NCBI GenBank assembly: GCA_024689005.1
Contig: JAILDU010000041.1
Location: 1-64,000, forward strand
Direction of reading: 5' to 3'
DNA length: 64,000 nt
Origin: Paludibacteraceae bacterium
Lineage (GTDB): Bacteria > Bacteroidota > Bacteroidia > Bacteroidales > Paludibacteraceae
Positions 1 through 64,000 of the stretch are shown here, one piece after another. Each line of letters begins with the position of its first letter. Position 1 is the first letter of the stretch. The notes beneath the pieces were generated by a model. The model was not told the DNA's origin and ran no database searches. It saw only the letters and a program-made list of their open reading frames with translations. The position numbers were made by a program, and so were the translations under genes.

Positions 1-1
1 T

Positions 2-793
2 GTCGGTGCTTACAATGCATTCAAGAAGCATATTGATATGCGCAACTTGGCTATGATGCAGACCGATAAACTGCAGAAAGAGATGCCTATTGATACTACA
101 TACAACCAGTATAAGTACTATACCGCTATCTTTGCAGTACAAAGCGAGATGCACAAAGAGGCTATTGCCCTGCTTGAGGAACTCAAAAATGGTGACTACG
201 AGGCTATCGCTGTCAACCAATTCCTCTATCAGGAGTACGTAGCAATCAAGGATACAGCCAAGTTCGTCGCTACCCTCCAGAGTGCTTCTGAGCGCTTCCC
301 GAGTGAACCTTGGTTCCTGCAGAACTTGATCAACTACTACATTTTCTCCAGCCAAGAGCAAACAGCTATCGATTATCTGGCTAAAGCTATTGAGCGCGAA
401 CCGAATGTGGCTCAGTATCATCTCATTAAGGGTAATCTGGACGAGAATCAAAGACACTACGAAGAAGCTCTCAAAGACTTCGACAACGCATTGGCTATTG
501 ATCCGAAACTTGCTGACGCTATGGCCGGCAAAGGACGTGTATATTACAATCAGGCTGTACTCCTCAATGAGCAAGCTGCTATGATTAGCGACAACAAGGC
601 TTATAAGAAAGCACTCGCTGAGATGAACGAAGTATTCAAAAAATCACTTCCGTTCTTCGAGAAAGCACACGAACTCGCTCCGGAAGATCGTACGTATCTG
701 CAGACCCTCAAGAGTTTGTACTACCGTTTCCGCACAGAACCGGGCATGCAAGCTAAATACGATGCTACAGTAGAAAAAATCAGTAACCTCTAA
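2..793 (+). CDS. TPR-repeat protein, 5'-truncated by window edge
   Basis: Frame is open back to the window edge (VGAYNAFKKHIDM...); TPR-like segments such as AQYHLIKGNLDENQRHYEEALKDFDNALAIDPKLADAMAGKGRVYYNQA. Confidence 0.85.
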   Translation, partial: VGAYNAFKKHIDMRNLAMMQTDKLQKEMPIDTTYNQYKYYTAIFAVQSEMHKEAIALLEELKNGDYEAIAVNQFLYQEYVAIKDTAKFVATLQSASERFPSEPWFLQNLINYYIFSSQEQTAIDYLAKAIEREPNVAQYHLIKGNLDENQRHYEEALKDFDNALAIDPKLADAMAGKGRVYYNQAVLLNEQAAMISDNKAYKKALAEMNEVFKKSLPFFEKAHELAPEDRTYLQTLKSLYYRFRTEPGMQAKYDATVEKISNL

Positions 794-1206
794 TGGGGCG
801 CATCTTAGCGATAGATTTTGGACGTAAGCGTACAGGATTAGCCGTTACGGATATTCTCCGCATAACGGCTAATCCGTTGCTTACAATAGAAACGAAGGAC
901 TTAATCAGCTGGTTATCTGACTACTTCGCAAAAGAAAAAGTTGACGAGGTGGTTATTGGACACCCAACACAAATGGATGGTTCTGACTCTGAGTCAATGA
1001 ACCATATCCGCCCTTTCATCGGCAATTTTAAGAAACAATTTCCAAATATGCCGATTATCATGTTTGATGAGCGATTTACTTCTGTATTAGCTCATCGAGC
1101 CATGCTTGCCGGAGGCATGAAAAAGAAAGACCGACAAGACAAAGCCGTTGTGGACAAAATAGCGGCTACTATTATTTTAGAAGATTATTTGCAGAGCAAA
1201 CTATGA
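793..1206 (+). CDS. ruvX: Putative pre-16S rRNA nuclease / Holliday junction resolvase-like YqgF
   Basis: MGRILAIDFGRKRTGLAVTD...VIGHPTQMDGS...DERFTS..A motifs of the YqgF/RuvX family. Confidence 0.95.
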   Translation: MGRILAIDFGRKRTGLAVTDILRITANPLLTIETKDLISWLSDYFAKEKVDEVVIGHPTQMDGSDSESMNHIRPFIGNFKKQFPNMPIIMFDERFTSVLAHRAMLAGGMKKKDRQDKAVVDKIAATIILEDYLQSKL

Positions 1207-1751
1207 TATTACCTATTTACCTTTACGGACAACCCATTCTCAGAAAAACTACTGAAGAAATCGAGAATAGTCCGGAATTGAAACAATTCATTGCCGACAT
1301 GTATGAGACCCTCACAGCTGCCGAAGGTTGTGGATTGGCTGCGCCGCAAGTGGGAAAAGCGTGGCGTTTATTTGTTGTTGATGCTACCGAATTAGCAGAA
1401 GATTATCCCGAATGCAAGGATTTTAAGAAAACATTTATCAACCCGGAAATACTTGAGTTGAGCGAAGAGACATGCTCTTATAGCGAAGGATGCTTGTCCT
1501 TGCCTGGTATTAGCGAGAATGTTGTACGCCCGGTATCATTACGCATTAGATATCAAGATGAGAATTTTGTCGAACACGAGGAAGAGTATAGCGGTTTCCC
1601 AGCACGTATCATACAACATGAGTACGACCATCTTGAGGCACACGTATTTACAGATCGCATTTCTCCTATACGTAAGACATTGGTACGCAATAAGTTAGCA
1701 GCGATAGCTAAGGGCAAAGTGGGAGCAAGATACAAGTATAAGAAACAATAG
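1203..1751 (+). CDS. def: Peptide deformylase
   Basis: GCGLAAPQVG, EGCLSLPGI and QHEYDHLEAHVF motifs. Confidence 0.97.
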   Translation: MILPIYLYGQPILRKTTEEIENSPELKQFIADMYETLTAAEGCGLAAPQVGKAWRLFVVDATELAEDYPECKDFKKTFINPEILELSEETCSYSEGCLSLPGISENVVRPVSLRIRYQDENFVEHEEEYSGFPARIIQHEYDHLEAHVFTDRISPIRKTLVRNKLAAIAKGKVGARYKYKKQ

Positions 1752-1775
1752 CCTATTCGCTACGTTGGACTGAGA

Positions 1776-2342
1776 ATGGACATACTTACCATCATCATTA
1801 TAGCCATCGGTCTGGCGATGGACTGCTTTGCTATCAGCATCGCACAAGGATTGTCGGCAGATACCTGCGACGCTGACAATTGTCCTAAACCGATACTAAT
1901 GGCTTTGCTCTTTGGATTATTCCAGGGAGGAATGCCGCTCATTAGTTATTATGCAGGATATTTATTTGCAGAATTCTTCCGCATTTACGCTCCGTGGATA
2001 GCGTTGATTTTACTCGCTTTCATCGGAGGAAAAATGGCTTGGGAGTCTTTACATAAGAAGGAAGAGAAACCGGCAGGTTGGCATTTCGTTAGATTATTAA
2101 TCTTAGCTATCGCCACCTCCATTGATGCACTCGCCACCGGAGTGATTTTTATTCCGACTCCTGATAAAATATGGACAGGTATTGCTATCATTGGCCTTAC
2201 CAGCCTTATATTTTCATTTTGCGGATACCACGTTGGTAGATTGTTAGGAAAACGTTTTAAATTGAATGTCGAACTTATAGGAGGCATCATTCTGATAGCA
2301 GTTGGATTCAAAATTTGGGCAACAGGTTATTTATGTTTGTAA
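1776..2342 (+). CDS. mntP: Manganese efflux pump MntP-like
   Basis: MDILTIIIIAIGLAMDCFAISIAQGL...ATSIDALATGV...; duplicated MD(C/A) TM motifs typical of MntP/YebN. Confidence 0.93.
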   Translation: MDILTIIIIAIGLAMDCFAISIAQGLSADTCDADNCPKPILMALLFGLFQGGMPLISYYAGYLFAEFFRIYAPWIALILLAFIGGKMAWESLHKKEEKPAGWHFVRLLILAIATSIDALATGVIFIPTPDKIWTGIAIIGLTSLIFSFCGYHVGRLLGKRFKLNVELIGGIILIAVGFKIWATGYLCL

Positions 2343-2920
2343 TAGGTGAAAATACGTTAGTTTCGCTCGATGTACTCGAGAAGGAGTTTTGCTGCGACCT
2401 GCAGACATGTCGCGGATGTTGCTGTATAGAAGGCGATGCCGGAGCTCCGCTGACTGCTGAAGAAGAAGAGAAAATAGCAGAGATATTACCTGTCTTGCTT
2501 CCTGATATGACCAAGGAAGCCAAGACTGTTGTCGCAGAACAGGGCATTGCCTATAATGATCCATCCGGAGAACGTGTCACGTCTATCGTCAACAACAAAG
2601 ATTGTGTCTTTGCGCGCACCGACCACCAAGGATGGTGTTATTGCTTGATAGAGAAAGCGTACAATGCCGGCAAGATTGACTTTAAGAAACCTATTTCATG
2701 TCACCTGTACCCAATACGCCTCACACAAGTTGGAGAATATGTGGGACTGGAATATCATAGATGGGATATATGCCACTGCGCACGTCTTTTGGGTAAAAAA
2801 ACACACACGCCGCTATACCGCTTTCTTCGCGAACCGCTCATCAGACGATTTGGCGAAGATTGGTACAACGAATTAGAACTAACCGCACAAGAATGGAAAA
2901 AACAATGCGAGCAGAAATAA
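2333..2920 (+). CDS. DUF3109 family protein
   Basis: Cys-rich FCCDLQTCRGCCCIEGDAGAPLT...KPISCHLYPIR; probable start ATG 2333. Confidence 0.85.
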   Translation: MFVIGENTLVSLDVLEKEFCCDLQTCRGCCCIEGDAGAPLTAEEEEKIAEILPVLLPDMTKEAKTVVAEQGIAYNDPSGERVTSIVNNKDCVFARTDHQGWCYCLIEKAYNAGKIDFKKPISCHLYPIRLTQVGEYVGLEYHRWDICHCARLLGKKTHTPLYRFLREPLIRRFGEDWYNELELTAQEWKKQCEQK

Positions 2921-4164
2921 TTACCATAGGAGACGAACTACTTATCGGACAAGTAGTAGACACCAACTCTGCTTGGATGGCAGAACGTCTGAACGAAATT
3001 GGTATCGAACTATACCAGATTACTTCCGTTCATGATACACGCGAACATATTATCGCTGCGCTCAACGAGGCATTCAGTCGTGCAGATATCGTGCTTACCA
3101 CCGGTGGACTCGGTCCCACCAACGATGATATTACTAAGCATGTTCTATGCGAATATTTCGGTACACACCTTGTTGAAGATGAGCAAGTGCGCACGCATAT
3201 TCAACAATTATATAGTGCGCGACCGGATGTGCTCAATAGGCTAACAGCTACACAATGGTTAGTACCACAAGATGCTGTTATTCTGGAGAATAGAGTGGGT
3301 AGTGCACCTCTCATGGTTTTCCAGCATGGCCGGCAATTACTCGCATCAATGCCGGGTGTACCATATGAAATGAAGATTGCTATGGAAGAACAGATTCTTC
3401 CTTACATATGCAATTACGAATTACAAAATAGTATCATTCAAAAGCAGATTATACATCACACGCTGCAAGTTACCGGCATACCGGAATCGGCATTAGCTAT
3501 TCTTCTCGAAGAATACGAGAACCAAAAACCTCAATATATTCGGTTGGCATACCTGCCTAAAGATGGTATCATTCGCCTTCGTCTCTCCTCTTACGGAGAA
3601 GCTGATGAGCAAGAATGCAATCAATGGTTCCAACGTCTCAAAGCATTGGTCACCGATTATCTGATTGCCGACAAAGACGAGCCACTGGAAGTTCTGGTTG
3701 GCAACCGACTCAAACAATTGGGACAAACTATTGCAACCGCTGAATCATGCACCGGAGGCAAATTGGCATCATTGCTCAACAAGCATGCCGGCAGTTCTGC
3801 CTTCTATCTTGGCTCTGTCGTCAGCTATGCCAATAGCGTCAAAACGAATATGCTGAATGTGCCTGAAGAAATGATAGAAAGGTGTGGGGTGGTGAGCGAA
3901 GAAGTAGTCCGACAGATGGCAGATACCATTCGCGCAATAACCGGCGCAGACTATAGTATCGCTACCAGTGGTATTGCAGGACCTGACGGAGGTACAAATG
4001 ACAAACCGGTTGGGACCGTTTGGATTGCTTGGGCTACTCCTAACGACACATTTGCCGAGTGCTTCCATCTTGGGAAACTCAGAGAACAAGTCACCGACAG
4101 AGCATGCATGAAAGCATTAGTCGGACTATTGAAAATACTAAAACAAAATAATAACCAAAAATGA
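2905..4164 (+). CDS. cinA: CinA-family protein (competence/damage-inducible, nicotinamide mononucleotide deamidase domain)
   Basis: MRAEIITIGDELLIGQVVDTNSAWMAERLN...TTGGLGPTNDDITK...TAESCTGG...SGIAGPDGGT; start at ATG 2905 rather than the ORF-track start 2860. Confidence 0.95.
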   Translation: MRAEIITIGDELLIGQVVDTNSAWMAERLNEIGIELYQITSVHDTREHIIAALNEAFSRADIVLTTGGLGPTNDDITKHVLCEYFGTHLVEDEQVRTHIQQLYSARPDVLNRLTATQWLVPQDAVILENRVGSAPLMVFQHGRQLLASMPGVPYEMKIAMEEQILPYICNYELQNSIIQKQIIHHTLQVTGIPESALAILLEEYENQKPQYIRLAYLPKDGIIRLRLSSYGEADEQECNQWFQRLKALVTDYLIADKDEPLEVLVGNRLKQLGQTIATAESCTGGKLASLLNKHAGSSAFYLGSVVSYANSVKTNMLNVPEEMIERCGVVSEEVVRQMADTIRAITGADYSIATSGIAGPDGGTNDKPVGTVWIAWATPNDTFAECFHLGKLREQVTDRACMKALVGLLKILKQNNNQK

Positions 4165-7019
4165 ATTCCATAGAGTCATTTTTGTTCACACCCTCCATCA
4201 CACAGTCTCTCTTATGGCTGACAATGGTGATGACCATAGGACTATGGCTTGGCGAGAAAGCGAAGATCCGACAATTCTCGCTGGGAGTCACATGGGTACT
4301 TTTTGTTGGAATAGCACTCGCTTCTTTGGGCGTGCGCATCGACCATAGTGTGGCACAATTTGCCAAAGATTTTGGACTAATTCTCTTTGTATATTCTATT
4401 GGCTTGCAGGTGGGACCTTCTTTCTCGCCTTTCAAAAGAGGCGGACTGCAACTCAATATGCTATCAGCTGCTATCGTACTGCTTGGTTGCGTCTGCGCCA
4501 TCGCGCTCCACTATATCACTGGCATTGATATGTCCACCATGGCTGGCGTCATGTCCGGCTCTGTCACTTCAACCCCATCTTTAGCAGCTGTTCAGCAGGC
4601 ATATTTTGACCTTACAGGGCATTCCAATCCGGATATTGCTACCGGCTATGCTGTTGCTTATCCGCTTAGTATTGTGGGAGTTATACTTGCTTTTGAACTC
4701 ATTCGTCGCTCATTCAAGATCAGCTTACCTGAAGAAGAAAAACGCTTGCGTATTGAGGCTTCTGCCAAGGACGAAGAACCGATTTGCGTGGATATCAAAC
4801 TCAATAATCCGCAACTGGATGTATTGACTCTCAACGAGTTGAAGCATATATGCCCGGTCAAAGAGATGGTGGTTAGCCGTGTCATTCGTCCCGATGGCTC
4901 AGACGAATTGGTTAGCGAACAGACGACTTTCCGCAACGGAGATACACTACGCATTCTCACCGATAGAAACCATACCGATGCGTTGCGACTGTTAGGACAA
5001 ATGAAGGATTACAATCTCAAAGTACAAAAAGAGAAATCTGATCACCTCATTTCCAGACGTATTGCAGTTACTAAACCGGAATGTAACGGTAAACGAATAC
5101 GTTCGTTCAATTTGCGACAACAATATCATGCAACCATTACACGCGTCAGCCGGGCAGGTATCGATTTGTTAGCCTCACCGGACATGATTCTGCAGTTGGG
5201 CGATCGACTGATGGTCGTTGGAGACAAGACTGATGTTCAGCGCGTAGCTGACACTTTCGGTAATGAGCTGAAACGTTTGGACGTTCCACATCTGCTTCCT
5301 GTCTTTTTTGGCATTGTATTGGGTATATGCGTCGGACTACTGCCTATTCCTCTTCCCGGGTTAGGACAGACTTTCAAGTTGGGATTAGTGGGCGGTTCAC
5401 TCATTGTGGCTATTCTCATTGGTCACTATGGTCCGTACTACAATCTGGTCACATTCTCCACCACTTCTGCCAATATGATGCTACGGCAAGTCGGCCTCAC
5501 ACTTTTCTTGGCAGCTCTTGGACTAAGTGTGGGAGAACAGTTCGTTCCCACATTGCTCAATGGTGGCTACTTATGGATCGGATACGGATTCATCATCACT
5601 ATTATTCCGCTCTTAGTTGTCGGCAGCATCGCATACAAATGGCTGAATGTCAACTATTTCAAAGTCGTTGGTCTGCTTATTGGCTCCATGACTTCGGCTA
5701 TGGCATTGCCTTATGCTCAATCGCTCTCAAGCGAGAACAATCAATCTGCTGTTTGTTACGCTACAGTCTATCCGTTCACCACATTCCTGCGCGTCATGGC
5801 AGGACAGTTATTGGTACTCATCTTTTGCTCGTTCACTACTCCGGACACCACTATCACTCCACAGCTCCTCCCGCCAGCCATCAATACAACTATCGGAGAA
5901 GAGTACGGACCTGTTCTGACTATTGATGACCAAACACTCTTTTTCGTTGGACTCAATCGCGAGGATGGTTCACAGAGCGAAGACATCTATGTCTCTCGCC
6001 GCGATGTACGCACAGGAGAATGGAGTAGCGCCAGACGATTGCCCGATCTGAGTTCTCCTTACCGCAACGAAGCACCCACTTCGCTGAGCGGAGACGGCAG
6101 AACAATGCTACTCTTTGTTGAAGGACGCATGTGCTTCAGCGTCAAGACCCCATATGGTTGGGCAGAACCCAGACCACTGCCGCGATACTTGCAATTAGGC
6201 AACTGGCAAGCCGATGCAATGATTACCGCGGACGGCAAGGCATTGCTTTTTGCAGCTAACTATCCTGCAGAAGGAGAAGAAAAACCTTCTTTGAACATCT
6301 TTGTTAGTGAACGCGACGAGCAAGGACGATGGAAAGAGCCTTACTCTATTGGACCTGCCATCAACACTTCAGGCATGGAGCGCTCTCCGTTCTTGCACCC
6401 GGATATGCACACACTCTATTTCTCTTCCGACCGAGATGGAACCCTCGGAGACTTGGATGTGTGGGTAACGCGTCGCCTCAGTGACACCTGTTGGAACTGT
6501 TGGTCCGAACCGGAGAATATGGGACCTGCTATCAATACCAAAGGACGCGACTGCTGGTACAAGATATCCACAGATGGCAAGACTGCCTATTATGCTCAGA
6601 AGGATGGCAAAAAACATGATATTTATTCAATCGCATTGCCGGAAGACAAACGTCCTCAGAATATTACTGTTCTACAAACTAATACAGCTGTTGCTATCGA
6701 CAATCTGCTTTTCGAAACTGCCAAAGCTATCATACTGCCGTCTTCGCTCCCGGAACTAAAACGTATTGCGGATTTCGTGCAGACATATGGCTACAAAGTG
6801 CGCTTATCAGGTCATACTGATAATGTGGGAAATGCTGATTCCAACAAACAATTATCACAAGAGAGAGCAGAAGCCGTGCGCCAACAACTCATATCCTATG
6901 GTTGTGATCCGCAGACTATCTCCGCGGATGGCTATGGAGATACCAAGCCTGTTGCTCCCAACGACACCGAATCTGGACGTCAGGCCAATCGCCGCGTCGA
7001 AATCACTATCATACCATAA
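4161..7019 (+). CDS. AspT/YidE-like membrane antiporter with RCK_C/TrkA-C domains, fused to a PD40 beta-propeller and a C-terminal OmpA domain
   Basis: Single uninterrupted 952-aa frame. Polytopic N-half with two RCK_C-like segments; C-part has PD40-like strings (GPVLTIDDQTLFFVG, SPFLHPDMHTLYFSSDRDGTLGDLDVWV) and OmpA motif LSGHTDNVGNADSNKQLSQERAEAVRQQL. Confidence 0.85.
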   Translation: MNSIESFLFTPSITQSLLWLTMVMTIGLWLGEKAKIRQFSLGVTWVLFVGIALASLGVRIDHSVAQFAKDFGLILFVYSIGLQVGPSFSPFKRGGLQLNMLSAAIVLLGCVCAIALHYITGIDMSTMAGVMSGSVTSTPSLAAVQQAYFDLTGHSNPDIATGYAVAYPLSIVGVILAFELIRRSFKISLPEEEKRLRIEASAKDEEPICVDIKLNNPQLDVLTLNELKHICPVKEMVVSRVIRPDGSDELVSEQTTFRNGDTLRILTDRNHTDALRLLGQMKDYNLKVQKEKSDHLISRRIAVTKPECNGKRIRSFNLRQQYHATITRVSRAGIDLLASPDMILQLGDRLMVVGDKTDVQRVADTFGNELKRLDVPHLLPVFFGIVLGICVGLLPIPLPGLGQTFKLGLVGGSLIVAILIGHYGPYYNLVTFSTTSANMMLRQVGLTLFLAALGLSVGEQFVPTLLNGGYLWIGYGFIITIIPLLVVGSIAYKWLNVNYFKVVGLLIGSMTSAMALPYAQSLSSENNQSAVCYATVYPFTTFLRVMAGQLLVLIFCSFTTPDTTITPQLLPPAINTTIGEEYGPVLTIDDQTLFFVGLNREDGSQSEDIYVSRRDVRTGEWSSARRLPDLSSPYRNEAPTSLSGDGRTMLLFVEGRMCFSVKTPYGWAEPRPLPRYLQLGNWQADAMITADGKALLFAANYPAEGEEKPSLNIFVSERDEQGRWKEPYSIGPAINTSGMERSPFLHPDMHTLYFSSDRDGTLGDLDVWVTRRLSDTCWNCWSEPENMGPAINTKGRDCWYKISTDGKTAYYAQKDGKKHDIYSIALPEDKRPQNITVLQTNTAVAIDNLLFETAKAIILPSSLPELKRIADFVQTYGYKVRLSGHTDNVGNADSNKQLSQERAEAVRQQLISYGCDPQTISADGYGDTKPVAPNDTESGRQANRRVEITIIP

Positions 7020-7182
7020 CGAAAACTTTCCAACATTGTTTAAGAAAAAGCAAACGACATTACAATTATAAAAAATCCCGTCATCCTTCATCCATTACGA
7101 GGATATTATCAAGATAATTATATTCCTTATTCTTGTCTCTAAAGAATATCGTTTATATACTTAAGTAAATCAGCAATCACCA

Positions 7183-7771
7183 ATGACCACATTCTACCAC
7201 AATGTCTACGACTACGGTTTCCGCGGCTATTAAGCGACTATCGACCGCTTCACATCGATGGATCCGCTCTGCGAGAAGTACTACCACATCTCTCCTTACG
7301 CCTATGCCGGAAACAACTTTGTGAACTGTATTGACTACATGGGATTAGCAGGTTATGCATTTAATGCAACAACAGGACGGTATGAACGCAAAATAGAAGG
7401 GGACGGCCCAAATTATGGCGTGATTGTTGACGATAATGGTCAACATCTTTCCACATTCGAGTTCGCAGATCCTATCAATGACCCTGAAGCCATTGAGAAA
7501 GAAAAGATTAATCATATACTTTTTGTGAGTGATGAACAAATTGCACGAATACTAGAAGAATCAGGGGTGTACGATACTCAAAATCAAGAAAATAAGTATT
7601 CGTTTATTTACTACCAAAGCGACCTGAGTAGTATTAATGGTGATGGAAAAATGGATTATGTATGCACTGGAATGTATAATGGAGCAAATATTTCATGCTA
7701 CACAAATAGACTCAAAAGACGATCAATTTTCAATTAAATTAGGATACAAATGGCAAAAAGGACAAAAGTAA
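7183..7771 (+). pseudogene. Degraded Rhs C-terminal tip: Rhs core end plus variable toxin-like domain
   Basis: YDYGFRGY*ATIDRFTSMDPLCEKYYHISPYAYAGNNFVNCIDYMGLA; in-frame TAA at 7231-7233; apparent frameshift near 7660-7700, after which frame 2 (IFHATQIDSKDDQFSIKLGYKWQKGQK*) ends at TAA 7769-7771. Confidence 0.75.
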
Positions 7772-8250
7772 TGAAGTATGTGCTACTTTTATTTGTGGCA
7801 TTACTTGGAATTTCTTGTATGCGAAGTAACAAAGAGTATTCTAATATAGAGATGATTGGTCTTGCAGAAACATACAAGAAACTATTTGACGATCAATATA
7901 TCCTCCAGATAGAATCGCACTCTGATCATGCGTATTATATTTGTACATATAGGGATACATCAATATATATCGTTACTTACGATAGCAAAGTAATTAGAGG
8001 AACCGGATATAATCGGACAATTATTTCGAGTAACGCGAAAGACGACCCGAACTTGCCTATTCGTTTTCAGGAATTGCTATCTGTTGTACAAAGTATATAC
8101 TCGCATGAGATAAGGTATGTTTCTGTTAAGTCTGATTCTATCCGCCTTGAAAGGTTTGATGGATATTATTTGAGCAATATAAAGCCATATGACTGTAGCG
8201 CATTTGAGGTAGTCCAAAACAAATGGTATATTAGGCCGAAGGACAAATAG
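7771..8250 (+). CDS. Lipoprotein, putative immunity protein of the Rhs-tip cassette
   Basis: MKYVLLLFVALLGISCMRSNKE lipobox; ATG at 7771 overlaps the TAA of the frame-2 toxin tail (TAATG). Confidence 0.6.
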   Translation: MKYVLLLFVALLGISCMRSNKEYSNIEMIGLAETYKKLFDDQYILQIESHSDHAYYICTYRDTSIYIVTYDSKVIRGTGYNRTIISSNAKDDPNLPIRFQELLSVVQSIYSHEIRYVSVKSDSIRLERFDGYYLSNIKPYDCSAFEVVQNKWYIRPKDK

Positions 8251-8275
8251 TGATCAAGACACAATCGAGATGGTT

Positions 8276-8446
8276 TTTGAGGCAATCATAGACAATACTC
8301 GAACCGTTCTCGAGGCAATCTCGTGAGATAAACGAAACGAGTAGTGTCGAGAGAGTTAGCGGTTAATCAGTAGTCAATTAGCGGTCAATTGGCTGTCAAT
8401 CCTAGACTTTACAGCGGTTAATCAGCCACTCTCGCGCCACTACGAC
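8276..8446. repeat. Composite array of phased 11-bp repeat units
   Basis: 8298-8341: CTCGAACCGTT|CTCGAGGCAAT|CTCGTGAGATA|AACGAAACGAG; 8359-8402: GCGGTTAATCA|GTAGTCAATTA|GCGGTCAATTG|GCTGTCAATCC; GCGGTTAATCA again at 8414 (5x11 bp later), then GCCACTCTCGC|GCCACTACGAC. Confidence 0.75.
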
Positions 8447-8673
8447 GATTTGATCCTTTTGGACCATTTGGGATATATAAAATATCGTCAAATATTGGTA
8501 ATATTGACCTTACCATCAATTTTTGAATCATTTTTGATAATTTTGGACAAATATAAAGTATCAAGCACAGGTATTACAAAATATTTGAGAGCTTATTATA
8601 TTCGTTAGAGTTGTAATACTACCGGTTTTTTGTTCTCCAATCTTTTCTGCAACAACTTTATTAAACTACAGAC

Positions 8674-8708
8674 AAAAAAGAATAGAGCAACCAGATTCTG
8701 GTTACTCT
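8674..8708 (-). terminator. Intrinsic terminator of the small minus-strand gene
   Basis: Minus strand AGAGTAACCAGAATCTGGTTGCTCT followed by ATTCTTTTTTG. Confidence 0.7.
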
Positions 8709-8766
8709 AAACATTAATTGGGAAGTAGAATAAAAAACAATCTGCCAAATTATCCACCTCTTAATA

Positions 8767-8907
8767 CTAATGTTTGTGCAATCTAAAATACAAACCGCAA
8801 TGCGAGCCTGTACAATAATCAAAATGGGGACGTGGATCGTCCTCCGCCAATAGGCTCAAGACTTTTTCTTTAACGTGCGTAAGTAATATGGAAATCTTAT
8901 CTATCAT
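8767..8907 (-). CDS. Small hypothetical protein, 46 aa, absent from the supplied ORF track
   Basis: MIDKISILLTHVKEKVLSLLAEDDPRPHFDYCTGSHCGLYFRLHKH*; flanked by a TTG-N20-TACCTTTG-type promoter and an intrinsic terminator on the same strand. Confidence 0.5.
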   Translation of the reverse strand: MIDKISILLTHVKEKVLSLLAEDDPRPHFDYCTGSHCGLYFRLHKH

Positions 8908-8966
8908 AAAACAATAGTTAAGGTTTAGGAAGGTGTTTATTCGAAATACTAATTAAAAAAGTACTG

Positions 8967-8998
8967 CAAAGGTACAATATTTTTGTGAACAATGCAAG
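8967..8998 (-). promoter_or_regulatory. Bacteroidota-type promoter for the 46-aa gene
   Basis: Minus strand CTTG-N20-TACCTTTG (-7 at 8974-8967, -33 at 8998-8995). Confidence 0.65.
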
Positions 8999-9565
8999 AA
9001 AAAAATGTGAATTTTATGAACAATAAATGTGAACATACTGATTTATAACTATATTCACAATTGTGATATTCACAAATGACATCGCGTCTATAAAAATAAA
9101 GGATCTATAAGCAAATATTCACAGAAAAGAGTGGAGTAGTACTCTACTTTCCTAATACCCAGCATGTACATATAGATAAATGTTCCACGCACATGCATAT
9201 TTTTATTATTTTAATGTCTATTTTCCTTAATATCAGCATATATGCGACTTATATAAACTAACACTTAAAGCATTTATTAAAAATAACATCAGGACTGTTA
9301 ACATATGTGAATAAATAGTTATACATATAAGCATATTTGCTCAAAATGAGGGTATTACAAGTATTATTTGGAGCGCAACATAGGTATTATGACGGTATTA
9401 TAGCGCATTTAAGCCGTGCTTTTGGCTATCTCATCATCTTTAACTCTCACATTTGTATAAATTCATACACATTCACAATTGTGTACACATATATTTCTAC
9501 TAAGTGTTCACATATGCAAACGCATTTGTAAAATAAAAATGTGCAAACATTTGTGTATTTCACAT
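8984..9565. promoter_or_regulatory. Cluster of TTCACA/TGTGAA sites, including two perfect CACAATTGTG palindromes
   Basis: TTCACA/TGTGAA near 8984, 9006, 9029, 9054, 9070, 9118, 9305, 9472, 9507, 9560; CACAATTGTG at 9056-9065 and 9474-9483. Confidence 0.6.
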
Positions 9566-9581
9566 TTATTTTGTATCTTTG
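9550..9581 (+). promoter_or_regulatory. Promoter of XRE regulator gene
   Basis: TTTG-N20-TATCTTTG. Confidence 0.7.
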
Positions 9582-9632
9582 CAGCGTTTTTTATTAATAA
9601 CCTGTAATCGTTAATCAAAATAACGTGTTATT

Positions 9633-10040
9633 ATGAATGAAAGAGAACGCATAGAGCGCTTAATTGCTACACTAAAACTTTCTGCAAGGCAGTTTGCAGA
9701 ACAGATTCACGTGCAGCCTGGAACTATCAGTAATATGATGAGCGGGCGCAACAATCCCAGTCTGGACGTTATGAAGCGTATCATGCAGCGCTATCCAACA
9801 CTCAATCCCGAATGGCTTATTGTTGGCAAAGGAGAGATGTGGCGCACTGTACCAGGACAAGAAGCAGGACTCTTTGATGTTCTTCCGCCGGATCCCAAAG
9901 AAGAAACTACGCGGATAATTGACCGCCAACCATCTTACAAACAAGAGGAGCCGCAAGTCATTGCAGCTCCACAAAAACAGATTCGTAATATCGTCATCTA
10001 TTATACAGATGGTACGTACGAAGAATTCTCCAAGGCTTAA
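9633..10040 (+). CDS. XRE-family helix-turn-helix transcriptional regulator
   Basis: LKLSARQFAEQIHVQPGTISNMMSGRNNPSLDVMKRIMQRYPTLNPEWLIVGKGEMW: HTH_3 domain plus LNPEWLI.GkGeM tail. Confidence 0.92.
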   Translation: MNERERIERLIATLKLSARQFAEQIHVQPGTISNMMSGRNNPSLDVMKRIMQRYPTLNPEWLIVGKGEMWRTVPGQEAGLFDVLPPDPKEETTRIIDRQPSYKQEEPQVIAAPQKQIRNIVIYYTDGTYEEFSKA

Positions 10041-10070
10041 ATCGTCATTCTTTTAATCCTTCAGCCTTTT

Positions 10071-10106
10071 ATTAGAACAAGTGTTTATTGCAACGCTTGT
10101 TCTAAT
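10071..10106. terminator. Stem-loop between the convergent XRE gene and lon, overlapping the lon stop codon
   Basis: ATTAGAACAAG-N14-CTTGTTCTAAT, 11-bp perfect arms; no strong T-tract. Confidence 0.4.
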
Positions 10107-12466
10107 ACTTCGCTTATGTCGTGCACATAGTGCAAATTTAAGCCCTTGAGATAAATATCAGCTATCTCCATCACGTCTTTTCTATTATCTTCACACAGGA
10201 TGATGTCTGTTATGCCTGCACGCTTGGCTGCGAGCAGTTTTTCTTTCACTCCGCCTATAGGCAGTACTTTCCCGCGCAGAGTCATCTCGCCTGTCATGGC
10301 TATACGTGGCTTCACCAGGCGTTTGGTAAACGCACTAACCAGCGCCGTCGTCATGGTGATTCCGGCCGACGGGCCATCCTTGGGTATTGCTCCCTCCGGC
10401 ACATGGATATGTACTGCTGTCTTCTCAAATATCTCCGGTTTGATTCCTAATTGCTTGGCATGAGCCTTCACATATCCCAATGCTAAAGTGGCCGACTCCT
10501 TCATCACATCGCCTAAGTTACCTGTCAGAGTCAGACTGGGAGCCTTTGCTGACGATAGACTCGTCTCGATAAACAAAATCTCACCACCCACTTGTGTCCA
10601 TGCCAAACCCGTTACTACACCCACATATTTGTTCGTTTCCCAGGCATCACGGTTATAGCGTGGCTGGCCGAGATAACTACGCAAATCCTCCAGTGTCACC
10701 GATATATTGTACTCTTCGCCCAAAGCCAAACGCGTATCCACTTTACGGCATATAGTTGCTATTTGTCGCTCCAGACTACGCACTCCTGATTCACGAGTAT
10801 AGTCATCTATAATATGATTTAGAATCTCTTTCTTTAGCTTCAGTTGCGATGCTTTTAGACCATGTGCAGATAACTCTTTAGGAAGCAGATGGCGTTTGGC
10901 TATCTCTGCTTTTTCTTCTTGCAGATAACCGGTCATTTCTATCAATTCCATTCTGTCCAACAGCGGACGAGGTATAGTATCCAGACTGTTTGCTGTTGCT
11001 ATAAATAGAACGTGACTCAAATCATAGTCCACATCCAAGTAATTATCATGGAACGAACTATTCTGTTCTGGATCAAGTACTTCCAGCAATGCCGATGTCG
11101 GATCGCCCTTGTAGTCTGCTCCTATCTTATCCACTTCATCCAGCACAAATACCGGATTAGATGTGCCGCTTTTCTTCAGGTTGTCTATGATACGTCCGGG
11201 CAGCGCACCGATGTATGTTCTGCGGTGTCCACGTATCTCTGCTTCGTCGTGCAATCCACCTAACGAAATACGTGCATATTTGCGGCCAAGTGCCTCTGCA
11301 ACGCTCTTTCCTAAACTTGTTTTGCCCACCCCCGGAGGGCCGTATAGACATAGGATAGGGGACTTTATTGGATTGTTTTCCTTCTCTTTTTTGCTGCGAA
11401 GTGATAGTTGACGTTGTACGGCGAGGTATTCGACAATTCTTTCTTTCACTTTGTCCAACCCATAGTGGTCACGATCAAGTACCTCTTGAGCGTGTTTCAT
11501 GTCATAGTTATCCTCAGAATAAATGCCCCATGGCAACTCCAACATCAACTCCAAATAGTCGAGTTGGGTGGAGTAATCTGGTGAGTGTGTCGGCATATGC
11601 TCCAACCGTTGCACTTCCTTCTTGAATACTTCTGCCACCGACTGTGACCATTGTTTGGTAGCCGCGCGTTCTCGCAGGTTTTTCAGAGTCTGAGCCCCCG
11701 TATCGGTGTCGCCCAAATCCTTTTTGATGGTCTCTATTTCTTGTTGCAAAAAATAGTCTCGTTGCTGTTTGTCCATCTTCTCGGCCGTACGGCGGCGAAT
11801 ATCTTCCTTTATGTTTTGGATCTCATTCTCTTTCTCAAGAGCGGTCAACACATTGGACGCGCGCTCCATCAAGGAATTGATATTCAGCAACTCTTGCTTG
11901 TATTCCGTGCTGAAATGATATATGGCGCACACATAGTTGACCAACGATGGGGTACTATTGACGCTTCTTATCGTCATTTGTGCATCTACAGCCGGATTCT
12001 CTTTGTTTCCAAGTAGTTTCAGCGCTACATCACGTATCGAATCTGCCAAGGCAGCAAACTGCTTGTCACCGGTTAATGGCATTTCTTCGTCACAAACCTT
12101 AATACTGCCTGACAGGCGACTTCCCGATTCCTTCTGCACTTCTACCAATTGCACACGGTGTATACCTTCAAATATCGCAAATACCGCGTCTTCTCCCATT
12201 TCCGGCACAGGCACTATCTGTAGCACGCGTGCTATTGTTCCCATCGAGTACAAATCGCCTTCTCCTGTTGGTTCTACCACAGAATCATCTATCTGAGTCA
12301 TCACAACCAACAGCTCCTTATTCTTATGCGCTGCCTTTACCAATTTAAGACTATTTGCACGTGACACAGCAATAGGCATCATTATACCGGGAAAGAGCAC
12401 AGTGTTCTTTACCGGTAGCACATTGTACCATCCTTCTTCTATTTCCTTTATATCTTTCTTACTCAT
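10085..12466 (-). CDS. lon: ATP-dependent endopeptidase Lon
   Basis: GPPGVGKTSLGKSVAEALGRKYARISLGG; GPSAGITMTTALVSAFT; PIGGVKEKLLAAKRAGI. Confidence 0.98.
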   Translation of the reverse strand: MSKKDIKEIEEGWYNVLPVKNTVLFPGIMMPIAVSRANSLKLVKAAHKNKELLVVMTQIDDSVVEPTGEGDLYSMGTIARVLQIVPVPEMGEDAVFAIFEGIHRVQLVEVQKESGSRLSGSIKVCDEEMPLTGDKQFAALADSIRDVALKLLGNKENPAVDAQMTIRSVNSTPSLVNYVCAIYHFSTEYKQELLNINSLMERASNVLTALEKENEIQNIKEDIRRRTAEKMDKQQRDYFLQQEIETIKKDLGDTDTGAQTLKNLRERAATKQWSQSVAEVFKKEVQRLEHMPTHSPDYSTQLDYLELMLELPWGIYSEDNYDMKHAQEVLDRDHYGLDKVKERIVEYLAVQRQLSLRSKKEKENNPIKSPILCLYGPPGVGKTSLGKSVAEALGRKYARISLGGLHDEAEIRGHRRTYIGALPGRIIDNLKKSGTSNPVFVLDEVDKIGADYKGDPTSALLEVLDPEQNSSFHDNYLDVDYDLSHVLFIATANSLDTIPRPLLDRMELIEMTGYLQEEKAEIAKRHLLPKELSAHGLKASQLKLKKEILNHIIDDYTRESGVRSLERQIATICRKVDTRLALGEEYNISVTLEDLRSYLGQPRYNRDAWETNKYVGVVTGLAWTQVGGEILFIETSLSSAKAPSLTLTGNLGDVMKESATLALGYVKAHAKQLGIKPEIFEKTAVHIHVPEGAIPKDGPSAGITMTTALVSAFTKRLVKPRIAMTGEMTLRGKVLPIGGVKEKLLAAKRAGITDIILCEDNRKDVMEIADIYLKGLNLHYVHDISEVLEQALQ

Positions 12467-12804
12467 AATTCCTTATTTGTATGCCTTTCTTACACTTAAT
12501 CCCTTACTTCTTTTTTTAATTCTTAATTCTCACTTTTTCATAATTCTTCTTACTTCTAACCGTTAGTACCACGCAAAAATCTTAACACCTCTCAAATATA
12601 CTGTTTTACATAATCACGATTAGGAGTCGTATTTGTTTTAGAAATTGTCTGCAAAGATACAATAAAAAATTGATATATACAAATCATGTACAATTTTTTA
12701 TTTACTTTGTAAATTATCCAACGCTACACTATTGCCGGAACGCGTGACTTCCAAGACTATAGATATGGCAGACCGCAGCAGTGGATATTGACGGCATTTG
12801 ACAT

Positions 12805-12900
12805 ACAAAAAAAGCCGTTCTATAGAAAACGGCTTTAATGTTGTATTGTCAAAATCGTTATCACTGACAATGTTACTCACTTACCCTATATGGTGAAACA
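12805..12900 (-). ncRNA. Candidate small RNA (~95 nt)
   Basis: Promoter TTTG-N20-TATCTTTG on minus (12938-12907); internal stem ATTGTCA/TGACAAT (12871-12845); terminator AAAGCCGTTTTCTATAGAACGGCTTTTTTT (12836-12807). Confidence 0.5.
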
Positions 12901-12906
12901 ACGCTG

Positions 12907-12938
12907 CAAAGATATAGCAAAGATTTTGAATATGCAAA
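12907..12938 (-). promoter_or_regulatory. Promoter of candidate sRNA
   Basis: TTTG-N20-TATCTTTG. Confidence 0.65.
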
Positions 12939-13000
12939 TTTTTTAATCAAAAAATACAAAAAAACATATAGTTATGGCAAAACTATCTAAAAAGTTCCAT

Positions 13001-13420
13001 TTATTCTGCAGGATATTGCCACTTAGCCGGATAAATGGTTTCGCTTTCCGGGTTTGAAGAATCTGCTAAACGACTAATACTATATGTAAAAGAGCAATCT
13101 TTGCTAACAATAGATGATACTTCCTCGCGCGACAAGTTCTTCACTAAGTTTTGGAAATGAGCAGCGGCCTGCTTGTCACACTTCTCATAACTTTCGCCTG
13201 TACAATACCATATACGCTCTTGGCCCTCTGTCGGACAACCTTTGCTGTTCAGGTACGACTCTACATTACTGAGATCAGACAGAGAACCGGATCCCTCACT
13301 TTTGAACTGAGAGATGCCCATGCCGTAAACAGCGTTAACTGTCTCTTTTTCACACGATGCGAACGACAACGCACACATAATGACGTAGCACAAAGCCACA
13401 ATAGATTTTGTCAGTTTCAT
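13001..13420 (-). CDS. Small lipoprotein, hypothetical
   Basis: MKLTKSIVALCYVIMCALSFASCEKE lipobox; promoter TTTG-N20-TACCTTTG on minus near 13470-13500. Confidence 0.7.
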   Translation of the reverse strand: MKLTKSIVALCYVIMCALSFASCEKETVNAVYGMGISQFKSEGSGSLSDLSNVESYLNSKGCPTEGQERIWYCTGESYEKCDKQAAAHFQNLVKNLSREEVSSIVSKDCSFTYSISRLADSSNPESETIYPAKWQYPAE

Positions 13421-13563
13421 AGTAGATAAATTTTATGATAGTTAAACGAATAAATTTTATTCAGGGTGCAAAGGTAGTACAAATATTTGATATATACAAA
13501 TCATTAGCAAATTAAAATGTGTTTCGAATAGCAAATCGGAAGACGAGGAGTCTCCACAATTTC

Positions 13564-14244
13564 TTACCACTTGAAATTTTCCTTGCCGGCAGCAAGTTCA
13601 AAGTGACATTTGACTATACCCAGATCAATATGCGTGTAACCTATCCAGGAAAACTTAGTTTTTGCTTCTACTCTATTTTCTTCATGCAGCACAAACTCAT
13701 ATTTATGCTGATTGACAGCTGTCGGTGCCAACAAAGCAGCATTGATGCCTCGTTCAAACCATTCCGGAAATGGCTTGTTGGTTTTGTTGATAGCCACATC
13801 CGTAATGGTCTTTTTTTGTGGGTGTTGAATACCTTGCGTTGCGCCGTAGCCAAATGCAATAACGCACTTTAACTCCTCTTTATCTGTGCGTTGATAGGCT
13901 GATTTATCGTTTTTGAATGTCTGCCCTACCCAACAACTGTTGAGCCCGAGTGTCTGCATCATCAATACTATCTGCTCTCCGTAATATCCGATAGATTCAT
14001 CACTCTTACGACCTTTGGGACCAACCATTGCCAGGTAATTATTCACTCCATGAAACTTGCCGTAGGTCACTATTCCTGAGGCAAAAGCTACCGGATTATT
14101 GATTACCATTTGAATATTCAGCCCGGTTTCCTGATTGATTGTGTCTATCAGTTTTTGGATTGCAGACAATTTTTCTGCCTCTACAGGTCTATTTTGATAA
14201 TCTCGCACAGAATGGCGAGCTATTATTGCTTCTTCTAATGTCAT
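13564..14244 (-). CDS. Nitroreductase family protein
   Basis: MTLEEAIIARHSVRDYQNRPV...GIVTYGKFHGVNNYLAMVG...GYYGEQIVLMMQTLGLNSCWVG. Confidence 0.9.
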   Translation of the reverse strand: MTLEEAIIARHSVRDYQNRPVEAEKLSAIQKLIDTINQETGLNIQMVINNPVAFASGIVTYGKFHGVNNYLAMVGPKGRKSDESIGYYGEQIVLMMQTLGLNSCWVGQTFKNDKSAYQRTDKEELKCVIAFGYGATQGIQHPQKKTITDVAINKTNKPFPEWFERGINAALLAPTAVNQHKYEFVLHEENRVEAKTKFSWIGYTHIDLGIVKCHFELAAGKENFKW

Positions 14245-14301
14245 TATATCTGCGTTTTTAACAAATAAATCTGAACAAATGATGCAGATTTATTTGTTAG
14301 T

Positions 14302-15174
14302 TTAACCAACCGTTACTTCAGCGTTGATTTTACGAATTAGGCCCTTGAGAACATCGCCCGGACCGAACTCGTAGAACTCAGTAGCGCCGTCTGCTATCAT
14401 CTGTTGTACCGATTGTGTCCAGCGAACCGGGGCAGTGAGTTGCTTTAATAGGTTTTCACGAATAGTTTCCGGCTCTGTCTCTGCCTTAGCCGATACATTC
14501 TGATAGATTGGGCAGAACGGTTTGTGGAAGTCTGTCTTCAGAATAGCTTCTTTCAGTGCTTCTGCAGCCGGCTGCATCAGCGGCGAATGGAATGCACCGC
14601 CAACCGGCAGACGCAATGCGCGACGCGCACCTGCTTCCGTAAAACGGGCACATGCAGCATCTACTGCCTCCACTTCTCCTGAAATAACTACTTGTCCGGG
14701 ACAATTGAAATTAGCGGCCACTACTACTCCACTCTTTTCTGCTTTGCATGTGTCTATTATGATTTCATCCGCCAATCCTAATATAGCTGCCATTGTTCCC
14801 GGATTTTGCTCACATGCTGCTTGCATCGCCTGCGCACGCGCAGACACTAACAACAATGCATCTTCAAAGCGTAATGCTCCGCAAGCTACTAGTGCGCTGA
14901 ATTCTCCGAGACTATGCCCGGCTACCATATCTGGTTTTTCTATAGTCATCAGTCGTTGACTAACTACAGAGTGCAAGAAAACTGCCGGTTGAGTTACCTT
15001 GGTCTGTTTCAAATCATCGGATGTGCCTTCAAACATCACATCGGTCAGCGAGAAACCAAGCAGCTTATCTGCTGCTTGGCACATCTCGCGAGCCTCTGCA
15101 TGTGCATCGTACAGATCTTTGCACATCCCCGGGAACTGGCTTCCTTGTCCCGGAAAAACAAATGCCTTACTCAT
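14302..15174 (-). CDS. fabD: Malonyl-CoA:ACP S-malonyltransferase
   Basis: AFVFPGQGSQFPGM...VAGHSLGEFSALVA...VGGAFHSPLMQ. Confidence 0.97.
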   Translation of the reverse strand: MSKAFVFPGQGSQFPGMCKDLYDAHAEAREMCQAADKLLGFSLTDVMFEGTSDDLKQTKVTQPAVFLHSVVSQRLMTIEKPDMVAGHSLGEFSALVACGALRFEDALLLVSARAQAMQAACEQNPGTMAAILGLADEIIIDTCKAEKSGVVVAANFNCPGQVVISGEVEAVDAACARFTEAGARRALRLPVGGAFHSPLMQPAAEALKEAILKTDFHKPFCPIYQNVSAKAETEPETIRENLLKQLTAPVRWTQSVQQMIADGATEFYEFGPGDVLKGLIRKINAEVTVG

Positions 15175-15177
15175 ATC

Positions 15178-15612
<435 letters not shown>

Positions 15613-15660
15613 TTATTATTATTTCTTTATTTTGTACTTCTTATTTTCGAAATACCGGAT

Positions 15661-17436
15661 TTATTTCTTAAATGGTTGATAAATCTTTCCGGTTCCTTCG
15701 TACCCCGCGTTTTTAAAGTACTCTACAAATGACAAACGCAATGGGTGTACAAATGCACCGAGACAAGCCATCAGCAGGTTCAGTACGTGTCCGAACGTCA
15801 CAATCAAGATAAAACCAATCCATGTGCCTACATTCGGATTCTCACCCAATACTTGCGTTCCCAATTGGTTGAAGGCAGCTCCTAACATACCACCGGCCAA
15901 ACCGAGCGCATATAGACGGATATAACTAAGCACATCGCCCAACAAACCTGTGGTCATACCATATGTATCCCATAGTCCGGCTCCAATATTGATCAGCGGA
16001 TTACGTCCAGGCGTGTTGAATGTGAAGATTCCCAGGAATGCTATTCCTCCTATACCGATTAGCACATACTTGGTCATTTCTGCGTTCAGAATGCTGGTTG
16101 CCGCCAGGATAGCAGTGATGATACCGCCCACGATGAGCAACAACCATCCCCATGTCGATGCTGTTTTGCGGAAACCGTCGCGCTTGGTGTACGATATGGC
16201 TTTGATAGTCATAGCCAAACACAAGTGAACAACACCGATAACGATAGCCAAAACCATCATTACGTCATATTCCCCGATTTTTCCGTTCACGCCGAGATTA
16301 TTGAACATCGGTACCTTTGCCCACTCCGGGAACCAAGTTGCGCGATAGATATCAAGACCGAAGAAGCCACCCATCAGGTAACCTACTATCGCCGAACCGA
16401 CACCCAAAGCCATAATGATTCCTCCCATTCCATCGAACATTTCTATCTTCATTTTGCCTTTTAGAATGAGGTAACCTATCAGCGTCAACATCAGACCATA
16501 GCCTGCATCTCCAATACACAACGCAAAGAACAACAGGAAGAACGGGCCGAGTATAGGCGTCGGGTCAAATTCATTATAGTTTGGCCATCCGTACATGCCT
16601 GTCAGCGGTTCAAACAATTTCACAAACCAATTATTATGCAATTTGATTGGTGTATTGTCTTCCTGCGCAGGATCCGTTTCTTCGTAATATACTTGCGCTT
16701 GCGCGAGCATGTTGTTCAATTCCTGTTCCTTATCTATAGGACAGAATCCTTCTACCAAACACAATGCCCCATCCGCCAAGCGATCGGTTGATAGGTTAAC
16801 ACGCGTCCAGTCTATATGTTGGCGTGCCTCGGTCAGTTGCTTGCGCACTTCGTCTATATTGGCTTTCTGCCATGCTTCAATACGTGCGTTTGCGGCCACT
16901 AACAAGCCGTTCAAATGCTCTATCTCCGTAGCTAAGTGCGTTGCATCCTTTTCGCCGATTTCAACGGGCGTTGCCGCCGTTTCGGTCAGGTCTTGGGCTT
17001 CTTCACCGGCACCTGTCACTTGCACAAAATAGGTACGACCGCCTTCTTGAGCCACTTTTATACCCCACTCTTCTTGATATGCACTATCACCGCACGAGTA
17101 GAAACATAGAGAATAGCCGGCATCTTTTAGTTGCTGTATACGCTGGGCATCAAAGGCACCCCACACTGCCACTTGCTGCATGGTCTGCTTGGTGTCTGCT
17201 ATACGTTGCGCTACCGCATCTCGCTCTTGTATCAACTGGTCTGGCGCACCTTGTGCCAATAGATGACGCAGTTCATCTTCATGCTGCAATGCTGCTTGTA
17301 GTTCCTCATTGTCTTCCAGTAATCCGGCGGCCTTCTGAGTTATATCTACTACGCCTAATTCACGCAGTTGGGTCAAGAAAGCCTCATAGTCACGATGGAA
17401 CACGAGGAACGTGTATTTCTTCATTTGTGTTATCAT
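15661..17436 (-). CDS. V-type ATP synthase subunit I
   Basis: Soluble N-half plus C-terminal TM half with DVLSYIRLYALGLAGGMLGAAFNQL; operon context. Confidence 0.93.
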   Translation of the reverse strand: MITQMKKYTFLVFHRDYEAFLTQLRELGVVDITQKAAGLLEDNEELQAALQHEDELRHLLAQGAPDQLIQERDAVAQRIADTKQTMQQVAVWGAFDAQRIQQLKDAGYSLCFYSCGDSAYQEEWGIKVAQEGGRTYFVQVTGAGEEAQDLTETAATPVEIGEKDATHLATEIEHLNGLLVAANARIEAWQKANIDEVRKQLTEARQHIDWTRVNLSTDRLADGALCLVEGFCPIDKEQELNNMLAQAQVYYEETDPAQEDNTPIKLHNNWFVKLFEPLTGMYGWPNYNEFDPTPILGPFFLLFFALCIGDAGYGLMLTLIGYLILKGKMKIEMFDGMGGIIMALGVGSAIVGYLMGGFFGLDIYRATWFPEWAKVPMFNNLGVNGKIGEYDVMMVLAIVIGVVHLCLAMTIKAISYTKRDGFRKTASTWGWLLLIVGGIITAILAATSILNAEMTKYVLIGIGGIAFLGIFTFNTPGRNPLINIGAGLWDTYGMTTGLLGDVLSYIRLYALGLAGGMLGAAFNQLGTQVLGENPNVGTWIGFILIVTFGHVLNLLMACLGAFVHPLRLSFVEYFKNAGYEGTGKIYQPFKK

Positions 17437-18077
17437 AGCTTCGCCCCCTTTCCGTCTTGGGTTTTCCCCGTTTCATCGGGGACAACCGTCACACTTTCTT
17501 TTTTACTCTTCACGATTTTCTGGCTGGACTTACTTAGGTTCTCTTCATCCTCCATAAATCGCTTTATTTTGCGTATAGCATCCTGATAACCTGGTATTTG
17601 CACTTTCTCAAATAGGTTCACTTTCTGCGTCGTTTTCTTACGAGCGTACTCCAGCAACTCCACTTTGCGACGTACAAACTCCTGGCGGATACCAACATCT
17701 GCTATTGCTTTGAGCTGCTCAAAACCATCTGCGAACCATTTGGGCGATGAGAATAGCGAGAACTCCTTCGTAGAATAGACTACTTCATCCAATACCGGCA
17801 CGCGCACACCTGCTATCTTCTTGATAGACATACGCACATCGTCCACATGAATGAGCGAAGTGTCAAACTCTCCCCATAACGCCAACATCTGGTCGTAGTC
17901 CTTTATGCGCTGCTCAACTTCCTTATCCAGGTCATCGAGCTCTTTCTTGGCACGCTTCACCTCCAGACGCAAGGCTGTCTCCTTGCTCTGTAGTGTGGGC
18001 AACGTACGCTGACGCATCTTCAGGTCTTTTTCCAGCCCTTGTAGCGATGTTTTATTGAATTGATATGTAATTGCCAT
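17433..18077 (-). CDS. V-type ATP synthase subunit D
   Basis: Coiled-coil; MAITYQFNKTSLQGLEKDLKMRQRTLPTLQSKETALRLEVKRAK; operon context. Confidence 0.92.
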   Translation of the reverse strand: MAITYQFNKTSLQGLEKDLKMRQRTLPTLQSKETALRLEVKRAKKELDDLDKEVEQRIKDYDQMLALWGEFDTSLIHVDDVRMSIKKIAGVRVPVLDEVVYSTKEFSLFSSPKWFADGFEQLKAIADVGIRQEFVRRKVELLEYARKKTTQKVNLFEKVQIPGYQDAIRKIKRFMEDEENLSKSSQKIVKSKKESVTVVPDETGKTQDGKGAKL

Positions 18078-18080
18078 AGT

Positions 18081-19412
18081 TTATGCTTTTGGCCAATATT
18101 TTTCTACGAGTGCAGCCTTTATATTAACCTCTTCCGGTTTAAAGTACTTGCCGAACAACTGCCATGCAACATCGAGCATTTCAGTTGTATTGATGTTCAC
18201 GTCGATGGCCAAAATCTCGCGTGAATAGTCACGTGCAAACTCCAAGCAACGCTCATCGTAATTGGTCAAATCGAATCCGTTTTCTTTCTTTGTCTTAGCA
18301 TTTGCTGCGTCTGCGTATAGGCGAACGGCTGCATTCATCACCTGCGGGTGATCTTCGCGAGTTTTCTTACCCGCAACCAATTGTTTCAGACGCGACAACG
18401 AACGGAACGGATCGACGATTACTTTACCGATTTCGCTATCACGGCGCAGGTACAACTGACCCTCCGTGATGTAACCGGTATTATCCGGAATAGCGTGGGT
18501 AATATCGCCACCTGACAACGTAGTCACTGCGATAATTGTGATTGATCCGCCACCTATCGTCTCCGGGAACTGTACAGCCTTCTCGTAGATCTTAGCCAAA
18601 TCTGAATAGAGAGAACCCGGCATGGAATCCTTAGAAGGAATCTGATCCATACGGTTGCTTACGATTGCCAGAGCATCTGCATACAAGGTCATATCGGTCA
18701 GCAACACAAGCACTTTCTCGTGTTTCTCCACAGCAAAATACTCTGCGGCGGTCAAAGCCATATCCGGTATCAAAAGACGCTCTACAGGCGGGTTTTCTGT
18801 CGTATTGACAAACGATACGATGTGATCCAGCACACCCGCATTGGAGAATACGTTCTTAAAATATAAGTAGTCATCGTTGGTTAGACCCATACCTCCCAGG
18901 ATAATTTTGTCTGCCTCTGCGCGCAGAGCCACGTTAGCCATCACTTGGTTGTACGGTTGATCCGGATCTGCAAAGAAAGGAATCTTCTGACCGGATACCA
19001 ACGTGTTATTCAGGTCGATACCTGCTATACCCGTTGCAATCAGCTCTGACGGCTGTTTACGACGTACTGGGTTCACTGATGGACCACCGATTTCCACTTC
19101 CTTGCCCTCTATCTGAGGACCGCCGTCTATCGGATCACCATAGGCGTTGAAGAAACGGCCTGCCAATTGGTCACTCACTTTCAGCGATGGTGATTTGCCG
19201 AGGAACACTACTTCCGCATTCGTCGGAATTCCTTCTGTTCCTTGGAACACCTGCAGGGTCACATTGTCGCCTATGATCTTTACTACCTGGGCCAACTTGC
19301 CGTTTACCGTCGCGAGTTCATCATTTCCCACGCCTTCGGCCTTCAATGAGCAAGTCGCCTTTGTAATGGCGGTGATTTGTGTGTAGATTTTTTGAAAAGC
19401 TTTTGTAGCCAT
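18081..19412 (-). CDS. V-type ATP synthase subunit B
   Basis: GDPIDGGPQIEGKEVEIGGPSVNPVRRKQPSELIATGIAGIDLNNTLVSGQKIPFF; LTDMTLYADAL. Confidence 0.97.
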   Translation of the reverse strand: MATKAFQKIYTQITAITKATCSLKAEGVGNDELATVNGKLAQVVKIIGDNVTLQVFQGTEGIPTNAEVVFLGKSPSLKVSDQLAGRFFNAYGDPIDGGPQIEGKEVEIGGPSVNPVRRKQPSELIATGIAGIDLNNTLVSGQKIPFFADPDQPYNQVMANVALRAEADKIILGGMGLTNDDYLYFKNVFSNAGVLDHIVSFVNTTENPPVERLLIPDMALTAAEYFAVEKHEKVLVLLTDMTLYADALAIVSNRMDQIPSKDSMPGSLYSDLAKIYEKAVQFPETIGGGSITIIAVTTLSGGDITHAIPDNTGYITEGQLYLRRDSEIGKVIVDPFRSLSRLKQLVAGKKTREDHPQVMNAAVRLYADAANAKTKKENGFDLTNYDERCLEFARDYSREILAIDVNINTTEMLDVAWQLFGKYFKPEEVNIKAALVEKYWPKA

Positions 19413-19427
19413 AATATCTATTTTTTA

Positions 19428-19889
19428 TTATTTCTTCTTTAACTGAAAGTCCTGATGTACTGTTGCTTTACCGCTATACATTGGATCCAAACCCTTCTCT
19501 TGCTCAAAGACAAGCTCCACTTGGGCGGAATCAGGCGCATATACTCCTGAAGGATCTTCTGCTACTATATTTACTCTTTCGCAGGATCGACCGGCTCCTA
19601 ACATATCATATGAACCATTGTACTTTGTGCTGACTCCCTCAAAATTTCCGACTGCTGTCTTCACCGTGACACGGATATTCTTTATGGGCTTATTGCTCGT
19701 TTCGTCCGTTATCTTGCCGGATATTTCATACTCGGCTACCGGTATCGGTACTCCGTACATCACTTCTGCCGGATTTTCGCCATACATATGGTTTATGGAC
19801 TTGCTGCAACCGAACCCAAGGAAACTCAATATCGCTGCGATTACCACATTGATACCTCTTAGCACTCTTGTTTTCATACAATTACTCAT
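19428..19889 (-). CDS. Lipoprotein resembling radical-SAM-associated putative lipoproteins, inserted between V-ATPase A and B genes
   Basis: Lipobox FLGFGCSK; YGVPIPVAEYEISGKITDETSNKPIKNIRVTVKT (carboxypeptidase-regulatory-like fold). Confidence 0.65.
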   Translation of the reverse strand: MSNCMKTRVLRGINVVIAAILSFLGFGCSKSINHMYGENPAEVMYGVPIPVAEYEISGKITDETSNKPIKNIRVTVKTAVGNFEGVSTKYNGSYDMLGAGRSCERVNIVAEDPSGVYAPDSAQVELVFEQEKGLDPMYSGKATVHQDFQLKKK

Positions 19890-19922
19890 ATTTTATTCAA
19901 TACACGAACTCTCTTCGTTGCT

Positions 19923-21674
19923 TTAGAGTTGTTTCTCGGACAACAATTCATCCAATTTCTTGCGATAATCCTCAAATTCTGCCGAGTGGAACTCGCAGTA
20001 GTTCATCTGCTTGCAGAGGTTGATGATACGCTTGAAATAGTCGATTACATCGAGGAAATTGTCGAAATCATAATCGTGCTTACATATATCCATTACCAGG
20101 CGCAACATGTATTGCTGACGCTCCAACGGACATACGGCATCTATCTTATCGAACGCATCCTGTTGCAGAATGACAAAGTCAATTACCTCTGCTTTCCAAA
20201 ACTCCTCGTGATAATCTACAGGCACACCATCATCACCAAGAATGTTAATCTGCTCTTGAATCTCTTTTCCGCGCTGCAGATAGGTCTTCATATCGTTGAC
20301 CATCGGAAGCCATTCTTTATCGATCAAACCGGAGATATATTCCTCAAACTCAGGATATTCTACGTACTTTGAATACGAATCAATCGGGTTAACTGCCGGA
20401 TAACGCTTGCGGTCTGCACGAGCCTGCTCCAATGCATAGAAGCAACGTGCTACTTTCTTCGTTCCTTCTGTCACAGGCTCTTTCAGGTTACCACCGGCAG
20501 GTGATACGGTTCCTAAGAATGTTACCGAACCGGTTGCGCCGTTATTCAAATATACGTATCCTGCGCGTGCGTAGAAGGCGCCGATGATCGCAGAAAGGTC
20601 CATCGGGAACGCATCCTGACCCGGCAACTCCTCCAGACGGTTGGACATCTCACGCAATGCCTGTGCCCAACGGCTCGTCGAGTCGGCCATCAGCAACACA
20701 CGCAGACCCATCGAACGATAGTACTCTGCTATGGTCATAGAGGTGTAAACAGAAGCCTCACGGCTGGCAACAGGCATGTTCGATGTATTGGCAATAATGA
20801 TGGTACGCTCCATCAGTTTGCGGCCCGTGTGCGGGTCATCCAGTTCTGGGAACTCGGTAAAGGTCTCCACAACCTCGTTGGCACGCTCACCGCAGGCTGC
20901 AATAATCACAATATCAGCCTCTGCCTGCTTGGAAATAGCGTGCTGAAGCACAGTCTTACCGGTACCGAACGGGCCCGGAATAAATCCTGTACCTCCTTCG
21001 CACAACGGGTTAGCTGTATCGATGGTACGTACACCGGTTTCCAACAGTTTGAATGGACGTGGTTTCTCGCGGTAAGCCAGAATGGCTTTCTTAACCGGCC
21101 ATTTCTGAACCATCGTCACTTCATGATCCTTGCCCTCGGCATCTGTCAGCACGGCAATCACCTCATTAATAGTGTATTGACCTGCAGCCTTAATCGTTTT
21201 TACAGTATAGCTGCCTTCAAACACAAACGGTACCATGATCTTGTGCGGTTGGTGGTTCTCGTCCACTTCACCCAGCCATGAGGCTGCTTCCACCTTGTCG
21301 CCTACTTTTGCGATAGGTTTGAATTCCCACTTCTTCTCTTGGTCAAGCGGGAAATTGTACTCACCACGCTTGAGGAACACACCTGTCAGTTTGTCCAAGT
21401 CGTTCTGCAAACCATCGTAGTTACGACTCAGCAGACCCGGACCGAGTGTCACCTCCAACATGTGACCGGTGAACTCAACTGCATTTCCCACTTTCAGGCC
21501 ACGTGTGGACTCAAACACCTGAGCATAGACGTTGTCGCCTATTACTTTGATGACCTCGGCCATCAGTTTGGTCTCACCCACCGAGATGTAGCATATCTCG
21601 TTCTGGGCCACAGGTCCATCTACTGCTACCGTCACCAGGTTAGCGATGATACCTTTTACTTTTCCTGTTGTCAT
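19923..21674 (-). CDS. V-type ATP synthase subunit A
   Basis: GPFGTGKTVLQHAISKQAEADIVIIAACGERANEVVE Walker A and surrounding motifs. Confidence 0.98.
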   Translation of the reverse strand: MTTGKVKGIIANLVTVAVDGPVAQNEICYISVGETKLMAEVIKVIGDNVYAQVFESTRGLKVGNAVEFTGHMLEVTLGPGLLSRNYDGLQNDLDKLTGVFLKRGEYNFPLDQEKKWEFKPIAKVGDKVEAASWLGEVDENHQPHKIMVPFVFEGSYTVKTIKAAGQYTINEVIAVLTDAEGKDHEVTMVQKWPVKKAILAYREKPRPFKLLETGVRTIDTANPLCEGGTGFIPGPFGTGKTVLQHAISKQAEADIVIIAACGERANEVVETFTEFPELDDPHTGRKLMERTIIIANTSNMPVASREASVYTSMTIAEYYRSMGLRVLLMADSTSRWAQALREMSNRLEELPGQDAFPMDLSAIIGAFYARAGYVYLNNGATGSVTFLGTVSPAGGNLKEPVTEGTKKVARCFYALEQARADRKRYPAVNPIDSYSKYVEYPEFEEYISGLIDKEWLPMVNDMKTYLQRGKEIQEQINILGDDGVPVDYHEEFWKAEVIDFVILQQDAFDKIDAVCPLERQQYMLRLVMDICKHDYDFDNFLDVIDYFKRIINLCKQMNYCEFHSAEFEDYRKKLDELLSEKQL

Positions 21675-21703
21675 AATATGTATTTTATCTGTTGTCCTAT
21701 TTA

Positions 21704-22216
21704 TTATATTTTTCGCGCAATCTTCTTCAATTGAAGACGATATGTATATTCTTTTTCTGCGCCGACTTTAAGCTCCCACTCCATTCTGTTGCTTTTCAGC
21801 TCCATAACACGAATGGAAACTGCAACATTCTGCAGCGATGGGTTATCTTGATTATTTTCTTCCGTGTCATGTATCCCCAAAATAATCAATTGATAGCCAT
21901 TATCTGTTACGGATAATTCGTAGTCGCGCCAACGAAAATCATTCGTTAGTGAATATGGATTAAATTCTACCATTTCACGACCAAGAAACTCTCCGAAATA
22001 CCACTCTCTTACCAATGGAAACGACAAGAGTGACGTCACATCTATTTGCTCTGTTTCTGGATTGGTTCCCGTATTACTCGTACGAGTTCCGCTCTCCACA
22101 CGCCATACCCCCTTAATCAGTTTGTTACCGGTTTCCTCGCTAGGAGAATTGTCATTACAACTTGTGCACAAAAATGCACCACAGATTAGTGTTAGTATCA
22201 ATCTTTGAAATCTCAT
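21704..22216 (-). CDS. Lipoprotein, hypothetical (possible lipocalin-like domain), inserted in V-ATPase operon
   Basis: MRFQRLILTLICGAFLCTSCNDN lipobox; LIKGVWRVESGTR... Confidence 0.65.
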   Translation of the reverse strand: MRFQRLILTLICGAFLCTSCNDNSPSEETGNKLIKGVWRVESGTRTSNTGTNPETEQIDVTSLLSFPLVREWYFGEFLGREMVEFNPYSLTNDFRWRDYELSVTDNGYQLIILGIHDTEENNQDNPSLQNVAVSIRVMELKSNRMEWELKVGAEKEYTYRLQLKKIARKI

Positions 22217-22242
22217 AATCGGCACTTGTTGAATACACTTAA

Positions 22243-22872
22243 TTACGCCTCCAAATTTACGCCTTTCTTCATATCGGCTACCATTTGGCGGAAGACTTTC
22301 TCGCCTTCTTCTATCGTCAGCAGACTCCAGCGATGCAGCATCTCTGCTTGCAGGTAGTATGCCAGCACTTGTTCGGTAGAGAAGAAATCAAACTGCGTAC
22401 GTTCTTGCAGCCACTCAAAACGAAGCGCATCCATCGCTTTCTCACGAGCCATCAGGTCCTCTATCTGCGACAGAGCCAATATGCCCGAGAAATCGCCGGC
22501 CACTTCATTCAGACCGAAGTCTTTCTGAGTCGCGTGAGTACGAAGCGTCTCCGCTACCTCACTCTCGCCCAGCACTTTCTTCTTCACGTCGAATCCGTGC
22601 TTGCGGCAGATGGCGGCTACAAGCACATTGTTCATGTCACGATTGAACGCAAACCAATCGCGCACGAACTTATTGCGGCTCTGCAAACCACGCTCATACA
22701 GCGCTAATGCCTGCTCGTCATCCTCACAGCGTTCTTGTACCAAAGCCAGCAACTCCTTGTCCCTATCAGACAGTTGCTCATCCAGCAGCACAAGCAGTTT
22801 CTCCAACGATACGGGAGAATCTGACCCGGCTTTCAACTCCGGCAAGCCCGCTAATAAATATTCATAAGTCAT
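22243..22872 (-). CDS. DUF2764 family, V-ATPase-associated protein
   Basis: MTYEYLLAGLPELK...RDWFAFNRDMNNVLVAAICRKHG; position between E and A. Confidence 0.88.
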   Translation of the reverse strand: MTYEYLLAGLPELKAGSDSPVSLEKLLVLLDEQLSDRDKELLALVQERCEDDEQALALYERGLQSRNKFVRDWFAFNRDMNNVLVAAICRKHGFDVKKKVLGESEVAETLRTHATQKDFGLNEVAGDFSGILALSQIEDLMAREKAMDALRFEWLQERTQFDFFSTEQVLAYYLQAEMLHRWSLLTIEEGEKVFRQMVADMKKGVNLEA

Positions 22873-22889
22873 AACGAATTACGATTTTT

Positions 22890-23474
22890 CTAAAATAGCT
22901 GTTCTACCAACTGCGGACGAAGCATTTCCTTGAAGTATGCAATAAACTCTGCCTCGCCGAATGCCAATTTATAACCGCCGTTTGCTGGCTGAATAGTGAA
23001 ATCTGTTTTGATACCTTTCACTTCCTTGATGCTCACGCCTTTGTCCAACAGACCCTTCGCATTGGCTGCAAAATACTTCTTCAACGACTCTGCATCTTTC
23101 GCCTCTATGACTACCTCGCCTTGCTTTGCCAACTGCTCTGCCAGTTTGCCGATCAACTCCTGCATAAACTTACCGTCAGCTGTTGCTGCTTTCACGCTGT
23201 CGCTGGCTATCTTGTCTGCCAACAGATTCGTCACTTCGGTCTTAACGGCATTCACGCTCTGCTCTGCATACAGTTTCAGTTCCGCACGAGTCTTCTTGTC
23301 CAGATCTGCGGCTTTGCTCTCTGCGGCAGCCTCTATGGCTGCAGCCTTCTTCTCTGCTTGTGCGATGATGTCTGCGGCCTTAGCATTCGCATTCTCAATG
23401 ATTTGCTTTGCCTCGGCATTACCTTTTTCCACGCCTTCTGCGTAGATCTTGTCAGTTAATTCAGAAAGATTCAT
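22890..23474 (-). CDS. V-type ATP synthase subunit E
   Basis: Ala/Lys-rich stalk MNLSELTDKIYAEGVEKGNAEAKQIIENANAKAADIIAQAEKKAA; first gene of operon. Confidence 0.93.
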   Translation of the reverse strand: MNLSELTDKIYAEGVEKGNAEAKQIIENANAKAADIIAQAEKKAAAIEAAAESKAADLDKKTRAELKLYAEQSVNAVKTEVTNLLADKIASDSVKAATADGKFMQELIGKLAEQLAKQGEVVIEAKDAESLKKYFAANAKGLLDKGVSIKEVKGIKTDFTIQPANGGYKLAFGEAEFIAYFKEMLRPQLVEQLF

Positions 23475-23531
23475 ATGTGTTAATTTTCAATTTGTCGAAT
23501 GAGTGATTACGATTTTACACAAAATCGGCTG

Positions 23532-23574
23532 CAAAATTACAAAAAAAAAATGACATACGCAAGCGCGCATGTCA
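23532..23574 (-). promoter_or_regulatory. V-ATPase operon promoter with 24-bp palindrome overlapping -33
   Basis: Minus strand TGACATGCGCGCTTGCGTATGTCA-N11-TAATTTTG. Confidence 0.6.
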
Positions 23575-23598
23575 AAATTCGTAAATTTATCAAAAGTC

Positions 23599-23653
23599 CG
23601 TCGATCTTTTATCGGGGTTTGTTCGGGGTTTTAACGGGGTTTCTCCGCGTTTC
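23599..23653. repeat. Phased 11-bp tandem array downstream of dapL
   Basis: CGTCGATCTTT|TATCGGGGTTT|GTTCGGGGTTT|TAACGGGGTTT|CTCCGCGTTTC. Confidence 0.75.
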
Positions 23654-24819
23654 TATCTTCCTGCTTTACGCATCCTTTCCAATGCCTCTACACACGCTTC
23701 TCGGGGAGAAAAGGCGGAAAAACGCACATATCCCTCGCCGGCAGGACCAAAACCTGCTCCCGGTGTGCATACCACCTGACAATCATTCAGCAGATGGTCA
23801 AAAAACGACCACGAATCATATCCTTGGGGCACGCGACACCATATATACGGGGCATTCTTGCCGCCATATACTTCGTATCCCAACTCACGCAAGCCGTCCA
23901 ATAGCAAACGGGCCGTCTCTTTATAATACTCCACATTCGCTCTTACTGCTGCCTTGCCTTCTTCCGTATATGTCGCCATCGCGGCACGCTGAGCTATATA
24001 CGACGTTCCGTTATATTTCGTACATTGCCGACGCATCCACATCGCCTGCAATCCCGTCGCCTTCGGCACGATCGTATAGCCGCATCGCACGGACGTGAAT
24101 CCTGCGGACTTGCTGTAACTCCTTACTTCTATCGCCACTTCCTTTGCGCCTGGCACTTCATAAATCGAATGAGGAACATTCTCATCTTCCACAAAACACT
24201 CGTATGCAGCATCAAATATGATGATACTTTTATGCGAACGGGCATATTCTACCCACGTTTTTAGCTGTTCGCGCGTCAAAACCGCTCCCGTCGGGTTGTT
24301 TGGAAAGCACAGATAGATGATATCCGCATCCTCTTTCGGCAGTTCAGGCACAAAACCATTCTCTGCTCTGCTGGGCAGAAAAACAATCTCTCTTCCGGCC
24401 ATTTTGCTGGTATCTACATAGGCCGGATACGATGGATCCAATATGGCTACTCTGTTTGCCTGAGTAAACAATTCGCTTAGGTTACCCAGGTCACTTCCTG
24501 CGCCGTCCGAGATAAATACCTCGCTCGCGTCTATCTCCACTCCGCGCGGACGATATTCGTTTTCCACAACGGCTTGTCTGAGCCATTCATAGCCTTCTTC
24601 CGGACCATAACCGCGAAAGGTCTCCGCACTTGCCAATTCATCTACTGCACGATGCATAGCATCTATTATCGGTTGGGGCAACGGACGAGTCACATCGCCG
24701 ACACCCAAACGTAGAATACGGGCTTCGGGATGCGCAGTTTGATACGCTTTCGTGCGATTTACTATCTCGGTAAACAGATAACTGCCCTTCAATTGTTTCA
24801 AGTCTGTGTTGATATTCAT
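23653..24819 (-). CDS. dapL: LL-diaminopimelate aminotransferase
   Basis: LRLGVGDVTRPLPQPIIDAMHRAVDE...FRGYGPEEGYEWLRQAV...SDGAGSDLGNLSELF; PLP Lys region EVRSYSKSAGFTSVRCGYTIVP; likely start ATG 24819. Confidence 0.93.
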   Translation of the reverse strand: MNINTDLKQLKGSYLFTEIVNRTKAYQTAHPEARILRLGVGDVTRPLPQPIIDAMHRAVDELASAETFRGYGPEEGYEWLRQAVVENEYRPRGVEIDASEVFISDGAGSDLGNLSELFTQANRVAILDPSYPAYVDTSKMAGREIVFLPSRAENGFVPELPKEDADIIYLCFPNNPTGAVLTREQLKTWVEYARSHKSIIIFDAAYECFVEDENVPHSIYEVPGAKEVAIEVRSYSKSAGFTSVRCGYTIVPKATGLQAMWMRRQCTKYNGTSYIAQRAAMATYTEEGKAAVRANVEYYKETARLLLDGLRELGYEVYGGKNAPYIWCRVPQGYDSWSFFDHLLNDCQVVCTPGAGFGPAGEGYVRFSAFSPREACVEALERMRKAGR

Positions 24820-24821
24820 TC

Positions 24822-25652
24822 TTATTTCTCCCAATTATACGTTCCACGAAATACTTCCGTGGCTGTTCCTGTCAGATAGACATTTTTCTGCTCATCTATG
24901 CGGATAAACAAATCGCCGCCCAATAGATGAATGGTCACTTCTCGCTCTGTTTTACCCTGCTCTACTGCAGCCACAGCACTTGCGCAAGCACCTGTCCCAC
25001 AGGCCATTGTCTCGCCTGTTCCGCGCTCCCACACGCGCATTTCCATTTCGCGTCTGTTCTCTACGCACACAAACTCCACGTTCGTGCCTTCTGCAAAATG
25101 CGGGTGTTTCTCTATGCGCTTACCCATGATGGCTATCTCGTCCGTATCGGGCATTTGGTCGCAAAAGAATACTGCGTGCGGATTGCCCATATTGACGCGC
25201 ATAAACTCCAATGAATGTGCGTCTAAACCCAATTCGTCATGCCTCACTTGCGCTTGCCCCATCTCCACAGTCACTTGCTCTACTACGCCGTCTTTCACTT
25301 GCAAGGCCAATTTCTTATTACCGCTGAGTGTTTCAATCGTCATTTCAGGTTTTCTGCACAAACCGCTTTCATACAGATATTTACCAACGCAACGTATCGC
25401 ATTGCCGCACATCTGGGCTTCGCTTCCGTCTGCATTAAACATCCGCATTCTTGCGTTAGCTTCCATCGAGGGAACAATCAGCACTAATCCGTCCGAACCG
25501 ATTCCTAAATGACGGTCTGACATGCTACGAGCCAATGTCGGCAACTCTATTTTACCCAGCATCAGCGATGTCTCGGCTTGGAAACAGTCTATATAGACAT
25601 AATCATTCCCCAGCCCATGCATTTTAATAAATGGTATCTGCATAGTATTCAT
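24822..25652 (-). CDS. dapF: Diaminopimelate epimerase
   Basis: FIKMHGLGNDYVYID...FNADGSEAQMCGNAIRC...ERGTGETMACGTGACA. Confidence 0.97.
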   Translation of the reverse strand: MNTMQIPFIKMHGLGNDYVYIDCFQAETSLMLGKIELPTLARSMSDRHLGIGSDGLVLIVPSMEANARMRMFNADGSEAQMCGNAIRCVGKYLYESGLCRKPEMTIETLSGNKKLALQVKDGVVEQVTVEMGQAQVRHDELGLDAHSLEFMRVNMGNPHAVFFCDQMPDTDEIAIMGKRIEKHPHFAEGTNVEFVCVENRREMEMRVWERGTGETMACGTGACASAVAAVEQGKTEREVTIHLLGGDLFIRIDEQKNVYLTGTATEVFRGTYNWEK

Positions 25653-25718
25653 TTTTATTACTCTTTTCTCTAATCTTCGTTATGCACTCTGCACTTCCGT
25701 TGCCGACTTGTTGATTTT

Positions 25719-25817
25719 CCATGAGTCTCCCATTAGTTCTCCATTAGTCACCATCGGATGCTCATCGGGTGCTCATCGGGTGCTCATCGGATGCTCACTA
25801 TGATGTCAACATGACTT
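25719..25817. repeat. Nine phased 11-bp units
   Basis: CCATGAGTCTC|CCATTAGTTCT|CCATTAGTCAC|CATCGGATGCT|CATCGGGTGCT|CATCGGGTGCT|CATCGGATGCT|CACTATGATGT|CAACATGACTT. Confidence 0.85.
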
Positions 25818-25896
25818 CTACGGGAGATAACCCTAATCAGCATCTTTCATAATTGGGCTCTGCCTTATAATCATTGCCCGATGAGAGTCAGAATTG

Positions 25897-26250
25897 TCAA
25901 TTGTCAGATTCCCTCTTTCTCTCCTCGCTCAACTCATGTTTGATATAATCGTACAGCCTTCCTTGTATTGGCTTGTTATATTTCCTCGCCTTACGCGTCG
26001 CCTCATCATATCGGGACTGCCATTCTGCTTTTCTATCCGGATCATGCATGATTGCCTTTGTCTCCGCCATCAGTTCCGCAAAGCGTTTTGCCGTAGGATG
26101 TTCAGCCTTTGCTTTCTTAACTTTATTGCTCAACTCCGGCTTCGCGCACACAGTCCCCCACTCTGTATTCCCCGGAATCCGTCGGGCATAATGTCGCTGA
26201 TCCATATTCCCCTGCAAACGTTCCACTATATTCATCCACTTAGCTTTCAT
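25897..26250 (-). CDS. Small basic protein; domain shared with N-terminus of the GNAT fusion at 35545
   Basis: AELMAETKAIMHDPDRKAEWQSRYDEATRKARKYNKPIQGRLYDYIKHELSEE, alignable with SIVNHIMADPEQLVEWKARMDQYNRSL...KRFKTIRQYVFSVVSEQ. Confidence 0.6.
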   Translation of the reverse strand: MKAKWMNIVERLQGNMDQRHYARRIPGNTEWGTVCAKPELSNKVKKAKAEHPTAKRFAELMAETKAIMHDPDRKAEWQSRYDEATRKARKYNKPIQGRLYDYIKHELSEERKRESDN

Positions 26251-26321
26251 TTCTGCTTGCTTGTTTACGGTAATTGTATATCTTTTGCCTTCAATGAATC
26301 TGTTATTTACAGCTAATTATA

Positions 26322-26717
26322 TTGTTTACTTCCGTATGCTTCTCCTATATCTATGACTTTGGGCTCTTGCTTGCTTATACAGGCTGTCTGCACATTATTA
26401 CATTCTTCACAACGAAATCGAATAAAAGATATATAATCTGCATCCTCGCGGTATTTTATTTTACTTGTGAGGTATTGTTTCCTTTTGAAAAAGTGCGTTT
26501 GGGGGTTACCGAAGACGGCCAACATCGCTGCTTTTTCCTCCCCCTCTTGGATAAAGGTTCTTGCCTCCAAATGGTTGATAAACAGACCTTTACTACTTTT
26601 GACAAATCATCTTTCTCGTTGCAGTACAAGGTACTAACGCGGAACTTCTCACCTGGCGCAATAATCATTTATACGGCATTCTCGTACGTGGGGCATAGAA
26701 TCGTTCTTGGAGAATAG
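26322..26717 (+). CDS. Possible small membrane protein (uncertain)
   Basis: 131-codon frame from TTG with two hydrophobic stretches then a soluble tail; antisense frames overlap and no homologue is recognised. Confidence 0.25.
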   Translation: MFTSVCFSYIYDFGLLLAYTGCLHIITFFTTKSNKRYIICILAVFYFTCEVLFPFEKVRLGVTEDGQHRCFFLPLLDKGSCLQMVDKQTFTTFDKSSFSLQYKVLTRNFSPGAIIIYTAFSYVGHRIVLGE

Positions 26718-26760
26718 TCTCTTTGTGTGGTGGACACATAATTGCCTCTACACATAAATA

Positions 26761-28068
26761 TCACTCTTCTCTCCTTATGCAGGCACCGATGGCGTTGAGG
26801 CGATGCTCGATGTCTTCGTAACCACGGTCGATTTGGTCGATATGGTCTATTCGGCTGGTGCCATCTGCACTCATCGCTGCTATCAGCAACGCGATACCGG
26901 CACGAATATCAGGCGAAGTCATCGTGTGCCGCTTCAACTGGCGTGCGTGGTCATGACCGATTACAACGGCCCTGTGCGGGTCGCAAAGGATAATCTGCGC
27001 ACCCATATCTATCAGTTTGTCCACAAAGAACAGACGGCTCTCGAACATCTTCTGGTGAATCAACACCGAGCCACGCGCCTGAGTAGCCACCACCAGTATC
27101 ACGGACAGCAAGTCCGGCGTCAAACCCGGCCACGGAGCATCTGCAACCGTCAGAATAGAACCATCCAAGAACGATTCTATCTGGTAATGCTCTTGTGCGG
27201 GTATAACGATATCGTCGCCATCCACATCTATGCGAATTCCAAGGCGGCGGAAAGCTTCCGGTATGATTCCCAGGTCCTTGTAACCCACATTGCATATACG
27301 TAGTTCAGAGCCCGTTATAGCAGCCATTCCGATGAATGAACCGACCTCAATCATATCGGGCAAAAGTGTGTGCTCGGCGCCATGCAATTCGCGCACTCCT
27401 TCTATCGTCAGCAGGTTACTGCCCACACCGCTGATCTTAGCTCCCATATTATTGAGCAATTTACACAATTGCTGCAGGTAAGGCTCACAAGCCGCATTAT
27501 ATATGGTAGTTACGCCTTCTGCCATCACAGCAGCCATGATAATATTGGCTGTACCTGTCACAGACGCTTCGTCCAACAGCATATAACTTCCTTTCAGGTG
27601 CTTACCCTCAAAACGGTATGCCAACAAATCATGATCGTACTCAAAGCTTGCCCCAAGATTGACCATTCCTTGAAAATGCGTGTCCAAACGCCGACGACCT
27701 ATTTTGTCTCCGCCCGGCTTCGCATATGTCACTTCGCCTAATCGTGCCAAAAGCGGACCTATTAACATCACAGAGCCACGCAACTTATTGCATTTCTTCA
27801 AAAAATCGCTGCTATGCAGGTACTTTGTGTCAATATTGGCTGCGGTGAATGCAAACTTGCCTTTCCCTTGTTTCTCCACCACTACTCCCATCGATGCCAA
27901 CAGATCTATCAGATTATTCACATCCAATATATTCGGCAGATTATCAATCACTACCGTCTCTTTTGTCAGCAATACTGCACATAGCACTTGTAGCGCTTCG
28001 TTCTTTGCGCCTTGCGGGGTTATACTACCATGCAACTTATGTCCGCCTTCTACTATAAATGAAGCCAT
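26761..28068 (-). CDS. murA: UDP-N-acetylglucosamine 1-carboxyvinyltransferase
   Basis: GGHKLHGSITPQGAKNEALQVLCAVLLT...KCNKLRGSVMLIGPLLARLG. Confidence 0.96.
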   Translation of the reverse strand: MASFIVEGGHKLHGSITPQGAKNEALQVLCAVLLTKETVVIDNLPNILDVNNLIDLLASMGVVVEKQGKGKFAFTAANIDTKYLHSSDFLKKCNKLRGSVMLIGPLLARLGEVTYAKPGGDKIGRRRLDTHFQGMVNLGASFEYDHDLLAYRFEGKHLKGSYMLLDEASVTGTANIIMAAVMAEGVTTIYNAACEPYLQQLCKLLNNMGAKISGVGSNLLTIEGVRELHGAEHTLLPDMIEVGSFIGMAAITGSELRICNVGYKDLGIIPEAFRRLGIRIDVDGDDIVIPAQEHYQIESFLDGSILTVADAPWPGLTPDLLSVILVVATQARGSVLIHQKMFESRLFFVDKLIDMGAQIILCDPHRAVVIGHDHARQLKRHTMTSPDIRAGIALLIAAMSADGTSRIDHIDQIDRGYEDIEHRLNAIGACIRREE

Positions 28069-28100
28069 CTGTGATTTGTTTATTACGATTTATGTTTAAT

Positions 28101-29102
28101 TTATATATAGTTCACCTCCGGGGATATGGTGACACCAAATTTCTTCTTTACATCCACACATATTTCCGCCGCCAGATTGACCACATCCTCCGGCGTAGCG
28201 TTGTTTGCATTGACGAGAACCAACGGCTGCTTAGGATAACATTGTGCTCCGCCCTGCATTTTGCCCTTCCATCCGCACTGCTCTATCAGCCATGCTGCAG
28301 GTATCTTAATTCCGCCTTCCTGTTCATAATATGGAATGGTTATCTCTCGATGTTGGTTCGAGATTGCTTCGAACTCGGTTCGAGATACTATCGGATTCTT
28401 GAAGAACGATCCGGCACTTCCTATCTCGCTTACTTCAGGCAGTTTTTGCTGACGAATACGTATTACGGCCTCGCGAATAGACATGACGGATACATTCTCA
28501 CCTGCTTCGCTGCGCAAATTTCCGTAATCTAACTTCGGTTCAAGACGCTTGTTCAGGCGATAAACAACGTGCGTAATGATATATTTTCCTTGCAATTCGT
28601 TCTTAAAGATACTGTCTCTGTAACCATATTTGCACTCTTCGTTAGTAAAGATTCGCTCAGTGCCATCAGCCACAGCAACAGCCTTCACCTGCACTATCAC
28701 ATCTTTGGCTTCAACGCCATATGCGCCGACATTCTGCACAGCACTTGCCCCAACCTCACCGGGTATATAACTGAGGTTCTCCATGCCGCTAAGCCCCATA
28801 TCGCATAGTTGGGCTATCAGTTCGTCCAGCACAAGTCCGTTGTCCGCTTCTATCAGAACGGTATCTCCGTCTTCATCCAACGCGCGTGCACGGCGCATTG
28901 CAGAGTGCAACACCACTCCGTCAAAGTCCTTGGTAAAGAGCAAGTTACTTCCTGCGCCTATATGCAGCAGGCGCTCACCTTTATACTGCTCCAATAGTTG
29001 CTTCAACTCCTCTACTGAAGAGTATTCAGCAAAGATTTTTGCCTTCACGTCCATGCGGAACGTATTGTACGGCAACAATGATATATTCGTTTCTGTTTTC
29101 AA
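28101..29102 (-). CDS. murB: UDP-N-acetylmuramate dehydrogenase
   Basis: NISLLPYNTFRMDVKAK...LHIGAGSNLLFT...IPGEVGASAVQNVGAYG...SAGSFFKNP. Confidence 0.96.
   Translation of the reverse strand: MKTETNISLLPYNTFRMDVKAKIFAEYSSVEELKQLLEQYKGERLLHIGAGSNLLFTKDFDGVVLHSAMRRARALDEDGDTVLIEADNGLVLDELIAQLCDMGLSGMENLSYIPGEVGASAVQNVGAYGVEAKDVIVQVKAVAVADGTERIFTNEECKYGYRDSIFKNELQGKYIITHVVYRLNKRLEPKLDYGNLRSEAGENVSVMSIREAVIRIRQQKLPEVSEIGSAGSFFKNPIVSRTEFEAISNQHREITIPYYEQEGGIKIPAAWLIEQCGWKGKMQGGAQCYPKQPLVLVNANNATPEDVVNLAAEICVDVKKKFGVTISPEVNYI
28343..28386. repeat. Phased 11-bp array inside the murB coding region
   Basis: TCTCTCGATGT|TGGTTCGAGAT|TGCTTCGAACT|CGGTTCGAGAT. Confidence 0.6.
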
Positions 29103-29171
29103 TGTTACAAAAATTATCTATATTAGGTCACGTCAAATAATAGTGCCCCTCTGGGGGCTAAGAATTGTCAA

Positions 29172-31103
29172 CTAAATACAGCAGGCATCACTCGGCATTC
29201 TCCAGTCTCCACGCGGAGAAAGGCTGACACTCACCACTTTAGGTCCGTCCGGCATACAACTGCGTTTAAATTGCTGCTGACAGAAACGGCGCATAAAGAC
29301 GCCAAGCCATTTATCTATGGTTTCTTCGTCATACTTATCATCAAAAGCCTGTACGGCCATATATTTGATTTTCTCGCGCGTAAAACCGTATCTGAGGAAA
29401 TAGTAGATAAAGAAATCGTGCAACTCGTACGGTCCCACTTTGTCTTCGGTTTTCTGCGCAATATCGCCATCCTCTGTCGTTGGAAGCAATTCCGGCGAGA
29501 CAGGCGTGTCCACTACATCCAGCAGCACGCGGCGCAGGTCCTCACCGAACATATTTTCTGCCGCGTATTTGACCATATAGCGAACCAGAGTCTTAGGAAT
29601 ACCGGCATTGACACCGTACATCGACATTTGGTCACCACAATAGGTTGCCCAACCGAGCGCCAATTCACTCAGATCGCCGGTTCCGACTACTATTCCGTTC
29701 AGTTCGTTAGCCAGATCCATGAGTATCAGCGTTCTTACGCGGGCTTGCGCATTCTCATAAGTCACGTCGTGAACACTCATATCATGCTCAATATCAGCCA
29801 AATGCTGTGTTGCCACATCGCATATACTGATTTCCCGGTGCGTGATTCCCAGCAGTTCCATCAGTTCCACTGCATTATTATGCGTACGATCGCTGGTTCC
29901 AAAGCCGGGCATCGTTACACCCACCACTTGCTTGCGATCATATCCCAATATGTCTGCTGCCTGCACGCAAACCAACAATGCAAGCGTACTGTCCAAACCT
30001 CCGGATATTCCTATTATAAGTGTACGCGCGTGCGTGTGTTCCCACCTGCGCGCGAGCGCGCTTGTTTGGATAGCAAACACATCCGTACAATACGTATCCT
30101 CCTCGCTCTTGGCTGGCAAGAATGGCGTAGTGGAGAAATGACGATGTACCGGATCTGTGTACTCTTCTTCTCTCTCTATCGGTGCCACGTAGATGTGACG
30201 ATAATGCCCCACTTTATCCTTCGTAAAATTGGTATTACGCTGCCTGTCTGTACGCAAACGCTCTATATCCAGTTCCTGAATAATCATCGTATTCTCTCTC
30301 TGGAATCGCTCTCCTTCTTGCAACATCGTCCCGTTCTCCGCTATATACGTACTGCCGGAGAAGACAACATCGGTAGTCGATTCTCCCACACCTGAAGATG
30401 TATAAATATACCCGCAGTGCACGCGCGCCGACTGCTGGGTTATCATCTGACGGCGAAATGCATGCTTGCCTACCAGACAGTTACTGCTCGATAGATTGAA
30501 GATCAGTTCGGCGCCTTGTATGGATAGTTGTGTTGATGGAGGCAGCGGACTCCACAAATCCTCGCAGATCTCAATACCAAAGGTATAATTACGTGTAGTG
30601 AAAAGCAGGTCTATGCCAAATGGCACTTCCCCACTCCATATCTCCGTCTTCGGAATACGCGGAGCAAATCCACCCGGCGTATATTCGCGTACAGCACGAC
30701 CGCCTGTGAACCAACGCTTCTCATAAAACTCACCCGTATTAGGCAAATTCACTTTGGGCACTATTCCCATCACTTCGCCATCCGTCATCACAAAAGCGCA
30801 GTTGTACAAGTCATTGTCCACTTGCAACGGAGCGCCCACCAGTACTATGATGGCTTTCCCGCGCGTGTACTCGCATATTCCTTCTAATTCGCGCATACTG
30901 CTTTGTTGCAACTGCTGCGTGAAGAATAAATCCGCACAGGTATAACCTGTCAAACTCAGTTCCGGAAAACAAATGACTTCCACTCCTTCACGCATCGCTT
31001 CGTCTATCTGTTTCTTGATCTGTTCTGCGTTATAACGACAATCTGCCACGCGCAAAGTCGGCACAGCTGCCGCTACTCGCACAAATCCGAAATTTGTATT
31101 CAT
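29172..31103 (-). CDS. nadE: Glutamine-dependent NAD+ synthetase
   Basis: N-terminal nitrilase-type amidase (CFPELSLTGYTCADLFF) and C-terminal GISGGLDSTLALLV synthetase. Confidence 0.96.
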   Translation of the reverse strand: MNTNFGFVRVAAAVPTLRVADCRYNAEQIKKQIDEAMREGVEVICFPELSLTGYTCADLFFTQQLQQSSMRELEGICEYTRGKAIIVLVGAPLQVDNDLYNCAFVMTDGEVMGIVPKVNLPNTGEFYEKRWFTGGRAVREYTPGGFAPRIPKTEIWSGEVPFGIDLLFTTRNYTFGIEICEDLWSPLPPSTQLSIQGAELIFNLSSSNCLVGKHAFRRQMITQQSARVHCGYIYTSSGVGESTTDVVFSGSTYIAENGTMLQEGERFQRENTMIIQELDIERLRTDRQRNTNFTKDKVGHYRHIYVAPIEREEEYTDPVHRHFSTTPFLPAKSEEDTYCTDVFAIQTSALARRWEHTHARTLIIGISGGLDSTLALLVCVQAADILGYDRKQVVGVTMPGFGTSDRTHNNAVELMELLGITHREISICDVATQHLADIEHDMSVHDVTYENAQARVRTLILMDLANELNGIVVGTGDLSELALGWATYCGDQMSMYGVNAGIPKTLVRYMVKYAAENMFGEDLRRVLLDVVDTPVSPELLPTTEDGDIAQKTEDKVGPYELHDFFIYYFLRYGFTREKIKYMAVQAFDDKYDEETIDKWLGVFMRRFCQQQFKRSCMPDGPKVVSVSLSPRGDWRMPSDACCI

Positions 31104-31217
31104 ATACTTTTTACAGTTAATTTCACTCCTATTTTATAATAAATACCGCGCAAAGGTACTAAAAAAATCGCATATATACAATAAAATGCACAAAAATATC
31201 ATTTTTTTTGCAAAAAA

Positions 31218-31249
31218 TTTGGTCATGTCAAAAAAAAGCAGTACTTTTG
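31218..31249 (+). promoter_or_regulatory. Promoter of tRNA-Glu
   Basis: TTTG-GTCATGTCAAAAAAAAGCAG-TACTTTTG. Confidence 0.75.
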
Positions 31250-31297
31250 CACCCGCTTTCGAAAAGGAAAGCACTTTTTGTGAAAGAACATTACCTC

Positions 31298-31370
31298 GGT
31301 GCTATCGTCTAGTGGCCTAGGACAACGGCCTCTCACGCCGTAAACCCCGGTTCGAGTCCGGGTAGCACTA
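31298..31370 (+). tRNA. tRNA-Glu (anticodon CTC)
   Basis: Cloverleaf by eye: acceptor GGTGCTA/TAGCACT, anticodon stem-loop ACGGC-CTCTCAC-GCCGT, T-arm CCCGG-TTCGAGT-CCGGG. Confidence 0.93.
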
Positions 31371-31374
31371 CTGG

Positions 31375-31401
31375 AAAGCCTGCTAACAAGCAGGCTTTTT
31401 T
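31375..31401 (+). terminator. Intrinsic terminator after tRNA-Glu
   Basis: AAAGCCTGCT-aaca-AGCAGGCTTTTTT. Confidence 0.85.
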
Positions 31402-31434
31402 CTTGTATCTTGCTCTCTCTACCTTATACCTTAC

Positions 31435-31518
31435 GTACTACTCATTACGTACTACTAATTACATACAACTCATTACACATTACACATTACTCATTACACA
31501 TTACTCATTACACATTAC
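31435..31518. repeat. 7/14-bp tandem repeat array
   Basis: GTACTACTCATTAC|GTACTACTAATTAC|ATACAACTCATTAC then ACATTAC/TCATTAC heptamers x6. Confidence 0.85.
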
Positions 31519-31708
31519 GCAACTCAACACCTATTATATATATAAGGAAAATATATGGGATTTTTCGGTGCCTTTTATATCATTTTACATATACAACTTT
31601 TTAGTGTGTAAATATTACAAAAATAATTTTTTTTCAAAAAAATGCATGTAACATTTGCTCAGTTAAATTATTTTTTGTAATTTTGCGCCCTGTTAGGTGT
31701 TTTTCGAA

Positions 31709-32632
31709 ATGAAAAGAAAATTTTTAATCACACAGATTTTGGTTGGAGCGCTCATTCTGCTCCCCTTGTCGTTGTCCGCGGCTAATCACCGTGACAACAA
31801 TCGCATCACATGGACCAAAAGGCAAAATCCTAGAACCGGCCTTTTCAATGCAAAAAACTACTTTGTTTCCCAAGGTATCAGTTTTGGATTCAATGCGATG
31901 TACTACTACGGCGATGTTGACAACGTTGGTGTTGCTTTCAATGGCGGCTTCAACAAAGAAAACGTCAGCTATGGTGGTTCGCTAACCATGGCTTACCACA
32001 TGCCTATCGGTAAACATTGTGCGCTGCGCACTACTTTGTGCGGAGGTACGTTGAGTGGTAACAACAAGGCTAAGTTCGAGGCGCTCGATCCTGCACGTAA
32101 GGACTTCCGTAAGTTCAAATCCGTATTCGTACAACCGGCTGCCGGTGTTGAATACTACCCGCTCAGAAGGTATGGATTGTTCATCTACGGCGGTTTGGCT
32201 CTTACTTGTAGTTACATCTACGACTATGACTTCATCTATGAGCCTGATTCGTACAACCATCCGGACGTCTTCGACCGAGTACAAGGCAAAACCTGGGGTA
32301 TCTTGCCTATGATTCAATTAGGCTTAGGATACAGTTGGAACCTCTCGCCCTCTTGGATGCTTACTGCCGAGTTCATGATTCAGGAAGGTCTCTTCGACTC
32401 TCCTCATCTCAACTTGGACGCATTCCCTCTGGGAGCCGATCAGAACGACAAAGGTGTGCACGTGCCTGTTAATGGTAATGACTATGGTTTCTGGACTGAC
32501 AAGAATGGAGAAAAACATCTCCACTGGAACGATGGTTGGTTCCAACTCGGCATCACCTTTACTTATCGTTGGGACAACTGCGCTACCTGTCGCTTGACTG
32601 ATAGTCCACGTATGCTCCCAAGTAGCTGGTAA
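31709..32632 (+). CDS. Outer membrane beta-barrel protein
   Basis: Signal peptide MKRKFLITQILVGALILLPLSLSAA; alternating beta-barrel strands; C-terminal LGITFTYRW. Confidence 0.75.
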   Translation: MKRKFLITQILVGALILLPLSLSAANHRDNNRITWTKRQNPRTGLFNAKNYFVSQGISFGFNAMYYYGDVDNVGVAFNGGFNKENVSYGGSLTMAYHMPIGKHCALRTTLCGGTLSGNNKAKFEALDPARKDFRKFKSVFVQPAAGVEYYPLRRYGLFIYGGLALTCSYIYDYDFIYEPDSYNHPDVFDRVQGKTWGILPMIQLGLGYSWNLSPSWMLTAEFMIQEGLFDSPHLNLDAFPLGADQNDKGVHVPVNGNDYGFWTDKNGEKHLHWNDGWFQLGITFTYRWDNCATCRLTDSPRMLPSSW

Positions 32633-32643
32633 TCATCACATAA

Positions 32644-32678
32644 GAAAAGTCTCCTTCATCGGGAGACTTTTCTTTTTT
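32644..32678 (+). terminator. Intrinsic terminator after OMP gene
   Basis: GAAAAGTCTCC-TTCATC-GGGAGACTTTTCTTTTTT. Confidence 0.85.
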
Positions 32679-32685
32679 GATTCTA

Positions 32686-32717
32686 AAAAATTAATGAACG
32701 CGTGTACACACGCGTTC
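32686..32717 (-). terminator. Terminator of the Dabb gene
   Basis: GAACGCGTGTACACACGCGTTC near-perfect 22-nt palindrome (32696-32717) followed on minus by ATTAATTTTTTAG. Confidence 0.6.
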
Positions 32718-32720
32718 GCT

Positions 32721-33026
32721 TTAGCACTCGTAGTCAAGACAGGTGCGCAATTCCGTATTAGGACGCACTACCCCATTAGCTACCGCTACATGAGCCGGAT
32801 GAACGGCATAACCTTTCAGCGATTCTTCCGAGTCTAAGGTGCAATCCAGCATAATATCTGCATTGCTGCTCTCCAAGCGACCGTCTATCTGTACGTGTAT
32901 ATCCAATAGCCCGGGTATCTGACCTTTCAGGCCTTCCAGACCTTGCTTAATTGCAAGTGCTTTCGCTTGCTTCTCCTCTGCGCTCAGTTCAGAACGCAAT
33001 TTCCAAAGAATAATGTGCTTAACCAT
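32721..33026 (-). CDS. Dabb family stress-responsive alpha/beta-barrel protein
   Basis: MVKHIILWKLRSELSAEEKQ...VHPAHVAVAN. Confidence 0.88.
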   Translation of the reverse strand: MVKHIILWKLRSELSAEEKQAKALAIKQGLEGLKGQIPGLLDIHVQIDGRLESSNADIMLDCTLDSEESLKGYAVHPAHVAVANGVVRPNTELRTCLDYEC

Positions 33027-33044
33027 TTTTTATAACTATTATTT

Positions 33045-33740
33045 TTATTCACTTAATTTCTTTGCTGTGTACACACTGGTTATCCCAAATGTCAGCGGTT
33101 CAAAATGCTCATCCCTAAATCCGGCATCGTGCAGATGATGCAGAAAGGCTTCACCCCAACAGAAATGTTTTACACTCTTATTTAGATAGGTATAAGCCGT
33201 TTTGTCACGACTTACTATACGCCCCACAAATGGCAGAATATGCGTAAAATACAAGTCATATAGCGGACGAATTATTTTACCCGTCGGGTACGAGAACTCC
33301 AGTATTGTCACTTGTCCGCCGGGCTTCAATACACGGTACATCTCGCGTAATCCCGCATCCAAATCACTGAAATTGCGGCAACCGTAAGCGCACGTTACGC
33401 CGTCGAACGAATTATCGGCAAATGGCATCTCCTGAGCATTGCCGAAAACAAACTCCACAGGCAGCCTCTTTGCTTCGCATTTCTTCTCTCCTATCTCCAT
33501 CATCGCTGTGGACAGATCCAGTCCCGTCACGCGCTCTGCCTTACCTTGACGTAGCATCTCTATTGTTAGATCGGCTGTACCTATTGCTACATCCAGCACA
33601 TGGATAGCCGAGTGCATCGCACCAACCGCACGCTTGCGCCACAAGCGATCTATATTCAGCGAAAGACCATGATTCAAACCGTCATAAGTCTTTGCGATAC
33701 GGTCAAACAATTGACCTATTTGTTGTTTCTCGTTTTCCAT
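33045..33740 (-). CDS. ubiE: Demethylmenaquinone/ubiquinone C-methyltransferase
   Basis: IGQLFDRIAKTYDGLNHGLSLNIDRLWRKRAV...DVAIGTADLTIEMLRQG...GVTCAYGCRNFSDLDAGLREMYRVLKPGG. Confidence 0.95.
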   Translation of the reverse strand: MENEKQQIGQLFDRIAKTYDGLNHGLSLNIDRLWRKRAVGAMHSAIHVLDVAIGTADLTIEMLRQGKAERVTGLDLSTAMMEIGEKKCEAKRLPVEFVFGNAQEMPFADNSFDGVTCAYGCRNFSDLDAGLREMYRVLKPGGQVTILEFSYPTGKIIRPLYDLYFTHILPFVGRIVSRDKTAYTYLNKSVKHFCWGEAFLHHLHDAGFRDEHFEPLTFGITSVYTAKKLSE

Positions 33741-33825
33741 TGTTTCTTTTTTGCGACCGCAAAGGTACTAAAAAAAATCGACATACACAAATGTACGCCG
33801 ATTTTTTTGTTAAAACGTTAAGTGG

Positions 33826-33927
33826 TTATTTTATTTCTGCACCGAGAGCATTGAATACCTTGCCGTTCTTATCTATAACCAACTGACCGCCAACAATACG
33901 CTTAACTTCCGGTGTTAGAAACCGCAT
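33826..33927 (-). pseudogene. 33-codon ORF resembling a T9SS-type C-terminal tail; probable gene remnant
   Basis: MRFLTPEVKRIVGGQLVIDKNGKVFNALGAEIK*. Confidence 0.45.
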
Positions 33928-34076
33928 AAGTGAATGTGAAGGTTCGTGTCGGATTGGTCGAATGGTTGATTACTTACATTCTACTTTTCCATTGTTCTTT
34001 CTTCCCATTGACGATATTGTCAATCAGACCGCAAAAATACTCCAAATTTTGATATATGCAGATTTTAAACAAAAAA

Positions 34077-34108
34077 TTTGTTCATCTCAAAAAGTTTTTG
34101 TACCTTTG
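34077..34108 (+). promoter_or_regulatory. Promoter of gene 34135
   Basis: TTTG-TTCATCTCAAAAAGTTTTTG-TACCTTTG. Confidence 0.65.
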
Positions 34109-34134
34109 CACTCCATTTTTTGACTTGCCTGATT

Positions 34135-35358
34135 ATGCAAAAAACTACTCTCTATATCTTCTCTATTATCCTTTTCACCCTCATTCCGCTTTCCCTCCCC
34201 GCTACGGGTAATAATGAACCATTGTATATCGTGAACGATCAGGTTATAACTAACAAAGATTCACTACCTCACAGTTACGAAATATATGCATCCGGACTTA
34301 TTGATGCAAAAGATGCCTTTGAGCAATATGGTGTTTACACCACACATGACATCGATACCTACGTCACTTATCAATACGCAAAACAAACGCACGAAATCGA
34401 TTTAAGCGATAAGGATATTGAGAAAAAAATCTTAACTAGAAAAATCCTGTATAATATTAAAACATGTAATATTGTACTAAGGTATTTGCTTCTTTACCTT
34501 CTTACGCTTATTCCGGGTATTCTAATGATACCGATAGCAAAACTTTTTAAAATTACACAGAAATTATGCACACACATCTTTCCCATAACTTACGAATCCG
34601 ATAGCGTTCGCTTTAATGCGACAGGCTATATTTGGTATTACATCAATGTGGGTCTATCGTTGTTATTATTCGTTATCATAGCCACTTTTTTTTGTGTTTT
34701 AATTTTTCAAGGTTACGATAAAATTCCCATTCCAATTTTCCTCTTCTCAATTTTGTCTATGATGATACTCATGGGCATGTCCTTGTGGTTCTTTTGGCAA
34801 TGTTTCAAAAGAAAAAAATGCTACCTTATTATTGATAAATATGGCATTCATGGCTCATGTTCGGCACCTGATTTTCCTCCGTCTTATGCATTTTACGATA
34901 TTGACCTAAACTGGGAACAAATTGGTAAAGTAAAACTAGAATATGGACATATTGTTGGTGAAATCATTCATATAACTGGATATTATTATAAATGCCTATA
35001 TTTTTACAGAAGTGAGGAATCTGTGATTCCAATAGGAATGATTTGCCTGGACTTATACTCAACTCACGCTATCATTGACTGCCTCAACCATTTCTATAGT
35101 CATAGCGCAAAATATCATTCATTAGTATCTTCTGGTTCTACGCCTAGTACTCCTAGTACTGGTTTGTTAGATTATTCTTTGGTTAAATGGCTTCTAATGA
35201 CGATAACTATGATTATCTTCCTCCTTTCTAATGCTGTCCTTATAGGAGGTTTCCCTCGTATATTAACCATTTTGCCCTTACTTCCTTATATCATATTCAT
35301 AATTGCTACTACCTCAGACAAAAGACATAAGTTTTATGCATTATTTAAAAATAAATAA
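34135..35358 (+). CDS. Hypothetical membrane protein
   Basis: Signal peptide MQKTTLYIFSIILFTLIPLSLPA, several TM stretches; start placed downstream of the promoter. Confidence 0.65.
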   Translation: MQKTTLYIFSIILFTLIPLSLPATGNNEPLYIVNDQVITNKDSLPHSYEIYASGLIDAKDAFEQYGVYTTHDIDTYVTYQYAKQTHEIDLSDKDIEKKILTRKILYNIKTCNIVLRYLLLYLLTLIPGILMIPIAKLFKITQKLCTHIFPITYESDSVRFNATGYIWYYINVGLSLLLFVIIATFFCVLIFQGYDKIPIPIFLFSILSMMILMGMSLWFFWQCFKRKKCYLIIDKYGIHGSCSAPDFPPSYAFYDIDLNWEQIGKVKLEYGHIVGEIIHITGYYYKCLYFYRSEESVIPIGMICLDLYSTHAIIDCLNHFYSHSAKYHSLVSSGSTPSTPSTGLLDYSLVKWLLMTITMIIFLLSNAVLIGGFPRILTILPLLPYIIFIIATTSDKRHKFYALFKNK

Positions 35359-35385
35359 GATTTACACCAATATGCGAACGATTCA

Positions 35386-35473
35386 TATATCCAATCAGCC
35401 GCCAATCAGCCACTCATGCCGATATCTTACCATAGGATAACCATAGGATAACCATAAGATAACCATAGGATAA
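35386..35473. repeat. Eight phased 11-bp units
   Basis: TATATCCAATC|AGCCGCCAATC|AGCCACTCATG|CCGATATCTTA|CCATAGGATAA|CCATAGGATAA|CCATAAGATAA|CCATAGGATAA. Confidence 0.8.
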
Positions 35474-35544
35474 ACCACTGTAACCCGTAACCTATCTTCT
35501 GTAACCTATATATACGTAGTATATATACTTTTAATCAACAAATC

Positions 35545-36381
35545 ATGGCAATAGTAAACAACACAGACTACTCAATCAAGCACGGCAAACTCAACAAAAA
35601 GGACAACGTCATCCACCGCGTTCGTAACGGCAAGGAACACATGTACAGCATTGTTGAGCCATACCAAGGCCCGGCATCCAAAGCGCAAAAAGACCACCGT
35701 TCACTCTTCGGAAAGGTCAACTCTATCGTCAATCATATCATGGCCGACCCCGAACAGTTGGTTGAGTGGAAAGCACGAATGGACCAGTACAACCGTTCTC
35801 TTAACGTTTGCCAACCGCCGTTCCCTAAACGATTCAAAACCATCAGACAATATGTCTTTTCCGTCGTTAGCGAGCAATACAAAAAACTAATGGCGAACCG
35901 GCACAATGACACCGACCAACCGACCACTTTACCGCACGACATCACCCTGCACATCGCGCCTTTCATAGACCTTTCTGCCTCTGACATATACGAGATCCTC
36001 AAAGCCAGATACGCTGTCTTCACATTAGAGCAACATATCATCTATCCAGACGAAGACAATATCGATTATGTCGCCACACACATCTCCCTGCGCAGAAACG
36101 GTCTGGTTATTGCCTATGCGCGACTCTTCCCCGAAGCGGAAAAAGAAGTCATGCGTATCGGACGAATGTTGACCCTCACTGCCGAACGAGGCAAGGGTTT
36201 GGGCTGTTATCTCATGAATCAAGTCATATTCGAAGCACAACGACAAGGGGCTGCAAAAATACGATTACACGCACAAACTCATGCCGTGCCGTTCTACCAA
36301 CGATTCGGTTTCCAACCGGTTGGCGATACTTTTTACGAAGCAGACATCCCTCATCTCTGCATGGAAAAGGTGCTCTCATAA
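35545..36381 (+). CDS. Two-domain protein: small basic N-terminal domain fused to an ElaA-like GNAT acetyltransferase
   Basis: C-terminal EILKARYAVFTLEQHIIYPDEDNID...IGRMLTLTAERGKGLGCYLMNQVI...HAQTHAVPFYQRFGFQPVGDTFYEADIPHLCMEK; N-terminal domain aligns with the 25897 protein. Confidence 0.8.
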   Translation: MAIVNNTDYSIKHGKLNKKDNVIHRVRNGKEHMYSIVEPYQGPASKAQKDHRSLFGKVNSIVNHIMADPEQLVEWKARMDQYNRSLNVCQPPFPKRFKTIRQYVFSVVSEQYKKLMANRHNDTDQPTTLPHDITLHIAPFIDLSASDIYEILKARYAVFTLEQHIIYPDEDNIDYVATHISLRRNGLVIAYARLFPEAEKEVMRIGRMLTLTAERGKGLGCYLMNQVIFEAQRQGAAKIRLHAQTHAVPFYQRFGFQPVGDTFYEADIPHLCMEKVLS

Positions 36382-36526
36382 TAGTAAAAGACACATTTTT
36401 TATGACACATTACTGCCAATTTGGCAGATTATGCACTTTTAGAACGTTTACATTTGCATAAACAAAAAAATAGTAGTAACTTTGCGCACACTTTGTCAAA
36501 CTACATCATTTAAACTTTAAATCGTA

Positions 36527-37810
36527 ATGAACAATCTATCTAAGTTTACTGCCGTTGCTTTCGCTGCAATCTCCTTAGCCGGCTGCCAAAAAAACGTCTT
36601 GGAAACCGCCGATTTGCGTCTCTTCGACTTGAGAGGCGATGTGAAAAACGTCAAGACATTCTGTATTACTAATGTTTCCGAATTGGGAGAATTGACCGAT
36701 GAATCTGAACGTTTTCTGGCGGAAGAATGCAATTATGACGAGAATGGACAACTCATTTTCTTTATCGAGAATGATGGAGATACTGCCGCTATCACTCGCA
36801 ACGAAGCAGGACTAATCATCTCACTCTCTGTTGATTGTGAGGACGATGCGGGCATCTACAACGAGTGGGGATTTGTTCGTTCTTACAAGTGGAATGACCT
36901 CGAGCGCTTAACGGAGAAATCTTACTCTAAGTGTGGACAGGAGATCGAAGAGAACAGAATCCTCTTCTACAATGCAGATGGCCAAAACACTCGAGATTCC
37001 GTCATTTACCACGACGTTACACCTTGGTACAGCCTTACAGAATATTCTGTCTTGAAGTCCGATAAATATGGCAACTGGACCAAGCGCCTTGTTTCCACGG
37101 AATCCTATATGCTCCAAGGAAATGATATGAACTACGCTATCGAAGAGCGCGAAATCATCTATCAATCTGACAAACAACCGAAGCCGCAAACGCAATCCGA
37201 GCAAATTCCGGTCGTTGCAGAAACACAGATCGTTTATACAGACTTACTTCTATGCAATTTAACCGGCAAAGTACAGAACGTCAAGACTTTCCGCACACTC
37301 GATGTAGACGCACAGGGCAATACTACTCCGCTCTCTTCACGTTTTCCGGAAGCTACATATACATTCGATGAGGATGGTCTACTCCTTTCGCGCGTTGAAA
37401 GAGATAGCGCCGTCATCACACGCGACGCTAACGGACACATCATTTCTTTCGCTGTCGAATGTGGCAAAGGATATGACGAAGTTGATGACGTGTACGAGGA
37501 CGAAGGTTTTGAACTCGGATTCACTTGGTCTAACAGCGGCAAACCCATAGGAGAAGAATACAACGATTGCATTGGACACCACCACAAGAGAACTTATACA
37601 TTTGACGTGGACGGACAAATCATCGGTTCTACCGGCACTTGCTCTGGTGAAGGCGAGGAATGGGAACAGAACATCAAATATACCATCTTAACTTCTGACC
37701 AACAGGGCAATTGGACCAAACGTGTACTTACCAAAGAAAACAAACGCGCAGAAAACTCCGTTAGATACGCGTTTGAATTGGAAGAACGCGATATCACATA
37801 TTTTGAGTAA
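36527..37810 (+). CDS. Secreted/lipoprotein-like hypothetical protein with internal duplication
   Basis: AAISLAGCQKN lipobox-like; two ~200-aa homologous halves. Confidence 0.7.
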   Translation: MNNLSKFTAVAFAAISLAGCQKNVLETADLRLFDLRGDVKNVKTFCITNVSELGELTDESERFLAEECNYDENGQLIFFIENDGDTAAITRNEAGLIISLSVDCEDDAGIYNEWGFVRSYKWNDLERLTEKSYSKCGQEIEENRILFYNADGQNTRDSVIYHDVTPWYSLTEYSVLKSDKYGNWTKRLVSTESYMLQGNDMNYAIEEREIIYQSDKQPKPQTQSEQIPVVAETQIVYTDLLLCNLTGKVQNVKTFRTLDVDAQGNTTPLSSRFPEATYTFDEDGLLLSRVERDSAVITRDANGHIISFAVECGKGYDEVDDVYEDEGFELGFTWSNSGKPIGEEYNDCIGHHHKRTYTFDVDGQIIGSTGTCSGEGEEWEQNIKYTILTSDQQGNWTKRVLTKENKRAENSVRYAFELEERDITYFE

Positions 37811-37934
37811 TACCAACTCTTTCATATACTGACAATTTGTCAGTTAGCAACTCATTGGCACAAATATTGTCAATGAGTTGTTGGATTCTTATGGAACCCG
37901 CTATTATAATAAGGATTTAAAAACTACAAATACT

Positions 37935-38210
37935 ATGAGTAAGATTCAACCATTAGCAGACCGCGTGCTTATCAAGCCTGCGGCCGCAGAAGAAAAAACA
38001 GTCGGAGGAATCATCATTCCTGACAGCGCAAAAGAAAAACCGCTGCGCGGCGAAGTTCTCGCTGCTGGCGAAGGTACCAAAGACGAGACTATGATTCTCA
38101 AAGCCGGAGACCAGGTTTTGTACGGCAAGTACGCAGGCACAGAACTCGAACTTGACGGCGAGAAATATCTCATTATGCGTCAATCTGACGTTTTGGCTAT
38201 CATTAAATAA
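37935..38210 (+). CDS. groES: Co-chaperonin GroES
   Basis: [47 protein letters not shown]; start ATG 37935. Confidence 0.97.
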
Positions 38211-38242
38211 GAATACTAAACAACTTAATCGTAAATAGCTCT

Positions 38243-39871
38243 ATGGCAAAAGATATTACATACAATACCGAAGCGCGTGAAGCGCTGAAGCGTGGCGTTG
38301 ACCAATTGGCTAACGCAGTCAAAGTGACCCTCGGACCGAAGGGACGCAATGTTATTATCGACAAGAAATACGGCGCTCCGCATATCACCAAAGATGGTGT
38401 TAGCGTAGCTAAAGAGATTGATCTCAAGGATCCGGCTGAGAACCTCGGAGCACAACTCGTCAAAGAGGTGGCTTCCAAGACTGGAGACCAAGCCGGTGAT
38501 GGTACTACTACTGCTACCGTTTTGGCGCAAGCCATCGTTGGCGTTGGACTCAAGAACGTAGCTGCTGGTGCTAACCCACTCGACCTCAAACGTGGTATTG
38601 ACAAGGCTGTCGCTGCTGTCGTTGAGGAGATTAAGAAGAATGCGGTTGTTGTTGGCAACGATTTTGATAAGATTGAGCAAGTGGCTACCGTTTCTGCTAA
38701 CAACGATGCAGAGATTGGCAAACTTATCGCTGACGCTATGCGCAAAGTATCCAAAGACGGCGTAATCACTATCGGAGAAGCTAAGGGAATGGACACCACT
38801 ATTGATGTCGTACAAGGCATGCAGTTCGACCGCGGTTACATTAGTCCGTACTTCGTTACCAATACCGAAGAAATGCTCGTTGAAATGGAGAAACCATATA
38901 TCCTCATCTACGATAAGAAGATCTCTAACCTCAAGGAGTTGCTGCCCGTCCTCGAACCGGCCGTTCAGAGTGGACGTCCATTGCTCATCATCGCAGAAGA
39001 TGTTGATAGCGAAGCTCTTACTGCTCTTGTAGTCAACCGCTTGCGTGCTCAACTGAAGATCTGCGCTGTTAAGGCACCTGGATTCGGAGACCGCCGCAAA
39101 GAGATGCTCGAGGATATCGCTATTCTCACCGGTGGTACAGTTATCAGCGAGGAGAAAGGTATCAAACTTGACCAAGCTACTCTTGAAATGCTCGGTACAG
39201 CCGAAACGATTACTGTTAGCAAGGATAACACTACTATCGTTAATGGAGCCGGCAACAAGGATGCTATCGCTGCACGTGTCAGCCAAATCAAAGCACAAAT
39301 TGCTGCCACCAAGTCCACTTACGACAAGGAGAAACTGCAGGAACGTCTCGCTAAACTTGCCGGCGGTGTCGCACAACTCAATGTCGGAGCTGCTAGTGAA
39401 GTAGAAATGAAGGAGAAGAAAGACCGCGTTGATGACGCCCTTTCTGCTACTCGTGCTGCTGTAGAAGAAGGTATTGTTCCGGGTGGTGGAGTTATGTACA
39501 TCCGCGCACAAAAAGCTTTGGAGAACCTCAAGGGCGCCAACGAAGACGAACAAACCGGTATTGAAATCATCCGTCGCGCTATAGAAGAGCCACTCCGCCA
39601 AATCGTTGCTAACGCTGGCGAAGAAGGAGCTGTCGTAGTGGACAAAGTACGTGCTGGCAAAGCTGACTTCGGATACAATGCACGCAAAGACACCTACGAG
39701 AACCTGTTTGACGCAGGAGTCGTAGATCCGGCTAAGGTTACACGTGTGGCATTGGAAAACGCAGCCTCTATTGCAGGTATGTTCCTGACAACAGAGTGCG
39801 TAATCGTTGATCACCCGGAGGAGCACGCTGCTCCTGCGATGCCTAATCCGGGAATGGGTGGAATGATGTAA
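38243..39871 (+). CDS. groEL: Chaperonin GroEL
   Basis: [26 protein letters not shown]...[12 protein letters not shown]...C-terminal PNPGMGGMM. Confidence 0.99.
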
Positions 39872-41068
39872 TTATTCGTTCTGACTATTATAAGCCTCAA
39901 GGGCCTTGCGAAGGACTATCATTGCTTTCGCAAGGTCCTCTTTATTAAGCACATAGGCCATACGAACTTGATGACGTCCATCTTCCGGATGAGTATAGAA
40001 ACCCGTTCCGGGAGCCATCATCACCGTCGCACCTTCGTACGAAAAATCGGTTAGACACCACTTACAGAACTTCTCTACATCATCTACCGGCAATTGAACC
40101 ATCACATAGAACGCGCCTGTTGGAGCCGGAGCAAAAACTCCGGGTATTTGATTCAACTGATCTATTAGAAAATTACGACGACTCAAATACTCGTCATATA
40201 CTTCTTGCAAATACTCTTCTGGTGTAGAGAGCGAAGCTTCGGCTACCACCTGGCCGAACAAAGGTGGCGAAAGACGAGCTTGGCAAAATTTCATGACAGA
40301 CTCTCTTACTGCCTTGTTCTTTGTTATAAGCGCGCCTATACGTATTCCACACTCGCTATAACGTTTGGACACACTATCTACAAGAACTACATTCTCCTCT
40401 ATACCTTCCAAGTGACAAGCAGAGATATATGGCGACTTTGTATAGATAAACTCGCGGTAAACCTCATCTGAAATAAGATACAGATCGTATTTCTTCACCA
40501 AATCACGTATCTGACGCATCTCTTGTTTGGTGTATAGGTAACCGGTCGGATTATTCGGATTGCAAATCAATATAGCACGCGTTTGGGGCGTAATCTGCTT
40601 TTCAAACTCTTCTACTGGAGGCAATTTGAATCCATTCTCGATATGAGTCTTAACTGACTTAACTATTGCACCGCAGGAAATAGCAAATGCCATGTAGTTG
40701 GCGTACGATGGATCCGTTACGATGATTTCATCGCCTGGATTCAAACATGACATATACGCAAACATGATTGCTTCTGACCCGCCGGCAGTGATAATTATCT
40801 CATCCGGAGAAAGGTCTATACCATAATTAGCATAGTAACTTACCATCTTCGTTCTCAGTGATTTGAGACCTTGAGATGGCGAATATTCCAATATCTCAGG
40901 AGTAAAATTCTTTACTGCCTCCATTGCTTGTGGAGGTGTCTTTATGTCAGGCTGACCAATATTGAGATGATATACATGCGTACCTGCCAATTTGGCTGCG
41001 TCAGCATATTTTGCCAACTTGCGAATCGGACTTTCCGGCATCGACTGCGCACGAAGAGATATTTCCAT
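39872..41068 (-). CDS. PLP-dependent class I/II aminotransferase (aspartate aminotransferase-like)
   Basis: LNIGQPDIKTPPQAMEAV...ITAGGSEAIMFAY...CNPNNPTGYLY...LVDSVSKRYSECGIRIG. Confidence 0.93.
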   Translation of the reverse strand: MEISLRAQSMPESPIRKLAKYADAAKLAGTHVYHLNIGQPDIKTPPQAMEAVKNFTPEILEYSPSQGLKSLRTKMVSYYANYGIDLSPDEIIITAGGSEAIMFAYMSCLNPGDEIIVTDPSYANYMAFAISCGAIVKSVKTHIENGFKLPPVEEFEKQITPQTRAILICNPNNPTGYLYTKQEMRQIRDLVKKYDLYLISDEVYREFIYTKSPYISACHLEGIEENVVLVDSVSKRYSECGIRIGALITKNKAVRESVMKFCQARLSPPLFGQVVAEASLSTPEEYLQEVYDEYLSRRNFLIDQLNQIPGVFAPAPTGAFYVMVQLPVDDVEKFCKWCLTDFSYEGATVMMAPGTGFYTHPEDGRHQVRMAYVLNKEDLAKAMIVLRKALEAYNSQNE

Positions 41069-41195
41069 AAAATAATTATTTGCTTTACTTATAATACTTC
41101 TGTTTAAAACCTTTGCGATTGCAAAGGTACAGTTTTTTTTTTATACAGACAAATATTCAAACATTTTTTTGTCAAAAAGTCAAAAATTGGAAAAA

Positions 41196-41239
41196 TGACT
41201 ACGCGCGCTTGTGTATATGAAAAATTTTTTGTACCTTTG
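41196..41239 (+). promoter_or_regulatory. Promoter of ettA-like gene
   Basis: CGCGCGCTTG-N20-TACCTTTG. Confidence 0.65.
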
Positions 41240-41263
41240 CGCCCGATTTTATTTTGGTATATT

Positions 41264-42898
41264 ATGGCAGATGACAAAAAGATAATTTTTTCAATGGTGG
41301 GAGTCAGTAAGACTTTCCCTCCTCAAAAACGAGTCTTAAACAACATTTACCTGAGTTTCTTCTATGGTGCCAAAATCGGCATAATCGGTCTAAATGGTAG
41401 CGGAAAATCTACTTTGATGAAGATTATTGCCGGCGTAGAGAAAGAGTATCAGGGAGAAGTGGTCTTCTCTCCGGGTTATTCCGTCGGATACTTGGAGCAG
41501 GAACCGCACCTCGACAACAGCAAAACCGTACGCGAGGTAGTGCAAGAGGGCGTGAAGGAAGTAACGGACCTGCTGGCCGAGTACGATGCCATCAACATGG
41601 CTTTTGCAGAGCCGGATGCAGATTTCGACAAACTGTTGGCGCGCCAAACCGAACTGCAGGACAAACTGGATGCTGCGGACGCATGGAATCTGGACCAACG
41701 TCTGAACCTTGCGATGGCCGCTTTGGCTTGCCCGCCTGCGGATGCCAATGTAGCCACCTTGTCCGGAGGTGAGCGTCGCCGCGTGGCGCTGTGCCGTCTG
41801 TTGCTCAGCAAACCGGATATATTGCTGTTGGACGAGCCGACCAACCACTTGGATGCAGAGAGTATCGACCGATTGGAGAAAATACTGCACGACTACGAAG
41901 GAACGGTGATTTGCGTAACGCACGACCGTTATTTCCTGGACCACGTAGCAGGATGGATTTTGGAGTTGGATCGCGGCGAAGGTATTCCTTGGAAAGGCAA
42001 TTATTCGGGTTGGTTGGAGCAGAAAGCTGCCCGCATGGCGCAAGAGGAGAAGCAGGCCAGCAAGCGTCGCAAGACTTTGGAACGCGAGTTGGAATGGGTA
42101 CGCATGGCGCCGAAAGCACGCCACGCCAAGTCTGCAGCCCGTCTGAATGCATATGACAAGATGTTGAACGAAGAACAGAAAGAGCGCGAGGAGCGTCTGG
42201 AGATATTCATTCCTAACGGTCCGCGTTTGGGTAATAAGGTCATAGATGCAGAAGGCGTTGCCAAATCGTTTGGTGAACGCGAACTGTTCCATGATATGAA
42301 CTTTGTTCTTCCGCCAAACGGCATTGTGGGCGTGATTGGTCCAAACGGAGCCGGTAAGACTACCCTCTTCCGTATGATTATGGGTATGGAGAAAGCCGAC
42401 AAAGGTACATTCAGTGTAGGCGAGACAGTCAAGATTGGCTATGTGGACCAGCAGCACTCCAATATCGATCCGGAAAAGACCGTATTCCAGACCATTGCCA
42501 ACGGAACGGAGTTCATCCGCGTCGGCGGCAAAGAAGTGAATGCACGTGCTTACCTGAGCCGATTCAACTTCACCGGCGCAGACCAGGAGAAGAAATGCGG
42601 CGTGCTGTCGGGCGGTGAACGAAACCGCTTGCATCTGGCCCTTACGCTGAAGAGCGAAGCCAATGTGCTGTTGCTGGACGAGCCGACCAACGATATAGAT
42701 GTTAATACGCTGCGTGCGCTGGAGGAAGGTCTCGAGGCCTTTGCCGGCTGCGCCGTAGTTATCAGCCACGACCGTTGGTTCCTGGATCGTATATGCACGC
42801 ACATTCTGTCGTACGAAGGCGACGGCAAGGTTGTTTGGTACGAGGGAAGTTATTCGGAGTTTGAAAACTGGAAACTGGCACAACAGGAGGCTAACTGA
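41264..42898 (+). CDS. ettA: ABC-F ATPase, EttA-like energy-dependent translational throttle
   Basis: Tandem Walker A GLNGSGKSTLMK / GPNGAGKTTLFR and LSGGERRRVALCRLLL / LSGGERNRLHLALTL; start ATG 41264. Confidence 0.94.
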   Translation: MADDKKIIFSMVGVSKTFPPQKRVLNNIYLSFFYGAKIGIIGLNGSGKSTLMKIIAGVEKEYQGEVVFSPGYSVGYLEQEPHLDNSKTVREVVQEGVKEVTDLLAEYDAINMAFAEPDADFDKLLARQTELQDKLDAADAWNLDQRLNLAMAALACPPADANVATLSGGERRRVALCRLLLSKPDILLLDEPTNHLDAESIDRLEKILHDYEGTVICVTHDRYFLDHVAGWILELDRGEGIPWKGNYSGWLEQKAARMAQEEKQASKRRKTLERELEWVRMAPKARHAKSAARLNAYDKMLNEEQKEREERLEIFIPNGPRLGNKVIDAEGVAKSFGERELFHDMNFVLPPNGIVGVIGPNGAGKTTLFRMIMGMEKADKGTFSVGETVKIGYVDQQHSNIDPEKTVFQTIANGTEFIRVGGKEVNARAYLSRFNFTGADQEKKCGVLSGGERNRLHLALTLKSEANVLLLDEPTNDIDVNTLRALEEGLEAFAGCAVVISHDRWFLDRICTHILSYEGDGKVVWYEGSYSEFENWKLAQQEAN

Positions 42899-43782
42899 TG
42901 TATAAGCAGACCGACAAGATGTGCGACCTGATGGCTCGCGAAGAAGAAGCGATACAGATTATCAGTCGCTTTGGGTTGAGTATGGGTGTGGGCGAACAGA
43001 CCATTGACGAAGTGTGCCAAGCGCACGGTTTGCACACACCTACTTTTCTTGCGGTCGTTAATCACAAGCTGTTTCGCCAGAAACCGGTAGTAGAGGATAT
43101 AGACCTGCAAACGCTGCAGAAATATTTGCGTCAGGCGCATACCTATTTCCTGGACTACCGTTTGCCGCGTTTGCGCCAGGCGATGACTGAGGCCATCAAT
43201 GCGGCAGATGAATCGGACAGAATTCCGACGCTCATACTACGATGTTTTGACGAATTTGTTCAGGAGATACGTATTCATATCGATCACGAGAATGCCGGTA
43301 TGTATGAGGAACATGAACATGATGACCAGCGTATTTCGGATAAACTGGCAGAAATAAAAAAATTGATTATCAAGTATTATCCGGGTAATTCTGATAACGA
43401 GAGAGAGAACATAATCAGTTATCGTTTGATTAGCGCTATGAGTGATTTGTGGCACGCTGAATTGGATTTCTCGGACCATTGTGACATAGAGGACGATATT
43501 CTGCGCCCGGCCTTAGCCATTCAGGCAGACACAAAACATCGGCACACTACTCCCAAAGAAGAAACAGAAGAATTGAGTGACCGTGAACGCGACATCCTCA
43601 TCGAATTGGTCCGCGGTCGTAGCAACAAAGAAATAGCTGATGTACTATGTATATCCACACATACAGTCATTACTCACCGCAAGAATATCAGCCGCAAACT
43701 GAATATCCATTCTACTGCGGGTTTGACAATCTATGCGATTGTAAATAAATTGGTTGATATCAAGGAGTTGAACGGTTGTTAA
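42898..43782 (+). CDS. Hemerythrin-like (RIC/ScdA-type) sensor fused to LuxR-type HTH
   Basis: EEAIQIISRFGLSMGVGEQTIDEVCQAHGL (DUF542-like), HIDHENAGMYEEHEHDD...WHAELDFSDHCDIEDDIL His-rich helices, C-terminal LSDRERDILIELVRGRSNKEIADVLCISTHTVITHRKNISRKL. Confidence 0.8.
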   Translation: MYKQTDKMCDLMAREEEAIQIISRFGLSMGVGEQTIDEVCQAHGLHTPTFLAVVNHKLFRQKPVVEDIDLQTLQKYLRQAHTYFLDYRLPRLRQAMTEAINAADESDRIPTLILRCFDEFVQEIRIHIDHENAGMYEEHEHDDQRISDKLAEIKKLIIKYYPGNSDNERENIISYRLISAMSDLWHAELDFSDHCDIEDDILRPALAIQADTKHRHTTPKEETEELSDRERDILIELVRGRSNKEIADVLCISTHTVITHRKNISRKLNIHSTAGLTIYAIVNKLVDIKELNGC

Positions 43783-44666
43783 GACGTGTAACGACATATA
43801 TCCGTCAACGCGGATTGCTTGACATAAGCAAACCTGTATTGGTTGGCATAAGTGGCGGCGCAGATAGCGTGGCTCTTTTAGATGTATTGCATGAAGCCGG
43901 TTACTCATGCATTGCTGCTCATTGCAATTTCCATCTGCGTGGAGAAGAAAGCCAACGAGACGAAGACTTTGTATGCACACTATGCAACCAGATGTCTATC
44001 CAGTTAGAAAGAACCTCTTTTGACACGCTCACTTACGCGCGGGCGCACAATGAGAGCATTGAATTAGCTGCGCGCGAATTGCGCTATACGTGGTTTGATC
44101 AAATGGCCCAAAAACACAATTGTCAAGCAGTTGCGGTTGCACACCATCAAAACGACCAAGCAGAGACATTACTGATGAATTTGCGACGAGGATGCGGACT
44201 GCGAGGATTGGTTGGTATGCGTCCAATAAGCGTAAATGCCTATGCGCCGAATGGAGTGCCCATTGTACGTCCTCTATTGTGTACTACACGTGACTACATA
44301 GAGCATTACCTTCGTGATAAGCGACACTTGGAATGGGTCAACGACTCTACCAACACTGACACCTCTATCACACGTAACGCCATTCGCGAACAACTACGTG
44401 CATATAGCAAATCTGATATTGAACATATGGCACAAACAGCAGACAGACTTCAAGGATATGTGGATATAATAGAGGGCAAAGAAACACGCGAAGCGGGACA
44501 AACAAGATTATACGAAGAACTTCGCGAGTGCAACTTCGCTGAAATTGATAAAATATACGATGCGTTACAACGCGGTGAGGGCGGAAAAACATTCCGTTCC
44601 AAAACGCACATTGCTACCATCAAACATGGAAAGTTGAAGATTACAACATGCGACACTACGGAATAA
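43776..44666 (+). CDS. tilS: tRNA(Ile)-lysidine synthase (short form)
   Basis: VLVGISGGADSVALLDVLHEAGYSCIAAHCNFHLRGEES...VAHHQNDQAETLLMNLRRG. Confidence 0.93.
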   Translation: MLRRVTTYIRQRGLLDISKPVLVGISGGADSVALLDVLHEAGYSCIAAHCNFHLRGEESQRDEDFVCTLCNQMSIQLERTSFDTLTYARAHNESIELAARELRYTWFDQMAQKHNCQAVAVAHHQNDQAETLLMNLRRGCGLRGLVGMRPISVNAYAPNGVPIVRPLLCTTRDYIEHYLRDKRHLEWVNDSTNTDTSITRNAIREQLRAYSKSDIEHMAQTADRLQGYVDIIEGKETREAGQTRLYEELRECNFAEIDKIYDALQRGEGGKTFRSKTHIATIKHGKLKITTCDTTE

Positions 44667-45361
44667 TAGGATACCCGCTACACCACTCATTTTCTGCTCG
44701 TTATTTCAACGAGAAGTTTGAGCGTGAACATATTGATGCAGAGTACTCTTTATACTCCATTGATGAGCACAATGCTGACCAAATGAGAAAGTATATTGAC
44801 AATCTGGACGGAGTGAATATTACCTTTCCTTACAAGCGAAAGGTTATTCCATTGTTAGATCGTTTGGACGAAACAGCTACAGAAATAGGAGCCGTAAATG
44901 TTGTTCATAATGGCATTGGGTACAATACCGATTGTATTGGTTTTATGAACTCGTTACAGCCCCTTCTGCGTAGAGATGACCAGCGAGCGTTAGTACTCGG
45001 CACAGGAGGAGCAGCCAGAGCTGTATGCTATGGGCTAAAAAAAATGGGAATTTCTCACACTCTCGTTAGTCGCATTTCACAGAATAACATATTGTGCTAT
45101 GCAGATTTGACAAGAGAAGTTATGAACGGACACACCATCATCGTTAACTGCACTCCACTGGGAATGTTGCCTGACGTTGATTCATGTCCACCTATACCAT
45201 ACGAATATATTTCGGCACGCCATTTGTTGTTCGACTGTGTCTATAATCCCGCAGAGACATTATTTCTCTACAAAGGCAAGGCAAAAGGAGCGGCGACTCG
45301 CAATGGTATGGAAATGTTAATTGGCCAAGCAGAGGCAGCTTGGAAAATTTGGAATAGTTAA
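44648..45361 (+). CDS. aroE: Shikimate dehydrogenase
   Basis: YGIIGYPLHHSFSARYFNEKF...GVNITFPYKRKVI...VLGTGGAARAV...NCTPLGM. Confidence 0.95.
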   Translation: MRHYGIIGYPLHHSFSARYFNEKFEREHIDAEYSLYSIDEHNADQMRKYIDNLDGVNITFPYKRKVIPLLDRLDETATEIGAVNVVHNGIGYNTDCIGFMNSLQPLLRRDDQRALVLGTGGAARAVCYGLKKMGISHTLVSRISQNNILCYADLTREVMNGHTIIVNCTPLGMLPDVDSCPPIPYEYISARHLLFDCVYNPAETLFLYKGKAKGAATRNGMEMLIGQAEAAWKIWNS

Positions 45362-45372
45362 GAGACAAAGAT

Positions 45373-46443
45373 ATGGTAAAAAGATTTTTTGGATTACTCG
45401 GAGCTGTAGTGATATGTAGCATGACACAAGCTCAACTATTAAAACAAAACGAGATGGTACTTGTGTACTATACTCCCAAAAACTATGTAAATATTGATTT
45501 TGAATACAATGTGGAGATTCGCGAAGCGGGTCCTTATGCCAAGTATGCCGAATCACTACTGGGCGTAACCAACGCTATTCGCGAAAATAGTTCTGCATAT
45601 GTGCTAAACAAAGTTGAAATCGGAACTATTACCATTGCCGATACTACACGTGTTCACAAGATTTATTCCGAGACGGGCTTTCCCGCACAATTGCTAACCT
45701 TAGATAACCGCGGGTTGTTATTGGGTTACAATTTACCATATGAAGCAGAAACTAAAACTAATCGAAACATCTCACACCAAAAAGCGGAAGTTACATATCC
45801 GGATGCTATGCCGCTGACAGACGAACAACTCGATTTCCGTAAAGAGGAAGAACGCGCTAAAGCCATCGCCAAACAAATATACCGTATCCGCGAAAGTCGT
45901 CTGTATCTCTTGAGTGGAGAGGTAGAGCATGCTCCTGCAGACGGTAAAGCCATGCAACTCGTTTTGGATGAGATGAAGAAAGAGGAGACTCAGTTGGTCT
46001 CACTCTTTACAGGGCACATTACGAAACGTACGGAGCATTACAACGCAACCTTCATGCCTAGTGAAAATGGCAAAAAAGATAAAGAAGAATGGCTGTTGTT
46101 TTTCTCAAAAGAAAATGGCTTCACTTTACCCGAAAATCTGGATGCAGATACAATCACTATATCGTTAACTGCCTCATGGCAAACATACAAACCTATAGAG
46201 ATTACAAAGAAGAGTGCTAAACAGGACAAGAATGCTCCTCTGCCATCTCAGTTTACATATAACTTACCGGGTAGCGCCGAGATATTGGTTGAGTTCCAAG
46301 ACAAATTTTTAGGTCGGAAAGTACTACCGATTGCACAATTTGGCATAGATGTGCCATTGTCACGTGACTTATTTACTGGCACAGCACTACCTATTATCCG
46401 CTTTAATACTCAAACAGGAAACATCGAATCCATATCCAAATGA
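45373..46443 (+). CDS. DUF4831 family secreted protein
   Basis: MVKRFFGLLGAVVICSMTQAQ...LVYYTPKNYVNIDFEYNVEIREAGPYAKYAESLLG. Confidence 0.82.
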   Translation: MVKRFFGLLGAVVICSMTQAQLLKQNEMVLVYYTPKNYVNIDFEYNVEIREAGPYAKYAESLLGVTNAIRENSSAYVLNKVEIGTITIADTTRVHKIYSETGFPAQLLTLDNRGLLLGYNLPYEAETKTNRNISHQKAEVTYPDAMPLTDEQLDFRKEEERAKAIAKQIYRIRESRLYLLSGEVEHAPADGKAMQLVLDEMKKEETQLVSLFTGHITKRTEHYNATFMPSENGKKDKEEWLLFFSKENGFTLPENLDADTITISLTASWQTYKPIEITKKSAKQDKNAPLPSQFTYNLPGSAEILVEFQDKFLGRKVLPIAQFGIDVPLSRDLFTGTALPIIRFNTQTGNIESISK

Positions 46444-47348
46444 AAAAAACATTCTCCATATTATGTTTGTTGCTTTGCACCTTCTATTTGTCGGCGCAAG
46501 AGTTAAAATGTACTGTCACTATCAATTCGGACAAGGTAGAGGGTTCGAGTAAACAGGTTTTCAATACGTTGAAGACCTCTATCGAAGAATATATGAACCA
46601 AAATCGCTGGACCAACATGACTTTTGCCGAGCATGAAAAAATAGAATGCTCCATGCTGATAGTGGTCAATAAGGTGGAAAACAATCTATATACTTGCGAA
46701 ATGACCTTGCAAAGTCGTCGTCCTGTGTATGGAACAACCTATACAACGCCTCTTTTGAATTTCAAGGACAAAGCGTTCAACTTTACGTATCAGGAGTATG
46801 ACCGTATTGAGTATCAGCAAAATCAGTTCACGACCAATTTAACTGCTATGTTGGCCTTCTACTGCTACTTGATTCTCGGTCATGATATGGATAGTTATCA
46901 GCGTTTAGGTGGAACACCGTTCTTTCAGCAATGCGAAGATATCGTAAATGCTTGTCAGTCAGCAAGTATGGAAAATACCGAGCAGACCGGCTGGCGAGCG
47001 TTTGAGAGTAATCGTAGCCGCTATGCCATTACCAACAATTTGATGGACGAAGCCTTCCGCAAATACCGCGAGTTTTATTACACCTACCATCGTCTCGGTT
47101 TGGATGAGATGGCATCTAATGTCACAAACGGTCGCAATCGCATAGCCGAAGGACTTCCTGTTCTACGCGAAGCATATCGAGCACGACCTGCAACTTATGT
47201 CATCAATACTTTCCTTGACGCGAAAGCTGAGGAATTGGTAGATATCTTCAAACGCGGCACAGACAAAGAGAAGAAGAATGTACAAGAAATTCTGATGGAT
47301 ATTGACCCGACAAGGCAAAACACGTACGATAAAATAACACAAAACTAA
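46440..47348 (+). CDS. DUF4835 family secreted protein
   Basis: QELKCTVTINSDKVEGSSKQVFNTLKTSIEEYMNQNRWTNMTFAEHEKIECSMLIVV. Confidence 0.85.
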   Translation: MKKTFSILCLLLCTFYLSAQELKCTVTINSDKVEGSSKQVFNTLKTSIEEYMNQNRWTNMTFAEHEKIECSMLIVVNKVENNLYTCEMTLQSRRPVYGTTYTTPLLNFKDKAFNFTYQEYDRIEYQQNQFTTNLTAMLAFYCYLILGHDMDSYQRLGGTPFFQQCEDIVNACQSASMENTEQTGWRAFESNRSRYAITNNLMDEAFRKYREFYYTYHRLGLDEMASNVTNGRNRIAEGLPVLREAYRARPATYVINTFLDAKAEELVDIFKRGTDKEKKNVQEILMDIDPTRQNTYDKITQN

Positions 47349-48925
47349 TGCTGAAACACTTACACATAGAAAATTACGCACTCATCAGCCATCTGGACAT
47401 TGATTTTTGTAATGGTTTTTCTGTTCTTACAGGAGAGACCGGAGCCGGTAAATCAATTATCCTTGGTGCCTTAGCTTTAGTCATGGGTGCTCGTGCGGAT
47501 AGCAAAGTTATCACTGATGGTGAAGAACGCTGCATCATTGAGGCCGAATTTGATGAAGGCATCGTGCGCCGCGAGCTATATAGCAATGGGAAAAGTCGAT
47601 CCTTTGTAGATGACGGATTAGTCACACTACAAGAACTGAAAGAACTATCGGCTCGTCTCATTGATATTCATTCACAACATGCAAATTTATTGTTGGAGAG
47701 CAATGCTTTCCAATTGAGCATTGTTGATGCTATTGCAGACAATGATAAGTTACTATCCACGTACTCTATACAATATGAAAAATGGCAACAAGCAGCAAGT
47801 GCGTTAGCGGAACTAAAAAGACTTGCATCTCAGAGCCAAAAAGATGCCGATTATATTTTATTCCGTTATCAAGCGTTGTCTGACGCAAATCTCCAAGAGG
47901 GAGAATTAGAGGAATTAGAGGCTGAGCACTATCGTTTGAGCCACGCTGAGGATATTCGCAGTGCATTAGAAACAGTAGTGAATGCTTTGACCGGAGAAGG
48001 AGCTAGTGCTACAGAGTTATTACATCAATGTCATTTGGAAGAAGCAGCTCCTGAATTGCAAGAACGTATCGAAAGTGCTCGTATTGAACTCCAAGATATT
48101 AGTCGAGAAGCAGAACGCCTGGCAGAACGAACTGAAATGGATCCGGAACGCTTGCAATGGTTAGACGAACGCATTGGACTTATTAATGGTCTTTTAAGAA
48201 AATACGATGCACAAGACGAACAAGACTTAATACGTCAACGCGATGATTTGGCACAACAAGTCAATCGCCTTGATACATTCGACCACGATATTGCAGAAGC
48301 AGAAGAAACACTACAAACTTGTACCAACGAGTTGCAAAAGATAGCAGACCGCTTACGTCAAGCACGTCAGGCAGCCACTCCGCGAATCTGCAAACGCTTG
48401 ATTAGTGAACTCAAACGTTTAGGAATAGCACATGCAAATGTTGATATGCAATTTATAGCTCTCAACGAGTTTACGTCAACTGGGAAAGATGAAGTGCAAC
48501 TGCTCTTTGCGGCCAACCTCAACCAAAGTTTGCGTCCCGTCAGCGAAGTGGCATCCGGAGGAGAAATGAGCCGATTAATGCTTTGCGTCAAGGCGCTAAT
48601 TGCAGGACGAAAGGGATTGCCAACTATCATCTTTGACGAGATAGACACCGGAGTTAGCGGAGATGTTGCCACGCAGATGGCGCATACAATGCGCGAAATA
48701 GCCGTTTCCCGACAAGTGATTGCGATCACTCACTTGCCACAGATTGCAGCCCTTGGTCAAACACATTATTGTGTTTACAAAGAAGATACGGCTACTCGAA
48801 CGGAAACCCATATACGCTTACTGAACGCAGAAGAAAGAATAACAGAAATAGCCTCAATGCTAAGCGGGAAGAAACCATCGCCTGAGGCTATAGCAAACGC
48901 AAAACAACTATTATGCTACCATTAG
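47348..48925 (+). CDS. recN: DNA repair protein RecN
   Basis: MLKHLHIENYALISHLDIDFCNGFSVLTGETGAGKSIILGAL...ASGGEMSRLMLCVKAL...IFDEIDTGVSG. Confidence 0.97.
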   Translation: MLKHLHIENYALISHLDIDFCNGFSVLTGETGAGKSIILGALALVMGARADSKVITDGEERCIIEAEFDEGIVRRELYSNGKSRSFVDDGLVTLQELKELSARLIDIHSQHANLLLESNAFQLSIVDAIADNDKLLSTYSIQYEKWQQAASALAELKRLASQSQKDADYILFRYQALSDANLQEGELEELEAEHYRLSHAEDIRSALETVVNALTGEGASATELLHQCHLEEAAPELQERIESARIELQDISREAERLAERTEMDPERLQWLDERIGLINGLLRKYDAQDEQDLIRQRDDLAQQVNRLDTFDHDIAEAEETLQTCTNELQKIADRLRQARQAATPRICKRLISELKRLGIAHANVDMQFIALNEFTSTGKDEVQLLFAANLNQSLRPVSEVASGGEMSRLMLCVKALIAGRKGLPTIIFDEIDTGVSGDVATQMAHTMREIAVSRQVIAITHLPQIAALGQTHYCVYKEDTATRTETHIRLLNAEERITEIASMLSGKKPSPEAIANAKQLLCYH

Positions 48926-50136
48926 CAGAACGACTCCGTCCTAAGACATTGGACGACTACATAGGCCAGAAACATCTGGTTGGCGAAGGCGCAGTTCTCC
49001 GCACAATGATTGAATCAGGCAATTTGTCCAGTTTCATATTGTGGGGACCTCCCGGTGTTGGCAAAACAACACTGGCACGTATTATTGCCCACCAACTGCA
49101 GCGCCCGTTCTATACCCTAAGCGCTGTAACAAGCGGGGTCAAAGAAGTGAGAGACGTAATCGACAAAGCTAAACGTACATCTGCTATCAATAGCGGTCTG
49201 TTTGCTCCAACGGATGGACGAAGCCCCATTCTGTTTATAGACGAGATCCATCGTTTCAGCAAATCACAACAAGACAGTTTGCTCGGAGCGGTAGAAGATG
49301 GTACGATAACTCTTGTCGGCGCAACAACAGAGAACCCAAGTTTTGAGGTAATTACCCCACTCTTGAGTCGTTGCCAAGTCTATGTACTCAAAGCCTTGGA
49401 GAAAGATGATTTGCTTGAACTTTTCCATCGCGCACTATCCCAGGACGAGTATATCCGCAATATGCACATAGATGTTAGAGAAACAGAAGCTCTACTGCGA
49501 TATAGCGGAGGTGACGCACGCAAACTGCTCAATATCATTGAATTAGTTACAAATAGTGGCGTTAAAGTTATCGACAATGATACCGTCACTAAACAACTGC
49601 AACAGAACCCCGTAGCGTACGATAAAGACGGCGAAATGCATTACGACATTATCTCCGCCTTCATCAAATCTATACGAGGAAGCAACCCGGACGCAGCTAT
49701 CTATTGGTTAGCACGAATGATAGAAGGAGGTGAAGACCCGAAATTCATCGCACGCCGTTTGGTTATTGCGGCAAGCGAGGACATCGGTTTGGCAAATCCT
49801 AACGCTATGCTGCTCGCAAATACGTGTTTTGATGTGGTATCCAAAGTCGGATGGCCGGAAGGACGCATTCCTCTGGCAGAAACAACAATTTATTTGGCAA
49901 CGTGCAAGAAGAATAACTCCGCCTATTTGGCCATAGATGCTGCGTTGGAAAAGGTGCGAGAAACAGGTAACCTGCCTGTTCCATTGCACTTGCGAAATGC
50001 GCCGACATCGCTAATGAAAGAATTGGGTTATGCCGATGGCTATAAATATCCGCACGACTACCCGGGACATTTTGTGGAGCAACAATATATGCCGGACGAA
50101 CTGGTCGGCACTATATTTTGGCACAACGACAAATAA
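48913..50136 (+). CDS. rarA: Replication-associated recombination protein A
   Basis: LAERLRPKTLDDYIGQKHLVGEG...LWGPPGVGKTTLARIIA...FIDEIHRFSKSQQDSLL. Confidence 0.96.
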   Translation: MLPLAERLRPKTLDDYIGQKHLVGEGAVLRTMIESGNLSSFILWGPPGVGKTTLARIIAHQLQRPFYTLSAVTSGVKEVRDVIDKAKRTSAINSGLFAPTDGRSPILFIDEIHRFSKSQQDSLLGAVEDGTITLVGATTENPSFEVITPLLSRCQVYVLKALEKDDLLELFHRALSQDEYIRNMHIDVRETEALLRYSGGDARKLLNIIELVTNSGVKVIDNDTVTKQLQQNPVAYDKDGEMHYDIISAFIKSIRGSNPDAAIYWLARMIEGGEDPKFIARRLVIAASEDIGLANPNAMLLANTCFDVVSKVGWPEGRIPLAETTIYLATCKKNNSAYLAIDAALEKVRETGNLPVPLHLRNAPTSLMKELGYADGYKYPHDYPGHFVEQQYMPDELVGTIFWHNDK

Positions 50137-50145
50137 ACAAAAATT

Positions 50146-51279
50146 GTGGCCGGATTATACATACATATTCCGTTTTGCAAGCGACGTTGCCGCTATTGTG
50201 ACTTTTTCTCCACTACTCTATTGGAGCGTCGCGAGGAATACGTGCAAGCAATCCTGAATGAGATCTGCCTGCGACGAGACGAGGCAAGCGAGCCTGTTCG
50301 TACAATATATATAGGAGGAGGAACTCCCTCATTATTAACTGCAGAACAAGTACAAAAGATATTGCAGACCATTGGAACGGATGAAAAAGAAGAAGTGACC
50401 ATGGAGGCTAATCCGGGAGATTTGACACCGGAATACCTAAGAGCAATTCGAGAGGCAGGAATTCAACGTCTATCTATTGGCATTCAGTCCTTTAACGATA
50501 AACTACTAGAGTTATTAGGACGTAGACACAATGCTGCTCAAGCTCTCGAAGCTGTCAAGATGGCGCGAAATGCCGGTTTTAACAATATCTCTATAGACTT
50601 GATGTATGCCCTTCCGACCCAGGACATGGCATTATGGCAAAAAGACATTGAGCAGGCTTTGCAATTAGGCGTACAACATATCTCGTCTTATGGTCTGATG
50701 TACGAAGAGGGAACACCACTAACCGCCTTGCGCGATAACAACCAACTGACACCTGTTGATGATGATACTGAAAATATGATGTACGATTATCTTTGTCATC
50801 AACTCAAACAAGCAGGTTTTGTACATTACGAAGTAAGCAATTTTGCATTACCGGGATATGAAGCCAAACATAATAGCAGTTATTGGAATGGCACGCCTTA
50901 CATAGGCATCGGAGCCGGCGCACACTCTTTTGTTGGAAACGTGCGCAGTTGGAACCCGTCCAATTTGGAAGTTTACGTACGCGGCATTATGGCACAAGAT
51001 TTGCAGCGCGAAAGTGAACAACTGACAAAAAAAGATATATATAATGAACGTATTATGCTCGGCCTGCGTACATGTCGCGGTTTATCGATAGACGAAACCC
51101 CGATAAAACCCCGACAAAACCCCGATAAAAATACGAGACAGATACGAGACAGATACGAGACGATAACGAGACTTTGCGATGAAGGCCTGCTTCGCCAAAC
51201 AGATGACCGACGAATAGTGGCTACACAAGAGGGACTACATGTTCTCAATCGTATAATTACAGAACTAATGATTGAATAA
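50146..51279 (+). CDS. hemW: HemW-like radical SAM protein
   Basis: GLYIHIPFCKRRCRYCDFFSTT...YIGGGTPSLL...RLSIGIQSFNDKLLELLGRRH; GTG start. Confidence 0.93.
   Translation: MAGLYIHIPFCKRRCRYCDFFSTTLLERREEYVQAILNEICLRRDEASEPVRTIYIGGGTPSLLTAEQVQKILQTIGTDEKEEVTMEANPGDLTPEYLRAIREAGIQRLSIGIQSFNDKLLELLGRRHNAAQALEAVKMARNAGFNNISIDLMYALPTQDMALWQKDIEQALQLGVQHISSYGLMYEEGTPLTALRDNNQLTPVDDDTENMMYDYLCHQLKQAGFVHYEVSNFALPGYEAKHNSSYWNGTPYIGIGAGAHSFVGNVRSWNPSNLEVYVRGIMAQDLQRESEQLTKKDIYNERIMLGLRTCRGLSIDETPIKPRQNPDKNTRQIRDRYETITRLCDEGLLRQTDDRRIVATQEGLHVLNRIITELMIE
51095..51171. repeat. Seven phased 11-bp units inside the hemW coding region
   Basis: AAACCCCGATA|AAACCCCGACA|AAACCCCGATA|AAAATACGAGA|CAGATACGAGA|CAGATACGAGA|CGATAACGAGA. 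Confidence 0.85.
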
Positions 51280-51296
51280 TATAAAAAAACTATAAT

Positions 51297-53567
51297 ATGA
51301 CAAATAAACCTTGGTACAAAACATTTTTAGTCTGGTTTTGGGGCCTGTTCTTTGGTGGTATGTTGACCATTTTTATGATTTTCTGGCTCATTACAAAAGG
51401 CGCATTAGGCTATTTGCCGCCTTTGGAAGAACTGCAAAACCCCAAGAACTCATTTGCAAGCGAAGTTATCTCTTCTGATATGGTATCATTGGGACGCTAT
51501 TATCGCTATGAGAATCGTGTCGGCGTACAATATAACGATCTTTCGCCACTTCTCGTCAATGCCTTGATAGCTACCGAGGATGCACGCTTCTATGACCATA
51601 CCGGCGTGGATTTCAAGTCTATGTTCCGCGCGATACTCAAACTCGGTCGCGCCGGCGGAGGTAGCACGCTAACGCAGCAGTTGGCAAAGCAACTCTGGTC
51701 CCCGCGAGTTAACAATATCGTTGAACGCGCTATGCAAAAACCTATAGAATGGGTCATCGCTACCAAATTGGAGCGTTTGTATTCCAAAGATGAGATTTTA
51801 CTTATGTATCTCAACCAATTTGACTTTCTTTACAATGCGGTCGGCATACAAACTGCATGCCAAGTGTATTTCTCTACTACTCCACAAGATCTCAAATTGG
51901 AACAAGCCGCTATGCTGGTGGGAATGTGCAAAAACCCGTCTCTATACAATCCGGTTCGCCATCCAGTTCGTGCTAAAGGGCGTCGCGATGTTGTGCTCAG
52001 CCAAATGGAAAAATATGGCTATATAGACGAAGCTACTCGCGATTCTATTTCGCAGATTCCCCTCGAACTGAATTATAGTTCTGTAGACCACAAACTGGGA
52101 ATAGCGCCCTATTTTCGCGAATATCTGCGTGGCGTATTGACAGCTAAAGAACCTAAGCCCGGAGATTATGCCGAATGGGCCAAACTACAATACCAACTTG
52201 ACAAATGGCAGTGGGAAAACAACCCGCTATATGGTTTCTGTGAGAAAAACACCAAACCCGATGGCTCGAAATATGATATTTACCAAGACGGTCTGAAGAT
52301 CTATACGACTATTGACTCGCGCATGCAACGCTACGCCGAAGAGGCAGTAAGCGAACACATGGAGGAGCAGCAAAAGACCTTCTTCCGCGAACTGAAACGC
52401 AAGAAGAACGCCCCATTCTCACGTACGCTTACACAGAAGGAAATAGACGGAATAATGAACCGCACAATGCGTCAAACAGATCGCTATCGCGCTATGAAGA
52501 AAGCAGGTGCCACTTCCGAAGAAATAGAGCAAGCATTCAAGACACCACGCGAGATGCAAGTCTTCACTTACGACCGTGGAATGATTGATACTATACTTTC
52601 TCCATACGACTCTATCAAGTGGCTGAAAAGTTACTTGCGCTGCGGTTTCATGTCAATGGATCCGCATACCGGACATGTCAAAGCATATGTCGGCGGACCT
52701 AATTTCACGCATTTCCAATACGACATGACCACCAAAGGCCGCCGCCAAGTTGGGTCTACAATCAAGCCATACCTCTACACTCTCGCAATGGATGAGGGCA
52801 TGTGGCCATGCGAAAAAACCGTTAATGAGCCTATTACACTCATAGATGCTGTGGGCAACGAGTGGAGTCCGCGCGATACGCACGATAAGTATCAAGGCGA
52901 TACTGTCACTCTCACGTGGGGACTGAAGAATTCCAGCAACTGGATTGCTGCATACCTAATGTCACTCTTTACTCCGGAACAATTAGTTAAGATGATGCGC
53001 TCGTTTGGTATCCAAGGACAGATAGATCCGGTCGTTTCGCTTTGTCTTGGTCCATGCGAAGTAAGCGTTGAAGAGATGGTTGGGGCTTATACTACTTTTG
53101 CTAACAAGGGAATACGTATTGAACCGCTATACGTCACACGCATAGAAGACAACAATGGCAATGTCATTGGCATATTTACACCTCGTACACACGAAATCAT
53201 CAGCGAGACCACATCCTACAAGATGATTTACATGCTTCGTGCTGTCATGGATGGCGGAACCGGCTCACGTGTCCGCTTCAAATATGGAGTCAATGCTCCT
53301 ATGGGTGGCAAAACCGGAACAACCAATAACAACTCCGATGGTTGGTTCATGTGCTTCACTCCTTCGTTGGTATGCGGCACTTGGGTCGGTGGCGAAGATC
53401 GCGGTATTCATTTTGATAACATGGCAGAAGGACAAGGCGCCTCTATGGCTCTCCCGATTAACGCAATATTCATGAAGAAAGTGCTTGACGATAAGAATTT
53501 AGGCTACGATCCGGACGAACAGTTTGATGTACCTAAGTGGTTCAACGCTCAAGCCGGCTGTCGCTAA
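51297..53567 (+). CDS. PBP1A-type bifunctional transglycosylase/transpeptidase
   Basis: ATEDARFYDHTGVD...GGSTLTQQLAKQLW (GT51), GSTIKPYLYTLAMD (SxxK), GGKTGTTNNNSDGWF (KTGT). Confidence 0.95.
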   Translation: MTNKPWYKTFLVWFWGLFFGGMLTIFMIFWLITKGALGYLPPLEELQNPKNSFASEVISSDMVSLGRYYRYENRVGVQYNDLSPLLVNALIATEDARFYDHTGVDFKSMFRAILKLGRAGGGSTLTQQLAKQLWSPRVNNIVERAMQKPIEWVIATKLERLYSKDEILLMYLNQFDFLYNAVGIQTACQVYFSTTPQDLKLEQAAMLVGMCKNPSLYNPVRHPVRAKGRRDVVLSQMEKYGYIDEATRDSISQIPLELNYSSVDHKLGIAPYFREYLRGVLTAKEPKPGDYAEWAKLQYQLDKWQWENNPLYGFCEKNTKPDGSKYDIYQDGLKIYTTIDSRMQRYAEEAVSEHMEEQQKTFFRELKRKKNAPFSRTLTQKEIDGIMNRTMRQTDRYRAMKKAGATSEEIEQAFKTPREMQVFTYDRGMIDTILSPYDSIKWLKSYLRCGFMSMDPHTGHVKAYVGGPNFTHFQYDMTTKGRRQVGSTIKPYLYTLAMDEGMWPCEKTVNEPITLIDAVGNEWSPRDTHDKYQGDTVTLTWGLKNSSNWIAAYLMSLFTPEQLVKMMRSFGIQGQIDPVVSLCLGPCEVSVEEMVGAYTTFANKGIRIEPLYVTRIEDNNGNVIGIFTPRTHEIISETTSYKMIYMLRAVMDGGTGSRVRFKYGVNAPMGGKTGTTNNNSDGWFMCFTPSLVCGTWVGGEDRGIHFDNMAEGQGASMALPINAIFMKKVLDDKNLGYDPDEQFDVPKWFNAQAGCR

Positions 53568-53581
53568 TTAACACTATATAT

Positions 53582-55606
53582 ATGAAGTCAAAATATAGAG
53601 CATTGCTACTGTTTTGTGTCCTGAGTATCAGTACGTTGCTGCAGGCACAAATGAATACCGATCGCATCACAGCCATCGGTCGTAATGCTTTGTATTTTGA
53701 AGATTATGTATTGTCCATTCAATATTTTAATCAAGTTATACGTCTCAAACCTTATCTGAGCGAACCATACCTATATCGCGCTATTGCAAAAATACAATTA
53801 GAAGACTATCAGGGAGCATTGAAAGACTGCAATGCATCGCTAGAGCGTAACCCATTCTCACCGGGATGTTATTACGCACGAGGTTTCATTTACTGCCGCT
53901 TAGAGAAATGGGAAGAAGCAGAGAATGATTATAACGAAGCACTCCGCTTCTCGCCTGAGAACCGCACATATTTATTACTGCGCGCGGATACACGCGCACA
54001 ACGCAAACAATACGACAAAGCTTTGGAAGATATTGACGGACTATTGAAGCGTGAGCAACAATCTGCAACACTATGGAGCGAAAGAGGACGTATTTGCATC
54101 CTTAGTAAAGACACTATTGCTGCATTGGACGCATTCTCTCAGGCTGCTAAGTACGATAAAACGAATCCTGCTGTATGGTCAGCACTCGGTGTTACTAATC
54201 TAATGATGAATAATGAAGATGAGGCATACGTCCAACTGACACAAGCTATCAATCTTGGCTCCAAATGGGCCGGAGACTACACAAATAGAGGTATTATTCA
54301 TTACCACCGTCATAACTATCGGGGAGCTTTAGCTGACTATGATCAGGCTGTTCGCCTTGCTCCAAATGAAGCAGATAGTTATTACAATCGTGGTGTCATG
54401 CGTCAAGAAGTTGGCGATTACAATAGAGCTTTAGATGATCTGGACAAAGCCATAGAATTAGCGCCTGAGCGAACAGAAATGCGTTATCACCGAGCATTGG
54501 TGGAAATGCAACTCAAACAATGGCGCAATGTCATCAACGATATGGAGCAATTAATAGCACGCTATCCGTATTTTCTTCCTAGTTATTACTTGGCTGCGCA
54601 AGCTAAGTCGCAAATGGGAGACCAAGTCGGGGCTTACAAATACCGAAAACAAGCCCAAGACTTAGAGGAGCACAAAAACGAGATACAAGCTAAACAAGCA
54701 CAGCCAAATACAGAACTCCAACTGGCTGATGCTCAACCGCAAAAGAAAGATTACCGAAAAGAATTCTCCGCTCGCTCTGCGCAAAATCAACAAGAACCGA
54801 CCGAAGACGAACAAAAATACAATTCAGCAACTCGTGGAGCAGTCCAAAAACGCTACCAAGATGTTGTTAATGAGCCGAATATAACACTCAGTTATTATAG
54901 CCAAGACCAAAGTTTACGACGCACGAACTATTATCATACAATAGTGGACCAAATCAATCGTAGCAGCAAATTACCAGCTACATTACGATTCACTGGACAA
55001 GAGATGGCTCTCACAGCAGAAATGGTAGATCTACACTTCTCCGAGATAGCTCGTCTCACTCAATTGATTGATGGAATGCCCAATAACACACATTCACAAG
55101 ATGACAATCCGTTAACTCTACTCTACTTCGCGCGTGCCATAGAATTCGCTGTTGTACAAGATTATTCCGATGCCATCGATGATTGTACACGCGCCGCCCG
55201 GTTGACCAACCAAATAGAGCTGTCTTCTGTCTTCTATTTCTGTCGAGCTAATTGGCGATATCGTCTGCTCGAATACCAGCGAGCTACCGGAGAACGAGAT
55301 GCTACTCAATCAATGGACTATGATATTATGTTGCGAGACTACGACCAAGTCATTCGACAACATCCGGATTTCGCTTTTGCATATTATAACAAAGCCAATA
55401 TACTTTGCGCACAACGTGAATGGAAAGATGCGATTTCCAACTATACCAAAGCTATTGCACAAGATAGCGACTTCGCAGAAGCGTACTTCAACCGAGGATT
55501 GACGTACATTTATATAGGAGAAAATGAAAAAGGATTAGCAGACCTGAGCAAGGCAGGAGAATTGGGCATATACCAAGCGTACAACCTAATAACACGATTC
55601 AAATGA
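53582..55606 (+). CDS. Secreted TPR-repeat protein
   Basis: MKSKYRALLLFCVLSISTLLQAQ signal; two blocks of TPRs separated by a Gln-rich linker. Confidence 0.88.
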   Translation: MKSKYRALLLFCVLSISTLLQAQMNTDRITAIGRNALYFEDYVLSIQYFNQVIRLKPYLSEPYLYRAIAKIQLEDYQGALKDCNASLERNPFSPGCYYARGFIYCRLEKWEEAENDYNEALRFSPENRTYLLLRADTRAQRKQYDKALEDIDGLLKREQQSATLWSERGRICILSKDTIAALDAFSQAAKYDKTNPAVWSALGVTNLMMNNEDEAYVQLTQAINLGSKWAGDYTNRGIIHYHRHNYRGALADYDQAVRLAPNEADSYYNRGVMRQEVGDYNRALDDLDKAIELAPERTEMRYHRALVEMQLKQWRNVINDMEQLIARYPYFLPSYYLAAQAKSQMGDQVGAYKYRKQAQDLEEHKNEIQAKQAQPNTELQLADAQPQKKDYRKEFSARSAQNQQEPTEDEQKYNSATRGAVQKRYQDVVNEPNITLSYYSQDQSLRRTNYYHTIVDQINRSSKLPATLRFTGQEMALTAEMVDLHFSEIARLTQLIDGMPNNTHSQDDNPLTLLYFARAIEFAVVQDYSDAIDDCTRAARLTNQIELSSVFYFCRANWRYRLLEYQRATGERDATQSMDYDIMLRDYDQVIRQHPDFAFAYYNKANILCAQREWKDAISNYTKAIAQDSDFAEAYFNRGLTYIYIGENEKGLADLSKAGELGIYQAYNLITRFK

Positions 55607-56493
55607 AACGATTAATATACATACTCATTCTATTGCTCTATATAGAGAGTATTCAGGCACAATTGCTCTACGAAATTAGTGGTCGTTCTGCCAAACAGAA
55701 ATCGTATATTTTAGCAACAAACAAATTGGTAGATATGCAGTTCCTGGATACCATTCCCAATGTGTTCAGATGCTTCAACAAGTGCAACAAAGTGCTGACA
55801 GAATTTGCTATGCAGGACTACGAGGCCATAGCAGCATTGCGCCAAGTTGCCTTGCTACCAGACTCAATCAAACTGAGTGATTTTTATAGCGAAAGCGAAT
55901 ATAAGGTGATTGATGATGCCCTTCGCATCAATTTGGGTCTCGGACTAGACAAACTCTGCAGAATGAAACCATCTTATTTGACAGAAATGTTTCGAGCAGA
56001 ACTGATGAAACAATGGCTGCACTATGATGAACAACGATCTATGGAAAACTTCTTTGAATCGGTGGCTGCAGAACGCAATATTCCCGTCTATGGTTTAGAC
56101 AATGTGGGCGAGACAATGTATATGCTTTTCGATCGTGAACCATTCCATTGGCAATGTCAGGAATTGCTCAAAGTAATTGAATATCCGGAGAACGAGGTAA
56201 AACAAGAACGCACAATCAAAGCGATGTACACAGATGGCCGCTTAGCCGACATAGCTTATCAGGTAGAAGGTCCGGACAATAAAACGAGCATATCTTTCTC
56301 TGACTACAAAGTATATTGTCAACGCAATCAACAGTGGGTCAAGCGTTTGCAGCCATACTTGTTAGAAGGAGAATGCTTTATCACACTGAATGCCATCTAT
56401 CTTGGCGGAGAAAAAGGACTACTGCAACAACTACGCGCCGCAGGCTATCGTGTGCGGCCTGCTAATAGAGGAATAAAAAAATCAATAAACTAA
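55603..56493 (+). CDS. TraB/GumN family protein
   Basis: Signal peptide; LLYEISGRSAKQKSYILATNKL...VLTEFAMQDYEAIAALRQ. Confidence 0.72.
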   Translation: MKRLIYILILLLYIESIQAQLLYEISGRSAKQKSYILATNKLVDMQFLDTIPNVFRCFNKCNKVLTEFAMQDYEAIAALRQVALLPDSIKLSDFYSESEYKVIDDALRINLGLGLDKLCRMKPSYLTEMFRAELMKQWLHYDEQRSMENFFESVAAERNIPVYGLDNVGETMYMLFDREPFHWQCQELLKVIEYPENEVKQERTIKAMYTDGRLADIAYQVEGPDNKTSISFSDYKVYCQRNQQWVKRLQPYLLEGECFITLNAIYLGGEKGLLQQLRAAGYRVRPANRGIKKSIN

Positions 56494-56515
56494 TAACACT
56501 CAAAATTTTACGACA

Positions 56516-57073
56516 ATGAAAAAGTCTATTATTTTATGCGCTATGGCATTTTTTGCCACGCTGAGTATGAATGCTGCACAAGGCAAGTTTATCCATGTGG
56601 ACAACACAACTTACAAGAACCTTAAACCACAACTTGCCTTCTGCCAAGATCGTCAGAACGGTGAGGACGTAACCACTTTGCTTCTTTGGACTATCAACAC
56701 CAACCAGTACAATGAGTTCTCCGAGGCTTCGCGTCTGCTCGTTCGTTTCTCCGATGGCTCAACTGCTCGCTTGGAGAGAGTCCCAGGCTCAGATATAAAA
56801 AAGGATAAGTGGAATACCAAGAATGGAAAAGCTACCATGACTTACTACAAAACAATAACCACTTATGAGATGAATATGGAGTTCACCGGAAAACTGCAAA
56901 GTGGCGCTACCATCGTCAAACTGCGTATAGTTTATAAAGAAAATGAAGCCCGCGATTATGAGATTGCAGAGAGTTATCGTTCCAAACTGCGTGAAGATTT
57001 GCTGCGCTCCTATAACGAAGCAACAGACAAGAATCGCAAAAGCACAACTGATTTGAGCGACGAGGATTTTTAA
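56516..57073 (+). CDS. Secreted hypothetical protein
   Basis: MKKSIILCAMAFFATLSMNAAQGKFIHVDNTTYKN. Confidence 0.65.
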   Translation: MKKSIILCAMAFFATLSMNAAQGKFIHVDNTTYKNLKPQLAFCQDRQNGEDVTTLLLWTINTNQYNEFSEASRLLVRFSDGSTARLERVPGSDIKKDKWNTKNGKATMTYYKTITTYEMNMEFTGKLQSGATIVKLRIVYKENEARDYEIAESYRSKLREDLLRSYNEATDKNRKSTTDLSDEDF

Positions 57074-59329
57074 GTGAAACGGATACTTTATATACTTTTT
57101 GCACTCGGTTTTGCCAATTTCGCCTTTGCAGCAAAAACGCCAAACATGCAGGAATTAGCTGATTCTCTGACAGAATACACCGGCTTTTCGAGTGTGTGGT
57201 CTCCACGCGTGAAGGTAAAAAACCTTCGCGTGGATGGCAATCGCATTATTGTGAGAACAAATGCAACGCTCGGCGATATATGTTGGACACCCGAGAATGT
57301 AGATGACATCAAAAAACGTGTTTGCAAATGGGTTTTGGGTGATACCAAGTGTCGGGAAGTGGACATTTATACCGGCAAGTACGCGATTGATAGCCTCATT
57401 ACCAATTGCGGGCGCGGTGTCATGATAACCAGCCGTCACAAGGATCTACAAGGCAAACATATTGCTTTGTGGCCTAGTCATGGTATTTATTACAACAAAG
57501 ACCGCGACCAATGGATTTGGCAACGTGCCACTCTCTGGACTACAGTAGAGGACCTATATAGCATGGAGTATGTCCGCTTAATCAAGCAAATGTTGGAGAA
57601 TTCCGGCGCAGAAGTCTACATGCCTCGTGCCGATCTAAGCCACAACGAGGAGGGCACATCCGGCATGCCACTTTGGACAGAAGGAGCGCGCTATTGGTTG
57701 ATGCGCAGAGGTTTTCCGCAACAATTGTGGGACTTATACGAAGGCAACGAATACAAAGATGACATGAAATGCCGTGCTATGTGGGTCAATTATCTGGCAG
57801 GAGGTAGTCCAATGAATCCAAACGAACCGGGAAAAGGCATTCCTATTGACCTCTGTCTGGCTTTTCATACAGATGGTTTGGATAGCGGAGATGATAGTAC
57901 TCTTATCGGCACATTAGTTATCTATACCACCACCGATGATGATGGCAAAAAGGCTCTACACAATGGAGAAAGCCGTCAAAAGGTCAACCGCAATCTTGCA
58001 GACTGGATTCAAACGCAGATAGTCAACGATCTGCGTACCACTATTCCTAATTGGACTCGTCGCCAACTGCACGATGCCAATTATTGCGAATCGCGTGTTC
58101 CGGTTGTTCCGAGTGTCCTGTTAGAATTGCTGAGCCACAAGAACTTCGCCGACATGCACTACGGCTTGGATCCTAAGTTTCGTTTTACTGCCGCACGTTC
58201 TGTGTACAAAGGGATGTTGCGCTATTTAGTGGGAAAGAACGCCGTTGTACAACCGCTCCCCATTGAGCAATTGGCATTTAGCCGTGATGGAATCCTTCGT
58301 TGGATACCGAAGAATGATCCGATAGAGAAGACAGCTAAACCAACCTATTACATGGTTTATGTTCAGAAAGATGATGGCGAATGGGACGTACAGCAAGTGG
58401 ACAAAAAGACAGAACTCAAACTAAATCTCAAGCGTGGTGTACGCTACAATTGCTATGTAGTAGCAGGCAATGCAGGTGGTCTCAGTATGCCAAGTCCGAC
58501 AGTTAGTGCTTGTATCAGCACAAAGGATGATGCTCCCACCATGCTTGTTGTTGATGCTTTTGACGACGTATATGGTCCCGAATGGTTTTCGAGCGACAAC
58601 TACGCAGGCATCGTACCTGGCAGTTACGCGTGTGAAGATCGTTTCACATGCGCATATATAGGCGAGCAATGGGATTATAAACGTAATAGTCAATGGCGTG
58701 ACGATGACAATTGCGGTTGGGGAGATAGTTATCGCGATCATGCGGGCGAATTAACTGTCGGCAACACACGCGACTACAGCGTGCTGCACGGACGCGTTCT
58801 GCAACGAATGGGCATTTCCTATGTTTCTTGCACACGTGGCATGGTACATATAGATAGCACGTATAAGGCCGTAGATATCATTTGCGGACGTCAGCGACAA
58901 CCGCTTGATTCTGTGTATTATAGTCAACTTTCACGCTACCTGGACCAAGGCGGACGATTACTCATCAGCGGAGACCACATGAGTATAGTTGATACCATTT
59001 TTAGCAACAGATATCTGCATTTTTGTGCACACTCCGGCCACGCTACTCGTTCGGGCAAAGTCATAGCGGGAGGCAATCCGTTTACAATAGCCACACAGCC
59101 CAACAATATGCAACTATTCACTCCTTCCGCCGAATGTATTCGTCCGTGCGGAGCCGGGACAACGCGTATAGCTTGGTATGCAGATTCACGCTGCGAAGCT
59201 GCTATTGGCTACCGTTCTCCTTTCAGCAATCATGCGCAAAGAACGCTCACATACGCATTCCCGCTCGAGGCTGCAAACGATTTCGGACGCATTTATCATC
59301 ATTCCATAGAATGGCTTTTGAGTGAATAA
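57074..59329 (+). CDS. N-acetylmuramoyl-L-alanine amidase-like secreted protein with golvesin-like C-terminal region (often annotated xanthan lyase)
   Basis: LWPSHGIYYNKDRDQWIWQRATLWTTVEDLYSMEYV...LCLAFHTDG...VPSVLLELLSHKNFADMHYGLDPKFR; GTG start. Confidence 0.75.
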   Translation: MKRILYILFALGFANFAFAAKTPNMQELADSLTEYTGFSSVWSPRVKVKNLRVDGNRIIVRTNATLGDICWTPENVDDIKKRVCKWVLGDTKCREVDIYTGKYAIDSLITNCGRGVMITSRHKDLQGKHIALWPSHGIYYNKDRDQWIWQRATLWTTVEDLYSMEYVRLIKQMLENSGAEVYMPRADLSHNEEGTSGMPLWTEGARYWLMRRGFPQQLWDLYEGNEYKDDMKCRAMWVNYLAGGSPMNPNEPGKGIPIDLCLAFHTDGLDSGDDSTLIGTLVIYTTTDDDGKKALHNGESRQKVNRNLADWIQTQIVNDLRTTIPNWTRRQLHDANYCESRVPVVPSVLLELLSHKNFADMHYGLDPKFRFTAARSVYKGMLRYLVGKNAVVQPLPIEQLAFSRDGILRWIPKNDPIEKTAKPTYYMVYVQKDDGEWDVQQVDKKTELKLNLKRGVRYNCYVVAGNAGGLSMPSPTVSACISTKDDAPTMLVVDAFDDVYGPEWFSSDNYAGIVPGSYACEDRFTCAYIGEQWDYKRNSQWRDDDNCGWGDSYRDHAGELTVGNTRDYSVLHGRVLQRMGISYVSCTRGMVHIDSTYKAVDIICGRQRQPLDSVYYSQLSRYLDQGGRLLISGDHMSIVDTIFSNRYLHFCAHSGHATRSGKVIAGGNPFTIATQPNNMQLFTPSAECIRPCGAGTTRIAWYADSRCEAAIGYRSPFSNHAQRTLTYAFPLEAANDFGRIYHHSIEWLLSE

Positions 59330-59431
59330 TGATCTGATGATAATCTTAAATATCTGCTCTGAATTGAGATAAATTGAGAAAGACAAAACCTCGATGATTA
59401 ATATCGGAGGAAAAGGATAATTTACGAAAAG

Positions 59432-59474
59432 TGACATGCGTACTTGCGTATGTCATTTTTTTATAGTAATTTTG
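59432..59474 (+). promoter_or_regulatory. Promoter of RlmD-like gene with 24-bp palindrome overlapping -33
   Basis: TGACATGCGTACTTGCGTATGTCA-N11-TAATTTTG. Confidence 0.6.
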
Positions 59475-59492
59475 CACCCTAATTTGTTTGAC

Positions 59493-60908
59493 ATGGGTAA
59501 AAAGAAGAATCTTCCTTTAATAGAGAATGTAGAAATAACAGGAGTAGCAGCAGAAGGCAAGGCGTTGGTTCGCATCAACGACATCGTTACTTTTGTTCCC
59601 AACTGTGTTCCTGGTGACGTAGTGGATTTGCAGATTACGAAGAAGAAACACAGCTTCATGGAGGCACGCGTAGAGCGTGTAGTGAAGCCGTCTCCGGTTC
59701 GTTGCGAGGCACGTTGCAAACATTTCGGAACGTGCGGTGGTTGCAAATGGCAGATATTGCCATACGAGGAACAGATACGCTACAAACAGCAACAGATAGT
59801 GGACAATCTTACTCGCATCGGCAAAGTAGAATTGCCGGAGATAAGTCCGATATTGGGTAGCAAACATATTTTCGAGTATCGCAACAAATTGGAATTCACA
59901 TGTGCAGACCGCAAATGGTTCCCGTGGGAAGTGATAGAAGCTGCAGGTGGTTTAGACAAAGTTGATACAACTTATGGCCTCGGTTTTCATATTCCAAATT
60001 GCTTTGACAAAGTGCTGGATATTGAGGAATGTCATTTGATGCCGGAAATCAATAACCGAATCCGCAATGGCGTTAGAGAGTACGCTCGCACGCACGGTCT
60101 ATCGTTCTACAACGAACATACTCATGAAGGACAATTGCGCACACTCATTCTACGCAACAACCACAAAGGAGAAATGATGCTCATTGTGTCGTTTGGAGAG
60201 AAAGTGAACGATGCTTGCATGGCTCTGCTGGAATACCTGCACATAGAGTTTCCTGAGATAATATCGTTGCTCTATGTAGAAAATCTGAAGTTCAACGACA
60301 CTATTGGGGACTTGGATGTCAAGGTCTATTTTGGTCAAGACCACATCATCGAAGAAATGGAGGACCTGCAATTCAAAGTCGGTCCAAAATCGTTCTACCA
60401 AACCAACACCGAACAAGCGTACGAACTATACAAAGTTGCGCGCAATTTTGCGGAGTTAACCGGAAACGAATTGGTGTACGACCTCTATACCGGAACCTGA
60501 ACAATTGCCAATTTTGTCGCTAAACAAGCACGCCAAGTCATAGGTATCGAATACGTACCGGAGGCAATAGAAGATGCAAAAGTAAATTCGAAGATCAACA
60601 AAATTGAAAACACACTATTCTTCGCGGGAGACATGAAGGATATTTTGAATGATAATTTCGTTGACAAATACGGCCGTCCGGATGTAATAATAACAGACCC
60701 GCCTCGCGCTGGCATGCATGAAGATGTAGTGAACGTTATCTTGAATGCTGAGCCAAAACGTATCGTCTATGTCAGTTGCAATCCAGCTACACAAGCACGC
60801 GATCTGCAACTTCTCGATGCCAAATATCGAGTAACTAAAGTGCAACCGGTTGACATGTTTCCGCATACCCAACATGTAGAAAATGTAGTACAACTATGCT
60901 TACGCTGA
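59493..60908 (+). pseudogene. rlmD: 23S rRNA (uracil-5-)-methyltransferase RlmD/TrmA family, interrupted by in-frame TGA
   Basis: CxxxxxCGGCKWQ iron-sulfur motif and DLYTGT*TIANFVAKQARQVIGIEYVPEA...ITDPPRAGMH...YVSCNPATQARDL; TGA at 60498-60500 replaces an expected Gly codon, frame otherwise continuous. Confidence 0.88.
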
Positions 60909-62317
60909 TTTTCCTATATGCATTCTTTGTATCATTCACGGACAAACCGGCAGATGGCGCACCTGCCCTCTCTGAACGTGCATTAGAGCAACGCGCCAAG
61001 TGGAATATATCTACCGATGATTTGGACTATCCCGTTAATCCTGCTTACTTGGACAGTTTGCGACAAATGGGCGTGAAGATTTATCACACCAGCCGTTGGT
61101 TTAATGGCGCAACGTGCGAAATGAGTGTAGAGAAATCAGTAGAAGTAGAAGCACTTGACTTTGTAGAGAATGTAGAGATGACCCGAAGTAGTAAGAGCCC
61201 GGCTCTTGCTTCGCGCAGATACAATGCCAAATGGCAGAACGAATCGACAAACTGTCTATTGGCAAATACCCAAACAACGTTTTGCTCCGACGACCAATTG
61301 GCGCTCTACAATCTGCATCCTTTACACCAAGCCGGTTTCGAAGGGCAAGGTATCTTAATGACTATCTGCGATGGAGGATTTCACAATGCGGATACACTCA
61401 GTTGTTTTCGACAAACATTAGAACTCGGCCACTTTGATCTCACGGACGATACCGTTCCTTTCTACGGAGACACCGGCGATCATGGCACCAAATGTCTTAG
61501 CACAATCTCTGCCATTACTACTGATTACTACGGAGCAGCAACGCAGGCTCAATATTATCTTATGCGTTCGGAAGAAGACGCTACGGAGTCGCCCAAAGAA
61601 ATGGACAATCTCGTGGCTGCCTTTGAGAAAGCAGACTCGCTTGGCACGAATATTTTCTCTGTGTCTTTGGGCTATACAGAATTTGACAATGCCGAATGGG
61701 ACCTGCCTAAGAACGCATTAGACGGACGCAGTACGCGAGTTTCGCTTGCTGCTACTATTGCTGCTCGCAAAGGCATGTTGGTTTGTGTAGCAGCAGGCAA
61801 CGAAGGAGACAATAATTGGCATACAATGGGCACTCCGAGCGATGCAGACAGTATCCTCTCAGTGGGCGCAGTTGACACAAATGGATTAATCGGTTCATTC
61901 TCCAGTTACGGACCTTCCGCAGACGGACGCGTAAAACCAGATGTGTGCGCAGTTGGTGTTTCCACAGCACTATTTAGTCCGTATGGTTTTGCTACGTACG
62001 GCAATGGTACCAGTTTTGCCACACCTTTATTGGCGGGTTTGGCTGCTTGTCTTTGGTCAGCGCTCCCTGACGAGAACGCAATGTCTATCCGCGAACGTAT
62101 AATTCGCTCTGCTGATCATTATTCATATCCGGATATGTATCGATATGGGTATGGCATTCCTGACGCGTGGAAAGCCTATACAATGGATTTGTCACAAGGA
62201 GCTGAGATAACTGTTATTCAGAAGAATACCAACACAATAAAAATTTTGCACGACGGTCGGATTATCATTCTTCGAAACAACAAGAAATATAATCTATCCG
62301 GCCAGTTGATAAAATAA
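60896..62317 (+). CDS. S8 family subtilisin-like serine protease with T9SS-like C-terminal tail
   Basis: Catalytic blocks MTICDGGFHNAD, GDHGTKCLSTI, GTSFATPLLAGLAA; C-terminus IKILHDGRIIILRNNKKYNLSGQLIK. Confidence 0.92.
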   Translation: MLTLIFLYAFFVSFTDKPADGAPALSERALEQRAKWNISTDDLDYPVNPAYLDSLRQMGVKIYHTSRWFNGATCEMSVEKSVEVEALDFVENVEMTRSSKSPALASRRYNAKWQNESTNCLLANTQTTFCSDDQLALYNLHPLHQAGFEGQGILMTICDGGFHNADTLSCFRQTLELGHFDLTDDTVPFYGDTGDHGTKCLSTISAITTDYYGAATQAQYYLMRSEEDATESPKEMDNLVAAFEKADSLGTNIFSVSLGYTEFDNAEWDLPKNALDGRSTRVSLAATIAARKGMLVCVAAGNEGDNNWHTMGTPSDADSILSVGAVDTNGLIGSFSSYGPSADGRVKPDVCAVGVSTALFSPYGFATYGNGTSFATPLLAGLAACLWSALPDENAMSIRERIIRSADHYSYPDMYRYGYGIPDAWKAYTMDLSQGAEITVIQKNTNTIKILHDGRIIILRNNKKYNLSGQLIK

Positions 62318-62324
62318 AAAAAAG

Positions 62325-62421
62325 GGAAAGCGTACCATATCGCACCGCTACAACCTCCTACCCTTGCTACGGTCAAGTCCTGGGGGAATTCAGAGGGAGC
62401 TGGTCGTATAGGACTTTCCCT
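62325..62421 (-). ncRNA. ffs: Small SRP RNA (4.5S-like)
   Basis: Minus strand GGGAAAG...CCCCCAGGACTTGACCGTAGCAAGGGTAGGAGGTTGTAGCGGTGCGATATGGTACGCTTTCCCTTTTTTT; paired ends and U-tract. Confidence 0.8.
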
Positions 62422-62449
62422 ATGAGATGCTTTTTTTCAAAAGCGGGTG

Positions 62450-62481
62450 CAAAAGTACTGCTTTTTTTTGACATATGCAAA
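62450..62481 (-). promoter_or_regulatory. Promoter of SRP RNA
   Basis: TTTG-CATATGTCAAAAAAAAGCAG-TACTTTTG on minus. Confidence 0.75.
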
Positions 62482-62497
62482 TATTTTAAGAAAAAAA

Positions 62498-63898
62498 TTG
62501 TTAGAAGACTTCATCATAGGACGTATTAAGGCCGAACTGCCATTTGAACCCAACGAAGAAAAAGAGGCTCTATTGCAGGTATTAGGCAGTTTTTTAATAT
62601 CACGCGAACAACAAAAAGCTTTTATCTTACGCGGCTATGCCGGAACAGGTAAAACCAGTGTTGTCAGTGCGTTGGTACGCGCATTGTCCGCACTCAAACA
62701 GCCCTGCGTACTACTCGCACCCACAGGCCGTGCGGCTAAAGTGCTAAGCAGATACTCAGGAATACCGGCATATACTATTCATAAATTCATCTATCGACAA
62801 AACCAATTAGGTCAAGAAGCTTTTTCGCTGAGCGACAATCGACGCACACACACATTGTTTATTGTTGATGAAGCATCCATGTTGTCAGGACATCGAGACA
62901 ATGGAACTTTTGGAAGTGGATGCCTGTTGGACGATCTGGTACGCTTCGTTTACAATGGTCAGGGATGCAGTTTGCTTCTCTTGGGCGATAATGCTCAGTT
63001 ACCACCGGTTGGAAGTCTTGCCAGTCCGGCTCTTGAAGAAGATTATATGAGTCATTACGGGCTCAACGTCAGCAGTTTTGCTCTTACACAAGTGGCTCGA
63101 CAAGCGTTGGATAGCGGCATTCTGTGCGAAGCAACCAAACTGCGAGAAGAACTCAATCAACTCACACCTAACGTCCCTGTAAGCCTAAACGATAACAAAC
63201 GCGACATTATCCGCGTTCCTGGCGAAGAAGTGATTGATACTATTGAGCGTAGTTGGCATGACGTTGGAGCCGAAGAAACACTCATCATCACTCGCAGCAA
63301 CAAAATGACTAACCTCTATAATCAGGGAGTTCGGGCCAGAATACTTTGGAAAGAAGACTTGTTGTCCAATGGAGACCGCGTTATGATCAGCAAAAACAAC
63401 TATTTCTGGGCAAAAGAATACAAAGATTTAGAATTCCTTGCTAATGGAGACATGCTGGAAATCAAGCGCTTAAACAACGAACACGAAATGTATGGATTCC
63501 ATTTTGCCAAAGCTTCGCTGCGTGCTATTGACTACAATTGGGAAATAGACGCTATGGTCTGGTTAGATACGCTAACCACCGACTCTCCGGAAGCCAACTA
63601 TTCACTACAAAAAGAACTCTTTGCACGCGTAGCAGAAGATTATCCGGAGATACGCAACAAGAAAGAATTGGTTAAAAAGGTCTATGAATCACCTTATTAC
63701 AACGCGTTGCAAATCCGATTTGCCTATGCTGTCACATGCCATAAGGCACAAGGTGGGCAGTGGAAACACGTTTATATAGATACTGCCATGAACGACGAAA
63801 GACTCAGCGAAATGGATACTTCGGAGCAACGTGAATATCTGCGTTGGCTATACACAGCAGCCACTCGCGCCACCGAACGTATTTATTTATTGAGATAA
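62498..63898 (+). CDS. RecD-like ATP-dependent DNA helicase (SF1)
   Basis: FILRGYAGTGKTSVVSALVRAL...LLAPTGRAAKVLSRYSGIPAYTIHKFIY...VTCHKAQGGQWKHVYID...LYTAATRATERIYLL; start probably TTG 62498. Confidence 0.9.
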   Translation: MLEDFIIGRIKAELPFEPNEEKEALLQVLGSFLISREQQKAFILRGYAGTGKTSVVSALVRALSALKQPCVLLAPTGRAAKVLSRYSGIPAYTIHKFIYRQNQLGQEAFSLSDNRRTHTLFIVDEASMLSGHRDNGTFGSGCLLDDLVRFVYNGQGCSLLLLGDNAQLPPVGSLASPALEEDYMSHYGLNVSSFALTQVARQALDSGILCEATKLREELNQLTPNVPVSLNDNKRDIIRVPGEEVIDTIERSWHDVGAEETLIITRSNKMTNLYNQGVRARILWKEDLLSNGDRVMISKNNYFWAKEYKDLEFLANGDMLEIKRLNNEHEMYGFHFAKASLRAIDYNWEIDAMVWLDTLTTDSPEANYSLQKELFARVAEDYPEIRNKKELVKKVYESPYYNALQIRFAYAVTCHKAQGGQWKHVYIDTAMNDERLSEMDTSEQREYLRWLYTAATRATERIYLLR

Positions 63899-64000
63899 CT
63901 ACTATTGCCGGACATTAACTAATTCCTTAAATAACTTATCAATGGTTGTGAGAGATACTTGCAATAGAGTTCTTTTTGCAAAAAAGATACCCATTCGCCC

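Follow-up and report, generated by a model that had tools for sequence, protein, structure and literature searches.

The stretch of DNA analyzed here (the window; 64,000 nucleotides of a Paludibacteraceae bacterium) carries a 46-codon ORF on its minus strand (8770–8907). The ORF begins with an ATG at 8907 and ends at a TAG (8769–8767). Upstream is a predicted promoter of the Bacteroidota type, TTG-N20-TACCTTTG (8967–8997, minus strand), which agrees with the consensus described for Bacteroides, i.e. TAnnTTTG at −7 and TTTG near −33 (PMC7366714); the exact 31-mer occurs only once in the window. The start codon lies 59 nt downstream of the −7 box, leaving a 5ʹ UTR that spans 8908–8966 (minus strand). 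Transcription is predicted to end at an intrinsic terminator (8673–8709, minus strand), in which a 12-pair hairpin (8709–8683) is followed by the T-tract TTCTTTTTTG. A strong terminator marks the window copy and, as judged by eye, some relatives. The resulting 298-nt transcript folds better than 200 out of 200 shuffled sequences (z = −3.7). The initial annotation had described promoter, ORF and terminator as one minus-strand unit; we located all three where it had placed them, and its 46-aa translation matches ours letter for letter.

Divergent from the microprotein gene, ~730 bp away, is a gene encoding an XRE-family regulator (9633–10040, plus strand). In the protein, a linker connects an HTH_3 domain to a conserved C-terminal stretch, IVIYYTDGTYEEF. 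The Pfam match places it within the HTH_3 family (7e-8; 32.8 bits against a cut-off of 23), and neither Pfam nor the alignment of orthologues shows a sensor domain. Reading of the sequence suggests a promoter for the XRE gene at 9550–9581 (plus strand), TTTG-N20-TATCTTTG, with TTTCACA inside its spacer; this arrangement is conserved in orthologues. The lon protease gene (10085–12466, minus strand), recognized from Pfam and synteny, is convergent with the XRE gene and is a conserved neighbor.

Ten TTCACA/TGTGAA boxes lie between the divergent promoters (8984–9564; starts at 8984, 9006, 9028, 9054, 9069, 9118, 9306, 9472, 9507 and 9559). This corresponds to ten boxes in a 725 bp spacer; outside it, the window has 0.38 boxes per kb, and no other stretch attains four boxes in 725 bp. 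Across 32 orthologous spacers there are 177 boxes, compared with 22.5 in shuffled sequences (z = 37), while control words give z-scores of −2 to 0.3. Hence, the operator-like cluster suspected at the outset is real. One box (8984–8989, minus strand) falls within the spacer of the microprotein promoter itself. A box between −33 and −7 is found in 42 of 46 orthologous microprotein promoters, the remaining four lacking an exact copy, but in none of the 17 other promoter-like sites of the window. In the genome from which the window derives, the boxed promoter pattern occurs exactly once; four sites differ from it by one mismatch, and all four have TTCAAA rather than TTCACA. A scan for further box clusters covered 400 kb from a relative. 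The top two by size proved to be simple tandem arrays of a heptamer, and those ranking third and fourth consist of boxes dispersed within coding sequence, so that nothing else in those 400 kb compares with the XRE locus.

The spacer has other features. Between 9010 and 9550 there are further blocks conserved across about 30 species, including CGTGGAACATTTT, which is half of a parS-like palindrome, two direct repeats of roughly 40 bp that start with ACTTTAAGTAA, and ACTACTCTACTCTTTT. Neither strand of the spacer has a notable consensus fold, which argues against a conserved RNA. A replication origin or terminus was also considered and rejected, since GC skew in 400 kb of a relative does not switch at the locus. 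In the window, a clearly negative GC skew gives way to values near or above zero at 36000–38000.

Is the 46-codon ORF a genuine gene? A tblastn search with the single sequence over 178 genomes of the genus (from Paludibacteraceae of gut and rumen, all draft MAGs) yielded only weak matches; these were resolved through synteny and a profile, since ORFs of equal size and with the same type of tail were found upstream of XRE orthologues. A profile built from 13 members matched 48 genomes at E ≤ 0.01, one of which (G113) was set aside as a chance match. Thus, 47 of the 178 genomes, including that of the window, carry the microprotein gene, each in one copy. The family comprises 44 distinct peptides, mostly 45–51 aa long. 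For close pairs, dN/dS is mostly 0.05–0.3, indicating purifying selection, and the distance from promoter to ORF is alike in relatives (mostly 50–70 nt). Between species, DNA similarity was undetected outside the promoter, yet peptide similarity was detected. In keeping with this, a DNA-level search with the whole unit matched elsewhere only in the promoter, because promoters of this genus are generically similar (TTGCATAT, TCAAAAAAA and TACCTTTG). The initial annotation had made its gene call dependent on amino acid-level conservation among homologues. That conservation exists, and the claim of an unlisted gene with its own transcription unit holds. By these comparative measures, the ORF is protein-coding and under selection at the protein level.

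The distribution of the family is narrow. In an order-wide sample of 393 genomes there was no convincing match other than in the window's own genome. Matches outside the genus had E-values of 1e-4 to 0.1; the five best that were examined fall within long frames, seemingly antisense to other genes, and we attribute them to chance. IMG/VR and a phage collection contained no match to the microprotein, a plasmid collection contained only chance matches, and it belongs to no family of Pfam, NCBIfam or PHROGs. We therefore regard the microprotein, on the basis of these searches, as a new small-protein family of one genus, which may already stand unannotated in smORF catalogues. Like the microbiome smORF families of GMSC (PMC11364881), it has fewer than 100 codons and is overlooked by standard annotation; the regulatory tie to an XRE gene is what the present analysis adds.

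Members of the family share a layout of an N-terminal helix (...QDFVLRLFVES), a linker of variable length in which Ser, Thr and Pro are abundant, and a C-terminal tail (Y-x-T-C-x-H-C-G-T-x-x-R-L-H) that is conserved and ends at the stop codon. Residues 2–21 of the window member are predicted to be helical (pLDDT of 81–87 by block), and confidence in the prediction is low for the C-terminal half (pLDDT of 57–68). Conservation is highest at L17, R18, L19, F20, G38, T39 and R42 (numbered as in the window member, with the letters of the family), and G38 is invariant in all 47 members. The window member is among the more divergent in the N-terminal half, where S18 and L20 replace R and F. The protein is probably cytosolic.

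The association with the XRE gene extends to relatives. In 29 of 30 loci the XRE gene is divergent from the microprotein gene at about 700–800 bp, the remaining locus stopping at a contig edge, and lon is convergent past the XRE gene in nearly all of the 29. The tie of the microprotein gene to both the regulator gene and the box cluster, and the synteny that had been proposed as a check, are borne out; within one genus, such synteny could partly reflect plain inheritance. The association is not reciprocal. Of 40 XRE loci with sufficient upstream sequence, 32 carry the microprotein gene, while about ten close relatives and a whole sister clade have the XRE gene and boxes without it; a search of the sister XRE clades found no microprotein. 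Mapped on the XRE tree, presence of the microprotein requires about eight changes, and the sister clade lacks it throughout, a pattern consistent with one gain and several losses. The XRE gene does not depend on the microprotein, which seems to have disappeared on several occasions from loci that kept the XRE gene and boxes.

The far side of the microprotein gene is variable: ispE lies within 400 bp downstream in 15 of 32 loci, and the rest have other contexts. In two relatives (loci L169 and L188) the microprotein ORF is gone, but its promoter and 5ʹ UTR are kept and run directly into a gene that we name ispE from its sequence. We take this arrangement to be an example of promoter capture. 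In the window, two ORFs (7258–8250) flank the microprotein gene on this side. One matches RHS-core weakly at its N-terminus, and the other encodes a small lipoprotein-like protein that was not found beside the microprotein gene in the relatives tested. Beyond them, at 4161–7019, is a gene for a 952-aa protein in which PD40 repeats and an OmpA domain are joined to an AspT-type permease (Asp-Al_Ex, TrkA_C); an inner-membrane transporter and envelope-anchoring domains make an unusual pairing.

What binds the boxes? XRE orthologues without the microprotein, including those of a more distant clade of the same genus, have three to seven boxes per 600 bp upstream, whereas the more distant XRE homologues of Bacteroidaceae have zero to two. 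Because the boxes stay with the XRE gene in genomes that lack the microprotein, the XRE protein is the likely binder, with TTTGTGAA/TTCACAAA as the candidate bound DNA, and the microprotein is likely to be a later output of the XRE switch. Given the position of the box inside the microprotein promoter spacer, repression is likelier than activation. Repeated upstream boxes that include the regulator's own promoter are as expected for an XRE-family autoregulator of the HTH_3 type (PF01381); the 730-bp box-filled spacer and the partner microprotein go beyond the definition of that family.

We propose that the 46-codon ORF is a genuine microprotein gene that forms the output half of a two-gene switch with the XRE regulator, a reading to which we assign a probability of roughly 0.7. 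In this model, the XRE protein would bind the boxes, repress its own gene and block the microprotein promoter, and a fall in XRE levels or binding would allow microprotein synthesis; we consider this step probable. With somewhat less confidence, we suggest that the microprotein would act by protein-protein contact, the helix QDFVLRLFVES and the tail CGTxxRLH serving as two surfaces on a flexible Ser/Pro linker. The XRE protein itself is one candidate partner, albeit a doubtful one, and another protein of the cell is equally likely or likelier.

The most serious alternative is that the microprotein is a feedback effector, binding the XRE protein as an antirepressor or co-repressor. This would resemble the modules described in prophages, in which the divergent partner of a transcription factor gene encodes a small protein that lacks homologues or predictable domains (TF-smORF modules; Silpe et al. 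2023, PMC10432266). In those phage-borne modules, the transcription factor switches on the smORF, whose product in turn inactivates a cI repressor (PMC10432266). The pair described here likewise consists of a transcription factor gene and a divergent small-protein gene. The two are strictly co-localized, the boxes are common to both promoters, and an XRE protein with no visible sensor domain of its own would fit regulation by a partner. Unlike the prophage modules, the pair is chromosomal, beside lon and with RuvX and peptide deformylase among its neighbors, no cI-type target for the microprotein was seen, and the placement of the box in the promoter spacer favors repression. Furthermore, the existence of the XRE gene and boxes without the microprotein, in about ten close relatives and the sister clade, implies that the regulator works without it. 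We therefore think feedback improbable, at perhaps one chance in several, and favor an accessory output, because the microprotein has been repeatedly lost while the XRE gene was retained. More speculative still is a closed chromosomal switch of gut Bacteroidales in which the XRE protein regulates essentially one target, and helix-linker-tail microproteins feed back on the regulator, as a non-phage counterpart of TF-smORF modules.

A second alternative is that the microprotein is exported or modified, either as a RiPP precursor with a leader helix and a core tail, as the initial annotation had proposed, or as a pheromone with an active conserved tail. The two-part anatomy, the variable linker and the conservation of the C-terminal stretch up to the stop codon are compatible with this. 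In contrast, a signal peptide is not apparent in the sequence, and the N-terminal helix is as conserved as the tail. It is the linker that varies, whereas the tail is conserved across species, contrary to the proposed leader-core organization. The ten neighboring window proteins that were scanned, which include RuvX, peptide deformylase, MntP, a DUF3109 protein, the AspT-type permease, Lon, a nitroreductase and an acyltransferase, comprise no radical SAM enzyme, cyclase or peptidase-transporter; the neighbors in relatives are lon and, often, ispE. In addition, 13 members of the family matched none of the RiPP precursor families of NCBIfam. A RiPP enzyme could be encoded at a distance from the locus, but overall we judge an exported or modified peptide unlikely.

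The proximity of ispE raises the possibility of a leader peptide, whose translation would control the downstream gene. Consistent with this are the 15 loci with ispE close downstream, and the two relatives in which the microprotein promoter and 5ʹ UTR lead directly to ispE. However, the remaining loci have other downstream contexts, many loci show a promoter-like sequence of ispE's own, and in the window a strong terminator comes after the ORF and the gene that follows lies on the opposite strand. A leader peptide is therefore very improbable.

Slightly less credible is a small metal-binding protein, the other function initially suggested. The tail is rich in Cys and His, and single members match zinc-ribbon models weakly, but these matches are non-significant and confined to those members. 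No set of Cys/His ligands is conserved: CxxC occurs in 15 of 47 tails, 18 members have a single Cys, the cysteines move among three positions, and each of these is replaceable, the main ones by V, A, G, S or N. Shifting cysteines make a fixed metal site unlikely. Least probable of all is a non-coding small RNA with a chance ORF, to which the well-folded 298-nt transcript and its terminator might point, but codon-level purifying selection and conservation of amino acids over divergent DNA stand against it, and a 47-member family with such dN/dS values refutes a small RNA as the sole function.

What began as an ORF below the annotation cut-off thus turns out to represent a family of 47 small proteins, for which promoter and box are defined and a likely regulator can be named. 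The plainest account of the output switch that we propose is that an older, box-rich promoter region acquired a lineage-specific microprotein gene, which was then lost repeatedly, its promoter passing to ispE in some species after the loss. If the microprotein instead feeds back on the XRE protein, then TF-smORF switches would occur in bacterial chromosomes outside phages.
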